Source of the DNA: Aspidiotus rigidus
Taxonomy: Eukaryota; Arthropoda; Insecta; Hemiptera; Diaspididae
Assembly (NCBI GenBank): GCA_035079385.1
Contig: JAVHKY010000028.1
Coordinates: 2,852,001-2,916,000 of the forward strand
DNA: 64,000 bases
Reading direction: 5' to 3'
The notes beneath the pieces are model-generated. The model was given only the letters and a program-made list of their open reading frames with translations. It searched no databases and had not been told where the DNA came from. The translations under genes and the position numbers were made by a program. Shown piece by piece: positions 1-64,000 of this stretch (position 1 is the stretch's first letter; each line of letters begins with the position of its first letter).

Positions 1-1
1 T

Positions 2-307
2 GAGAATTCAATTAAATCGCATAATGAAAACAAGAAAAGATATGATAGCAAAAAGAATAATAATGTAACATTTGAGATAGGAGACTACGTTTTTGTCGAA
101 AATGGAAACAAATTAAATCGACATAAGTTGGATGAAATTCGTATTGGTCCATTCCCAATAACAAGGAAATTATCCAATACAGTTTTTGAATTAAATGTAG
201 GCTACAAATCCAATACTAAGCGCTTCTATCACGTCAGCAAAATGATAAAATTGACTAAAGACAGCGAGTTAAACACAGTCAGACTGCTCACTTCGTTCTT
301 AACTTAA
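2..307 (+). pseudogene. Ty3/gypsy-like integrase C-terminal end (partial)
   Basis: An open frame runs in from the window edge and stops at 305-307. It encodes about 101 residues ending a retroelement polyprotein. The visible signature is a short basic stretch, then GDYVFVENGNK, then a RIGPFPITRKL segment and finally RFYHVSKM. This resembles the small SH3-like C-terminal domain of Ty3/gypsy integrases, which binds DNA during insertion of the cDNA. The catalytic core would lie upstream, outside the window, so I cannot tell whether the element is intact. The gene is followed by a candidate polypurine tract and LTR. Seen: frame and motifs. Known: the GDxVxV...GPFxI pattern of this family. Inferred: the gypsy rather than Pao assignment. 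Confidence 0.7.
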
Positions 308-918
308 CTGAAATCGTGGTTGTAGTGCAGATTAGAGCCATCCAATGGATGAAGATGGCCTCATTACAATACACGATATCGAGGGGTATAGGCTACTATC
401 CGCCTATATTTCTCAATGTTGCAATGATCGATCAAAGTGTGGTAATCACTTAGGTATTGAGTAGCACCGAATAGAGCTACTGCTGGAATTCCAGCTAGAT
501 CGCAACATCGTTGTTAGTTAGAGTTTAACTCAATGTCGAAAATGTCTTGGAATGGGGGGATGTAAGTTTATTGTGTACAAATAAACTTGTCGTATGTTTC
601 GTTCCCTCTCTTTTATCCTCTCCGTTCTGCAACTCTCGCATTTTCGATAGGTTACCTTATCATCGTCTGATAAGCCAGCTGCGACTGGCGCTTAGACAAT
701 CTATGTACAAGAAATTTGTAGGTACTTTAGTAGATAGCTTTCGTTTAAAAAGAATTGATGTATTCTATTACGTTTTTTCAAACCTCTCGTGTAGGTCATC
801 ATTATTGATTCGTATATTTTTAATATTATTTTTCATTTTGTACACCCGTAGAAAGAGTTTTATTTCACGATTCTTTTAATAAATCATAAAGCATCGTTCA
901 ACTCCTTCTTCTTGTGCG
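308..918 (+). repeat. 3' untranslated region and probable 3' LTR remnant
   Basis: No gene follows the integrase stop. A purine tract (AATGGGGGGA, 551-560) lies directly before TGTAAG at 561, the usual arrangement of polypurine primer and 5' end of a 3' LTR. AATAAA at 877-882 could be the polyadenylation signal. The LTR end is not visible because LINE sequence begins near 919, so it is probably truncated. The 110-codon open frame at 547-879 shows no known domain and is not called. Confidence 0.4.
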
Positions 919-921
919 ACC

Positions 922-1340
922 AAACTTATATCTGTTCTCCGCTTGCTGTATCTGGTGCTTGTACGATTGCATTCGGATAGTGCAATTGTGATATGGGGTC
1001 CAGTAGGTAAGGGGAAGTTGAAAAAATTGAACGTATTCAAAAATTGCTCACAAGATATCTCTATTTTGAAATTTTGGATATTACGATACCTCAATTACTT
1101 ATTCAGAATTGGTCCTGGGTTACGAGTTAACTACTCTAAAAGTGAGAAGGGAACTTAGTTTAATAATGATAGTGAGGGATATCCTGTGTGGAAAAACTGA
1201 ATCCTCGTTTTTACTACGTAAGATAAATTTCCTTGCTCCATCCAGAACGAGTAGGTGTAGAGATATCTTTCAGATTCCTCAGCCCAGAACGCAGTATTTG
1301 CTTCTGCTCCACTGCTTCGTGACCAAACCGTATTGTTAAA
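922..1340 (+). pseudogene. LINE reverse-transcriptase C-terminal region, decayed
   Basis: Translated pieces in two frames match the C-terminal tail that follows reverse transcriptase in many insect non-LTR elements. The first is RLLYLVLVR...SAIVIWGPVGK; the second, about 250 bases on, is FLLRKINFLAPSRTSRCRDIF. The matching part of copy 2 (39716-40260) has the same words with different lesions. Frameshifts and stops separate the blocks, so no functional protein is possible. No catalytic motif lies in this part. Confidence 0.65.
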
Positions 1341-1467
1341 GAAGACCGCACAATTCATATATTTTTTGACAGTAGAAAAATGTTAGGTAGGAAGGTGACG
1401 ACAGTCCTCATGAACTTGGATACAAAGTGATAATGCTTGCCCATACCTTATTTGTTTATTATTTATC

Positions 1468-1500
<33 letters not shown>

Positions 1501-1501
<1 letters not shown>

Positions 1502-1722
1502 CATAAATCTTTTAGTCTGCTCTTGTCCGCATCCCTATGATCAAATGGCCTCCATTTATTTGTAATTATTATTACTATATCTATTTATTTATTTATTTAT
1601 TTATTTATTTATTTTTGTTTATTTTTTGAAATGATTGGTTTGTGGAAGGGTTGGGGGATTGGACATGGGACCAGGGTTGGGGTGGCTCGTGGTGGACATA
1701 TTATCATTATTTTCTTTTTTTA

Positions 1723-1781
<59 letters not shown>

Positions 1782-2110
1782 TAATTTTTTTTTATTTTTA
1801 ATTTTGGATTTTGTTTGTTTATTATCCGTATTTCTCTATTATTTTTTTTTTAATTTTTTTTTTTTATAATAAATCTTTTAGTCTGCTCTTGTCCGCACCC
1901 CTAGATCAAATGGCCTACATTTATCTGTAATTATTATTACTATATCTATTTAATTATTTATTTAATTATTTATTCATTTATTTATTTATTTATTTATTCA
2001 TTTTTTTATTTATTTATTTTTTATTCTTTGAAAATGATTAACTTGTGTAAGGGGTTGGGGGATTGGACATGGGACCAGGGTTGGGATGGCTCGTGGTAGA
2101 TATGATATTA
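1501..2110 (+). repeat. Internal duplication and microsatellites in the LINE 3' region
   Basis: Sequence from 1501 (beginning near AAATCTTTTAGTCTGCTCTT) recurs from about 1868, giving a tandem duplication with a period of about 365 bp. The first copy carries a (TTA)n run at about 1728-1780 and both contain (TTTA)n runs. The two units differ by scattered substitutions. Copy 2 at 40300-40500 shows one such unit, so the duplication is particular to this copy. Confidence 0.65.
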
Positions 2111-2351
2111 TCATTATTGTTTTTTTTTAAATTATAATTATAATATAATCCAAAATTGAAAAAAAAAAAAAAAAAAAAATCAATAATAATATTATTAATT
2201 TTTTTTTTTTTTTCCCAATTTTGGATTATCCGTATTTCTCTATTATTTTTTATTTTGTTTGTTTTACCTTTTTTTTTTTTCGTTTATCGTGCCCTTCTGT
2301 TATTGGCCGATCGGCTGTTGGAGGGCACTCTAAATAAATAAATAAATAAAT

Positions 2352-3140
2352 GATCTGCGCGTCAAAATGGTTTCAGTCACACCTAGGCACCCACTCCTAT
2401 CATATAGCCCGGAGGTGGGACTTGGGAAAAAGTAGACTTTGACCATGTGACGTCACGCTCAAAATTTTTCCAGGTCTCTTTCTATAATATATGATAGGAG
2501 AGGGCTTGGAAAAATTTTGATTTTCGAGCCATGTTATATGATAGTAAAGGCACTTCAAAAAATTTCGACTCTCCACAATGTGACGTCACAATCTTATGAC
2601 GTCATAGGTCAGTAAAATTTTTGTAAGTCCTTTGGGACTTGAAAACATCTTGACTTCCGACCCTGTGACGTCTGTGGGGATTTTTCGAAAAATTTGCCCT
2701 ACGCCGTCGTCGTGTGATGTCCGATGAACACAAAAATGAATCAAGTCCAATATTATTGGCATAAAAGGTCGAAGTCCCCCTCCCATTATATACAGATCGG
2801 AGATCGAGATTTCAACAGGGAACCTTCTCTATGGAGTTATTTCGAAAAATATGCTGCGCAAAATTTTCCAAGTCTCTTAGGCACATTCAAGCTGGTGACG
2901 TCATGTGTTTGTACTGCACTGTGCTTTATCTGCTTTGCAAACCTGCGGGTCCAACTCTATTAAATCTGCGAATCAAAATCTGTGTTGATCTTCCGCCCGC
3001 CTCGCCCCACCCCCAGAAAATTTGCGAGGAATTCTTGAAAAATAGTTAGCTCACTGTACCAGACCAAGAATGAGTCCCTGAAAGCTAGTTAGCTTAAAAT
3101 ATGTAAACAAGACGTCACGGACGTTGATGACGTCACAAAG
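2352..3140. repeat. Dispersed repeat rich in TGACGTCA, with satellite-like monomers
   Basis: No gene is recognised. The perfect 8-bp palindrome TGACGTCA, or a one-base variant, occurs repeatedly (for example near 2456, 2581, 2597, 2896 and 3129). Between 2480 and 2545 are diverged units reading ATATGATAGGAG...CTTGGAAAAATTTTGA, clearly related to the 45-bp satellite at 29041-30570. GGGAACC at 2818-2824 recalls the terminal AACAGGGAACC of an element family seen elsewhere here. The region is probably decayed non-autonomous transposon sequence. Confidence 0.5.
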
Positions 3141-5405
3141 AGGTTCAAGATAATTGATGTTTTTACTATGCCTTCATCCGCTACTAAAAATCATTTTGTC
3201 TTGACTGGTAGCTAGATCTAGCAGCTACAAAATGACATACGAGTAAAAAACGATCTTCATTTATGTATTTGGCTACGCCATAACCTTTTTATTTTATGTT
3301 TTTGCAGCAGATACATCATTCTCATTTCAGTCAGTATGATTCTGCCGTAGAATTTTAGGAATTGCAGGTAACTTACAAGTTCAATGAAAAATAATATCTA
3401 TCTTCTCGTCTCTTTATATTTCGTCTTCCGTGATCTCGAACGATTGAATAAAAATCCCTAATAGCGGTGGGTCAGGGAGCAAATTCATAATTCTGAACAA
3501 GCATGTATATACGGTGTAAACGAAGTACCAAAGTTCGAAGTACTTTCAATTTAAAAACGCTAAATACATATCCGTCAGTGGTGGACAGAGGCACTGGCGA
3601 CTCTGTGAAACGGTACGGTCCGAGAAAAATCACCATAAAAAGAAACGGTTGTTGGTGTTTAATAAACCATCTCTCGGGCACATCAATAAAAACTAATTTC
3701 TTAAATAAACTCCGTAATGACGGTCATTAATTTTCTTAAATTGTTTCCGATTACAGCACCGTGCGAAGTAGAATAAATGAAAGAAAGAAAAGTTGAGTAA
3801 TGAAGATATATAATGCGCGTTTTCTTCTTCGTTTCCCCGCCATCTGTCACGATAGACAAAACGACAAGAAGCTTTGGATCATAACGTTCTTCGTTAATTA
3901 TTGTCAGCGAACCTTTCCCGTTTACTTTTTTTTTTTTTATTTTTTTAACATAGTGATAACAAACGAATGAGTTGTTATACAGTGATTTCTGGGACCTCCC
4001 GACAGTTTAAGTAATCATCGTTATTTGGCAGTGATTATTATTTTTTTGCTTGGAAACCGAGTACACTCAACATACGGCATTTGACGTCGCGATGAAGAGG
4101 TAAAACTTTCTAAAATTATCTTGTAAAAAAGGAACAAACTGCAGACGTTCGGCGGGGAATATTATATCGGTATAAATATACTTGTAGTTCTGAAGTTTAG
4201 TTCGTTCATTAAATTTTTTGTTATGATATTTCCGCGAGTCAATTATTTCGCGATGAAGGGGGCGGGGGCGACACGTCCAGCAAAATTCTTTAAATGCCAG
4301 CTATCATTAACGCGATATATTCGTATTTACTCTCCAGTTGTTACGCACACCGATCTGCGGCTCGTGCTGGCGCTCGTCGTTGGCGTCGTGCTCGACTTCT
4401 CCGCCGCGTTGGTACTTTAATTACTTACTATCAAATTCTACTACCGTATTTAATAGTCGTTACACTCGTATATATACGTATATTTCAAAAATAGACTGTA
4501 CAATACGTGTATTTTTAAGACTTGTTACGAACGACCAATTTTTTAATTTTATTCTCGAAATGAAAAAATGATACCGTCGCGGTGAACTGTAAACATGATT
4601 TATTGTCTCGAATTAACATAATATCGAGCGAATAGCTCGCGCACGGGACAATATTAGGTATTCTCGAACTTCGAAAATGTATTTCGTGCGAAAAGAGGAA
4701 GACCGGATAGGGGAGTTTTATGTGGTAATAATTTGTGGAGTTCGCAGCTCATAAAAGTGGCGCGTACTCGATCAAACTAACGAAGTTACTTTCGTGCCAC
4801 GTTCGTCAACTTTGTTTTGTATCGTTTCCGCGAGGTGAAATTTTTCTTTCAAATTGACTAAAACGGCCTGTTATATAGTGGGAGATCGTCGTACAAGAGT
4901 ATAAACAAAACCTCTTTAATAAGCTGCATACAGTCGCGAAGCCGTATATCCGTTCTCGCCGCTATTAATAATCATAACTGTCAGTCAACGCGAGAGGTGA
5001 GCCTATTTCTACAAAATGCAATACAGAAGTGTCAGCGTGGAAACTCAATCCAACAGGCAGATGCATTTCGCTGATTCTATCCATAAACATTTGGTCATGA
5101 GGTGTGTTTTGGTTTGGTTTCTTTTGCCTCGTGTATATACGTATGTAGTGTGATACTTTTCACGTCGAAGAAGGCGGGCTGACAGACTCGACGCTGGCTC
5201 GCTTAATAGCGCTAACGAGCACAAAAAGTAAACAAACCTTCCGCGAGAGTGGGTTTTTAATTGCTACACCGTTTAAGAGAAGGAACTAAGATCGCTGGAT
5301 TGACTTCAGGTGATAAAATGCGTCAGTCGGGGGAACGATCGGATGATTAAGTGTTTGCGCTGCAGAAGGCTAAGTTAGCATGTGAAACAAAAGAGAGATG
5401 CGAAG
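3141..5405. other. No recognised gene; CpG-containing single-copy-looking DNA
   Basis: I see no transposon signature and no long conserved frame. The short open frames at 3472-3730 and 4223-4571 look like chance. From about 4700 to 5400 the sequence is richer in CpG and lacks low-complexity runs, which could fit a promoter or 5' UTR of a host gene (see 5406-5415). Confidence 0.3.
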
Positions 5406-5415
5406 ATGAAATTCG
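5406..5415 (+). other. Candidate short first coding exon (ATG to splice donor)
   Basis: ATGAAATTCG is followed at once by GTAAGTGC, a near-consensus insect 5' splice site. It could be a minimal first coding exon (Met-Lys-Phe and one base) of a secreted or membrane protein gene on the + strand. No partner exon is recognisable downstream within the window. Such a pattern arises by chance often enough that this is only a pointer. Confidence 0.18.
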
Positions 5416-5419
5416 GTAA

Positions 5420-7199
5420 GTGCTTTCCTCTGTGAACTGCGGTCTGTTACGTGGTTTTTATCATCCCTGTCGACGTTTTAGTTGGTTTCCTTCGGATGTA
5501 TAAATTATCGAGTTAAAGGGAGAGAACGGAAAAACGTAAACAGAGACACGAACTTCTTTGCATGTGGTCGTGAGCACGTTTTGTAAGAAGAGAGTGGAAA
5601 TTAGTAAACTAATATTCAAAACGTACGTCGGAATGAACGGAATATTGAAAAAGGGAGGAAAGCGTTTTTTAAGCTCTCTTTGGTACTAGTCTGGTAACAA
5701 TGTCAAAAAATATGCTCTCTTTTGACAGGTGTTGATATCTCATATAGTACACGCGCCTTATTTTTGACATTTTTGATGTCTTTACCGGCACCCCTCCTCA
5801 TTCCACTCATGGAAATCCGCGAGACCTCTCCTCGTTGAACCCTCGACCCTATCCAGAAATCTGCGAGGCCGAGTTTGAATTACCAGTCTTGGCGTACAGT
5901 ATATGAGGCTATACAAGTTGTAAACTCGGCTTCAACCAGTCCTGAACTAACTTAGTTGGATTTTCAAATAGGTTTACATGTACATTAGGCCTAAACTAGA
6001 TCTACCATGCCAGTTTATTAAGCTAGACTAGCTGTAAACTAAGCCTAAACTTGACATAAACTACCCGTAATTAGAGTATGCTATTTTGAAACTAAACCTA
6101 GCTTAGAAACGGGGACTATACAGCATAATATTATAGTAGGCTAAAACTATGTCTACCATACAGTATTCTAGTCCTATACTAAGCTTATGCTTCGCTAGAC
6201 CGATGTCTGGCTGGGTTTTAGTTTCCCAATTCTGGCATGCATTACATGGGCTAGGCTCATGCTGAGCTATAATATTACTGGCTTACAACTTGGATTTGAT
6301 CCAGAAATCTGCCTTTGAGTTTCTTTGTCTGAAAATGTATTAGGCTGTACTAGATTCAACTTATCATATGAAGAGCCAAAGATCGAGATCGGTCGGGGAA
6401 CTTGAAGAAGAAGCTTTAAACCTGGTCAGTATTGGAAATTTGCGAGGTCGAGTTTCCTCCATGTGCCTCTTGCAGTATACAAATCTGAGCCCGGGGAGCC
6501 AGTGATTTCTGGCTCCAGCTCCAGCTCCCAAAAATTGAAGAGTGAAACCGAGTCAGAGAGCCGGACCTGGGGAGCGGAGCCGTAGCTGAAGAACTCAATC
6601 TTCAGAGTGGAGCCACTAGGAAAAAAAAGATCTAGTCCCGAGCCAGCTCTCAATATTAGAAGTATAAACAACCGGAACCCAATTTTTTGGTCGAGAAACT
6701 TTTCTTCACTTGGTTTGGGCTTCTACAGGGTTCTCCCTTCATTTTTTTTTTGTATTTTCCACATACTAAAAAACTTTCTTCTTTTTGATTTCCCTTTCCC
6801 GGCTTTTTGGACTTTCTCCTTTCGCTTTTCAGTTTTGGGTCCTTGTCTTATGGAATTTCGAAGTCAATTTTTTTATTTCCAACTCAAGAAGAGCTCCTGA
6901 GCTCCTTCAAAAGGAGATGATGGAGCAGCTCCACAAGAGCTGGAGAGCGGAGTTTTTGACTCTTCTTGAAATCAAATTACGGCTCTGACTCCTGGCTCTT
7001 CAAAATCTGGGAGGGGCGCCGGAACCAGAGCCAGCTCCGGCCCCAGTGATAAATCTGCACGTCCAAATGCAAAAAAGATAGGAATGTTGATGGCGTCATA
7101 AACTAATGACGTCAAGGACGTTGATGAAATCATGAAACAATAATGTTAAATTAATGATGATGACGTCACCGGTAAAAAAAAATAAAAATAGGTACTATT
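5420..7199. repeat. Degenerate repeats: CTAG-rich block and purine/GAGC-rich block
   Basis: No gene is recognised. At 5880-6300 the words CTAGACTAG, TAAACTAAGCCTAAACT and similar recur irregularly, like 59590-59770. At 6480-7040 GAGCCAGCTCC-type words recur on both strands, giving overlapping open frames of 60-97 codons that look like composition artefacts. At 7085-7170 several GACGTCA motifs appear again. All are read as old repeat DNA. Confidence 0.35.
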
Positions 7200-7330
7200 T
7201 CTTGACGGAATAAAGGATAAATAAAACGAAGTACTTTTTGGCACTACCGTCTAATGAAATTTATTATTTACAAACAGGAGAGAGCCCGACATTTTGGAGA
7301 TACTTTCTTCCTTAACAAGGGATAATATAC
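7200..7330 (-). mobile_element. Penelope-like element terminal fragment (minus strand)
   Basis: Read on the minus strand this has CCCTTGTTAAGGAAGAAAG..., then TGTCGGGCTCTCTCC, then a GTAGTGCCAAAAAGTAC block. The same blocks lie on the + strand at 14914-15030, so the two pieces flank the Maverick insertion in opposite orientation. The layout of CTTGT-AA, a short self-complementary stretch, then GAAAC-GTC resembles the hammerhead-bearing terminal repeats known from PLEs. This copy is decayed: GAAAC has become CAAAA. Confidence 0.45.
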
Positions 7331-7462
7331 TGCTTTTTTTTTTTTAAACTTTTGCTTTTTTTTTTAGCAAGTAAAATAATGCTTACAGTATGCTGAAAGT
7401 AGCTTTCTGTAAGTTACAAGTTGTTTCTACAATCTTGTCTACAATTATAAATTAGTAGCATA

Positions 7463-7675
7463 GTTCCCACTTTGGTACACCTCCAATCTTGTTGGAATAC
7501 CTCTGTGATGGTTCAACACTGGTCCAACACTGATCAGATTATCACTGAAACACTTGTATTCTTCACACTTGTCCTTGTAGAAACATTATTGACGCGATGG
7601 AATTATGATACAACACTGGTCCAAGACAGAGGAGTTCCAACAAGATTGGAGGTGTACCAAAGGGGGTATTATACT
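7463..7675. mobile_element. Small inverted-repeat (MITE-like) element
   Basis: The two ends are inverted copies of each other. The left end carries TTTGGTACACCTCCAATCTT (from about 7471) continuing to GTTGGAATACCTCTGT. The reverse complement of the right end repeats this with few changes, giving arms of about 45 bp in a 213-bp unit. CAACACTGGTCC is also repeated inside. It has no coding capacity. The target duplication is unclear because the AT-rich flanks are themselves complementary. Confidence 0.65.
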
Positions 7676-7854
7676 ACTTAAATTATTACTTTCTTTCAAT
7701 ATTTTATACTGAAATGAGCAAAACTATTTACAAACAACATTTTAACAAGCAAAATTATTTACAAATATTATTTTAACAGGGAGTGAAATCATTTTATGAA
7801 TAATAATTATTTTATCGCAATCTCACTGATTCTAATGAAGCAAGTGGTTTTATT

Positions 7855-7860
7855 ATCAGG
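7855..7860. repeat. Left target-site duplication of the Maverick derivative
   Basis: ATCAGG directly precedes the terminal AG of the element and recurs directly after its terminal CT at 14761-14766. A 6-bp duplication is the length made by Maverick/Polinton integrases. Confidence 0.88.
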
Positions 7861-7968
7861 AGTAGAGGAGGGTCACTATAGAAGACCTAATAGAACACAC
7901 CCCTTGTTGTGGTAGGGATGAAGATATCCTACAGTAACCATCGCCATCTTTAATTTTAAATTTTTTGG

Positions 7969-7986
7969 TAGTTCTAAAAAGAACTA
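7969..7986. terminator. Perfect hairpin after the 220-aa gene (left arm)
   Basis: A 7-bp perfect stem (TAGTTCT/AGAACTA) with a 4-nt loop lies 7 bases past the stop codon of the 220-aa gene. It could mark transcript ends or be a terminal structural element. The function is inferred only from position. Confidence 0.4.
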
Positions 7987-7993
7987 TTAATTT

Positions 7994-8656
7994 TTAAAGT
8001 TCTTCTTCTTCACTATCGTCTGTGTAATCATTATAGCTATACCTATGGTCCCAAACAGGAGGATCGTAATCATCCTCTGAATCATATGAAAAATTCAACT
8101 CTTCACGACGCACAAGTGCAATCTTACGTAAAGTTTCTAGAGTTATATCTAAATCGAGAGTGATATCATGACACTTAGTCACACATTCGCAAAAAGGTGG
8201 AAACTCTGTAATATCATTTTTGAAACATGTACATTTTTGACAGTGTTCCTCGCAAAAACAACAACGTTCTTTTACACTATTGTATTTAGGGTTACACTCA
8301 ACAAGTTTCTTACCATTAAACTTTATAAAACCCGATCGTGTAAAAGAATATTCATTAGGGTTAATATATATCATAACATTATTTAAAACTAATGTCGTAT
8401 AATAATCATGATCAAAGTGTTTACATAGAATATTATATATTACATTTGGTACAAGATCCCTTACACGTACCAGAGGTCGATCAGAAGCGCAAGGTGGATT
8501 GGAACATGGAATGTGAGACTTACTGATAATTGCTTTAAACGCTTTCTCCGGATATATACAGATATTTTGTATCGCTTGCGTATAATTTTTTATTTTATTT
8601 TTGTAGCACTGAGAAGGGCTGTTTTGAGAGGTAGTAGGATCAGAGTAAGAAGACAT
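7994..8656 (-). CDS. Cys-rich, acidic-tailed protein of unknown function (left copy, 220 aa)
   Basis: This gene reads toward the tip and starts at an ATG (8656) preceded by GAATAAC; upstream in-frame extension needs a non-ATG start. I do not recognise the family. Visible features: a Ser/Thr/Gln-rich N-terminus; a Cys pair near residues 51 and 56; a dense cluster CCFCEEHCQKCTCF around residue 135, followed by further Cys (CECVTKC), which suggests zinc binding; and a strongly acidic C-terminus ending DDSEEEEL. It differs from the right copy by one residue (Asp here, Tyr there, in the KCH-ITLD segment). Its TATA box and TCATT initiator are listed separately. Possible roles are a regulator or DNA-binding protein, but nothing proves this. 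Confidence 0.72.
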   Translation of the reverse strand: MSSYSDPTTSQNSPSQCYKNKIKNYTQAIQNICIYPEKAFKAIISKSHIPCSNPPCASDRPLVRVRDLVPNVIYNILCKHFDHDYYTTLVLNNVMIYINPNEYSFTRSGFIKFNGKKLVECNPKYNSVKERCCFCEEHCQKCTCFKNDITEFPPFCECVTKCHDITLDLDITLETLRKIALVRREELNFSYDSEDDYDPPVWDHRYSYNDYTDDSEEEEL

Positions 8657-8765
8657 GTTATTCGTAATCAGTCTCAAAATACAATGATTTATTATTCGTT
8701 ATACACTTACTTATATAGTTTTTTTATTTTACACCATTAGTAAGGTCCCCCAACTCTTTATATAG
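8657..8765 (-). promoter_or_regulatory. Promoter of the 220-aa gene (left): TATATAAG plus TCATT
   Basis: On the minus strand TATATAAG lies at 8717-8710 and TCATT at 8687-8683. The first T of the TATA box is 32 nt upstream of the A of TCA, which is canonical RNA polymerase II core-promoter spacing in arthropods. The predicted leader is about 29 nt. The mirror copy is at 13856-13964. Confidence 0.6.
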
Positions 8766-9131
8766 TCAATGATGTGATATAAAGATGATTTTAGCTGTTG
8801 GGTGGTAACTCATTACATCCCATCTACCCCAAAACTTAGCCTTAAAAAATAGATCTTGATCGTTGTCATCAATTGACATACATGTGTAGAGTATGGTTCT
8901 TTTTTTAATTTCTTGCAAAAGTTCTACAAAATATTCTCTGTATCTATAACTATATTTTATTAATTTTCTGTATTTTCTCGAGCTCACATTCTCTGAATCA
9001 TAAAAGGTGAGCATATATTTATCATTTTCTGTCATTCTTCCTAAAACACAACTAGCTTCTAATTTATCATCTATATAGAGAAGACAGAGATGTTTCCAAA
9101 ACTCAAATCTTTTCCCCATGATTTTTGTCAT
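8766..9131 (-). CDS. Unknown 121-aa protein (left copy)
   Basis: This gene starts at the ATG at 9131 (MTKIMGKRFEF). A second ATG follows four codons on, and the 14 codons upstream of 9131 in frame would need GTG. It is rich in aromatic and charged residues, without signal peptide, membrane span or recognised domain. It begins 29 bases after the stop of the TBP-like gene in a different frame. I see no TATA-initiator pair at the right distance, so it may be read from the TBP transcript. The right copy is identical in translation. No function is proposed. Confidence 0.65.
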   Translation of the reverse strand: MTKIMGKRFEFWKHLCLLYIDDKLEASCVLGRMTENDKYMLTFYDSENVSSRKYRKLIKYSYRYREYFVELLQEIKKRTILYTCMSIDDNDQDLFFKAKFWGRWDVMSYHPTAKIIFISHH

Positions 9132-9160
9132 ACAATCTTTTTTATAGTGAAAGTAGAACC

Positions 9161-9706
9161 TTATTTGAAACACTCTTTCAGTTTTGGAACTATATGGTTG
9201 TATATTTTTTCAATGTCAGCTTTATTCTTTATTCCAGTCATGAATACTTTTCCCGACATAAAAATCATTATTTTGGTCTTTTCTAATGTATAAATGCAAC
9301 CGGAGAATAATTCTGGTTCATAACTACTATTTAGTGTGTTAGATTTCACAAAATTTTCTAACTTTATTCTTGCTCCCATATCCCAACAGACTACAAAATT
9401 ATGTACTTTGAAGTTTCGAACCTTAACCTTAAACCCTACATCTCTAATGATTTTTGAACATATATGAAAAGCATCGCGTGCTATCATCTCCTCGCAAGTA
9501 CCTCCGCAGACTACCTTACCCGAATCCCATACAAGAACAGTTGCTTTAGGACGTTTTAGTCTAACAATCAAGGCTCGAAAACGGTCAGGATTGTAGGACA
9601 TCTGAAAATTAAAATCATCTGGTTTTGCTAGTCTGTTAATTCCATCTAAGTCTTGCATATGAGACAAGTCTGCTGTCGCAGTCATATTCTTTATACAATA
9701 CTCCAT
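9161..9706 (-). CDS. TATA-binding protein homologue (left copy, 181 aa)
   Basis: The whole protein is a TBP core with no N-terminal extension: two related repeats at about residues 5-93 and 97-180, matching the usual core of about 180 residues. Landmarks are minor-groove Asn in both repeats (N7 in KNMTATADL, N103 in HNFVVCWDM), intercalating aromatics F43, W60, F134 and F149 (three of the four Phe kept, one replaced by Trp), paired SGK turns at 62-64 and 151-153, and SYEPELF before F134. Known: TBP bends TATA DNA and nucleates polymerase II and III preinitiation complexes. Inferred: it serves transcription of the element's own genes. The start ATG is the first in frame, 7 nt after a TCAGT initiator. 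It is divergent from the capsid-like gene across 119 bp. Confidence 0.93.
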   Translation of the reverse strand: MEYCIKNMTATADLSHMQDLDGINRLAKPDDFNFQMSYNPDRFRALIVRLKRPKATVLVWDSGKVVCGGTCEEMIARDAFHICSKIIRDVGFKVKVRNFKVHNFVVCWDMGARIKLENFVKSNTLNSSYEPELFSGCIYTLEKTKIMIFMSGKVFMTGIKNKADIEKIYNHIVPKLKECFK

Positions 9707-9825
9707 GATGACTGATTACTGATCACTCAAACACTCTCTTTTATAGGCTTTCTATAAATAGATCCTACATTTCTTCTAATATATACTTATACTCGATAGA
9801 TTTCTTGTTTTCATTACAAAGAGAA
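9707..9825. promoter_or_regulatory. Bidirectional TBP/capsid promoter (left)
   Basis: This gap of 119 bp separates two divergent start codons. For the TBP-like gene (minus strand), TATAAAAG at 9745-9738 and TCAGT at 9715-9711 are 32 nt apart by the T-to-A rule. For the capsid-like gene (plus strand), TATATAC at 9780-9786 and TCATT at 9811-9815 are 33 nt apart; a further TATAAATA lies at 9753-9760. Predicted leaders are only 7 and 13 nt. TCAGT is the arthropod initiator consensus. Confidence 0.62.
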
Positions 9826-11040
9826 ATGGATTCTAAAATAGTAAGCTGCGAAGACTTTGACTACAGACCGGCGTTGTCTGAAAATATCAACGCAGCAGGA
9901 GGGGAGTTCTCAATATGTGTAAACAATGAGGACATAACTACTCATCCTCATAAAAGTCGACTCGTCATTAATGGTCAGGTCACAGTTACTCAATTAGTTA
10001 GAAATAATAAAGATGGAGTCTCGGAGAGAATAGCAAGAACTAAGCTCGATAAATCAATAATAACTATGGTAAATAATGGTGCACTGACTTTATTTGATAG
10101 AATTGACTACTATGTAGGTGACTGCAAGATAGACTCAGTGAGGAAACCGTTTTTCTGTAGCACGATGAAAGGTTTAGTATCATTTGAGCACGACAAGAAG
10201 TACAACGACGGAGGTTGGAAAATTGAACATCCTGATAGTACGATTATCAATTCTACAGGGTATTTTAGTTTGAACATTAATCTCTCGACGATTATGGGTT
10301 TCTTTGAAGATTATGTAAAATTTTTGTATAGGGTACCTCAAAAACTTGTTTTTCATAGATCTGTATCTACTAATGATAACATGTTCCTTGACACTAACGC
10401 AGATGATAATATTAGTGTGACTCTGAAAGATATGGTATGGCGTATACCTCAAATCAAATTTTCCATAGAGTATGAAGCAAAGGTACGCAAAGAAATTCTA
10501 AACGGAAAAAGTTTTGAAATGGTGTATAGACATTGGTTATACCAAAGCATTCCTATTCCTCAAACAACAGAATTTAGTTGGGAAATACCTACTAGTTATT
10601 CGAGAATCAAATATGTCTTATTAGCATTCCAGAACAGAGCCAAGGAAAATAAATTGTCTGAAGATAACGCTACTTTTGATCTGTTCAACCTTGAAAATGT
10701 ACAAATTTTACTAAATAATCACTCTTACTATCCTCGAGAAAGATTAAACCTTAAACTATCTGAAAATAAACTCGGAAGACTGTATTACATGTATAAAATC
10801 TTCAAGTCATCCTATTACGCCCGAAATGAGAATGAAGTTGAGCCTTTAGTAGATTATAACACTTTTGTCGAGAAATATCCTATAATTGCTATTGATTGTT
10901 CGCTTCAAGAATCTATCATTAAAGACTCATTAATTAACTCAGTGTTCGGATTTAGAGTACTCACCCAGTTAGCTTCTGGTTCTAACTCTTGTATAACTTT
11001 TTCTATGTCTTCCAATGTATATGAACCTGTTGGAATTTGA
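9826..11040 (+). pseudogene. Capsid-like gene, left copy, truncated at the fold-back joint
   Basis: The start is the ATG at 9826 (context GAGAAATGG). The open frame extends upstream to a TTG at 9805, which is not a likely start. Residues up to the shared Asp-Ser-Leu-Ile-Asn are identical to the right copy. After 10939 the arm ends and the frame runs into antisense sequence of the neighbouring spacer gene, adding about 33 unrelated residues before a stop. The natural C-terminal part is therefore missing and the product would be chimeric. See the right copy (11554-12795) for the family. Confidence 0.88.
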
Positions 11041-11231
11041 AGTTCTACATCGGAAGTACTATCGGGAGGTATTAATGATAATATATTATTGGTTTTAGTT
11101 ATGTTTGGTACATTGTGACAGATGACTAAAGATTTTAGACCAACCTCGTATTCACCCTCTAGATCAATACCTTCATGATAATGTCTATGTATGTCAGAGT
11201 TTGAGTTGGTTATTGCTATTTGGAAAGCCAT
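10905..11231 (-). pseudogene. Truncated structural-type gene of virus-like elements
   Basis: The start codon at 11231 is real (AAAAATGGC). About 97 codons of genuine sequence follow before the fold-back joint at 10939/10940; the last residues are antisense capsid-like sequence. The N-terminal part carries YEVGLKSLVICHNVPNI and then IPTGSYTLEDIEKVIQE. I recognise this pairing (a beta-rich segment, then a Gly-Ser-Tyr-x-x-Glu/Asp-Asp-Ile motif) from uncharacterised insect proteins found beside the same capsid-like family in virus-like elements. The exact role (penton, fibre or other) is not established here. In the ancestor it followed the capsid-like gene on the same strand. Confidence 0.6.
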
Positions 11232-11681
11232 TTTTCACCTTTTTTCTTAGAAACAATATAGCATCTCCTATTTATGAAGCAGTGAATTTCAGGAAGGTTT
11301 TCGATTTTTTAAAAGAAGGTTTTAGAATTTTGGGAAGGTTTTAGAATTTCAAAAGAAGGTTTTAGAATTTCAGGAAGGTTTTCGATTTTTAAAAGAAGGT
11401 TTTGAATTGTCCATAAGAAATGCATTGATTGGACGGTGTTTAAGAAGAAGGTTTTCGATTTTTAAAAGAAGGTTTTAAAATTTCAGGAAGGTTTTAGAAT
11501 TTCAAAAGAAGGTTTTAGAATTTTGGGAAGGTTTTAGAATTTTTAAAATATTCTCAACCTGTACTATGAACAACTGTATTATGAAGAGGGGTGTAAACAG
11601 CTTTATCATCCATAATCATCACAGCGTGAATAATTGCTGAGTTATCAGGTATTGTGTCGCGCCAGTTGAAAAAGATTTTCA
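10940..11681. other. Unique 742-bp spacer between the arms
   Basis: The spacer contains, from left to right, the truncated structural-type gene (minus), a leader with an AT-rich stretch, eleven short tandem repeats, and the last part of the right capsid-like gene. It is single-copy, unlike the arms. The right side is colinear with the right arm; the left side is the illegitimate joint. Confidence 0.85.
11291..11550. repeat. AAGGTTTT short tandem repeats in the spacer
   Basis: Eleven copies of a GAAGGTTTT(AG/CG)A core occur, mostly 19-22 bp apart, interrupted once at about 11407-11450. The spacer words between cores alternate (AATTTCAAA, AATTTTGGG, TTTTTAAAA). They lie between the end of the capsid-like gene and the start of the next structural gene. 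Repeats in such positions may be enhancers, origins or packaging signals in DNA viruses; which applies here is unknown. Confidence 0.8.
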
Positions 11682-12795
11682 AGTTAATTAATGAGTCTTT
11701 AATGATAGATTCTTGAAGCGAACAATCAATAGCAATTATAGGATATTTCTCGACAAAAGTGTTATAATCTACTAAAGGCTCAACTTCATTCTCATTTCGG
11801 GCGTAATAGGATGACTTGAAGATTTTATACATGTAATACAGTCTTCCGAGTTTATTTTCAGATAGTTTAAGGTTTAATCTTTCTCGAGGATAGTAAGAGT
11901 GATTATTTAGTAAAATTTGTACATTTTCAAGGTTGAACAGATCAAAAGTAGCGTTATCTTCAGACAATTTATTTTCCTTGGCTCTGTTCTGGAATGCTAA
12001 TAAGACATATTTGATTCTCGAATAACTAGTAGGTATTTCCCAACTAAATTCTGTTGTTTGAGGAATAGGAATGCTTTGGTATAACCAATGTCTATACACC
12101 ATTTCAAAACTTTTTCCGTTTAGAATTTCTTTGCGTACCTTTGCTTCATACTCTATGGAAAATTTGATTTGAGGTATACGCCATACCATATCTTTCAGAG
12201 TCACACTAATATTATCATCTGCGTTAGTGTCAAGGAACATGTTATCATTAGTAGATACAGATCTATGAAAAACAAGTTTTTGAGGTACCCTATACAAAAA
12301 TTTTACATAATCTTCAAAGAAACCCATAATCGTCGAGAGATTAATGTTCAAACTAAAATACCCTGTAGAATTGATAATCGTACTATCAGGATGTTCAATT
12401 TTCCAACCTCCGTCGTTGTACTTCTTGTCGTGCTCAAATGATACTAAACCTTTCATCGTGCTACAGAAAAACGGTTTCCTCACTGAGTCTATCTTGCAGT
12501 CACCTACATAGTAGTCAATTCTATCAAATAAAGTCAGTGCACCATTATTTACCATAGTTATTATTGATTTATCGAGCTTAGTTCTTGCTATTCTCTCCGA
12601 GACTCCATCTTTATTATTTCTAACTAATTGAGTAACTGTGACCTGACCATTAATGACGAGTCGACTTTTATGAGGATGAGTAGTTATGTCCTCATTGTTT
12701 ACACATATTGAGAACTCCCCTCCTGCTGCGTTGATATTTTCAGACAACGCCGGTCTGTAGTCAAAGTCTTCGCAGCTTACTATTTTAGAATCCAT
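11554..12795 (-). CDS. Candidate double jelly-roll major capsid protein (right copy, 413 aa)
   Basis: This is the complete copy, starting at the ATG at 12795 and ending with TGA at 11556-11554. I recognise the family as conserved uncharacterised proteins of about 400-450 residues found in many arthropod virus-like elements. Shared landmarks are a FFEDYVKFLYRVPQKLVFHRS segment near residue 165, a VTLKDMVWRIP segment, a conserved tract around NNHSYYPRERLNL, then YYMYKIFKSSYY, and a C-terminal IIAIDCS followed by a beta-rich tail. These are thought to be capsid proteins; size, beta-rich composition and neighbours fit, but I cannot fold or search it. No signal peptide or membrane segment is seen. 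It is divergent from the TBP-like gene and followed by tandem repeats. Confidence 0.7.
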   Translation of the reverse strand: MDSKIVSCEDFDYRPALSENINAAGGEFSICVNNEDITTHPHKSRLVINGQVTVTQLVRNNKDGVSERIARTKLDKSIITMVNNGALTLFDRIDYYVGDCKIDSVRKPFFCSTMKGLVSFEHDKKYNDGGWKIEHPDSTIINSTGYFSLNINLSTIMGFFEDYVKFLYRVPQKLVFHRSVSTNDNMFLDTNADDNISVTLKDMVWRIPQIKFSIEYEAKVRKEILNGKSFEMVYRHWLYQSIPIPQTTEFSWEIPTSYSRIKYVLLAFQNRAKENKLSEDNATFDLFNLENVQILLNNHSYYPRERLNLKLSENKLGRLYYMYKIFKSSYYARNENEVEPLVDYNTFVEKYPIIAIDCSLQESIIKDSLINLKIFFNWRDTIPDNSAIIHAVMIMDDKAVYTPLHNTVVHSTG

Positions 12796-12914
12796 TTCTC
12801 TTTGTAATGAAAACAAGAAATCTATCGAGTATAAGTATATATTAGAAGAAATGTAGGATCTATTTATAGAAAGCCTATAAAAGAGAGTGTTTGAGTGATC
12901 AGTAATCAGTCATC
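12796..12914. promoter_or_regulatory. Bidirectional TBP/capsid promoter (right)
   Basis: Mirror of 9707-9825. TBP side (plus strand): TATAAAAG at 12876-12883 and TCAGT at 12906-12910. Capsid side (minus strand): TATATAC at 12841-12835 and TCATT at 12810-12806. Confidence 0.62.
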
Positions 12915-13460
12915 ATGGAGTATTGTATAAAGAATATGACTGCGACAGCAGACTTGTCTCATATGCAAGACTTAGATGGAATTAACAGACTAGCAAAACC
13001 AGATGATTTTAATTTTCAGATGTCCTACAATCCTGACCGTTTTCGAGCCTTGATTGTTAGACTAAAACGTCCTAAAGCAACTGTTCTTGTATGGGATTCG
13101 GGTAAGGTAGTCTGCGGAGGTACTTGCGAGGAGATGATAGCACGCGATGCTTTTCATATATGTTCAAAAATCATTAGAGATGTAGGGTTTAAGGTTAAGG
13201 TTCGAAACTTCAAAGTACATAATTTTGTAGTCTGTTGGGATATGGGAGCAAGAATAAAGTTAGAAAATTTTGTGAAATCTAACACACTAAATAGTAGTTA
13301 TGAACCAGAATTATTCTCCGGTTGCATTTATACATTAGAAAAGACCAAAATAATGATTTTTATGTCGGGAAAAGTATTCATGACTGGAATAAAGAATAAA
13401 GCTGACATTGAAAAAATATACAACCATATAGTTCCAAAACTGAAAGAGTGTTTCAAATAA
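12915..13460 (+). CDS. TATA-binding protein homologue (right copy, 181 aa)
   Basis: Translation is identical to the left copy (9161-9706): a complete two-repeat TBP core with N7 and N103, F43, W60, F134 and F149, and both SGK turns. The reading frame is intact in both arms with no stop or shift, so selection or very recent arrival (or arm-to-arm conversion) has kept it. Codons and AT content match the other element genes, and there is no intron. A processed copy of the host TBP gene is unlikely because the sequence is far from animal TBP, which is nearly invariant in this core. The 121-aa gene starts 29 bases after its stop. Confidence 0.93.
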   Translation: MEYCIKNMTATADLSHMQDLDGINRLAKPDDFNFQMSYNPDRFRALIVRLKRPKATVLVWDSGKVVCGGTCEEMIARDAFHICSKIIRDVGFKVKVRNFKVHNFVVCWDMGARIKLENFVKSNTLNSSYEPELFSGCIYTLEKTKIMIFMSGKVFMTGIKNKADIEKIYNHIVPKLKECFK

Positions 13461-13489
13461 GGTTCTACTTTCACTATAAAAAAGATTGT

Positions 13490-13855
13490 ATGACAAAAAT
13501 CATGGGGAAAAGATTTGAGTTTTGGAAACATCTCTGTCTTCTCTATATAGATGATAAATTAGAAGCTAGTTGTGTTTTAGGAAGAATGACAGAAAATGAT
13601 AAATATATGCTCACCTTTTATGATTCAGAGAATGTGAGCTCGAGAAAATACAGAAAATTAATAAAATATAGTTATAGATACAGAGAATATTTTGTAGAAC
13701 TTTTGCAAGAAATTAAAAAAAGAACCATACTCTACACATGTATGTCAATTGATGACAACGATCAAGATCTATTTTTTAAGGCTAAGTTTTGGGGTAGATG
13801 GGATGTAATGAGTTACCACCCAACAGCTAAAATCATCTTTATATCACATCATTGA
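13490..13855 (+). CDS. Unknown 121-aa protein (right copy)
   Basis: Identical in translation to the left copy. The start is the ATG at 13490; ATG at 13502 is an alternative. A TATAAAAA at about 13475 lies too close to the first ATG to drive it, but could give a shorter transcript using the internal ATG. No known domain is seen. The C-terminal part holds a KFWGRWDVMSYHP tract. Confidence 0.65.
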   Translation: MTKIMGKRFEFWKHLCLLYIDDKLEASCVLGRMTENDKYMLTFYDSENVSSRKYRKLIKYSYRYREYFVELLQEIKKRTILYTCMSIDDNDQDLFFKAKFWGRWDVMSYHPTAKIIFISHH

Positions 13856-13964
13856 CTATATAAAGAGTTGGGGGACCTTACTAATGGTGTAAAATAAAAA
13901 AACTATATAAGTAAGTGTATAACGAATAATAAATCATTGTATTTTGAGACTGATTACGAATAAC
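13856..13964 (+). promoter_or_regulatory. Promoter of the 220-aa gene (right): TATATAAG plus TCATT
   Basis: TATATAAG at 13904-13911 and TCATT at 13934-13938 give T-to-A spacing of 32 nt; the predicted leader is about 29 nt. A second CTATATAAAG lies at about 13856-13865, near the end of the 121-aa gene. Confidence 0.6.
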
Positions 13965-14627
13965 ATGTCTTCTTACTCTGATCCTACTACCTCTCAAAAC
14001 AGCCCTTCTCAGTGCTACAAAAATAAAATAAAAAATTATACGCAAGCGATACAAAATATCTGTATATATCCGGAGAAAGCGTTTAAAGCAATTATCAGTA
14101 AGTCTCACATTCCATGTTCCAATCCACCTTGCGCTTCTGATCGACCTCTGGTACGTGTAAGGGATCTTGTACCAAATGTAATATATAATATTCTATGTAA
14201 ACACTTTGATCATGATTATTATACGACATTAGTTTTAAATAATGTTATGATATATATTAACCCTAATGAATATTCTTTTACACGATCGGGTTTTATAAAG
14301 TTTAATGGTAAGAAACTTGTTGAGTGTAACCCTAAATACAATAGTGTAAAAGAACGTTGTTGTTTTTGCGAGGAACACTGTCAAAAATGTACATGTTTCA
14401 AAAATGATATTACAGAGTTTCCACCTTTTTGCGAATGTGTGACTAAGTGTCATTATATCACTCTCGATTTAGATATAACTCTAGAAACTTTACGTAAGAT
14501 TGCACTTGTGCGTCGTGAAGAGTTGAATTTTTCATATGATTCAGAGGATGATTACGATCCTCCTGTTTGGGACCATAGGTATAGCTATAATGATTACACA
14601 GACGATAGTGAAGAAGAAGAACTTTAA
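13965..14627 (+). CDS. Cys-rich, acidic-tailed protein of unknown function (right copy, 220 aa)
   Basis: Right-arm twin of 7994-8656, differing by a Tyr for Asp after KCH (position 14454). The start is ATG 13965 (MSSYSD). The Cys cluster CCFCEEHCQKCTCF and the DDSEEEEL tail are intact. No family is recognised; it is the gene closest to the element tip, 133 bp from the end. Confidence 0.72.
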   Translation: MSSYSDPTTSQNSPSQCYKNKIKNYTQAIQNICIYPEKAFKAIISKSHIPCSNPPCASDRPLVRVRDLVPNVIYNILCKHFDHDYYTTLVLNNVMIYINPNEYSFTRSGFIKFNGKKLVECNPKYNSVKERCCFCEEHCQKCTCFKNDITEFPPFCECVTKCHYITLDLDITLETLRKIALVRREELNFSYDSEDDYDPPVWDHRYSYNDYTDDSEEEEL

Positions 14628-14634
14628 AAATTAA

Positions 14635-14652
14635 TAGTTCTTTTTAGAACTA
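14635..14652. terminator. Perfect hairpin after the 220-aa gene (right arm)
   Basis: TAGTTCT, a TTTT loop and AGAACTA lie 7 bases past the stop. It is the mirror image of 7969-7986. Confidence 0.4.
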
Positions 14653-14760
14653 CCAAAAAATTTAAAATTAAAGATGGCGATGGTTACTGTAGGATATCTT
14701 CATCCCTACCACAACAAGGGGTGTGTTCTATAAGGTGTTCTATAGTGACCCTCCTCTACT

Positions 14761-14766
14761 ATCAGG
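14761..14766. repeat. Right target-site duplication of the Maverick derivative
   Basis: ATCAGG directly follows the terminal CT and matches 7855-7860 exactly. Confidence 0.88.
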
Positions 14767-14799
14767 GTAAAGAATTTTTTTTTTTTTTTTGTTCAACTT

Positions 14800-15030
14800 G
14801 TTTGCCAGAAGAGCGTATTTCCAAAGCAATTGCCCAAAGTCAGCAGCGCTGTATTGTTTGGGGTTGAGGATCAATCTCTCCTCCAACCCAATTTCTTCAC
14901 TCCTATTATCCCTTGTCAAAGAAGAAGGTTTCTTTGAAACGTCGGGCTCTCTCCGGTAGTGCCAAAGAGTACTTTGTTTTATTTGTCTCTGGCAAATTTC
15001 ATTTAATGACGTCAAGCATAGTAATGACGT
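14800..15030 (+). mobile_element. Penelope-like element terminal fragment (plus strand)
   Basis: This contains CCCTTGTCAAAGAAGAAGG, TTTCTTTGAAACGTCGGGC and a GTAGTGCCAAAGAGTAC block, the partner of the minus-strand fragment at 7200-7330. The AAAGAA...TTCTTT pairing followed by GAAACGTC matches the second half of a hammerhead ribozyme core (stem II, GAAA, cleavage-type GTC), but the CUGAUGA half reads CTTGTCA, so activity is unlikely. Such motifs are known in PLE terminal repeats. Confidence 0.45.
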
Positions 15031-15919
15031 CACAAGCTTCTAGCATACAATGTACTGGAGGATGTTAGGCTTCCTGTCAGAAGAAAGGGATATTGATGAC
15101 ATCACAGACTAATGATGCCATCGGAAAATTCAAATTCATGATGTCACAAATGTGATGAAGTTACAAGCGAATTCAAGTTGATGGGATGAGGGCTCGTATG
15201 TGAGCAATTAGTTGGCGGCTGTTAGGAATGCATTTTTCGTTTGCGTTACACACACGCGTTGTTGGGAGGAGCCAAGAGCAGGTAAAATGAGTATTATCTT
15301 GTTTTTGAAGTGAACCTAGCCTATGGGGTTCATGCCCAGGTACAACTGAACATCCATCTTGTTTTCTAATAAAGCCAGTGTTAACCAAAGGAGTGTGAAA
15401 AACAAAATGGATGTCCATTTTTCCTGCTCTCAAGCTCCTTAATTGTTGTTGCCATTAGTCTGTGCGCCAACCACCAACTAATTGCTTATAAGCTTGATGA
15501 CGTCATAAGATGCTAGCATACTGTCTGTGAGTGATTAATTGGCAGCTATTACAAATTTAATGTGTTGTTTGGCGTTATTCTGTATGTTTATTATTAAAGA
15601 CGGCAGTGCCCTTAAATTAAAATTTATCATTCCTTAATTTTTTGTAATTTTTGAAAAATCGGACCTATCTGAGCTTCTACTTTCGGAAACCAAATTCTTC
15701 CCTGGACACCAGATCAATTTGGTACCCACCGGACCTACCAGAAGCTAAAAATTATGTCTGTACGATTGTTCCTTAATTTTTTGTGAGTTTCGAAAAATCT
15801 GACTTATCTGCGCTTTGACTTTGGAAAACCAAATTCTTCCCTGGGCCTCTTGAAGCTCCAAATTCCACGTAGCTCGCGTGGCGTATCGCCTCAGGTGTGT
15901 GACGACGGGCCTTACTTAC
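15031..15919. repeat. Dispersed repeats and a 137-bp tandem duplication
   Basis: GATGACGTCA-like words recur at 15005-15160 and 15497. A block ending CCAAATTCTTCCCTGG (at about 15690) recurs at about 15828, a roughly 137-bp tandem duplication whose units share TTCCTTAATTTTTTGT. No gene is recognised. Confidence 0.45.
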
Positions 15920-16165
15920 CTCGTTCTAGTATTTATCAGGTATATTTTCAGGTACATTCCAAAATGGTCTTCGGTCAGATTTGGGATTCTGGTACTCAGG
16001 AAACACGTCAACATGGGTTGCCCAAAATCCTTCCTCATCGGGACAACCGAGATATTGTAGAAATAACTGCGTTCCGTCTACTTCCAGAATCAGAACGGGC
16101 CAGCTCAACGTTTTTCCATTTCTGTGGCGTGAATACCAATGTATTCCACTCATATTGAATTTCAA
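15920..16165 (-). pseudogene. Exon-like fragment of an unidentified gene
   Basis: The minus-strand frame reads like a real protein rather than chance: GIHWYSRHRNGKTLSWPVLI, then VDGTQLFLQYLGCPDEEGFW, then HVDVFPEYQNPKSD followed by FWNVPENIPDKY. Residue composition (Trp, Tyr, Pro, Asp spacing) suggests a compact beta-barrel chromatin-reader type fold, but I cannot name a family. The frame ends at TAG (15928-15926); two codons further is a consensus donor GAG|GTAAGT with the exon ending at 15920. A single change of TAG to a Trp codon would make a continuous exon, so this may be a decayed duplicate. The plus-strand 102-codon frame over it is a shadow. Confidence 0.4.
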
Positions 16166-16593
16166 TAACGAAAGAAATTAATTTTAATACCGAAAGAAAC
16201 AATAAATTTAGATCCCAGAACGGATATATAAATGACCGAAAGAAACTTGAATTTGGAATCAGTAATGATAAATTTAGAGAACCAGCACAATAAGCCCAAT
16301 AATTTCGAACATTTTTTTATTGCATTAATGATAAGAGGATAAGAGATTAAGGCGGCAGAGTGGCCAACAGTATCAGATCACTGACAGAATGGTGAGAAGG
16401 TAACCCTTTTTTTTTTTTCTTTTTCGATCACCTGATTGAAATGAAATGACGTCATAACTGGGATTTATTTACACCAAGACGTCATCGTCGTATCAGTGTT
16501 GACTTGAAGAGAATGCGATAAAGTGCATGAACATTTTTTTCTTGAATAATAGTATGTTCCTCTGTGATAATTTGAGATAATTCATGATTTGAT

Positions 16594-17008
16594 CTGCCGT
16601 ACAAAGTTAAATTGACGTTCATCCAAATCGACGATCAGGCCAACTGTATCTTTCGGATAATTCGTGCGAGTGTGTGAATCGTGATAACACACTACCATTA
16701 CTTCATTGATGGCGTAACAGGGAAAAATTCAGATCTAGAAAACTGGGGCTCTCATTCTCGTAGGATGACTACTTTACTCTGAATTGTGTTGAAATGAACG
16801 TTGGATTTTTGACGTATATCCAACGCCAATATTGGAAAGAGGGATACTTGTATCGGAAAACTAGTATGATAATTGGATTTCTCATCGAAAAATCTTCTTA
16901 GTAACGCATATTTACGTCTCAATTAGCCGTATTAATCTTATTTTAAGAAAATAGAACTTCTTCCCAATCGTTGATTTGGATATACGTCAATCCAACTTTG
17001 TACGGCAG
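16594..17008. mobile_element. 415-bp MITE with 4-bp target duplication
   Basis: Inverted ends begin CTGCCGTACAAAGTT and continue through ATTGACGT...ATCCAAATC for about 40 bp with few mismatches. TGAT lies on both sides (16590-16593 and 17009-17012). It is non-coding. Family is not assigned. Confidence 0.72.
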
Positions 17009-17130
17009 TGATTGTCCAGTTATTAGTTGTGTGAAAGATGGAGATGTTAATGATTAATGAGTCACTGGATCCGAAGTCCATACATTCATCCTCAAAAGAA
17101 AGTAATGTCGTTCTGGTAAATTATTCTATC

Positions 17131-17252
17131 AACTCATGTTTAGTTGCTGCAATATGTTGCAACTTGTAACATCTCATTGAGCCACGAAATTTCAACGCGC
17201 GAGAAGGTACACCTGCTTGTCGCAATGGAGCGCGGGAGCTAAACATGAGTAT
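17131..17252. repeat. Short inverted repeat, about 120 bp
   Basis: ACTCATGTTTAG near 17135 is matched by CTAAACATGAGT near 17238-17249. It may be a tiny element or a chance pair. Confidence 0.35.
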
Positions 17253-20200
17253 TCACAATAAGCAGAAGTAATATCGAAAAACGCCCAATGGCAATTGTAT
17301 TAAGCGTCAAAAATACTTCTAGAAGTACTTTTGATAGTTGATGTTCATTCCAGTTTTCCAAAAGATTGAAATTTGTTCAAACTTGTATAGTAGATTCAAA
17401 CTGAGAATGAGTATGTGTACCCTTTTCCACTGCCATTTACATGATTTGGACCCACCAATTCTAAGGAAACTTGGAAAATTCTGCTGATGGATTGACTATC
17501 GAGTCGAATCTCTTGACTTTGATGACATAAAATTATGATCTTTTTTTTATACTCGTAAAAATTTTAACTCAAGTGCAATTCTTTCTATATTACTTGATAG
17601 ACACCCGCAGTAATCGTAAGCCGTTTTTTCTGTGTTCTAATCCACATTTTTTTCACTTTTTCTTCTCGAGTAACCAATATTCACAATTTACTCAGTCATG
17701 ATGGAATAAAAACTTCCTAATCTACAGCATAATTCGTATAGTATCGATCTTTTTCGAGCAGCAATAAGCAGAATCATTTTAAATTGCGCAAATCTATTTA
17801 AACTATAAATACGAGTAGACAAGAAAATTGCGCCCGGAGGAAAGGTGAACCCCCCCCCGCTTCCTGTTTGTCCGAGGAAGAGAAATATCATCACATTATT
17901 TTATTAACTTTTTTTTTTTTCATCTTACGTTGCTTTCAAGTTCTGACCCAGTAATAAGAGATATTTGCAGACTCGTAATAACGTAAACAAACGACCCGTT
18001 TAAAATTTTTTCTTCTTGTTTTCCTATCATAAAATTAATGATCCAACGATAATGACTGGACCAGAACACGGCCATTTTTTTCTCGTTAATATTTTCCGAG
18101 CGTAGGCAGTTTTTATTTCTACGGAGCGCAGTATTATTTATTTTTTTTCATTGTGAACGAATGCTCTGTTTAATTCGAGTCTACATAAAAATTTTTTCTT
18201 CCAGCTACTTTTTCTCACTTCCTTCGAAGCATTAGCCCGTTTTTTTTTTCTTCCTTTTTGTTCGTAATTTGTTCGACTTTTTTCTTTTTCTATCTCGTTA
18301 TGTTGATGTACCGCACATCTCGTACACTTGAGGTACACGACTTTTATAGCTTCAGTATCAATCATCGTAGTTGTGCATGTGTTTGCATCACGAATATCAG
18401 GACGAAGGATTATGAGAAGGGATGGAGCGGCGACGTCTGCATGCGAGCAAAGGTCGAAATTGCGTTTACCGCAATATTTCCCTTGTCCATAAATTTATCA
18501 TACATCTGGTTTACGTTGAAGAACCTGGAGAATATTCGTAGCTTCCTGCCACTACGGCATTGATGCACCTCCTTATGTCAAAATATTTCTACTTAATTAC
18601 TGCTCATAACATTGAACCTAAAATATGCAACCCTATTTTCGATTTAGACGAGCAGCGAAATTTTTCCACTTAATGTATCATGTTTATTTTTGTTCAGGAA
18701 TGTATAAAAAGATGGAAAGAATATGACAAATGAGTTTCTAAAATACTTTTGTGTTATATTCGACGACTGATTTTAGTGTCATGAATTCTTGTTCACATCC
18801 CTACTGCGAACATTGACCGATAACGTGTATTTCGATCTGCTGGATACTGTTGAATCGGGGCTCGGGATTCTTTTCGATAAGCAATTCCATCAATAGACAT
18901 TAAATTTTAGAATATAGAGTTTTTAGCCTGTACCCGCGGTCTTGTGGCGTCAAGTTGTGTGCCGCATTATTTTAAACCTTTTTTTTTCTTTCCCTTGTAC
19001 AGTTTTTGTTTTCTCGGTTGTATAGAAAGACGAGAATTTGGTGCAGTAAAACTAGAGATAGCGTGCACTGTGATTTTTCACCATGTTAATAATAGTCGAT
19101 CCAGTTTCTTACCTGTACTCCTCGTATTATAGTGATTACAGTAATTTATAGGGTTTTCGGGCGATTTTATTAGTAATGTTGCCAGAAAACTCGTTTCTGA
19201 ATGCGGATAACGCACAGTTACTGTTCACCTATAGGAAGTATCGATACAGTACAGGGTGTAAATCTTTTTTTCATTGTATAAAAAGTCTTTACTATTGCAG
19301 TCGTATATCCTATAGTATACAGGATCGCGACGGACAGCGTTGACGAAAACGAAACTTTGTCAAGTTTCCAGTGATAAATCGATTGTTTACGAACATAAAT
19401 TAGTTTACGAACTATCGGAAGATTCTTATCAATTTCGTGAATACCTCTTAAGACCTGTGTGGTTATTGTTTTTCGATTTTCAAAACGCTGAAAAGTATAG
19501 GGACAGAAATCCGAAAGGAGGTCAGGCACTCCACAATCTCAGCGGAGTGTAATCGAGACGCCAGGAGCGTTACTCTCGCATTGGGCTTTTTTGAAGACAT
19601 TGTCTATTCTGTTCCGAAGAGAAGAAAGTGAGGAGCCCGAGTATAGATATGTCGAATTTTCTTCCAAAATTTTCACAAAGCTGGAAGCTTCTTTCCTGCC
19701 CTTTCCTCTCTCGCTTTATTCAGGTCATCCAAGTCGAGACCGCCAATCCCTTCTTTTGCCAGAGATGTGTTCATGTTTCTCTCCCATTGTTTGTAATTTA
19801 ATTCTTTTATCAAACAACAAAATATCAATCCGCGTGGAGGTACAATTGTCAATCGCGATGAAGCCCGAGATCTGAACATAGCTATTGCACAAAAATGCGA
19901 GGTAGGATCGAAAAATGGCGAATAGAATTGTATTTAGTGTCGAAAATACTTCTAGAAATATTCGTACCTTCACCAAGATTGAAGGTGATGACCTCAAGAA
20001 GACACATTGAGGACGTCGTCAGGGTTGGTATTGAGAACGTGACGGGTTGATAACGTCACAAAAAAGTACATGTGTTGAGATTACAGGGTCTGACGTCTCG
20101 GGTTTATAACGTCACAGCAGTGTTCATATTCCGAGGTTCATAACCATATCGGTACCGTTAAGGTTAGAGGTTATGACGCGATGGGTTGATAACGTTACCA

Positions 20201-20529
20201 AAATGTGTGCCTTGAAATGAGTGAAATTTCAGGCATGTCATATTCAGATGACGGAAATTGAAAGATACGTGATAATATTAACATGAAATGTCAGATAGCC
20301 ATCATGATGAAGAGCGAGGAGACATGATCTTATGTTTTTCCCAACGAGAGGAATTTAGAACAAGCTTTATCCATTGAATTCCGTTTTCTATTCTTGTACC
20401 AGTTCGAAACACCCAGACTTGATGATTTTATTTTTGCTAGGGTGGGGGGGCATATGACATTAGGTGGAACTGAGCCCACTTCTCTATTTTCTTTGAAAAA
20501 GGGTTTTCCAAACGTATGATTCAACTTTA
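17253..20529. other. No recognised gene; a few dispersed repeats
   Basis: Open frames here (such as 18258-18563, 19218-19529 and 19591-19875) have no recognisable motif and overlap on opposite strands. AATACTTCTAGAA-containing words at about 17310 and 19945 are copies of one dispersed repeat. At 20000-20190 degenerate GACGTCA and TAACGTCAC words recur. Confidence 0.35.
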
Positions 20530-20786
20530 TTAGTTGCTTCTACAAGAGTACTTTCGGGTGTCGCATTTGGAGAACAAGGCCTTGACCATAAGTTTTTATA
20601 GTATAACACTGTGATCTTATTGGCTATAACAATGCTGTGTTGTGATTGGTTCACTTCTTAGAAACTTATTCTTACAATAATATGACATTGTATTCTTATT
20701 GGCTAAAATATACTGCTTAGTGATTGGTTCAATCTATTGATCTAAATGCTGCGTTTCTATTGGCTACCTGCATTTCTGCCGTCTCT

Positions 20787-21206
20787 TCAATTGGTTCTGT
20801 TCTTCTCTCGTCCAATAACAAGGCCGAATAACTTTTCGCTGTCAAATGTGATTACATTGTTCAAGAGGCAGGCTTTCTCCCTCTTGGCTTTTGCAATCCC
20901 CTCTTGTTCCCAGAGTTTTCTTCTCTTTGTTCGATTCTCTACATTTGTGACTTCAAATATTCCCTCTCCATCGTGGTGTTCTTCGTGACAGTGTTTCGCA
21001 GACAGTGACTTGCCATTTTGTTTCTCCCTCGACTTTTTATGCTCCTTTTTCCTGATCTCGAACTTTCTTACAGTCTCACCAATGTAGATGCCCTCGCACT
21101 GCTCGCAACTGAGCTTGTACACTCCGCTCAAGCTTTCCTTGTCCTTTTCTTCCGTCTGGTCATTGCTGATTCTCGTCACCATGGGTTGGTCATTCTGGAT
21201 ACCCAC
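20787..21206 (-). pseudogene. PLE GIY-YIG endonuclease, copy A
   Basis: This 139-codon open segment has the GIY-YIG nuclease fold start: SGVYKLSCEQCEGIYIGET, then a basic helix (RKFEIRKKEHKKSREKQNGK) and a His/Glu-rich part (AKHCHEEHH). PLE endonucleases carry a CysxxCys before the YIG, seen here as CEQC. Known role: nicking target DNA for retrotransposition. The segment is open, but the reverse-transcriptase part upstream is broken, so no complete polyprotein can be made. It reads Asn-rich toward the end and stops beyond the nuclease. Confidence 0.85.
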
Positions 21207-21489
21207 ATTTACATCGCACCGTAGCCATTGAACGCCTTTATCACCTTGTTTGCGTACTTTCCTATGTATGGTATCGATCCAGAGTACTTTCTCACTATGC
21301 CATCATGAGTTTATTTCTTTGTTTCCATTTTCCCAAAGACTCTATCCACCACGCCTCTACGGTAGCCATTGGCTTCTGCGATCTGCTTTACTACCTCGAT
21401 CTCTTTCCTTCTCTCTTCGTTGTTCTTGAGGACAAGAATTTCTCGATAGCAGTAGCTCTGGATTGCCGCCAATTTGTGCCTGGGTGGTG

Positions 21490-22480
21490 GTAGGAGTCTT
21501 TAATTTGGAATGATAGTTTCTGTTTGCGTCGGCTTCCTGCAGATTTTGTATTCTATCCTATTGTTCTCCAATGTGAGTGTAAGGTCCAAATCGTCGATGG
21601 TCTCATCGCCTTTTTCCACTGTGAATTTGATGCTTCCATTCATCGCGTTCATTTCTGAAGGGAATAGATCCACCTGTCTATCAGTGACTGACTACACAAT
21701 TAGGATATCATCTACATATCTGGCCCAGTGTTTGATCGAGTTTCTGAACTGACTGCCCTTCAATATCTTGTTTTCCATATCATTCATGAATATCTCCGCC
21801 AGTATTGGTGACAGCGGGGACCCCATCGCAAGTCCTTTTTCCTGACTGTAGAACCTGTTATTAAAGCGGCAGTAGTTCTGGCTCAAGATCTCTTCCACTA
21901 TGTTGGCGTACTTCGGCCCATCGGGGTTCCCATGTTATCTGCTGTTTTTGAGCAGAGTGAGAAGTTCCTCCTTCGGTATGGTACCAAACATGTTTGCAAC
22001 ATCATAGGATATCAGCTTTTCGTTCTCTTGATTTCCAACTTGTCCGGATACTCAATCAGCTCTCCGTTGTTTCTGATACTTCGTCTGGGTGCAAACTAGT
22101 AGTTTTCTTTCAGGAATGTGGCTACGATCTTCGCTATCTTGTAGCATGGTGATTGAATGCTGTTGATCAGGGGTCTCATCGGACGGTTCGCTTTGTGGAG
22201 TTTTACGAGCCCCTTGAGTTTTGGTGCAACTAGGTGTATCTCAAGCGTCCTTCCATTGCCGAGTACATTGTTCCGTTTCAATACAGCTTTCAGGTCATCT
22301 TGGTATTTCTGTGTTGCGTCCTTTGTCAGCTCTTGGTATCCATTCACTGTGATGTTCGACTCCACTCTTTGGATGAAGTCTTTCTTCTCCATCACCACTA
22401 CCGCCTTGCCTTTGTCAAAATTAGGTTGTTCTGTCGGATCTTCTTTTGTAGATTTATGACCTTCCTCTGCATTACTTGCG
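21490..22480 (-). pseudogene. PLE reverse transcriptase, copy A (frameshifted)
   Basis: Separate frames hold reverse-transcriptase blocks in order: GLVKLHKANRPMRPLINSI (22096-22398), then GLAMGSPLSPILAEIF and the catalytic WARYVDDILIV (21692-21898), then a segment resembling the IYRKPT tail. YVDD supplies two of the catalytic aspartates. At least two frameshifts separate the blocks. Confidence 0.85.
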
Positions 22481-23183
22481 TTATTTTTGGCACATATTCT
22501 CTTTGATGTCCAACATCACTTTCCCAATTTTGGTAGGGCTTTTGGTCTCACGTCGTGTTCCATGGTTCGGATTACTTGTTCGCAGCTAATGGCCATAATT
22601 TCAAGCTTACGCTGGTTCAGCCTCTCCGACTGCACGTACTTGATGCCTTTGTCCAGCAATCTTCTTTCTCCTTCTGTGAAGGTGACGCTTGATAGGTTCT
22701 CGGTTCTGGGAGCAAAGTTATGCTCAGCTCTCGCTGTCTCTTCCTTTCTTTCTTCTTTCTTCCGGGCCAGTTTGGCAAGCTGAGAACGACAGGATAGAAT
22801 ACCAAATCTACAGGAAGCCGACGCATACAGACATCATCATCCCAAATGACTCCTACCACCACCCAGGTACAAATTGGTGGCAATCCAGAACTACTGCTAT
22901 CGAGCAATTCCTGTCCTCAAGAACAACAAAAAGAAAAGGAAAAAGATCGAGATGATCGCAGAAGCCAATGGCTACTGCAGATGCGTGGTGGATGAAGTCT
23001 TTGGGAAAATGGTAACAAAGAAAGGAACCCATGGTGGCATAGTGAGAAAGTACTCCGGATCGATACCATACATAGGAAAGAAAGGTGTTTAATGGATACG
23101 ATGTAAATGTGAGTATCCAGAATAACCAACCCATGGTAAAGAGAATCAGCAATGACCAGACGGAACAAAAGGACTAGGAAAAT

Positions 23184-23475
23184 TTGAGCGGAGTGTACAA
23201 GCTCAATTGTGAGCAGTGCGAGGGCATCTACATTGGTGAGACTGAAGAAAATTCGAGATCAGGAAAAAAGAGCACCAAAAGTCAGTGGAGAAACAAGATG
23301 GCAAGTCAGTGTTTGGGAAACATTGTAACGAAGAACACCACTGTGGAAAGGGAATATTTGATGTCATACATGTAGAGAATCGCACAAAGAGAAGAAAACT
23401 CTGGGAACGAATAGAGATTGCAAACGCAAAGAGGAAGAAAGTCCGCCCTATTGAACAATGTAACCACGTTTGACA
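23184..23475 (+). pseudogene. PLE GIY-YIG endonuclease, copy B (frameshifted)
   Basis: SGVYKLNCEQCEGIYIGETE is intact, but a frame change follows, and the rest (GKHCNEEHHCGKGIFDVIHV) continues in another frame at 23285-23473. The catalytic first Tyr pair and YIG are present. Non-functional as it stands. Confidence 0.8.
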
Positions 23476-23759
23476 GGAAAAAATTATTCGGCCTGGTGAT
23501 TGGACGAGAGAAGAACAGAACGAACCAATGAGACGGCAAGAAATCAGGTAGGCAATAGAAACCCAGCTTTTAGGACAATAGATTGAACCAATCATCAAGC
23601 AGAATGTTTTAGCCAATAAGAACACAATATCAAATTATTCTAAGAATAAGTTTCTAAGAAGTGGACCAATCACAACACAGCATTGTTATAGCCAATAAGG
23701 TCACAGTCTTATACTATAAGAACTCATGGTTAAGGCCTTGTTCTCCAGTTGCGACACAT

Positions 23760-23784
23760 CTGATGATGGGATAACATTCGAAAG
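23760..23784 (+). ncRNA. Hammerhead-like core in the PLE 3' region
   Basis: CTGATGA (23760-23766) is followed 13 nt later by GAAA (23780-23783), the two conserved halves of the hammerhead catalytic core. Stem II between them is weak. The inverted copy A lacks precisely this stretch (GCGACAC joins CGAAAG directly at about 20549-20565 on the minus strand). Hammerheads are known in PLE terminal repeats; activity here is doubtful. Confidence 0.35.
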
Positions 23785-23870
23785 TACTCTTGTAAAAGCC
23801 ACTAATAAAGTAGTTTGTACATTAGGAAAACCCCTTTTTCAATATTAGTGCACTACTTACACCTTACTCA

Positions 23871-26800
23871 CTCATTATGAGTTCTCTTTTCTTCGGCTAC
23901 GGGTCTGGTCTCAGTGTCAAAAATCAGTTTCTTTTGAAATGTAAACATCTTCTAACTTTTTCAAATAGTTTCATTCGATGCAACTCGAAGTTCAATTCAA
24001 AGAATTCTTCTCGGTGAGCCCTGGTGTGAAAATTTTTTCAGATTTAATTGAAATTCCCATATTATACTTGTATATTCCTGTTTCATAATTTCCTTGCCTG
24101 ATGAGACTTCTAGTATCAGTCCGGAGTACCATTTCTGCTTGTTTATTTCAAACTATTTTCAAACTTCTATATTTGTCGTTTAATTTTGACTTCCCATAAC
24201 GTTAAATACACTATTGGAAATAATTTCGAAGTATGGCGATTCCTCATGGACCACTATCTAATGTCTAAATTTGAATTCGGATATTATTTCGCCGTTACAA
24301 AGGCTCGTTATATATCCTCGTTTGAAATATTTCGCTATATAAACCTAAAATGAAGCGTACCACAGGGTTTTTATAATTTGTGTACTCACGTTTCTGTTTG
24401 ATGCTGCCGAAAGATGTACCCTCTATTTAAATAGAATGTGTCAAATGTTGTATTCCACGTGCCTGCATTTGTGTCCGCTGCAATCGAATATCAATAATAT
24501 TATTTCGCATTCGTGTAATTGTCTTTCGACATTCATTCCGGTGTAATTTGCGTCAGATACATTTCATCGTGTTCTATTTACCTTCATAATGATGCGGTTG
24601 CATTTTCCGAGGTATACGACTGGTGTATAATATTTCAACGCGTGTGTAAACTATGCGTGTTCTGCATAAGCGAAATTCACGTCCTGCACTTTTCGAATGG
24701 CTCGCAGTTTTCGACGACCAAAATGCAGCGAGTTATTGAAACAATTTACGCGGAACCGGTACCGCTAAACCGCGACTGCATAATATACTCTGACCCGGAT
24801 TTCAATAAATAATGTACAATTTTTTCGATGCAGCTCAGCAGTTTCACGGACACTATCTGTTTCGTATTCAGTTTTTACTTTTTTTTTTCTCATCTTCTTT
24901 TGCGGTAACCCATCTCACACGTCAATTGTCAATCGCGCCTTCACCGCTTCTGCCGCATTAGTGAAATATTGAATTGTCCGACAATTTATCATTTATCCTA
25001 CTTTATGATGAACTGTATGTATACGATCTAGTTCACATCATTGATTGGCCGACCGTGTAGGAGCGAAATCTTCAACAATGAAGAGCATCCTGACATCCAT
25101 AACCGATTTGTAATACCACGAGTTTATGTTTCTTCTTTTTTTTTCTCTCTTCTTAGCAGCAATGAGTAGCGATTAGAAGAAAGAAAGAAGAAAAAAAAAT
25201 CCCGGTAATAATAATGAATCGCCGTATACTATAAAAACTTGGTTGAGAATGTTGAAAGACGATGAAGAAGAAAGAAGAAATTGTTTTTACAACCCCTGAC
25301 CCGGCCGGTAAGAAGTAATGCGTGTGTTGTGTTAAAAGGTAATTTAACTCGCACACCGTAATCAGAAAACCGGAGGAACCTCCCGGGGAAGGAAAATCGC
25401 GAGTATCGTCTTCAATTATGTCCAGTCTCATCCGCAGTGCATTGTAAATATGTACACTGGTATCCATTGTGCTCGTATATATACAGTATTGACTGGCCGC
25501 AGTCTTTATGGACAGGACGGTGCTGTTAAAACTGAGCGCCATTGTAACGAGCGTATACTAAAAACACCATTAATGACAATGCAGACTTGGCTCGTGTGCG
25601 TATGAAGTTTTCAACTTCGTGAGTCCGCGTCTATAACAGTTCTACTTGTAGATGGAGAATGCGGGCTCTCCTCACCTATAGTCTGGTGATGGAGAAAATG
25701 ACGCATATCCGAGTATTAAATTGAGGTTCGATCTAAACTTGCTGCAAACTCGAATTCGAACTTCTCAATTGTACAAACTGAAAGCAAGCTGGCTGTCCTC
25801 GTTTGTTATTGTAGGGAAGTTGATGTTAGTAGAAAGACAAAGATGAAGGTTTCAGGAGATGTAATTTGATCCAAGTTGGGCCACAGTTGTCCGTCAACGT
25901 TTTTCGTGTTTCTTTTGGGTTTCTTGTGCAGGTATCGTATATTCACCAAAACTGGGTTTCGTTTTTTTTGGTAACCCGAGGCAAAATTTATGAATCCCAA
26001 ATAAAATGTGCGTTTTGTGCATATTATACTTTTCCAGGCCATGATCTTGTAGATGAAAAACATTCCCCTGCCGTAAGACCAATGTAAACGAAGTACCATT
26101 ACGATAAGAATCAGGCGAACGAGTATGCAATATGATATAGAGGAAGAGCTTTATAAAGTTATGTAAGTTGTGTTGATTGATGATGATTAGAGAATTTCCA
26201 GGCCCGAGAGAAATGAAACTGCGAGCACCTAAAATTTTTCGCTCGTTTCGCCTTTTCATCTTTTTAAAGATGCAGTCCCTCTGGGCCCCCTTAAAAATTC
26301 GGAAAAAAGTTACCAAATTACCCTTCCTTCCACAGCCCCGGTATGGTTGTGTGGATAGAAATTTCAGACCGCGAAATTGACGACATAAAAATTCAAAAAT
26401 TTGACATCACAAAAAGAAAGCACGCTGGTCTATGAGGAGGGGAGTGCAGAAATGTAGGAAAGTTGGGATGTGCTAACTAAACATTACAAGAGTATCTGAT
26501 CAATGACGTTTTATGTACTTTTGATATACTTTCAAAAATAAAACTTTATGAAGAATAAATAATAGAGGCGACGAGCTACGTAGTTGGAGCAATACATATC
26601 CTCAGTTTCTACGACGTGGTGCAAATCAGTGAACTGAAAATGAATCGTAGTTGTACACTTTAAGCCTAACTGACTTCTCTGCAAAGCTTGACCTTAACAA
26701 TTCCTAGCTGGTATCCATGCAAGCTGCATTTTATGTACGTTATGTACATAATAGTATAATGCACACAGTTTCCCTAGACGTCGTTCTGTCATATCTCTGT

Positions 26801-28029
26801 CTAGCATCCGGTCTCGATATCAGCAACCCTTTGTACGAACAGCATTAATTAATATGCATCATCATTGACACAGGAAAACGTTCGGTTGGTTGATTCAATA
26901 AAAATAGACAGGGAATAAAAAAACGACCCTCTACGTTCTAGTGTCTCGATTACCTATACGTATATATGCAGCATCGGGTATATAATTTAACTGAAAAACG
27001 TTTTTATTGTTTACATGTTTACATTATCGAAAGGTGTAGAGTTATAACTAGATGGCGATGACCACACGGAATGAAATTTCGATAGCGAGTAAGAGAGAAC
27101 GAGGAAAAGTAAGAAGAAAAAAATAAGAGAAACTCGTGCGACCAATATTGAAGAGCAAAAACGGATACATGCAGTCATCAACTCTGCGGTTTTATCGCAA
27201 TGAAAACTTATACAGGTGCCCCGGTTCCTGTTTCCAGAGAGTTAACGGGAAATGACAGGATGGCAGTGACAATTTTGAATATCATCGATTAAACTGAGCT
27301 TGATCCTGTGGTTTCGTATTTGATATTACTAAACACGTACTTTTTTCCCGAACACCTTTTCTCCCTCCTCCTCTATCGCTCTCTATACGTCTCTCTCTTT
27401 TTCTGGTCTTCTTGGATGGCGCGCGCGATTATCGTATTTTTGATCGCGTTTTAAGGAAATAGGTTCACCGTTCGTATTAATTGTAACGAACTGGATGCGT
27501 TCGTTTCTCAGGTGACGTGTGTTCGTGAAACGAGAGCTGTTAACGATGTCTTTAATTTATTTTTTTTTATAGATTCTATATGCATTCGCCGTTTGAAATG
27601 TCTGTTAGTCCGTTGATAAAATAAGTAAGAGTGATGGCTTGTTAAAATGAATTATGCGTTTCCTAGTTGAAGAGGTCATAATTTGAATTCAAATTAACCT
27701 GCAGTAGTTCGAAATTGCATTTACGAAAATTTTCAACCGTTGCTGATTTTTCCAAGTCTGAGAATTGAAAAATATTTTGAAGTCCGAACTATTGGAAAAT
27801 ATGAAGTTGAAGAAAATATTCCAATTCCCAGGATTTTTTCAAGTCGGAAAAATATTCCAATTGAAAGAATTTTTCCAACAATTGAAAAGGATTTTCTGGC
27901 GTAGCCAAATGAATAAAGATCATGTTTCATGTCTTTAATGGGATGTCTACATTTAGTCCAGGAAAATTAGCATTTTTGCTAACAATAAATCGGGCACAAA
28001 TGAAATTCAGTATGATTGTTAGTTATAGT
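23871..28029. other. No recognised gene
   Basis: Open frames such as 24519-24812, 25153-25542 and 25894-26316 have no known motif and overlap in opposite frames. A few simple purine runs (25170-25280) and an internal AATATTCCAATT-type repeat at 27760-27880 are the only structure I see. Confidence 0.4.
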
Positions 28030-28430
28030 GTCCTAATAAACCCCTTAAAACCCCCCTGTTGTACGCGTCACCCACCGAAGTGAAATAACTGCCCCCCTCG
28101 GCAGTTTTTCGCCATTATCTCCATAAATATTGATTTTTGAGCAAACATATTTCTCATAAAAAAGAAAGATCATGCAATTTTCTACGAATATAGTTCCATT
28201 TATTTTTTCTCTAGCATTGATAGTTAATGAGATAATTGCGATCAAAAGTGGCTCCAACTTATACCTTATATGCCAGATACACGTAAATAACCGCTCCATT
28301 TAGTAGTTCTTCGCCATTATCTCGGTAAATATTAATTTTAGACCAAGAATACTTCATAAAAATGAAAGCTCATACAATTTCCCACAATTATTGTTCTATT
28401 CATTTTTCCCCTTACATACCTATTACAAGT
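28030..28430. repeat. Diverged tandem duplication, period about 193 bp
   Basis: TTCGCCATTATCTC...AAATATT at about 28108 recurs at about 28301, with matching downstream ATAAAAA(AG)AAAG(AC)TCAT words. It is non-coding. Confidence 0.5.
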
Positions 28431-28782
28431 AATTTCTTTTCTTTTTCCTGTAATACATATTGCGATTCCTTCAAGATTGAACAACATTCAGCAGGCGAGA
28501 ATACAATAATGTGTGATTGTGAACACAGTCGCTTCTATTTTTAGCTTTATTCATATTTGGAAGATTTATGCGAGATCGAGACTTGTCAATTTTCATTCTT
28601 CATCATGGGGTACCTCTTCGGGTGCACCTTTCGCTTTAGCTGCTGTCTAAGATCATTCAGCCTCGGGAGAGAGTGCCTGTAGGTAGGAAAAAGCTTCCCA
28701 CATACCGGTTGGTAATATTTGGTTAGAAATCTTTTCAAGGTGAACCCGAAGACGGTCCCTATGCGAGATCGAAACTTGTCAA

Positions 28783-28937
28783 TTTTCAATTTGATTCCCT
28801 TTCGTTGTTTGTATAACCGTAGGCCGGTGAATCGTTTTAAAGCGATCCGTAATATTGAAGCCGAGGAAGAACTATTATACGATTATGGCGACCAAGACCC
28901 AGACGCAATTGAAAATGATCCATGGCTCTTGAGTTAA
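28783..28937 (+). pseudogene. C-terminal fragment of a SET-domain (KMT5A/SETD8-like) protein
   Basis: About 50 codons read NLIPFRCLYNRRPV, then FKAIRNIEAEEELLYDYGD and DPDAIENDPWLLS, then a stop at 28935-28937. This is the end of a SET domain: the I-x-A-x-E/G-EELLYDYGD segment with the cofactor- and substrate-contacting Tyr, followed by the PWL ending typical of H4K20 methyltransferases of the SETD8/KMT5A type. The NHS motif and everything before it are missing; upstream is repeat sequence (CGAGATCGA-AACTTGTCAATTTT occurs at 28570 and 28762). It is probably a duplicated or transposon-captured fragment and is non-functional alone. Confidence 0.65.
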
Positions 28938-29024
28938 TTTTTTTTGCGGGGAACCCGCTATCCATTTTGTTAGGAGATTACATCCTCAGAAAACGTCCGC
29001 GTCCGCGAAGTTAGTAACCTAAGG

Positions 29025-29037
29025 TTAGGTTAGGTTA
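29025..29037 (+). repeat. Interstitial TTAGG telomere-like motif
   Basis: TTAGGTTAGGTTA lies just before the satellite array, with further degenerate AACCTAAGG upstream. TTAGG is the telomere repeat of most insects. It is too short to be a telomere and may be common dispersed sequence. Confidence 0.5.
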
Positions 29038-29040
29038 CGG

Positions 29041-30570
29041 GACTTAGAAGAATTTCGAGTCTCAAGCTATATATGAAAGGAGGGGGACTTGGAAGAATTT
29101 CAAGTCTCGAGCTATATATAATAGGGGGGGGGGGACTTGGAAGAATTTCGACTTTCGAGCTACCGTCCGCCGTCCAACCAAAAACTTGGAAAAATTTTGA
29201 GACTCGAGCTATATATGATAGAAGGGGACTTGGAAGAATTTCAAGTCTTAAGATATATATGATAGGAGGGGGACTTGGAAGAATCGTGACTTTCGAGCTA
29301 TATATGATAGGAGGGGGACTTAGAAGAATTTCAAGTCTCGAGCTATATATGATAGGAGGGGTACTTAAAAGAATTTCAAGTCTCGAGCTATATATAATAG
29401 GGGGGGGGGGGGACTTGGAAGAATTTTGACTTTCGAGCTACCGTCCGCCGTCCAACCAAAAACTTGGAAAAATTTTGAGACTCGAGCTATATATGATAGA
29501 AGGGGACTTGGAAGAATTTCAAGTCTTGAGATATATATGATAGGAGGGGGACTTGGAAGAATCGTGACTTTCGAGCTATATATGATAGGAGGGGGACTTG
29601 GAAGAATTTCAAGTCTCGAGCTATATATGATAGGAGGGCGACTTAGAAGATTTAGAAGAATTTCAAGTCTCGAGCTATATATAATAGGGGGGGGGGGACT
29701 TGGAAGAATTTTGACTTTCGAGCTACCGTCCGCCGTCCAACCAAAAACTTGGAAAAATTTTGAGACTCGAGCTATATATGATAGAAGGGGACTTGGAAGA
29801 ATTTCAAGTCTTGAGATATATATGATAGGAGGGGGACTTGGAAGAATCGTGACTTTCGAGCTATATATGATAGGAGGGGGACTTAGAAGAATTTCAAGTC
29901 TCGAGCTATATATGATAGGAGGGGGACTTAGAAGATTTAGAAGAATTTCAAGTCTCGAGCTATATATAATAGGGGGGGGGGGGGGACTTGGAAGAATTTT
30001 GACTTTCGAGCTACCGTCCGCCGTCCAACCAAAAACTTGGAAAAATTTTGAGACTCGAGCTATATATGATAGAAGGGGACTTGGAAGAATTTCAAGTCTT
30101 GAGATATATATGATAGGAGGGGGACTTGGAAGAATCGTGACTTTCGAGCTATATATGATAGGAGGAGGACTTAGAAGAATTTCAAGTCTCGAGCTATATA
30201 TGATAGGAGGGGGACTTAGAAGAATTTCAAGTCTCGAGCTATATATGATAGGGTGGGGGACTTGGAAGAATTTTGACTTTCGAACTACCGTCCGCCGTCC
30301 AACCAAAAACTTGGAAAAATTTTGAGACTCGAGCTATATATGATAGAAGGGGGACTTGGAAGAATTTCAAGTCTTGAGATATATATGATAGGAGGGGGAC
30401 TTGGAAGAATCGTGACTTTCGAGCTATATATGATAGGAGGGGGACTTGGAAGAATTTCAAGTCTCGAGCTATATATGATAGGAGGGCGACTTAGAAGATT
30501 TAGAAGAATTTTGAGTCTCGAACTATATATGTTAGGAGGGGGACTTGGAAGAATTGTGACTTCCGAGCTA
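29041..30570. repeat. 45-bp satellite with a roughly 280-bp higher-order repeat
   Basis: The basic unit is about 45 bp (CTATATATGATAGGAGGGGG, then ACTTGGAAGAATTTCAAGTC, then TCGAG), some 34 units in all. A variant containing GTCCGCCGTCCAACCAAAAA recurs at about 29165, 29445, 29729, 30015 and 30292, giving a higher-order period of 277-286 bp repeated about five times. Because 45 is divisible by three, open frames of about 300 codons exist on both strands (15-residue repeats such as LELYMIGGGLGRISS); these are artefacts, not genes. Confidence 0.9.
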
Positions 30571-30589
30571 TCTTGAATTTTCAATACCA

Positions 30590-30746
30590 AATCTCATTCG
30601 AATCATAAAACAGGTTCCCTGCGTTCCTCGTTTAACTTCGTTAAGGAAGCCGTAATTTTTCCAAGTTTTTCGCTGGACGGCGCACGGCGCGCGACAGATT
30701 TCTCAAATAACCCCCCATAAAACAGGTTCCCTGTTAAAAAGGCACA
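30590..30746. mobile_element. Ends of an AACAGGGAACC-type element beside the satellite
   Basis: AAACAGGTTCCCTG occurs at 30608-30621 and 30722-30735, the latter preceded by GGACGGCGCACGGCGCGCGA and an A/C-rich stretch. The same order (GGACGGCG..., CCCCCC, AAAACAGGTTCCCTGTT) ends the nested element at 59386-59906, and a decayed version lies near 54240-54285. The satellite unit also occurs next to this end at 59788-59850. Confidence 0.5.
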
Positions 30747-30847
30747 GAATTTCGGTTAGCCTCTATTTTTTAGGGGATATCCGCTATTTTTCACATATGA
30801 AGTATTGGTTACAGTTCTTTGGACAGATCTCAAGGTCCGCTTTCTTT

Positions 30848-30990
30848 TGGTTCCGCTTCTAAGGACCATTCTCCCGATCCGCTTCCTTTCGGTTCCGCTT
30901 CCAAGAAGTGATCGGCGGATCCGCTTCCTTTTGGTTCCGCTTCCAAGCAGCAATCGCCGGATCCGCTTCCTTTCGGTTCCACTTCCTAAA
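30848..30990. repeat. 42-bp tandem repeat, about 3.4 units
   Basis: Units of 42 bp share GGTTCCGCTTC and GATCCGCTTCCTTT. The period is a multiple of three, which explains overlapping open frames on both strands. No gene is inferred. Confidence 0.8.
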
Positions 30991-31209
30991 TCCGAAAATT
31001 CAGGTCCGGATTCCGGATACCATTTTGGATAGCAATTCCGGTTCACACCCCTGTAAACTAGTCAGCCTAAAATACAGAATACTAGGCTGATACTGAGCTA
31101 AGAAATACTGGTAGAGGGGATGTTGCTATGACGTCATAATGAATCAATATAATCGATATATCAAATGGAAGTGCAGTAAACAAGCATATAAAATGTTACA
31201 CTGGAGAAG

Positions 31210-31580
31210 ATATGTTAACATCCACCCGTTTTTTCACTGTGAATTTGATGCTCCCATTCTTCGCATTTGTTTCCAGAAGTAGTTAATCCACGTGTCTATT
31301 AATGTCTGACCACACAATTAAGATATCATCTATGTATTTAGCATAGTGTTTGATCGATTTTCCAAACTTGCTGCCTTTCGATATCTTGTTTTCCATATCA
31401 TTCGTGAATACCTCCACCAATGTAGGTGACAGCGGTGACTCCATCACTAGTAGGCCCTTGCTTCAGAACTTGGTATTAAATCGACACTAGTTCTGGTCCA
31501 CGATCTCTTTGACTATTTTGACGTACTCCAGGTTTCCATGATATCTGTTATTTCGTAGGAGGCTGAGAAATTCCTGTAGA
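31210..31580 (-). pseudogene. PLE reverse-transcriptase fragment
   Basis: Minus-strand sequence is closely related to 21600-21990 of copy A: the region encoding the KHY...YIDDILIVW-type catalytic block and the block before it. GATATCTTGTTTTCCATATC is shared between the two. Stops and small indels make it non-coding. Neither the connector nor the endonuclease is present. Confidence 0.75.
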
Positions 31581-31643
31581 ATAGAATACCTGAGATCTCT
31601 TTTGATATGTTTCATATTTTTACTGTACCCCCAACCCCATGTC

Positions 31644-32245
31644 AAGGCCCCCGACACGATGTGAGCGTTGAGAAGTTTCCGGAATGTCCGAGATGTGAGC
31701 GTTAAAATACCATACCTGAGTGTCAAAATCAATTTCTCTGCTGGTTTAATTTCTCGAATACCATAATTTCTCCCACATTCTAACCGCTTCTCAGTTTTTC
31801 CAAGGAGCACTTCGAAGCTCTGAATCGACACGATAGTGTATTGGAAAAATCTATTGTTGTCTTTTCTTAGATCAGGATACAAATAATGAAAATCACCGAA
31901 TAAATGGCGAACTTCATATTGATTGGATTTATTTGCTTTGGAATTTGTAGTTTTATCTATTCATCATCCAGTTCTACATCGTCGTTTAGTAAAAGGATGA
32001 GTGCTAAATCTCAAAAATCTAAAAAATATTCACACGAAAAACAAAACTTTAGAAAAAACCAAACACGGAACCATCATATCCTAAAAATTCTTAAAACTGA
32101 TGAGCGTCAATATCAAACTTTTTTGATCTTGATCGTGAGCGTCAATGCTTAACGCTCAACGCTCATATTATGGTCACTATCATTATAATCCAGGCTTTTG
32201 ATATTGTGAGCGTAACGATCAACGCTCACATCGTGTCCGGGGCTT
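31644..32245. mobile_element. 602-bp MITE with GACACGATGTGAGCGTTGA ends
   Basis: The two ends match in inverted orientation for about 28 bp (AAGGCCCCCGACACGATG... against AAGCCCCGGACACGATG...), with additional GAGCGT words inside each end (31700, 32105-32215). It is inserted near the PLE fragment. No clear target duplication is seen. It is non-coding, though it contains an 82-codon open frame at 31904-32152 with no recognised motif. Confidence 0.72.
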
Positions 32246-32465
32246 AAAACCCCAGGAAAATTTCCCAATTTCGCGAGTCTCGCTTGGCTAATCCCTTCAT
32301 GGCTACAACACTCCCTCAACTGCATTTATAACCCCAGGAAAATGTTTCAATTTCGCTAGCCGCCCTCCTGATGGCTAATAACCTCCCACGTCTACACCAC
32401 TTTTCCCTCGATCCCACTTAAAACCCATGAAAAATTTTCCTCCATTAAACTTAGTCACCTACAAG

Positions 32466-32990
32466 GCTGGTTCAACCATTGGTGAGCTGTACATACAGTT
32501 GCATTCTTGTATCTTCAAATACCAAAGCCAGTTGTGCCCCACCTACGACAGGTAGACACCGCATTAAAATATATTGAAATACGATCTCAGAAAATTTTTA
32601 AATCGCGTGCACTACTTACACCTCATCACAGTCAATATGAGTTCCGATATCATAACACTGGGCTTAGATCAAGTTAAGCAATTTCGAGAAAAAGAACTCT
32701 GAGCGGGTGAGCCCCCCGTCAGATAGCAGGGCTGGTTCAACTATTGGTGAGTTGCACATAAACAGCATTCTTGTATTCTCGAACCCCAAAGACAGTTGCG
32801 CCCCACCAACGACAGGTAGACACCGTATCAAAGATATGAATTATGATCTTTATTCATTTGGCCGCGCCAGAAAATTTTTTAATCTCGTGCACTACTTACC
32901 CCTCATTACGCTCAATACGAGTTCCGATGATCATAACACTGGGCTTAAATCAGGTTAAGCAATTTCGAGAAAAAGAGCTCCGAGCCCCCG
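32466..32990. repeat. Tandem duplication, period about 265 bp, containing a PLE tail
   Basis: GGCTGGTTCAAC(C/T)ATTGGTGAG begins at about 32467 and 32731. Both units contain GTGCACTACTTA(C)ACC near their ends, as in the 3' end of PLE copy B (23851), so the duplicated block includes PLE terminal sequence. Confidence 0.65.
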
Positions 32991-35900
32991 TCAGTTAGTT
33001 AACCTGCGAGATGGAGCAATTGACTCAAAAAAAAAATTGACGTATTCTCGCTGGTCATACGTTTCGACGAAAATATAATCCGAGCTAATTAGATGATATA
33101 CAACTCTTTTCTAAAGGTCTAAAGTCAGGTTCTAATGTTTGTGTACCACTTTTGGAATTCCTTTACGTTGGTCACCCAAGTGATCAGTTTTGTGAACCCG
33201 TTAGAGGTTTTTTTTCTCGTCCTTATTCTTGCGTGTGGCCTAACGATAAACAACGCTGCCGGACGAACGTGTCACATCTCGGTGTCAAAATTCATTTGTC
33301 GCACACGTATTAAGCCATCTCTATATAGCACCCCACTCAGCTGGAAATACACGTTCTGTCGCACCATTCGACGGTAGCACGGATAGAAGAGAATAATTTT
33401 GACCTACGCACTTTCACACAACACACCGTAAAAGTGAAATTGATCGCGTGAACCATCGGAAGATCATCGGCGATTAGATTGCTCGATTTTAAGGCAGGCG
33501 ACTCGCGACTACCATATGGTGCACACAATAGAAGCTACCATCGTGAAGACGTTTAGAGGACTCGATCAGTAGAACGATTGCTGCAGCTGAAGCCGAGAGT
33601 ACTTGCTGCTGAACTCTTCAATTTTAATAATTACCCTCATGTGTCAAAGAATGAACTAAGGAAGCGAGTGAGACGCGGTATTCTTCAACTGTAACCCAAA
33701 CACTGGAAATAATAGACCGAATGTTTATGATCGCGCGAAAACCTCTTCGTGTACACCTACATAAAAATTCCTACGTTCGCTTACGAACACCTTTTAAAGC
33801 GTTATTCGCTCTTTTTATAAGCTTACTGACTTTACATTACGAGTGGTTTTCGAATAAGAAAGGCTTACCGCGAGCTCTTATTCGTTCTTTACCCTTTTTA
33901 ACTGCATAGGTGACTTCGTAAACTATTTGATTACTATTTTCATTACGTGAATTAGACTTTCGAAGACAAAACAAACTGAAAAACCGTGTACTAAAAAAAT
34001 AAACCCTGGAACATGGGATATGGGCGCGTTGTACGGGAAAACGTTAAGAACGCTTTTATTGGCGACGTAATTGGTTGTATTAATTTTTATTATTACCCTG
34101 AAATGGAAAACAAATGATATATGAAAAACTCTCGGAGAAGCGTAAATCAAGGCCTACCAGACTATATACATTTTAATAATTAGGATAAATTCCTCTTTTA
34201 ATTTCGACGATACGGTTTGTACGTTTTTTAAAAGTTTTGTACCGGTTAATGGACTTGTAAGGAGATGAAGGAAGAGAAGGACTTTTTTTTTGTGGTGAAA
34301 TTTCAAACGCCCGCGACATCGTAATAAGCGGAGCGAAAGAAATTATAATAAATTGCGCGGAGGTCGAGATGTACGCTAAATGATTCGAGAATGCGGACCA
34401 GATTTCTTTCTAACCCTCATCATTTCTGTCTTACACGGCCGTTAGCCACGATACGTGCACAAGATGAGGAAAGTACCGTTCGGTCGTCATTTTTGAGGGT
34501 GGTCCAAATTTACGAACCACACGATGTCTATTCACGGTGACGATAAAGCGCGTAGGAATGCGTATTCTCAAAAAAAAAACTTGGAAAAGATAAGTGCAGT
34601 GCATTATTTGCAATCGATAAGCGGCCCATTGGTCGATCTATTCGAGATATTCCCGCGCGATAATCTGGTATTGTATGCATTCCAAGAATCTCTAATCACG
34701 CTACGATGCCTTCTCACTAGTAATAGTAATATTATCATATAAATGGCATGCATGTCAAAATTTAAGTTCGGGTCACGAGTGATGGTCGCGGGCTCGAATA
34801 AAAAATGCTATCTGTTACAGATTTTCAATTTAGAAATTATTCTTGTCAAATAGTTGTCTGGAATATGAAAAATAAATTCGCGAAAATTGATTCGAGCGCT
34901 AGATTCTAGGCGACGGTTTACACGCGATTCCGTTGCAAAATACTGGTACTATAGATTCTCACCACGAGCAGCCCCCCATCGATATTCCCCGCTGCTACCA
35001 CATAATATTCCTACCTACACACCCAGACTGTAGCACGTTGAAACAACGAGTATATTGCAGGCCGCTAGGCATCGAGAAAGGAGTCAACGTGCCAAGATGT
35101 AAGAAAAAAAAAAAAATCGTACGAAAATTTTCAGTTACCAAATCTCTATAAAGATATACAACTGCGAGTTGATATGAAACATTGAAGAAGACAACAATTG
35201 TGAGTGTCTGGTTCATAGAACTTCGAGTAGATACGAATAATTAGTTTACATTCTTCATACGACGTAGAGATCTGTACACTCCCCAATGTGCTTACATCAA
35301 AATCTTTTCTATACGGAATGCTTGCTGAAAACATTAGTCCAACAAAGTAGAGAGATTCGAAAAGGGTTGCAAAGACACGAAGGTGAAACTGATGCAGTTG
35401 CGCGCCAGATGATTTCGTGAAATGTTTTCATTTCTCATGCACCCTGAATATATGGTACCTATCGTAAACAGACTTTCATCGCGACACTTTACAGAGTGCG
35501 AAGGAGGCGAGCGTGGATGTGTCTAAAAGTCTAAATAATATAGTGTGCATGAAATCGTATTAGAAACTTGAAAGATTTCGACATTCGAGTCTCATAGAAC
35601 TCAGTTTCATGAATTAACGCATGAGATATTAGGAAAATAGAATTTTCGCCTAAAAATTCTATGCTCAGAAAATCGCACGCACTAATTTTACAAAAAATGA
35701 TGGTAGAATATTTATACGTACGAATCTGGGAACTCCCAAGTGCTTTTTTAGTTGATTCGGAAAATATGAAAATTAATAGCGGGTCGTTTGTACCATCATG
35801 ATCTGACTGCAGTCTCATCATCAAACTTATCTTCTGATGATTCCAGTAACCCTCGATGACCTTTTCCAGGCTTTGGATCTCGAGTTTACAAGACGGATAG

Positions 35901-36240
35901 GTGAAATCTTCTCCTTGTTGTACGAAGTATTTCGGGGCGCATTTAGCGGTATGAGTCTGCTCACCTCCTTAAGTGTGGATCCGGGACACTAGACATGATT
36001 TTGACAACTTCTACAAGATATACTCACGCTCACAAAATGCTCTAATAAATGGTATCTGAAATAGTTCACGTGTTCGGGTGGTTCTCATTGGTGCAACATT
36101 ATATATGGAAGGATATTGAAAGCTCTTACAAGTGCCTACATATATGATCAGGATGATCAAGCAACTATTTGTATCTTGGCTGTCGAGAAATCCGAGCGTA
36201 GACGTCTGCTGGCCATAATTTTCCCTGCCTTCCCCCTCCA
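32991..36240. other. No recognised gene or mobile element
   Basis: Apparently single-copy sequence. Open frames of 60-97 codons occur in several frames without motifs. I see no splice-consistent exon chain. Confidence 0.35.
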
Positions 36241-36640
36241 CTCATCGTATACATATCGCTATAGGATCAACATCTTACCAAGATTTCTAGGTACCGAAGG
36301 AGGGATACTTGAACGAGTAAAAATGATAACACAGATCGTGAGCGCTTTCGGTCGAGAAACCAATATTTAACGAGAAAAGGAAGCAACTAACTCGACGATG
36401 ACTGAAAACAAGAATGTCCGACGAAATCAGGACTGACCTATCGAGTCATGATGGAGTATACTCAAAAGAGTAAAGAAACACAGATACACGAACCGCACTA
36501 AAATTTTACACGACTGAGCGCTTTCGGCTAAACAGCCATTCTCAAAGTATAGAAAGCGACTGAACCCAACACCGACAAGAACGAGTAACAACGAAGAGGA
36601 GGTCATGACTGAACCAGCGAGTCATCGAAGTGTGAATCAT
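36241..36640 (-). mobile_element. PLE family 2 terminal repeats with hammerhead-like motifs
   Basis: On the minus strand, GGCTGTTTAGCC then GAAAGCGCTCAG (about 36531-36509) and GGTTTCTCGACC then GAAAGCGCTCACG (about 36362-36338) share one layout: a 3-4 bp stem closed by a short loop, directly followed by GAAAGCGCTC. This looks like hammerhead stem II plus the GAAA half. The + strand copy is at 39238-39263. They are probably tandem terminal repeats of the PLE whose coding part follows. Confidence 0.45.
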
Positions 36641-36731
36641 CCTCATAGACTAATTCAATCAATCCCTCCTCAGGAATATACCTGTTCAACACGGTAATGT
36701 CTTTAATATTACGGTGACGATGAATTTCGAT

Positions 36732-37256
36732 TTATTCTATCGCTAAGCGCCTGAAATATGATTTCTCCCTGTGAAGGAGAACTTCAGACCCCTCTTTGGG
36801 ACTATGGCCACTTTCAATTAAATGGTCCGCAAACGCCGACTCGCCTACTTTTCTTTTTTCCCAGGCTTTCCTGTGTTCATAAACTCTAATTTGGAGTTGA
36901 CGGCCAGGGCAATCACCACAGGCCACCCTATAAACACCGCCCCTCTCAGCCATCGGTATAGGATCTTTCAATTTGACCAAAAGGCTCTTAACTGTATTGG
37001 CACTATAAAACGCCGGTCGAAAACCGAAAGGACGCAGGACACGGCTCAACTCCGAAGAAAACCTCCCCAGAAACGGCAGCCTAATCCACCGTTTTCGCCT
37101 ATCAAGATGCATTTCCCGGGGGAGGGAGGTTGTGGAATCAAGACTTTTCTTTGTAAATCTCCTCTGGACCATAAGGTCAATGTCCACTTTGACCTGATTC
37201 ACTCTAGCCAAGTGCTTTCTCGTCACGAGTTCTTTTTTTAAGGCGACCTCACTCAA
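36732..37256 (-). pseudogene. PLE family 2 connector and endonuclease, YIG deleted
   Basis: This is a 174-codon open frame with the connector (KHLARVNQVKVDIDLMVQRR) and the C-terminal GIY-YIG region: GGVYRVACGDCPG then RQLQIRVYEHRKAW and GESAFADHLIESGHS. Compared with the plus copy (CNDCDGVYIGETGHQLQIRV), about seven residues covering YIG are gone, although the frame is kept open. Catalysis is therefore not expected. It lies in opposite orientation to the next copy. Confidence 0.82.
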
Positions 37257-37499
37257 AGGGAGCTGGGTGAGGCGATGTATTAAGCTATTAAATGTAGCTA
37301 CTTTATGGCGAAAGGTACGAAAGACGACCCGTGGATGGCAATGTCGGTCGAAGTACTTTTCGGGTAAATACCGAATTCATGGACACCGTCAATGACGGAT
37401 ATAGATAAGTCTAGAAAATTGAACTAACGACTCCTCGCGATGTGAGTCATACTCATAAATTAGTTCAACCAATCCCTCGTCCGGAATTTACCTGTTAAG

Positions 37500-39175
37500 T
37501 ACGGTCACGTTATCGCTGTTCAGATGGCAAAGACCGACAAAGGGAATTCCATCGTTGCGATAGATAAGGCTACTTATCATTTTAAGGTGGAAGAGGTTCT
37601 AAACGAGTGTGGGGCCACCAAACCCCCTCTTCAATTCCCCTCACTATGTCAAAGACGTTAAAAGTTCTAGTATCATTACCAAGTGAAAAAACGTTTGCTC
37701 GAACCTAACCCAGTACCTCCTTTATTGTACGGGTTGCCTAAAGTTCATAAGGCCAATATTCCCATGCGGCCTGCTGTATCCTGCGTCTCTCTCTCCCCCC
37801 CCCCCGCCTATTCGCTCGCCATATGTCTGGACCGTTGGTTCAAATATCATATTGAATACGAGTCTCCTTACTCCGTCAAAAATTCAGTCTCCTTGGCCAA
37901 TAGGCTCAAAGATGAAGTACTATTTTATGCTCCTTCGATGTGATCGGTCTGTTTCCAAACATCCCAAAAGCGGCTACTTTCCAACATTTAGGCGACCTTC
38001 TCGTTAAATTTAATACTTCTCATGAAAAGTTGCGGGAGTTCTTTATTTACTGAACGTCTGCTGGTCCCCTAATTTTTGTAAATTTAATGATAAATATTTC
38101 AAATTCCCGAAGGAAATGGGCATTCCCATTGAATCCCCGTTGGAGGTCTTTATGTCGAAATTTGAGGCTGACCTCTTTTCCTCGGGCCAGTTATTCTTAA
38201 ATCATGTTCATTATTGACACAGATATGTGGATGACGTGCTATGTGCGTGGACAGGTCCCCAAGAACTCCTTGGTGAGTTTCTTAAGTATCTAAATGCTCA
38301 GTTTCCCTCCATAAAACTCACTTTGGAGGTTGGTTATTCTACTATCAACTTCTTGGACCTTACCATCTCCGAAAGAGATAGGGCCCATGAGTTCACAATA
38401 TACAGAAATGATACTTCGACTGATATTGTTGTCCACGGCGCGTCATTATGCCCTGTCGCCTATAAGATAGCTGCTCTTAATAGTTTCATTCATCGACTCA
38501 CTCACATCCCTTTTGAGTCAAGCAGCCTTCCAGAAAGAACTACGCACTATAAAGTACTTGGTTCGGGTGAACGAGGTCAACTTAGACATTGACCAGATGG
38601 TCCGTAGGAAGATCACGCGACAATGCCTTGATTCTACTACCTCCCTCCCTCGGGAGGGGAGTCGTGAAGGCAGATTAAGCTCCCCTTCCTGGGTAAGTTT
38701 TCGTCAGATTTGAGTCGCGCCCTTCGGCCCTTTCGTTTCCGGCCGGTTTTCTATAATCCCAAAACATTAAAAGGACTGTTCGTTAGATTGAAGGACCCTA
38801 TACAGCCATTACAGAGGAGTGGGGTTTATGTATAAAATGTAACGACTGTGACGGAGTTTACATAGGTGAGACCGGTCACCAGCTCCAAATAAGAGTAGCT
38901 GAGCACTTGAAGGCCTGGAAAAAGGATAACTTGGGAGAATCGGCCTTCGCGGACCACTTAATCACCTGTGGCCACAGTTTCAGTGAGGGGTCAGAGACCC
39001 TCCACCGTGGAGAAAGATCGTATTTCAAACGAATGACGCTGGAAAATATCGAGATAATTCGCCACCTGAACAGCGGTAACGTAAGCGTACTTGACAGGTA
39101 TATTCCGGACGAGGGATTGGTTCAACTAATTTATGAGTATGATTCACATCGCGAGGAGTCGTTAGTTCAATCATG
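37500..39175 (+). pseudogene. PLE family 2 reverse transcriptase and GIY-YIG endonuclease (broken)
   Basis: In order: NSIVAIDKATYHFKVEEVLN; LLYGLPKVHKANIPMRPAVS (37683-37943); EMGIPIESPLEVFMSKFEADL; RYVDDVLCAWTGPQELLGEF (38224-38592), holding the catalytic Asp pair; the connector TIKYLVRVNEVNLDIDQMVR; then CNDCDGVYIGETGHQLQIRV and AFADHLITCGHSFSEG (38840-39176). All major PLE blocks are visible but lie in at least four frames with stops between them. It differs from copies A/B in motif wording, so it is a second PLE lineage. Confidence 0.85.
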
Positions 39176-39237
39176 ATCTCACCGTTGTTTTCTGTTGTCG
39201 ACTGTTTCTCTGTCAGTCGCTTTCTATTCTCCGCCCG

Positions 39238-39263
39238 TTGATGGCTTCTTAGCCGAAAGTGCT
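39238..39263 (+). ncRNA. Hammerhead-like motif at the PLE family 2 3' end
   Basis: GTTGATG is followed by a perfect 4-bp stem and loop (GGCT TCTT AGCC) and GAAAGTGC. The GAAA half and stem II look good; the CUGAUGA half is altered. It lies just past the endonuclease stop, where PLE terminal repeats carry hammerheads. Confidence 0.4.
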
Positions 39264-39399
39264 TGCGGTAGTTTGTGTTGTTTTGTTTCTGCGGCTTTAG
39301 CACCTTTCTTAATTCATTTACTCGTTTTAGTATTTGTCGTTCTAATTATGTCGGGCCGTAACTTGGAGGAACGAATCGTTTCAATTAAGAAACAGACTT

Positions 39400-39690
39400 T
39401 TGACAGCAGTAGGATTGTAAAAAGCCGGCTGGTATCCAAAAGTGCGGAGGACGCGGCTCAACTGCAAAGAAAACTTGTCCAGAAACTAGAGCCCGATCCA
39501 TCGTTTCCTACTATCGGGGTGTAAATCCCGAGGGAGCGTAGTTGAAGAATCAAGGGATTTCCTAGTGAGCCTTCTATAAACCATGAGGTCAATATCCACC
39601 GTGACCTGATTCACTTTAGCGAGGTGTTTTATTGTCACTAGTTCTTTACGAAAAGCGGCCTGACTCAGTTAGGCGAGTGCAAAACGCAAT
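39400..39690 (-). pseudogene. PLE family 2 connector fragment, inverted
   Basis: Minus-strand translation at 39540-39665 resembles the connector of the two copies above (QAAFRKELVTIKHLAKVNQV, DIDLMVYRR). It is a third piece of this family in a third alternation of orientation within 3 kb. Confidence 0.65.
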
Positions 39691-40893
39691 CTGGGAATCA
39701 TTATGAGACAAACCAAATCTTTTGTCAACATGTCTGTTCTCCGCTTGCTGTATCTGGTGCTTGTACGATCACATCTGGATAGTGCAAGTGTAATATGGGG
39801 TCCAGTAGGTAAGAGGAAGTTGAAAAAAATTGAACATATTCACAAGATATCTTCATTTTAGAAATTTTGGGTATTACGATACCTCAATTACTTATTCGGA
39901 ATTGGTCCTGGGTTACGAGTCAACTACTCTATAAGTGAGAAGCGAACTTAGTTTAATAATGATAGTGAGGGATATCCTGTGTGGAAAAACTGAATCGTCG
40001 TTCTTACTAAGTAAGATAAATTTCCTTGCTCCATCCAGAACGAGTAGGTGTAGAGATATCTTTCAGATTCCTCAGCACAGAACGCAGCAATTTGCTTCTG
40101 CTCCACGGCGTCGTGGCCTGTCTCTGTTGAACCGTGTTGTTAAAGAAGACCGCACAATTGATATATTTTTTGACAGTAGAAAAATGTTAGGTAGCAAGGT
40201 GACGACAGTCCTCATGAACTTCAAATTGATAATGCTTGCCCATACCTTATTTTTGTTTATTATCCATTTTTTTTTTTTTTTTTTTTTTTTTAACATCATA
40301 AATCTTTTAGTTTGATCTTGTCCGCACCCCTACGAACGGCCTCCATATATCTGTAATTATTATTATTTTATTTATTTATTTATTTATTTTTATTTTTATT
40401 TTTTTGTTTATTCTCCGAAATGATTGGTTTGTGGAAGGGGTTGGGGGATGGGATATGGGACCAGGTTTGGGGTGGCTAGTGGTTGACATATTATCATTAT
40501 TTTTTATTTATTTTTTTTTATTTTTATTTTCATTTTGTTTCTGTTTTGAATTTTGAATTTTGTTTGTTTATTATCCGTATTTTTCTATCATTTTTATTTT
40601 TATTTATTTTTATTATTTTTTTATTATTTTTTTTTAGTTTGAATTTTTAATTTTGTTCGTTTATTATCCGTATTTTTCTATTATTTTTATTTTTATTTTT
40701 TTTATTTTTTTTTTTCAGTTTGAATTTTAATTTTATTTGTTTATCATCCGTATTTTTCTGTTGTTTTTATTTTTATTTTTGTTTTAATTTTTTTTTTTCT
40801 ATCTTTTTTATTTATAGTGCCCTCCTGTCATTGGCCGATCGGCTGTTGGAGGGCACTCCAATAATACATATAAATAAATGAATAAATAAATGT
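39691..40893 (+). mobile_element. LINE 3' fragment, copy 2
   Basis: Same element as 919-2351. The coding remnant at 39716-40260 is better preserved: SVLRLLYLVLVRSHLDSASV then, after frame changes, LLSKINFLAPSRTSRCRDIF and RRRGLSLLNRVVKEDRTIDI. A T-rich region with diverged tandem units (TTTTGTTCGTTTATTATCCG-type, repeated three times at 40555-40760) follows. It ends with GGCCGATCGGCTGTTGGAGG and an AAATAAATG tail at about 40893. Confidence 0.75.
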
Positions 40894-41309
40894 ATTAAAG
40901 TCTTGAAAGTGTCAATCTTGTTGGCAACAGGATCGAAAGACGACAAGAATATCGGTCGAGGTATTTTTTTGTGACATGTTTCATGTCTTTTGTCTCACCA
41001 TACCTCGATTTGAAAATTTACGAGTACACCCCCCTCCCCCCATCAAGAGAGACCGTGCGCGTGCGCGTACAAATCTCTACCCGATAAGTGATTCAGACAT
41101 TTGCCATGATCCCAAACATGATCTTCATTTATAAAAATCTCTCTACTTCTATAAGTCTTTTTGAATCAATTTTATTAGAAGTAATCGTAATCTTGACTCC
41201 AATCTTTCCGTGGAGCACTCGAGTTTGACTCCGCGGAATACCTCCCAGCTCTAAGCCATCCCATTTTCCCTCTCGGAAGTTTCAGACGACTCTGACGTAT
41301 ATCGGTATC

Positions 41310-41760
41310 AGCGAACTCAAAAGTTCGTCGACATATTTTTATAAATTCCAAATTCATGGACTTCGTCAATAAAGGAGATGGACAAGTCCAAAAAGTTTAT
41401 AGTGGAGCCATCAACTTCCAGTGTGAATTTTATGGAAGGGTATAGGATGTTGAGATATGCAATAAATTTACTAAGGAGCTCTGCAGGACCGGTCCAGGTG
41501 CACAAAATGTCATCAACGTACCTATGTCAATAATATACGTGACTCAAAAACACTTGGTCCGAAGAGAATAGATCAACCTCGAATTTGGACATGAAAACTT
41601 CCGAGATAAGAGAATCCAAAGGAGATCCAATAGAGATCCCCTGCTCTCCAGGGAGTCAAATTTACAGAAGTTCGGTGACCGACAGACGTTCAGAAAGTCG
41701 AAAAATTCACCCAATTCTTTGGCAATTCCTATCGGGTGCCCTTGGGGTTCTCTCATCTAG
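41310..41760 (-). pseudogene. PLE family 2 reverse-transcriptase fragment
   Basis: Minus-strand frames read GIAKELGEFFDFLNVCRSPN, then a broken GIPMGSPLE-like block, then the YVDDILCTWTGPAELLSKF region and INFLDLSISFIDEVHEFGIY. These match 38230-38400 of the plus copy. Both ends are truncated. Confidence 0.75.
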
Positions 41761-44459
41761 GAGGTCTTATTTTGTTGGGGGTCACGTCGGTGTCTGTGAA
41801 GTTATCATTCACGAGGAAATGCCAAGGGATTAAAATTTTTGCAATCGAATTGGATGACGTCATTAATCGTTATCTTAGGTTACGCTATATAGGACAACAT
41901 TTGTCTAGGCTAAAAAAATAGCAATAAATCTTTGTCTGGTTATTGGAACTTTCCTTCCTAACCGTCCCTTCATTTGTGACGTCATCGTTTTCGGGTTCTC
42001 TTGATCTGCGTTCGACCTTGATTGTTATGTTATCTTACATAGAAAAATTTGTCTAGGCTAGATGAAGCAAGCAACAGCAAATTCATTTGGTGACAGCGGG
42101 AAACGCACTCCTACAATGGCATCTGATCTTTTCCCGTCGCCTCTTTCTCTTCTAATATTAGATTCTGACCCTAATCTTGCGTATTTGAATTCTGTTCCTT
42201 ACACTTTGTACTCGTAATTTATCTTGCGTGCTTAAGTTTCCGCGTTCAACCTCGAGATTTAATTTATGTTTTATTCGTCCTCTGATCATTCTCGCACAAC
42301 AAAGAGCAATCGCGGATCATTTAGTACGCTTTGTATTCGCGTGGCAAATTAATTTTTTCGCAGTCAAATTTGTCTTCGCTGTAGTAAAAAATCCAAGAAT
42401 TTGATTGCCGTCCTTCGTACGTTATAGGCAAATATTAATCATAATTCGTACCGATTTTTCGTGCCGAATAGGATTAAGTTGGACCGTATATTCGACCTTT
42501 ATATTTCTGTCATAAGAATTGACGAATCAAACTCGACGTGACGACGAGTTCACGTTTAATCTCATTTAATTAGGTAAAACGAATCTAACGCCCACACAAT
42601 TAGTTCCAGGTTCCACAGTCCGACCCACTTACGTCTTCATCACGATCTAAAGTGTGCGGACGATACGAGGATACGTCGTCAGTCTTCGTATAAAAAGTGT
42701 ATACGCACCTCTTTAATCGGTAATTGTCATTTCTCCCTTTAGCAGTTCGAGAAAAATAAAAGGCAAAAGTAAATATTTATTCGCGACCATTTATTCCAAT
42801 ACGTGACGCTTTTGTTCGGAAATACAACTTGATAAATAATAGCGACGCATGACCTGTGAATCCGTTATAATTGTGCTCGAGGTTCAGCGATCGAGTCTGA
42901 ATTACGTTTTGTTCTTGCGAAGTTGAAAAGAATTTTTCTGTACGGAAGACTTTGTCGTCGGACCAGAGAACGTATACGAAAATTGATCACGCGCTCAAAA
43001 CACGTGAGATTCAATTCTTGGAAACCAAAGGCTTGGGAGATATTCTAGATGATTTAAATTTTTGAAATGACTTCGTACCTACGCTAGGACGATACCTCGA
43101 AAAACAGAACCGCAACCTTCAATTTTTCACCAGTCAATCATAATTATCGTAGATTTTAGACTGATTAGTCAATACCAGTTACCTTGTTTTAATACATACG
43201 GTGGTCCTATTTTCCGGGAAAAATAACTGGAATTTTCATATTATAACGTTCAACAGAGTAGAAAAATATGACGAGAAAAGATTATACGTTTGTAAAATTT
43301 CGCATGCATATCGCCCTCGCGGGCTCGGTTTATACTATATGCCTTCTTGAAAAATTTTGTTCGTGTTGATCCCACGTTGATATAGTTCTTGTTGTGTCTA
43401 GACAGTCATTTTCGCTTTTTTTGTAACCTTCATCGTGACGCAATGGGCAACTAAATAAGTTATTTTAAATAGACACACGGAGTTAAGCGTGTAAATGTGG
43501 TCGAGTTGAAGTGTTGACCTAGCTGCATAGCAGGCAATTCGTACCGCCTTCTGATCTTTACAAATTAAGAGATATCGGCCAGTTTTTATTATGAATGTAA
43601 AAGCGTGTAAACTACTGAGAAAATGAGTTCATTTCAATATTTTTCAACTATCGTTAAATCCTGATTGAATTTCTCGGGTAGACGGCGCGGCGAATAATTG
43701 ACTTTTACTTCGAATTTATTCCAGACGACACAATTCGAATCCATTAATATCGATGTCAATCGATTATGCCGGGTTTGGTTCCTGCGGAACATGAATAGCG
43801 ACGCGAGTCGGTTTTTTTTTCTTTGTTAGTACTCTTCATGTGAATCCTTTTTGAATGAGAAAAGAATTCTTACACATTTCTGCTTGATCGTTCGATACCC
43901 ACCGGAAATGGCTGTTTCTGAAGAAGAGCGCCAATTCTGACGAAGGATGGGTTTGTTGTTGCTCTCTTTGATGTTACGTTCATTAGTCCATCCTTGCGAC
44001 TTCATCTCACTGGCGTACTCTCCATGAGACATCCTTTATAAATAGTAAATGTTGTACCTGTTTTAAAATGATCGTTGTTTCTTCTTGGAAAGCAGCCCTT
44101 CTGTACGTGTGTCTTAAGACCGTATCATCTTTAAAGGATTATTGTCCGAACACGAAAAGGCTTGTCGTGTTTACTTTAGCCGATTTTGTACTATTGTGAC
44201 AAAATTACATTCGGATGACTCAATTTTCGAAAGGAATGTCCAATATTCCAACTCAGATGCCATAGTATTTGCTTTGACTTGCTTGAATAACTCTCGTTTT
44301 CTACAATAATAATAAAAAATATTAGGAATTAGTTTTTGAAATGGAATTGTAAGAAAATAGTCTCTAGATTTTTGAATTGCAATTTCATAAGTAGTATAAA
44401 TTTGACCGATTTGGGACCAGTAAAAAAAATTTAAAATCAATAACCTTGAGAAAATGTTG
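41761..44459. other. No recognised gene; CpG-containing DNA
   Basis: From about 42180 to 43800 the sequence is free of obvious repeats and looks single-copy. No conserved frame is seen. The short open frames at 43826-44032 and 44171-44440 carry no known motif. Confidence 0.35.
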
Positions 44460-45658
44460 CCCGATTAACCATGACGACTTCATTTTAGGTCGTCCGCAAA
44501 GCGACCCAAAATGACTGAAAGTCGATTCAAAATTAACCTCTTCTCTGAACTGTCGACTCATGGTCGACCTCGAAATTGAGTCAACCCTCAGAATTATGCA
44601 GATTGATGTCGACTGAAGATCGACTTCGGGTTTTGGGTCGATTCAACTTTTCTCATCGGCAAGAGACTTGTATCAAAATTTTGGAGATTTTAAATGCACA
44701 ATTTGATAAGGTATCAGGGGCAAGGTCAAGAATAGATTCAAATATCGACTACGAATCGACGTCGACCGTTCACTTGATCAGTATGTAATTAAGGTTTTCA
44801 AAGGTCTTTTGTTATGACCTCACATTCTGTCCGAGATCAGTCAAGTCACCAAACACACAAAACACATTAAGCGGGGGGGGGGGGGCTGTACATTGACTCC
44901 TTATCAAGGTGGATTTGAGGTCGATCTGAAGCAGACAAACTTTTTACATTTCTAGAAAACTGAAATCTACTCCTAGTTGACGCAACAGAGCAGCACGTCG
45001 ATAAAAACATTCGGATGAGTCGACTGCAAATTACCTCTAATTTGATGTCGATTTGAGGTGGATCATAGGTTCTCAGAAAAATATAAATCAGCGGAAGCAG
45101 TCGCTCCTAGGTCTATGAGAAAACTTGAAGTCAATTTAAAATCAACATCGAATGGAAATCGATTTAAAGTCGACCAGTGTACATTACCATAGAAATACAA
45201 ATCGACTTGACATCGAGGAGCAGTCGATTTTGGGTCGATGAAAAAACTTCAGGAATTCGACTCCAGATTGATGTAGATTTAAGGTCGATCCGAAATCGAC
45301 CAACATACATTCCTAGAAAACTGTAATTAACTCTCAATCGACGTAACAGAAAAGTCGATTTTAGGTCGATGGAAAAATTTGGAGATATCGACTCGGCCCG
45401 AGAGAATGAGTCGACTTTTGGTATATCGATTAAAAATCGACGTCGACACTGCGTCCATTTGATAATTGCTGTACTGGTCAAGCATGTAACTAAGATTTTT
45501 AATGGTCTTCGTTGGGACCACGCATTTTGTCTACAAGTAGGGAAGTTATCAGACACACAAAGTTTTTTAAGAAGGGACTGTGGATGACCTTCTTAACGAG
45601 GTCAATGTAAAGTCGATCAACTTTTTTCACTCCTAGAAAACTGAAATCGACTCTTGGG

Positions 45659-45809
45659 GGCCATTCATTAATTACGTAAGACTTTACTTGGGGGAGGTGG
45701 AGTGTGAAGCCATTCCTACGTAAGTTTTTTCACGAGTCTGAATTAGCAAAATTCACCTTCAAAGCGAGCGAAAAGAAAATCACACAAAACCAATTTAAGA
45801 ATTTAGAAA

Positions 45810-45856
<47 letters not shown>

Positions 45857-45973
45857 TTATTAGAGTTTTTGGTAGAATCCTAAGTAAGGAGGGAAAGGTC
45901 AACAAATCTTATGTATCCTCACATGGGGGGGTCAAAACCAGGCTAAGTCATCCTTACATAATTAATGGATGGC
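45659..45973. mobile_element. MITE inserted in a satellite unit
   Basis: Ends are inverted copies: GGCCATTCATTAATTACGTAAG at left, and GCCATCCATTAATTATGTAAGG as the reverse complement of the right end. Flanking sequence reads ATCGACTCTT at left and TCTTAATCGACGC at right; an uninterrupted unit at 46977 reads ATCGACTCTTAATCGA, so TCTT (or CTT) was duplicated. A poly-T run of about 45 bp lies inside. Confidence 0.78.
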
Positions 45974-47081
45974 TTCTTAATCGACGCAAGAGAGCAGCAG
46001 GTCGATGGAAAAAATTGGAAGAGTCGATTCTAAATTGACTCCAGGTCAACGTGGATTTGAGGTCGATTTAAAGTCGACCAACATGCATCGCAATCCTAAA
46101 AGAAACTGTAGTCGACTCTAAATCGACGCAACCGAGATATTGATTTCAGGTCGAAAAAAATATTTGGAGAAGTCGACCGCGAGATTTATTCACTCCAGTT
46201 CGATGTAAATTCCTGTAGGAGCGTTCGTGACGATACCTAGAATGTAAGAAATAAAGAGTCTTCATAACTATGCGGTTTGGTCTTGATTAAATGAACCGAA
46301 AATACTAATGTGAATTGAAAACGAAAATCGACACAACATATCAGTCGATTTTAGATCGATAGAAAAATTCTTGGAAGTCGACTCTAAGTCAACTCTAGAT
46401 CAACGACAGGTCGATTCAAATTCGACCAACACACGTTCCTTTGAAACTAAAATCGACTCTTTACGTGAGTTGTCTGGGCTCATTTAATCATCTAGAATGC
46501 ACTAAAGGTGAATATGGTGTTTTTGACCGTATAAGAGATTAAACATGTAAAATCAACTCTACTGCCCTAAATAACGCTTTTACAAAAAAGTATTGAGAAT
46601 GAAAGTTGTATAGCTCTCATAATTATCTTTTGGATGAGTTCGACGCAAAACTTTTCTCACACTTTTACTTTTCCGACCAGCAAATCGTATGTGTTTTGCC
46701 GCTAGAGGTCGGACCCTCTGCTCGAGTTTGCGAATTTGAGATAGATTTGAAATCGAGCTTGCGTATATCATCAGAGAACAACAAATCAACTAGGCATTGT
46801 CGCCTCACAGCTGTCGATTTTAGGGGAGGGGGGAAAAAAATTGGAAGAGTCGAACCGAAATTGACTCTAGATCGATGAAAAAATGTCGGGAAGTCGATTC
46901 TAAATGGACTTCAAATCGACGTGAATTTGAGGTCATTTTTAAAGTCGACTAATATACATTCTTTAAAAAACGAAAATCGACTCTTAATCGATACAACGGA
47001 GTAGTCGTTTTTAGTTCGATAGAAAAATTTTTGGAAGTCGACTCCAGATGGACGTGGATTTGAGGTCGACTTCAATTCGAC

Positions 47082-47629
47082 CAGTTTGATAGGGAGACGC
47101 AAGAACGTAACAGTAACAATATCTCAAACGTTCAAGTCGAAGTAGTAAAGCAAAAAATTTTATCCTGATAATGAGATGAGTATTTCTCGAAACCGGTAGA
47201 TCTTAACTTCTATTATTCCAAATTTTGATTTTTAAATTTAAAGTTTAATATAAAAATTGTTTTTAAATAATATAAAATTATGTAATTTAATTATTTTCAA
47301 AATAATTTATTTATAATTTAATAAATTTATATTTATTATTTATTTTATTTAATATTTATTTTATAATTAAATATACATCTAAATTATTGACAAATTTCCA
47401 GTTTTATTTCGTGTTTTATTGTTTTCTGTTCGCTTTAATTTTTAATGTTTATTTTATATTTTTTAATTTCAATTCTTTTCGGACGCTTATTCAGTTTTTG
47501 ACCTTACTTATTTTATTACTTTCTTTAAAAAAAATTTTTTGCTTTATTATTTCGACTTGAACTTTTGAGACTTTGGAATAAAAGAAAAAAAATTGGTACT
47601 GTTACGTTCTCGTGTTTCCTCTCAAACTG
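47082..47629. mobile_element. AT-rich MITE with CAGTTTGA ends
   Basis: The left end CAGTTTGATAGGGAGACGCA matches the inverted right end CAGTTTGAGAGGAAACACGA. Both are followed by GAACGTAACAGTA(A/C)C, then TCAAGTCGAA(G/A)TA and AAAGCAAAAAATTTT, for about 80 bp. The interior is very AT-rich. It sits between satellite blocks; no convincing target duplication is seen. Confidence 0.75.
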
Positions 47630-47930
47630 ATAATTATGATGGAACTTAGTTTTGAAGAGTCCATCCAACTTTTCAATTCGACCAACATACATTTTTTGTA
47701 AATTAGAATCGACGCAACAGAGTAGTCGATTTCAGATCGATCAAAAAATTTGGAGAAGTCGTCTTAAGATCGACTTAAAATCTACGCAACCAGGCGACCG
47801 ATTTCAGATCGGTAAAAAAATTCGATTCGAAATCGACTCCAGGTCGACGTAGATTTGAGGTAGATTTCGAGTCGATCAACATAAATTCCTTGAAAACTAA
47901 AATCGACTCTAAACATTGAGCCCTTTTTAA

Positions 47931-49929
47931 GGCAGAAAATTCTCGGAAAAACGTCATTTTTAAAAATATCAGTGATGGAAGTTATTTTGATACACAGAAG
48001 ATAAGTATGTATTAGACGGTACCAAGACCATCTAGAAATGTGATGAAAAGTTCAAGTTTTTATTCAAAATTCATCCAAAAAAAGTCCTCGGTTTTTTCAA
48101 ACATTTTTTTCAGTAGCAGCTGTCAAAAGATCTCTACAAAAAATATTATTAGCAGGAATTATTTACCAGATATAATTTTTTTAATCGTACCATCCGGTAT
48201 GTCACATATATAAAAAACTCATAAAATGAAAAATTTGGTACAGTATGCGATGAGAAGAAAGTGCGTGCAAGTGCGTGCAAAAAGGCGTTATCAAAGCGGA
48301 CTACTAGGTCGTTATCTTATGAGGACAATTGTGCGTAATTCAACATCGATGGATGACCCGTGACGATTCCATTTGTTTGCAGCAATGCTGAATAAAATTT
48401 TTGCGTTGACCCAGATCCAAAGGACGCAGACACAGAGAACGTAATTAGAATATGTGTACGCCAGGATGTGGAAGAGAGGTCATAACTTTTCTCATCTATC
48501 ACTGAAACGATTTCAATTCGAATCAAGTTTCATCGGTCTGTCTCTTCATCGAAATGTTTATAATATTATAAGAAATGACTGTGCATGGAAGAATAGTTTT
48601 GCATTCCGACTAATTCTGCGAACGAACTGAAAAATCAAAAGAATTCAGTCTTCTTGATTTACATGTAAGACGTACATACCTTACAAAGCGTATCCCGATT
48701 TATTTTCCGAAATTTCATTCGAACCTTCATTTCCTCGGTACAAGGATATTGAATCACACACAGGCAGGGGATCGAAGGAAACCCAGCAGTGCTGAGTATT
48801 TACCAGCCAAACGTGATCGATGCACTGGTCAGAAACTCTAATTTACATCATTCTCGAATACTCTTTTCGCTTCTGTTTCTTTCACGCTCCTTTTCATTGA
48901 AATTGAAGAATAAGTTCTAAAATCCTGTTGAATTAATCATCGTAGCATCCAACGTGTATACGATCGTGCAACAAATCGAGTATTGCTCAGCGGTTCATTC
49001 CGTGCGAGTTGAAAAAATTTTTTGGGTAACTAGATACACGTATTTTCTCGTGTAATTTGAGATTAAAAAATGATCATTTTCTCAGCGACGTAATTAATTA
49101 GAAAATATCGACTCCTTAACGTTCGTTCTTTGTAAAGAATTCACGAAAAAAAATTGATATCCTAATCGAAAAAGGCATCTATGTGGATGAGGTGAATTCG
49201 AAGAAGAAAAAAAAAAACGATCAAATTCGTCGATCGGAAAGTAACAATTTCGTGAAAGTTACCGGACTCAATGTCCGAAAAACAAGAAAAACCTTCGTCG
49301 GAAATAAACAAAAAGAAAAAATAAACGAGAAATAAACATTAAACGAGTTATCTGCGAGTCTGATCATCGAAACGAGATTGTTGTAAAAAGTATCTATAGA
49401 GGACCGACCACAACGGCCTCCGGTCAAGAAAAAAAGGTCTATGCGAAAGAGTTCGTTTTTTAGCCTAGGTGCCAGATGCATTATCAACGCGAGATTTCAA
49501 TCAATGCGAAAGAAATGAATGATAGTGATAATAAAAAGAAAAGAATAATAAAATGAGAAGAATCGATACACCTCTTCTCCGCTCACTGTAATTTGGCCAA
49601 CCTAAGAATACGCTTTCTTCGTCTCCGGAGAGAAGATTACGAGTGCAAGATAACGCCGTCACACTATGTAAGCTACTAAAGCGTAGTGTGTGATCTCGAG
49701 GTTTGCCGAAATTGCATTTAAAACTTCGACACCACTAAAACGAACGGATAATTTACGATATCGTAAACGCAGGCTTTGTTTTTTATTGAATGATGATGAC
49801 AAGTTTAACAAATGCGAGATAAGCTCCATAGGAGGACGGATGGTCACTTTGACCTAGACGTCACACGCAGATAAATGACCGTATCACGAAAAACTCAACG
49901 GTATATTCAAATGGATACATGAGCAAAAG
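47931..49929. other. No recognised gene
   Basis: Nothing but short chance frames is seen. A GTGCGTGCAA dinucleotide-like duplication occurs at 48261-48280. Confidence 0.35.
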
Positions 49930-49935
49930 CTATTA

Positions 49936-50062
49936 GACAGTTTTCGCATTTGAACGTTATCAAGATAAGGTAACGTTGACGTTAAATTTTCTCATGTTGA
50001 GCAGTAGGAGAATTTAACGTTAGGGTTACCGTGTCAAGATGACGTTCAAATGCGAAAACTCT
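49936..50062. mobile_element. 127-bp hairpin MITE with CTATTA duplication
   Basis: Inverted arms carry AGTTTTCGCATTTGAACGT followed by a further 30 bp of imperfect complement (GGTAACG...AACGTTAAATT). CTATTA lies on both sides (49930-49935 and 50063-50068). It could form a near-complete hairpin. Confidence 0.7.
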
Positions 50063-50687
50063 CTATTAAAAAGAATAACCGATAACGTACGATGATCGCG
50101 TAATAATATTCGACAACGGTAATCGAGAAAATAATTAAGATAAAATGTTATAGGCACCTTTATCTCCTTGACGTTGCGTCGTGGGTGTAGAAATATACTA
50201 TGTATAAAAAGATACGACACAAACACGCTCCGATGATTTCGTGTACAGAGTCTCGATACGGTTGAGGGAGACGAGGAATCCAGCGGCTTATCTGATGATA
50301 TTGTTCTCTAGAAGTAGAAACTAGTTATATTTGTACCATTATATGAACTTATCAATATTCGAGAATATTTTTATGATTTTGTCGTCCGATGAATAGGACC
50401 GTCAGGAAACAGAAATAAAAAAAAAAAAAAAACTTATTCCAGACTTTGGACGAGGTTCATTCAAGCTTGGTAGCTCTGATGAATCGAAACTCGAAAGAAA
50501 AATACAATATAAGAAAGACGACTATTCTATCTACCTTAGTACAGGAAACATCTGAAATGCCTGCACCTTTTTCCTCTCCTCATTGTTTGCTTATCTAAAA
50601 ATATCGATTTGTTATGAAAGTTTTAATGGTTTCATTATGAAAAGACGTGCATTCAAAAATAGGAAAAGTAACTAAGGAATCATTTAT

Positions 50688-52857
50688 GGTCCAGTCGATA
50701 AAGACATCGTCTGTGCAATTCGGGTGCAAGTTCTACTTTTGACGGTAATGTTCCAAGTTTGGTGCCAGAAATAACATACTAAAAGTTTAGACCCATCACT
50801 GCATGGCTCGCGGAGCTGTGGCACGTTCTTGTCCCCTAAAATTAATTTTTTGTCAATATCTCGAGTTCTGTAAGGCCCAAAGAGAAAATTTTTCATACAA
50901 AAAATGTTGCTCGTAAAATTCCCTAAAAGATAGACTATTTCATTGTTATCCTAAGTCTAACCGTTAGCCTAGAAAGCTCATTTAAGTAGGCGAATATTTC
51001 ATTTTTTACAAATTTTTTGAATTTTCCATTGCCTAAAAAACGCGTATAACATTCATTCTTCTTGCAAGATGACTTATATGAACATACTCCCGTTTTGTTT
51101 ACGGTACCCCAGTCCACAAGTACTTGGGGGGGGGGGGGCAATGTAGTCCCTACATATACTATTATTACAATACGTACACTGGTCAAGTCTATAGTGGTAT
51201 TTACAACTTGAATTATGAATGAAATGTGTTGATATCACCACCTGTATACCCCTCCTTCCCATGCCCTGCTGTCCAACTAAAGGAGTTTGTTACTAACAGG
51301 AGCGGTTGTCCGAGCCCAGTTAGCCCACGGACTTACTGAGGTCTTATATGTCAGGAACGGTCTTCATTGCTTTCACGACTCCTAAACATCATCAGAGTCG
51401 TCTCTAGCCTCAGAAATTGTTATACGAAGTATCATCGTCTGAGTCGTCGTCATTTGCAGCTGGCATATCATCGTGTGAGTCCGAAGGAAAGTCACCATCA
51501 TCATCCTCGTCCAGTAGAATGGAGTCTATCCTGTGGTCCACTTTGTGCTCTCCGACGTTAGGGCAAGACAGTCCCATACATCCGCTTCAGCAATTCATCA
51601 GGACCAGGGGCTGCATTCATCTAGGTAGGCAGAAGATCTCCGTTTTCCAATTGCTAACCCCACCCTATTGGCAAGAAATTATTTCCTTTCCATTTTTGCA
51701 CCTGTTGGAAACACCGAAAGGCATGGTGACTGACCGCCTCAACGGCTGGCGGTAGAGATGCCAGATACAGAGAATGTTTCATCGCGCTTCCAAGGAAGCT
51801 GACATGAAGGTGATTTTCCGACGACTTCTCATTTTTTTGGCGCGATATAATTGAAGCATATAATTATTTACAAGTGTCTTCTTTTGCAGTACCACTGTCA
51901 TGAAACACAGCATATCTTGTAAATATAAGTGACAGCATTTTGCATAATGATGACGACCAGTTGCATAAGAATACGGTAGCATATTTCTGACGCAGGCTAG
52001 ATGTAACTCCCAATCTCCTTTCTCCGCTCACCAATGAAGATATTGGATCCAGAGTTGGGTAGTTTTACTTTTTTTTACTTGTTCGGCCACAAATTCGTCC
52101 ATCCCTTTCTCTATTGATGATAAACCATAATTTCTGTCTATTTCTTCTAAGGTCGACAGGTTGTCTGGAAATCCACGTGAGAGTTCATGCAAAGCTTCAA
52201 GTTCCTCTGGCTCCAGTTCAAAATTCTTAATAACAATTTGTACAGAACAAAGTAACGATTAGAAGGTCCTCTTAAAGCGCGAGAATGTGTATGGCCATGC
52301 AGCATAATTTCTGCTGGATTGGGAGCATAAACTAACGATAAACCTTCTTTTAAGCCAGTGCCTACCATAATGTGACCGCAACTGTTTAAGAAAGTTATGA
52401 ACTCATGAAATCCACCTATCTCAGAATTACACGATTCAGTGACTCAATATCGCGAGCCTTAATATAAGTTACAAACACACGCTCTTGTCCTGGTGGGTTA
52501 TGCTCGACAGCGTAGTTAAATGAATGTTCAGCGTATTAGGCAATAAAAACTTATAAAATATTCGCCTACTTAAATGAACTTTCTAGGCTAACAATGAAAT
52601 AGTCTATCTTGTAGGAAATTTCACTAGCAACATTTTTTGTATAAAAAATTTTTTTTTGTGCCTAACAGAACTCGAGATATTGACAAAAAATTGATTTTAG
52701 GGGGCAAGAACATGCCACAGCTCCGCGAGCCGTGCAGTGAGGGGTCTAAACTTTTAGTATGTTATTTCTGACAGCAAACCTGAGACATTTTCGTCAAAAG
52801 TAGAACTTGCACCCGAATTGCACTGTTTGCCTTTTTTTGTGTCTTCATCAACTGGAC
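50688..52857. mobile_element. DNA transposon with about 320-bp inverted repeats
   Basis: The left end (50688-51005) and the inverted right end (52556-52857) share TGCAATTCGGGTGCAAGTTC, ATAACATACTAAAAGTTTAG, GCTCGCGGAGCTGTGGCA and GAACTCGAGATATTGACAAA (in inverted copy) and AAGTAGGCGAATATTT. Identity looks about 85-90% with small indels. The interior holds a decayed gene on the minus strand. The target duplication is not obvious. Confidence 0.78.
51361..52380 (-). pseudogene. Decayed transposon gene, family not named
   Basis: In order on the minus strand: GTGLKEGLSLVYAPNPAEIM then GHTHSRALRGPSNRYF (52147-52380); EELEALHELSRGFPDNLSTL (about 52150-52210); GDWELHLACVRNMLPYSYAT then KCCHLYLQDM (about 51900-52013); and an acidic DEDDDGDFPSDSHDDMPAAN tract (about 51440-51520). 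I recall these words from uncharacterised transposon-borne proteins in many invertebrates, but cannot name the transposase class. Frameshifts separate the blocks. The position inside long inverted repeats supports a former transposon gene. Confidence 0.55.
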
Positions 52858-55800
52858 TATTAGGAAAAGATTGTAACGCATAACTCTCAAGTCAAGTTTT
52901 CCACTGTAAAGAGGGCATGGGTTTTTGAACAGACTGAATTATGGATATTTGAGAAAATTTCTGAATAGGGAAGAGAAGTCCAATGGCGCAATCGGGGAAG
53001 ACCACGATTCTTCCGCCGCGGTCTATCGCGGGTGGACACGTACCTTCCCCCGTAGCTTGAGAAGGGTAAGTATGGATCTGTTCCCGTGTATGCTTGTGAG
53101 CACAAGCATACTTGGGCTACTGCTTGGAAAGAGAGACTCTTCGAAAAATTCTGAAGGTAATTGATAGTGTTGACTTTGGAACAAGAGCCCTTTCCGCTTT
53201 TGTGTATTTAAATGGTGATTGGACTAGGAAAAAATTTTGAGTTCATTTTTTTCTGGTGTTTACTTAGGAATTTAGAATGAGGACACCCACATAAAACTGA
53301 GAAATCTCTAAAAAAAAAGTAAACCAGAGCTGTCGGGATATATGAGAAGGAGAAATTTTGGCCAAACAATGGATTCTCATAGATTATAAAAATTGTAAAA
53401 TTCCCCATGAAGAAGATTTCCTGCTCGTCTTAGCAGCGTTCGAAGTCAGCTCTGAGATTTAGTTCCCTTTATTGGTGAAGTTTCACTTCAATGACGAATA
53501 AATTCTTGGTAGAAGGGAATGATTTAAGGACCAATCGGGGAAGACGACTCTATCGCGGTTAAAAATGTACTTTTTCGTGCTAGCTTGAGAAGGGTAAGTA
53601 TGGATCTGTTCCCAGCATACTCCATTTACTACTAGGGAAAAAATAGATTTTTAAAGGTAAAAGTGGGACTTTTCTGGTGGTTGCTTAAGAACAAGGGTCT
53701 CAACCGAGGGCCCTATAGTAGTGGTACAGGACTTTAAAAAAATTCAAGTTCGTTTTTTTGCTGGTGTTTACTTCAGAATAAGGAGGTTTCCATATGGGGC
53801 ATCCTTCACTTAATTATGAAGGACTTGCGGGGGAAAAAAACATACCAAGCCATAGTAGAATCTCAAGAGCTAGACGAATATGACGTAATATTATGCGACA
53901 TAGGTGTATTCCTAGATAGACACGGAATCGATGATGAAGGCTTAAATCCTGGTATGTGAAGCGCGGTAGCTCGGTCGACAGTTGGAATTTCTTCATGTCC
54001 CTAAAAGAGGTCTAACACTCTTTCCCGTAAAGCCCTCAGACCCTCAAAGCCACAATCTACTTCGAAGACAATGGAGTTATATTTTTTCTCTCCACTTCTT
54101 CATTTGAAGCTAGGTAGTCGACATTTTTCCAAGTCCCCTACAGTAGGTCAAAGGATTTCTGCACATTTTTTCGAATGCGTCTGCCGAATGACACTTCCCA
54201 GAATATCCATCGACCCCCTCGGAACCATAATTCATCCTCAGGACGGCGGACGTTTTTTCAAATAGCCCCCTGTAAAGCAGATTCCTATTGAATTCTAAGT
54301 TCGGACCGCAAATCCTAGGAGAGAGCAGGAGTAGAACGGAATTTGGAAAATTTTGAAAATTAGGGTCCAGCACGAATGAGGGAAGTAAGATTGACGCTCG
54401 AAAGTTTTCGATCTAGGTGAATTTACAACAAGCTTTCCGACTTAGACTAGAAGCAATTGTAGTCATCCTGTCTCCAGCATCATCTAATACTATTTGAACT
54501 GGAATTTGGCTGTTACGGACTAGAAGTGAGGGTAGGAAGGAAATTTTATCCCCCACACATTGGAAGTAGAAATATTTTCAATTCTTAGTTTTAACGAGGA
54601 AGGAAAAGAGGGGAAAATTTTGTCGGAAGTTGAGTTCCAGAAGACTGAAGTAAACTGCATTAAACTTTATAGAGAAAAATGTGATGAAATTTTCGACATT
54701 GAATCAGATAATTCGAAGAAACAGAGATACTTGAGGCTTATCCAAACCGTGCTAAATAAAATCTAACTACCTGATATTTGTAAATATTTAGAGGATTGGT
54801 CTTTTTGAAAAAGGAGAACAGTACCAATTTGACTAAAACTCTTGATCTACTTCAACTTTCTTCTGACCAAATTCTGAACCTACAAAAATATTCTAAGGGG
54901 CGAAATCGACAACCCTAAGTCTTCTTATAATCTAGCATAAAAAATTCCTATAACCTAGACTGGATAAAGTCTTCTGAGCAACGTAGTCGAACCCAGCTTA
55001 TGTCACAAGTTGATAACGTCATCGAAGTGGAACGCGCACGTTTTCTGAGGATGCTCCCATCTACGTGGAAGAACCCAACCTTACAAAAGTCGGACGCGGG
55101 AAAACTACTCGGGGGACAGTTATGCCATCGCGATGGGAGGGTAAGAAGGAGTAAAAGAATTCATTCAAATGGTTTTTGATGAAGGAAGATTCGAGCTAGA
55201 TTTTCATGTTTGAGTTTACCTAATTATCATTTGTATTCATCTCGATATAATGTTCAAAAGGTCGTGATAACAGAAAACGGAAAAACGGATTTGAATTCAG
55301 CACTCAATGTCGTGCAAATATTTGACGAATGTAGAATCTGGTTTTGAGGAAGAAACAAGATTGCGTTTGTGCACAATAGGGAGACAATGGTTCTTGCTTT
55401 CCCCAGAAATCACATTTTGCCGTTTTTTAAAACATTATATGCACTTCAGAGCGTTGAAAATACCTCTAGAATCACATCCTTAGGACGAGTAATGCAAAGA
55501 AGATAATTATTTCATTTTGTTCAGTAGTGCAATTGGCGTGAGTTTCATACTTGGAGACTGTTTAAGTCAAAATCCATCAGTTCTGGATTTAACTCTGAGA
55601 TATTTGAAATCATACCCTCCTCCTTCCCTTGGCCCATCTTCGGCAATAGAATCATCGAAATCTTTTCAAGTGTCGAAACTAGGTCAGAGCCTCCTCTCCC
55701 TCAAATGATTGTAGTTTCTACAACCTGAACCCTTGAATGAGGATAGCCACTCCCAAATATTTTTCCAAGCCCCCAAACTAGTTTCAAAGTCATTTATCTA

Positions 55801-57689
55801 GCCGAACGCAAACCCTTGGATAATAATCTTTGAAAAATTGTCCAAACCCTCAAACTATGGCAAGTTGATTCCAAATACTACAGATAAGGAAAATTCGATG
55901 ATTTTGACGATTAATTAGGGAAGTTAGGCACAATGTACACCTCACAGAGAAACATCATATTCTTCAAAAATATCTGCAGGTATTTGGCAGAAAGTCGATG
56001 ATATGATTCGTTGAATGTCTAGAGAAAACTTATCGAAGTCAAAATTTCGATTTGAAGTGCGTGAACGATCAACTTGTTCCTTTTTTTTTTTAGTCGACGT
56101 AAAGCCTACAAGATGATTTCTCCACTCCTACAGAACTAGAAATTCTGGAACGTAAATTACCCCTAAACATCATACTGACTGACAATTCATATTCTGTTCG
56201 TTTATCTAGCTGGAACCGCAACCTATACGGTCTTCTCCCTCAATATGCAGTTTAAAGTTGTCGACTCGCTAATTCATCTCCCTATTTTCAGTTCGTTTTG
56301 CTAGTTAGACGACACCCTGAAACCTTTACCGCGTTTCAAAAGAAATTTCAACCATTCCACCCGCAAATTAATCTCGTCCTGCGATCCTGTCGCGCGCCCT
56401 CGTAAGGTCTTGCGTAACTATATAGAAAATATATGAGATACGAGTACGTCTAGTTATACCGCCGCGTCGATGTTATTATCTTCATTTACTTTACCTCCGA
56501 GTAGACTTGTATAAATAGAGAACCATTAAAGAAGTTATACCGACTGTAAAATACTACTCACACTCGCTGTGTTTCGGGGGTTCATCGACGAGCGACCAAA
56601 ATTCTCGTCTAATTAACTCCACGTTTGTAAAAATCAGGGCGCCCCGGCCAAACCCTGGTACACGTATCTGATGACAAACATATGTTTATCTCTCAATTTT
56701 AATCTACGCAAGCATTTTCGTAAATATAGGCACAGTCTGCCTATATCATAATCGGAGTGTCTGGAGTGTTTTTTTTTTCTCTCGGCGCGCGTTTCGTAAA
56801 ATAAAAATCGGAATAAATTCACACGCGTAGGTACTTGGTTTTTTACGATAGTCCAATTTTGGCTCCTGTTTTTCGTGTACACTCGTACGGTGTATAACTG
56901 CGTATTTATCATTTGATGGCCATAGATGTGATTTATTCACATCGAGCGCGGATACATATCTTGTATCTACCAGGTATCAAGTTCGTGTTACTAATGTCAG
57001 CAGGAAGCGCAGACCAAAAACGCGTTCTTCTTGTACATTTTTTCAGTCTTCGCGAATGCAACCGTTTTAATATGCGCTATTTTTCACGCGAAATGATTAA
57101 TAATCCGTGTTAAAAAAAAAAATAAGAAAAAAATTCGCGACAGTTTGTCGCAGGTTCGTATCTAGCGTATGCCCACTATTATTGAGCAAACTTCTTTCTC
57201 TCGTTCGAGGGAAGTTTAATAATATGATCGTCCTACTACTGCGCTTCGAATATTACCACTTGAATACTCGGACCGTGTAACCATAAATAAATATCTCGTA
57301 CGTGCAATGATTCTTTTGGCAGCTAACAATTACTATAGCTAATCTGTCTTTGGAGAACGCGATGGAGAAAACTCGAGATTGTTTGCAAAGTTGCCTGCGG
57401 AGTATTACTGGTGAGAATGAGTACGAGAAGGGGAGATGAGAGGAAAGAAAAAAGAAACAGATGAGTGGACTCGTTGACCAACAGGAACAGAAAAGGGATG
57501 AGAGAGAGAAAAGAAGATAGGGAGACAAAAATAGGGAATTAGAGCAGAACGCGCTGAACAGATTGACAAGGAGAACCAAAAGATCCTACTAAAAGTAAAA
57601 AAATCGAATAAATCGATACATTTCATCCCTTCTGTCAAGTACTTATTCATCTGTTGAATTTGAGATGACGAGTCGAGGGCAGCGTACGT
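52858..57689. other. No recognised gene; a few dispersed repeats
   Basis: AGCTTGAGAAGGGTAAGTAT with GGATCTGTTCCC occurs twice (53055 and 53584), part of a duplicated block of about 80 bp. A decayed AACAGGGAACC-type end lies near 54240-54285. From 55000 to 57690 I see nothing beyond chance open frames; those at 57253-57725 are over a purine-rich stretch. Confidence 0.35.
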
Positions 57690-58030
57690 TGGAACGACTT
57701 CGACTCCAGATCGACGTCGATTCAAAATCGACTAACGTACGTCACTACAGAAATACAAATCGACGCAACAGGGCGGTCGATTTTAGGTCGATGAAAAAAT
57801 TCTATAGGAAGTCGACTCTAAATTGACTCCAGATCGATATTAAGTTTGACCAATATACATTCCATGAAAACTGAAATCGACTTTCAATCGACACAACCGA
57901 GCACTCCGCAGTTGGTCTTGGGAGGATGAAAAAATGTGAAAGGGTCAACTCGAGATCGACTTCAGATGAACGTTGTTTTGAGGTCGATTCAAAGTCGACC
58001 AGCGTTAAATCGATAGAAAAATGCAAAGCC
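57690..58030. repeat. GTCGA-rich satellite, second block
   Basis: About 2.5 units of the family at 44460-47930 (CGACTCCAGATCGACGTCGA, GGTCGATTTTAGGTCGATGA, AGTCGACTCTAAATTGACTC). It abuts the PLE 3' end at about 58030. Confidence 0.75.
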
Positions 58031-58073
58031 CGTATGGAAAAACTTTTGTGTAATAATTAAGATGTCAAACTAA

Positions 58074-58108
58074 GGCGTTTCGGAAGCACGGCTTTCCTTT
58101 ATCAAGGG
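58074..58108 (-). ncRNA. Hammerhead-like motif, PLE family 3
   Basis: On the minus strand: CTTGATAA, then a stem GGAAAGC with loop CGT and GCTTCC, then GAAACGCC. Stem II forms with one bulged base and the GAAAC half is exact; CUGAUGA has decayed to TTGATAA. It lies past the endonuclease stop, as hammerheads do in PLE terminal repeats. Confidence 0.5.
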
Positions 58109-58242
58109 TATTACACAACTGAATACAAATACATGAATAGTAGGTCAAAGAACGAGAAACAAACTAATATGACTAAGCTTTTAATGCAGGGTGGAACATG
58201 CTGTTTATCTTGTAGGAGTCGGTTCTAAAATTAACAGGATTT

Positions 58243-58623
58243 TCACATGTTTTGATTATAATAGCTTCCAATATCATTCTTTTCGTAACCTAGAATGTTA
58301 GCATTATTGAAATCGAAGCGATGGCCTGTGCTTGAGGTATGTTGATAAAGCGCAGTGATCTCGAGGTTGTTGATAACATCATTCTTGTGTTGCTTCAATC
58401 TCTTGTCCAGCAGCTGTTTTGTCTCGCCAATATTATAAACTTTATCGCATTCAGTACAAGTAATATTGTAGACTAAATTAGAACGATAAGTAGCGGGTAC
58501 ATGGTCTTTTAATTTGGTAAAAAAAGTATTAGAAAACTTGTAACAACTAGAAGTAAAACGAATGTTGGGGGCGAGTTTTTCCAAATGTTTTTTTAAAATT
58601 AGGCTGGGGAAGCAGTAGACCAA
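58243..58623 (-). pseudogene. PLE family 3 GIY-YIG endonuclease
   Basis: About 126 codons read LAPNIRFTSSCYKFSNTFFT, then VYNITCTECDKVYNIGETKQ and KRLKQHKNDVINNLEITALY with QHTSSTGHRFDF. The YIG motif reads YNIG, an inserted Asn, whereas the second copy at 63840-64000 has YIG. The Cys pair (CTEC) precedes it. The N-terminal start is an artefact of the inserted transposon boundary; the natural polyprotein continues on the other side (60107-61109). Confidence 0.85.
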
Positions 58624-59385
58624 GAAATGAAGCCAGAAAAATAGGGCTACCTGGATACGATGAATACGGAGCTGATTTTTTCATAAAATGTTCAGAACCT
58701 TCCCCTGAAGGTGTCCTCAAAAATCCCCGCGAATCCTGATGGGGCTTTCCCTTTTACAGGGGGGCAAAGGGAGAAAAATTGAGTTTTTCGTCAATAACTC
58801 GGTAACAAGTGATGCTACAAAAAAAAGTTTCAAACAAAAATTGTTCTACACCCAATTTCCTACGAAAGATGTTTTATTACTTTTTTCCAAAAATTGATAG
58901 TTTTGTCGTTATAGCGTGCTAAAATTATAGCTCTCACTTATGTACGTAAAAAGAAGTACATGCAAAAAGTATACGCGCTTACGCTCCTATTTTTCTACAC
59001 CTGTCTCCACGCGTGTCTCTTTGTTATTTGTGTTATTTGTTTATGTTTTGATGCTTCCTTATATCAAAATCACTGCTTGTATTTATAAACTTTTTGTTCT
59101 TCAATGCAGCTCTTACTCACTGTACCTACAAGTCGCGTATAACACTTTTACATGGTGCGCGTATATGACAAGAAGGTGGGTGTATGATGCGCTCTAGCGG
59201 CTTAAATATGAACTTAAACGGAAAAAGTCATAGAACATTGTTTGTAGGAAATTTGGCGTAGAAGAATTTTTATATGAAACTTTTTTTTGTAGGATCACTT
59301 GTTATCGAGTTATTGATAAAAAAAACTCGCAGCCCACACAGTTAGCTGCTCGGAATTGCCTTCATTAACTCTGTTAATTGAGGCA

Positions 59386-59906
59386 AACAGGGAACCTTTT
59401 TTATGGGTGTAATCATGTGAGTGTCGTTTTTTGCTTTTTGTCGTCATCCTGTTATCAGTTCGGAGATCTGATGACGTCATAATCTGATGACGTCACACGA
59501 TCTAATGACGTTACGATTTGGTGACGTCACCATGGAGATCTGTGACGTCACGATCATCGTGCCATCACTATCTGATGACGTCACAGCTAGTAAAACCCCA
59601 GTATAAAGGAAGCCTAAGACCTAGTACAGAGCTAGGACAAACTGCTAGTATAAGCTATTGATAAAAATCTTATAATCTTATGGTATGAAGGATGCCTAGA
59701 CCTAGTATAAAGGAGGCTTGGACCTAGTATACGCCTAGTATAATATGTAGTATAAACCTAGTATAATATACTGCATGAAGCAGAGAGGATAAGTCCCCCT
59801 CCTATCACTTCATCAAAATTTTTCTAAGTCCCTTTTTCTTGCCGGACGGCGCCCGGCGCCCGTCATTTTCCTTCAGTTTACCCCCCGATAAAACAGGTTC
59901 CCTGTT
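59386..59906. mobile_element. 521-bp element with AACAGGGAACC ends, nested
   Basis: AACAGGGAACC at 59386-59396 and its complement GGTTCCCTGTT at 59896-59906 bound a block that splits the right inverted repeat of the surrounding transposon. Inside are the TGACGTCA cluster, CTAGTATAA-type repeats and one diverged copy of the 45-bp satellite unit (59788-59850), then GGACGGCGCCCGGCGCCCG. The target duplication is unclear. Confidence 0.68.
59460..59592. repeat. Cluster of TGACGTCA palindromes
   Basis: TGACGTCA occurs five times in about 120 bp (near 59472, 59489, 59521, 59544 and 59576), plus TGACGTTA once. Units read GATCTGATGACGTCAC and are spaced 17-32 bp. It is the densest example of a motif scattered through the window's repeats. 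Confidence 0.75.
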
Positions 59907-60106
59907 AAAAACTCAATTTCCTCCCCTTTACCCCCCTGTAAAAAGAGAAGCCTAACTTGGATTCACGAGGATTTTTGAAGACACCATTAGGAGAGGCTTC
60001 CGAACACTTCATGAAAAAATCAGCTCTGTATTCTTTGTGTCCAGGTAGATATCTTCCTTCCTCGGTCTACAGATGTAAGGGATGAAATAAAATTTTTTGT
60101 GTTCAA

Positions 60107-60460
60107 TTATGTTATTAGGAGGGGATCAGTAATTCTAGTCAGAATACCATTCATGAACCATTTAGGGTAGTCATTAATGATTAAAAGTTTCTTAAAATCG
60201 TCAATAATTTCTTTGTGAAAAACTTTATTATCAGAAAGGATGAGTCTATTTTTGAGTAAGGATTTGGCCGTATTTTCTTTAGTGTGAATGGGATGGTTAG
60301 AGTCAAGATTGATAATTCGGCCAGAGTAAGTGACTTTCTTGAAGTGTTTAAAAGTTAAACTATTATCGGGTTTTCTGATTACAGTAACATCTAAAAATTT
60401 CAAACAGTTATCTTTTTCTTCCTCAATGGTGAATTTTAAACGTTTGTGGAAGGAATTCAT
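60107..60460 (-). pseudogene. PLE family 3 reverse transcriptase C-terminal part
   Basis: The 117-codon frame reads RLKFTIEEEKDNCLKFLDVT, then TYSGRIINLDSNHPIHTKEN and a charged helical region. It corresponds to the thumb/connector that follows the catalytic palm in PLEs. Stop codons and frame changes precede and follow it. It leads into the inserted transposon at 60048. Confidence 0.75.
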
Positions 60461-60510
60461 AAAAGTAAAAATAGAATCGACTATGCCCTTTTTTGCAAGT
60501 CATCTACATA

Positions 60511-61109
60511 TTATTTAGATAAATACATTACAATGTAATTTTCGCGGATGGACCGGGAAAGCTTGTCTAAAACAATCTCGGACGCTATAGATGAAAGAGG
60601 GCCGCCCGTGGGAACACCTTCCAATTGTGAATAATGGACGTTTTCGAACTTACAGTATCCTTGTGTGAGGCAGAACTCCAGGGACTCGGAAAAAAGTTCT
60701 TGATCTAGGGCTGTGAAATTCTCTATTTCATTCCATCTTTCTCTTGTGGTTTCCATTACAAGGGGAACTGGAACGTTTGTGAAGAGGGCCACTGCATCGA
60801 ATGAAGCTAGGACGTCTTCATTATACCTAACTGTAGATTTTTTATATCCAGGGTGAATTGATGTGAGTTGCGGACGTTTATAGTGTCGTCTGTAATACAG
60901 GTGAGCATGCCAGCCGAGAATTGAGAGAGGTTATAAGTTTGAGCATTAGTGAAGGAGACGATTGGTCTGAGTGGGTTTCCCAGCTTATGTATTTTGGGCA
61001 CGCCATAAATCCGTAGGGAATTGCTGGTGTATGTGGTGAGGAACTTCCTGACTTGTAGATCGATGTATTTCTTGTCGTCATCACGATTTACTTCTGATAA
61101 GGTGATCAT
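60511..61109 (-). pseudogene. PLE family 3 reverse transcriptase core (frameshifted)
   Basis: Two frames: LRIYGVPKIHKLGNPLRPIV (60807-61109, early fingers) and ALFTNVPVPLV followed by GVPTGGPLSSIASEIVLDKL (60511-60792, palm). The usual aspartate in the A block (expected as xDVxxLFTNVP) is disrupted by the frame change and YxDD is lost near 60515. Non-functional. Confidence 0.8.
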
Positions 61110-61200
61110 AAAACCAGTGAACGTTTTTGTGAAATTTGGACAAAAACTGTTCGTCAGAAGAGATTTGCGTGAGTAAAATTTTTAACCTTGTGATGAAGTC

Positions 61201-61465
61201 ATAGAGTTGACGTAGCCTTAGTCTACTTTGGAGACTTCAATAATTTCTTGTTCCGAGGTTATGTATGCCATACTAGAATGCGCCTGTAGAGGAAACTATC
61301 CTTGTCAATAATGTCTACTACGTTAAGCAAGGATAATATTCTAAAGGTTTGTACTTTACAAATGCTAAGAATTTGCAGACTTAGGTCATGTATGATAAGG
61401 CTGAGCCTCTTCACAAGGTGCAACATGTGTCTACCCTGTTAGCGCGATAACCCACTACGTTATAA
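61201..61465. other. Unrecognised sequence upstream of the PLE
   Basis: No conserved frame and no repeat match elsewhere in the window that I can see. Confidence 0.3.
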
Positions 61466-62128
61466 CCAGAGAATTTCAGTTCAAAGTTTTGCAGCTTGAA
61501 TTCAAGAGGAATATCATTTCTGAAGGAAACTCTCATGGAGATAAAATTTCGTTTTCTTGAATTAGGATAAGAAAAAAATAATACTTTTTAAGGTATTTGT
61601 GATTAAATTGTCTGAATTTGTGTAGATTCGTGTGGCATTTCAAAGCAGAAGTTTACAGAAACGTCATGTCATCATTGCTCGTTGCATTTGAAGTGGTCTA
61701 ACCTCCTAATGGCTTTGTCCTAGTATCAGAACGTACTAGACCAATGACGTCATTAGGTGGTCTGTTTCTGATGTCATCAGAGAGACTTTCTTTATCTGTG
61801 GGTAGTAAGACTACTGAGCGCTTCAGGCTCTATAAACATACATGAAAAAGACACTCTATAACCAAAGAAATTTCAGTTTAAAATTTTGTAGCTTGAATTC
61901 TAGAAGAATATAATTTCTGAAGGAGAATCTCATAAAGAATAAATTTTGTTCCCTTGAATCTTTCAAGAGAACAAAATTTGGTCATACTTTTGGCAATCTT
62001 CAGGTTTAAATCGTCTGAATCTGTTTAGATTCTTGTGGTCTTTCAATGTGGAGGTCTACAGTGACGTCATTGTTGCGCGTTGTATTCAAAGTGGTTTAAC
62101 CTTAATGGCCTCGTCCTAGTATTCAAAT
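61466..62128. repeat. Tandem duplication, period about 395 bp
   Basis: AGTTTTGCAGCTTGAATTC (61485) recurs as AATTTTGTAGCTTGAATTC (about 61881). GTCCTAGTAT near 61719 recurs near 62112. The second unit is split by the hAT element after ATTCAAAT. The units look about 80% identical. Confidence 0.7.
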
Positions 62129-62502
62129 CAAGGGTGTCACTTGCTCGCGACGTGGGCGCCCGCGGAAAGAAAAGATTCTCCGCGGGCGCCCGGGTGCGGC
62201 TGCGGGCAGTGCCCGTGATGCCCGCGTGCTCAGTTTTTAATTCCGTGTGTGCCTGGGCGCGCCCGCGTGCGTTTTAATATTTCAATTTTTTTTTGACTCA
62301 CGTCAGTGGTGGCTTCAGAGCGCGATGACCAATGAGGAGAAGAAATACATTGCGTAAGTTGAATTTAGCCCCGATTCTGATAGAATTTGGCTCCTAACTG
62401 AGTTTCACAATTGGTCACACTGCCAGAGAAAATCCGACTCGGGTTCTCCGTTTAACAGCACTACGGTTTACTATCGATAAACATAGAAGATAGAAAAAGT
62501 TG

Positions 62503-62690
62503 CAGTGGCGGATCTAGGATTTTTTTTTTTTTTTTGGGGGGGGGGGTTATGGAAAGGAAGGCTTTTAGAATATTTAACTCGTCCATTTTTCCCTTTTCCT
62601 CTTTCTTTCTTTCTTTCTTTCTTTTTTTCTTGCGAGGGGGGGGGGTGGTTAAACCCTCAATCCCCCCCCCCCCCCGTAAATCCGCCCCTG
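62503..62690. mobile_element. MITE nested in the hAT relic
   Basis: Left end CAGTGGCGGATCTAGGAT and right end ATCCGCCCCTG (complement CAGGGGCGGAT) are bounded by AAAAGTTG and AAGTGTTG, six of eight matching, another hAT-like signature. The interior is long G and C runs around (CTTT)n. Confidence 0.65.
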
Positions 62691-62819
62691 AAGTGTTGTA
62701 TTTACAAGCTTTTTTATAAGGTCATTATAGAACACTATCGAGTTTCTAACGATCACCTTCGCACACATGACATTTTCTGAAAATAGGGTACGGTCATATT
62801 TAGAAAATCGAGATATATT

Positions 62820-63154
62820 CTAACTTGAGGATCTTTCAATCGACTCAAGATAGCATCAACGGAGTGCAATTTTTCAATTTTCTAAATTTCTTCAAAGTAC
62901 GCGAGCAATGGATCCCAGTTTTCCAGAATACGTTGAATTGCGGGCAGGACAGAGTGCCACCTTGTCGAACAACTTCTCAACAATTTATGAGGTATCAAAT
63001 TGTACAAGGCTTGAATGGTGTTGAATTTCTGTATACGTTTTGGACTGCCTTGTATATAATTATAAATGTCCCTCACCAGTTCTTCTACCGTTCTTGGTAA
63101 TTCTTCGCAAGCGTCTGAACAAATCAAGTTAAACGTGTGACAAATACATCTCAA
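62820..63154 (-). pseudogene. hAT transposase fragment
   Basis: On the minus strand: RCICHTFNLICSDACEELPR, then TVEELVRDIYNYIQGSPKRI and PHKLLRSCSTRWHSVLPAIQ with RILENWDPLLAYFEE. The CHxxNL...SxTRW pattern with the Trp and following Leu/Ala helix is the conserved middle of hAT transposases of the DUF4371-like type. The catalytic N-terminal Asp region and C-terminal dimerisation part are missing. It lies inside terminal repeats of the matching class. Confidence 0.78.
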
Positions 63155-63451
63155 AAGGAAAAGATGAGGTACGTCTTTCTATTTACCAATTGTTGCTTGT
63201 TAGTTGTTACTCGTTAGTGTCTTGTCGAAAATGACTGGAACTGGAATTGGAAGCAATGGATTGGAACTAGCGAATTACAATTACAAGGAACTCAATAATC
63301 AATAATGATTTACAATTTACGAGGAACTCAATAATCAATAATGGATCATTATCAATAATTATATAATTTTAAATTTAGTGCTGTTGAACGGAGAACCGGA
63401 GTCGGATTTTCTGACAAGAATAGAATACCATTTCTTGTAATCGATACAATC

Positions 63452-63614
63452 AAACAACAATCTGCAGAAAAAGATTCCTCATTTCTCTCAAAGAAATACT
63501 TTTCTGCAGATCGTTGTTCCGGGGAAAGTTGCAATCAAACATTCAAACAACGATCTGCAGAAAAGTATATCTCACCCACGGCTAAAAGAAATACTTTTCT
63601 GCAGATCGTTGTTT
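63452..63614. repeat. Two adjacent hairpins with ACAACGATCTGCAGAAAAGTAT arms
   Basis: At 63452-63519 and 63544-63614 the same arm (ACAACGATCTGCAGAAAAG or a variant) is followed by its inverted copy (CTTTTCTGCAGATCGTTGT). The second hairpin is near perfect, with a 25-nt loop. Both lie in the right subterminal part of the hAT relic. Confidence 0.75.
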
Positions 63615-63839
63615 GATAGAATTGTCCGTGTGGCAAGTTTTGAACTTTTGATGAAATATTGACAAAAAATTGAAAAAATATAAAAATGCAGATTTTCATT
63701 GCCCGCCCGCCTATTGCCCGCGGGCAAGTGACACCCTTGATCTAAATATACTATACTCTAGTCTATCTGATGAAGTTATTGGGTGGTTTAAATATGACTT
63801 GGTCAGAGACTTCTGATATCGTAACATATTTTCTCTGTG

Positions 63840-64000
63840 AGTTGCAAGGCTACACGCCCGTGTCCTGAATGCGATAAAGTTTATATTGGCGAGACAAAAC
63901 AGCTGCTGGATAAGAGATTGAAGCAACACAAGAATGATGTTATCAACAACCTCGAGATCACTGCGCTTTGTCAACATACCTCAAGCACAGGCTATCGCTT
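63840..64000 (+). pseudogene. PLE family 3 GIY-YIG endonuclease, second copy (runs off window)
   Basis: From about 63866 the plus strand encodes CPECDKVYIGETKQLLDKRL, KQHKNDVINNLEITALCQHT and SSTGYRF. It is nearly the same as 58243-58470 in inverted orientation, but with an intact YIG. It continues past the window edge, so completeness cannot be judged. The sequence before it does not match the family, indicating 5' truncation. Confidence 0.82.

Follow-up and report, generated by a model that had tools for sequence, protein, structure and literature searches.

No eukaryotic transcription factor is more general than the TATA-binding protein (TBP), and DNA elements of Maverick size are commonly held to rely on the TBP of their host. 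A locus of Aspidiotus rigidus (Hemiptera, Diaspididae) raises the question of whether such an element can carry a TBP of its own. The locus lies in a window of 64,000 nucleotides (contig JAVHKY010000028.1, positions 2,852,001 to 2,916,000 of the forward strand), which is the whole stretch of DNA analysed here and the source of all coordinates below. A sequence-only reading of this window had claimed an intact 181-codon gene for a full two-repeat TBP core in both arms of a Maverick-like element, head to head with a candidate capsid gene. The two genes are as follows.

9161..9706, minus strand: TATA-binding protein gene, left copy (181 aa; Pfam, PDB matches, AlphaFold model)
12915..13460, plus strand: TATA-binding protein gene, right copy, identical (arm comparison)

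The 181-codon frame at 9706..9161, on the minus strand in the left arm of the element, encodes a genuine two-repeat TATA-binding protein. Its product matched PF00352 in Pfam with an E-value of 8.3e-39, in two stretches that correspond to two TBP repeats. A sequence search of the PDB returned 35 distinct matching sequences at E up to 10, all of them labelled TBP, TFIID or TBP fusions save one that has a locus name only. The AlphaFold model (mean pLDDT 95.5) adopts the saddle fold, and its best matches in the PDB are TBPs, at E about 1e-19, TM about 0.9 and an rmsd of 1.3–1.8. Profile and fold thus bear out the full two-repeat core. Each residue named in the sequence-only reading is also in place: N7 and N103, three Phe and one Trp at the kinking sites (F43, F134, F149 and W60), the motif SYEPELF, and both SGK turns, at residues 62–64 and 151–153. 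The copy at 12915–13460 on the plus strand is identical to the left one, with none of the three mismatches between the arms inside it, so that both arms do hold the intact gene.

The element around these genes is a palindrome, laid out as follows.

7855..7860: target-site duplication, left copy ATCAGG, abutting the element end
7861..10939, plus strand: left arm of the palindrome, beginning AGTAGAGGAGGG (3079 nt, 3 mismatches to the right arm)
10940..11681: unique centre (742 nt), continuing the right arm without a break and meeting the inverted copy at 10939/10940
11284..11548: short imperfect tandem repeats GAAGGTTTTAGAATTT in units of about 20/40 nt, between the capsid and cut-off genes
11682..14760, minus strand: right arm of the palindrome, ending CCCTCCTCTACT (arm comparison)
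14761..14766: target-site duplication, right copy ATCAGG, abutting the element end

Two 3,079-bp arms are arranged as an inverted repeat about the 742-bp centre and differ at only three positions (7884, 7889 and 8167), none of which falls within a TBP or capsid frame. The arms have exact outer limits at 7861 and 14760, where the ends read AGTAGA...TCTACT, and the 6-mer ATCAGG abuts the element at both ends as a target-site duplication; the 7-mers differ. Because the arms end at this duplication with a near-Maverick end motif, we regard 7861–14760 as an integrated 6.9-kb element of Maverick/Polinton type. A fold-back artefact of assembly was considered and, judging from the assembled sequence, rejected, given the exact stop at the 6-bp duplication, outward flanks without inverted symmetry (18/60 match) and the three differences between the arms. 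Two other inverted repeats were observed in the window. One lies in pieces at 20558–21501 and 22845–23757 (85–92% complementary), contains a frame at 20790–21302 with a sub-threshold GIY-YIG match, and is perhaps an old foldback or Penelope-like pair. The other, of 118 nt and 97% complementary, joins 58316–58433 to 63883–64000 at the window end, with a sub-threshold GIY-YIG frame (58246–58680) and a reverse transcriptase piece (60514–60930) nearby.

Vertebrate Mavericks are described as having 6-bp target-site duplications and end motifs of (AGT)2 or (AG)3, to which AGTAGA is close without being identical (PMC8097293). The element shares with Mavericks/Polintons (adintoviruses) the 6-bp duplication, AGT-type ends, inverted terminal repeats and a double-jelly-roll capsid gene, and the earlier label of Maverick-like is backed by these features. 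It differs from them in that the copy in the window is palindromic, only 6.9 kb long, without polymerase or integrase, and equipped with a TBP. The window holds 90 stop-to-stop frames of at least 90 codons, of which 59 were scanned for domains; the Pfam scan found no protein-primed PolB and no retroviral-type integrase among the element's own frames, and for this reason we file the copy as a derivative and not as an autonomous Polinton. The sole integrase-like row among the 59 frames is a sub-threshold retroelement-type integrase tail (Integrase_p58_C, SH3_Tf2-1) at 2–304 on the plus strand, outside the element.

The other frames of the element are the following.

11554..12795, minus strand: double-jelly-roll capsid protein, complete (413 aa; PF21738 2e-44 and fold)
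9826..11040, plus strand: capsid gene, left copy (404-aa frame), its 3' end replaced at the arm boundary by unique sequence (arm comparison, Pfam)
8766..9131, minus strand: ORF121, left copy (single Pfam row, below cut-off)
13490..13855, plus strand: ORF121, right copy (frame list)
7994..8656, minus strand: ORF220, left copy, with a Cys-rich middle (without a Pfam row)
13965..14627, plus strand: ORF220, right copy, one residue different (mismatch 8167/14454; arm comparison)
10905..11231, minus strand: start of a further gene (108-aa frame), truncated by the palindrome join (frame list)

The complete capsid protein matched the double jelly roll of PF21738 with an E-value of 2e-44, and structure searches paired its model with major capsid proteins of viruses, giant-virus capsids being the top matches and those of Sputnik and mavirus also among them. 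The capsid assignment of the sequence-only reading therefore stands by profile and by fold, but the gene is complete only at 12795..11554 and not in its left copy. TBP and capsid genes do lie head to head, with 119 bp separating their start codons. The cut-off gene at 10905–11231 (minus strand) gave no row in Pfam or PHROGs; its opening resembles what we take to be proteins adjoining capsid genes in other insect Mavericks. A PHROGs search with five element proteins gave two weak rows only.

The lack of polymerase and integrase, the giant-virus capsids at the top of the structural matches and an end motif that is not exactly (AGT)2 or (AG)3 would also suit another double-jelly-roll virus that integrated in the host, and not a Maverick/Polinton. 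We hold this to be highly improbable given the exact 6-bp duplication, the AGT-type inverted ends and the presence of Sputnik and mavirus among the structural matches.

The right arm and the centre together make up a single uninterrupted parental end (3,821 bp), in which the gene order is ORF220, ORF121, TBP, capsid gene, tandem repeats and cut-off gene (11231..10905). Since this end is then followed by its own inverted copy, both ends of the integrated DNA derive from one parental end, and since the duplication brackets the whole palindrome, integration came after the rearrangement. Integration of an already rearranged palindrome would in turn call for an integrase supplied from elsewhere. 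Palindromic defective genomes are known from linear protein-primed viruses such as adenovirus. There, as here, both ends come from one parental end and internal genes are lost, whereas the element studied here sits in a chromosome, flanked by a target-site duplication. Its shape is that expected of the snap-back form of a linear protein-primed genome, and by this analogy a strand may have snapped back during replication of a linear parent, giving a palindromic 6.9-kb derivative that would then have been integrated by the parental integrase in trans. No title on palindromic or defective Polintons appeared among the literature matches listed.

The tandem repeats at 11284–11548 are a possible origin or enhancer. 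Repeats of other kinds were also seen elsewhere in the window. Five tandem copies of a 275–288-nt unit (66–97% identical to the first), with long frames on both strands, occupy 29086–30506, where the plus frame 29369–30322 has a match to the BEACH-protein PH domain (E 1.3e-6); these units are possibly a multiplied host-gene exon or a satellite. A 236-nt direct repeat (1064–1299 and 39857–40092, 95% identical) spans 38.8 kb, with related short-period repeats beside each copy.

A TBP that serves the element would require promoters on which to act, and the sequences upstream of the five element genes were scored for TATA boxes and initiators; TCAKT is an arthropod-type initiator motif.

9713..9745, minus strand: TBP promoter, TATAAAA from 9745, spaced 32 nt from the A (9713) of a TCAGT initiator; another TCAGT at 25 nt
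9780..9813, plus strand: capsid promoter, TATATA from 9780, spaced 33 nt from the A (9813) of a TCATT initiator
8685..8717, minus strand: ORF220 promoter, TATATAA from 8717, spaced 32 nt from the A (8685) of a TCATT initiator
9140..9146, minus strand: ORF121 TATAAAA, 15 nt upstream of the first start codon (too close for that codon), without an initiator

The best TATA scores in the 75 nt before the five start codons sum to 44.7, as compared to 19.1 (sd 4.9) in shuffled sequence, and 0/500 shuffles scored as high. Taken singly, scores as high arose in 3/500 shuffles for TBP, 2/500 for the capsid gene and 10/500 for ORF121; those of ORF220 (39/500) and the cut-off gene (82/500) are weak. TATAWA followed by a TCAKT initiator at 30–33 nt precedes three of the five genes (ORF220 at 32, TBP at 32 and capsid at 33 nt). 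This was equalled in 0/2,000 shuffles and in 0/5,000 stretches of 100 nt drawn at random from the rest of the window, although the shuffle count flatters because a 32-nt spacing was already known when the 30–33 nt range was chosen, and the TBP and capsid promoters are not independent because both share one 119-bp intergenic stretch. The higher-scoring TATA box of the capsid gene, TATAAATAG, lies 73 nt upstream of the start codon with no initiator to pair with, and the search for TATA-initiator pairs found neither TATA box nor initiator for the cut-off gene. The pairs look like putative polymerase II promoters, which host TBP could use too. That the element sets up its own preinitiation complexes, as the sequence-only reading had suggested, is still something we infer, strengthened because such pairs precede three of five genes.

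Of 254 candidates from a search with the single TBP sequence, seven proteins had E-values of 1e-3 or lower; they are 53–82% identical and lie on contigs of 1.0–3.2 kb. With a TBP profile, 169 proteins were obtained at E up to 1e-5, and the best 120 of the 169 were examined: the seven close relatives score 311–349 bits, followed by P0009 (174 bits, 45% identical) and then by 112 cellular-type rows from 150 bits down (25–44% identical). P0009 is a borderline family member, lying at 174 bits between 311 (P0008) and 150 (the next row) and having an end branch of 2.55. Including it, the eight relatives are 45–82% identical to the element TBP, with full-length or nearly full-length frames. With the capsid protein as query, 43 of 2,330 candidates had E-values of 1e-3 or lower and were up to 92% identical; six of these are proteins of scale insects or mealybugs (Parthenolecanium corni, Planococcus citri and Kerria lacca; 44–49% identical), and the element lineage probably lives in insects. 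No match was found in IMG/VR with P0001, A2 and the capsid alignment, in GTDB genomes with the capsid and TBP alignments, or in INPHARED phages with the capsid protein.

The lengths of the 8 TBP contigs were compared with the 42 lengths listed for the 43 capsid relatives (the longest contig per cluster), and no length was common to both sets. The pairing of TBP and capsid is therefore seen only in this window, and the missing contig match counts mildly against the pairing elsewhere, because with a gap of 119 bp some of the longer TBP contigs might hold the capsid gene. A TBP of a Polinton, Maverick or adintovirus was likewise absent among the literature matches listed, whose coverage was mostly non-subscription and did not include the founding Polinton and adintovirus papers. 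We thus found no record of this known kind of gene in this kind of element.

The place of the family among TBPs was examined in two trees. The first comprised 68 rows, 62 of 121 TBP proteins and 6 of 10 IMG/VR loci, and recovered the nine family proteins as one clade (100/100) inside the eukaryotic TBPs, with a stem length of 2.28 changes per column; P0043 attached to this clade at 85/70, a union flagged as long branches meeting. One IMG/VR locus, L009, on a contig of 16.7 kb, has a very divergent TBP-like frame and the longest branch of this tree. For the second tree, of 61 rows, the longest or oddest were dropped (P0009, L008, L009, P0043, P0078, P0083 and P0108). The eight family proteins were again grouped at 100/100, on a stem of 2.8, with no resolved place among eukaryotic lineages. 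In AU tests on this 61-row tree, holding the family with metazoan-type TBPs gave p 0.383 and holding it with two eukaryotic-type IMG/VR viral TBPs gave p 0.236; in the free tree these two do not group with the family. We consider the separation of the family deep because the clade sits on so long a stem (2.3–2.8 changes per column). By these trees the TBP family is distinct, long-stemmed and nested within eukaryotic TBPs, and capture from cellular TBPs at some time is likely.

The sequence-only reading had named two findings that would speak against it, the lack of a significant TBP profile hit and a recent copy of the host TBP gene. The Pfam match disposes of the first outright. A recent copy is contradicted by an identity of 37–43% to eight cellular-type TBPs, a set that does not include the host's own, together with the long stem. 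Descent from TBPL1, suggested by a shared Trp at site 116, is not supported. The Trp is confined to P0001–P0005 (site 116 is F in P0006, P0008 and P0009 and Y in P0007). TBPL1, entered as a single approximate sequence in a tree from which six rows beyond those missing from the 61-row set were dropped, is 27–34% identical and is not sister to the family in the free tree, although the AU test does not reject their union (p 0.088). By eye, this approximate TBPL1 sequence also seems to lack Phe 99 and 190, both of which the element family keeps. TRF1, an insect TBP paralogue, is about 63% identical to the TBP core by the published figure (PMC3142196), in contrast to the 37–43% identity of the element TBP to eight cellular-type TBPs. 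Like the element protein, TRF1 and TBPL1 (TRF2/TLF) are variants on the TBP fold, and they steer polymerase towards other promoters (PMC3142196); unlike it, they are products of cellular genes.

The family's nesting within eukaryotic TBPs, the likelihood of a capture, and the fact that a TBP in this element type is seen in this window only would be in keeping with a cellular TBP or TBP paralogue carried as cargo, without function for the element. We judge this quite unlikely: cargo would hardly be expected to leave eight relatives, 45–82% identical, with their frames full-length or nearly so and their functional residues invariant, the long common stem and the TATA-initiator pair of the TBP gene itself argue against it, and TBPL1 (again as an approximate sequence) is only 27–34% identical and not joined with support, although its union with the family is not rejected (p 0.088). 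That the element has its own TBP is supported by profile, fold and tree.

TBP-like genes had been said to occur in some giant viruses, and a structure search of BFVD agrees, with 13 matches at E below 1e-7 (11–20% identical) that include Heterosigma akashiwo virus and Terrestrivirus. These, like mirusviruses, are DNA viruses of eukaryotes that carry a TBP; the TBP-bearing giant viruses and mirusviruses are large viruses. In one study, TBP is reported from 59% of mirusvirus genomes, with 0% for Nucleocytoviricota in that study's gene clusters (PMC10132985), and TBPs are also described in mirusvirus-like elements of a green alga.

In order to define which functional surfaces are kept, we compared the nine family rows with 41 cellular-type rows, mostly metagenome proteins, using yeast TBP numbering. 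The cellular-type rows share 53 positions with at least 90% conservation, of which 31 persist in 85% or more of the family members and nine in none. The kinking residues Phe 99, 190 and 207 are kept in 9/9, and the fourth, Phe 116, is W in five, Y in one and F in three. Asn 159 is kept in 9/9 and Asn 69 in the 4/4 rows that reach that site, as are Leu 114, Thr 215 and Glu 188 in 9/9 and Glu 186 in 8/9, the two Glu belonging to the TFIIB stirrup. Other positions on the DNA face are altered: Thr 124 and Arg 196 are each kept in 0/9, Val 213 is F or Y in 9/9, and Lys 97 is D/E in 8/9, so TATA affinity or specificity may differ.

The convex face has changed at four of five regulator-contact (Mot1/TAF1) sites. 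Position 145, K/R in 39/41 cellular-type rows, is Asp or Glu in 9/9 of the family; position 90, R/K/H in 31/41, is F/I/V in 9/9; Asn 91, present in 40/41, is kept in 1/9; and position 137, K/R in 39/41, is R in 1/9. The fifth, position 141, is basic (K/R) in 7/9 and variable in the cellular-type rows (R in 16/41). According to the relevant study, Mot1, TAF1-TAND and the importin Kap114p all contact TBP through R90, N91, R137, R141 and K145, and N91A, R141A and K145A each weaken Kap114p binding of TBP (PMC10491584). From these substitutions we infer that the family TBP can still kink TATA DNA and seat TFIIB and yet is poorly held by Mot1 and TAF1-TAND. Its import through Kap114p might also be weakened.

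Taken together, we tentatively favour, at somewhat under an even chance, a true TBP of a Maverick/Polinton-type element that would serve the element's promoters with host polymerase II under less host control. The protein would bind the element's own TATA boxes, and its kept SYEPELF stirrup would recruit host TFIIB and so host RNA polymerase II. Being less open to the convex-face regulators Mot1 and the TAF1 N-terminus, it may give element genes an initiation complex of their own that works under weaker restraint.

The retained TFIIB stirrup and most of the DNA-kinking residues would equally equip the protein for host shut-off, as a decoy that competes for TFIIB or TATA boxes and lowers host transcription without serving the element, and the changed regulator surface would leave a decoy unregulated too. 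This is unlikely, as the element's own genes carry TATA-initiator pairs that a decoy would harm as well, and a pure decoy need not keep three kinking Phe in 9/9. A partner other than TFIIB has also to be weighed. The TBP stirrup is common to TFIIB relatives as partners. Insect TRF1 is mostly Brf1-bound (PMC3142196), and the element TBP could similarly work with Brf in an RNA polymerase III-type complex, or with an element protein such as ORF121. The polymerase II-type TATA-initiator pairs of the element genes speak against Brf, and we regard such a partner as very unlikely.

A bolder form of the favoured reading, of a true TBP acting on the element's promoters, is possible and rather doubtful: a lineage of insect Mavericks would have swapped its dependence on host TFIID for a dedicated TBP rid of most of the surface on which the host's brakes (Mot1, TAF1 N-terminus) dock, and the palindrome would be a satellite that entered the chromosome with two TBP copies and a capsid gene and that may help its parent or cheat on it.

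A natural TBP with its DNA and TFIIB surfaces largely kept and a key regulator contact charge-reversed would offer a test of Mot1/TAF1 control. The rearranged palindrome within a single target-site duplication is what would be expected if Maverick-type DNA replicates in a linear, virus-like form before integrating. If true, possession of a private TBP by a Maverick lineage would mean that seizing the first step in transcription initiation is within reach even of mid-size elements.
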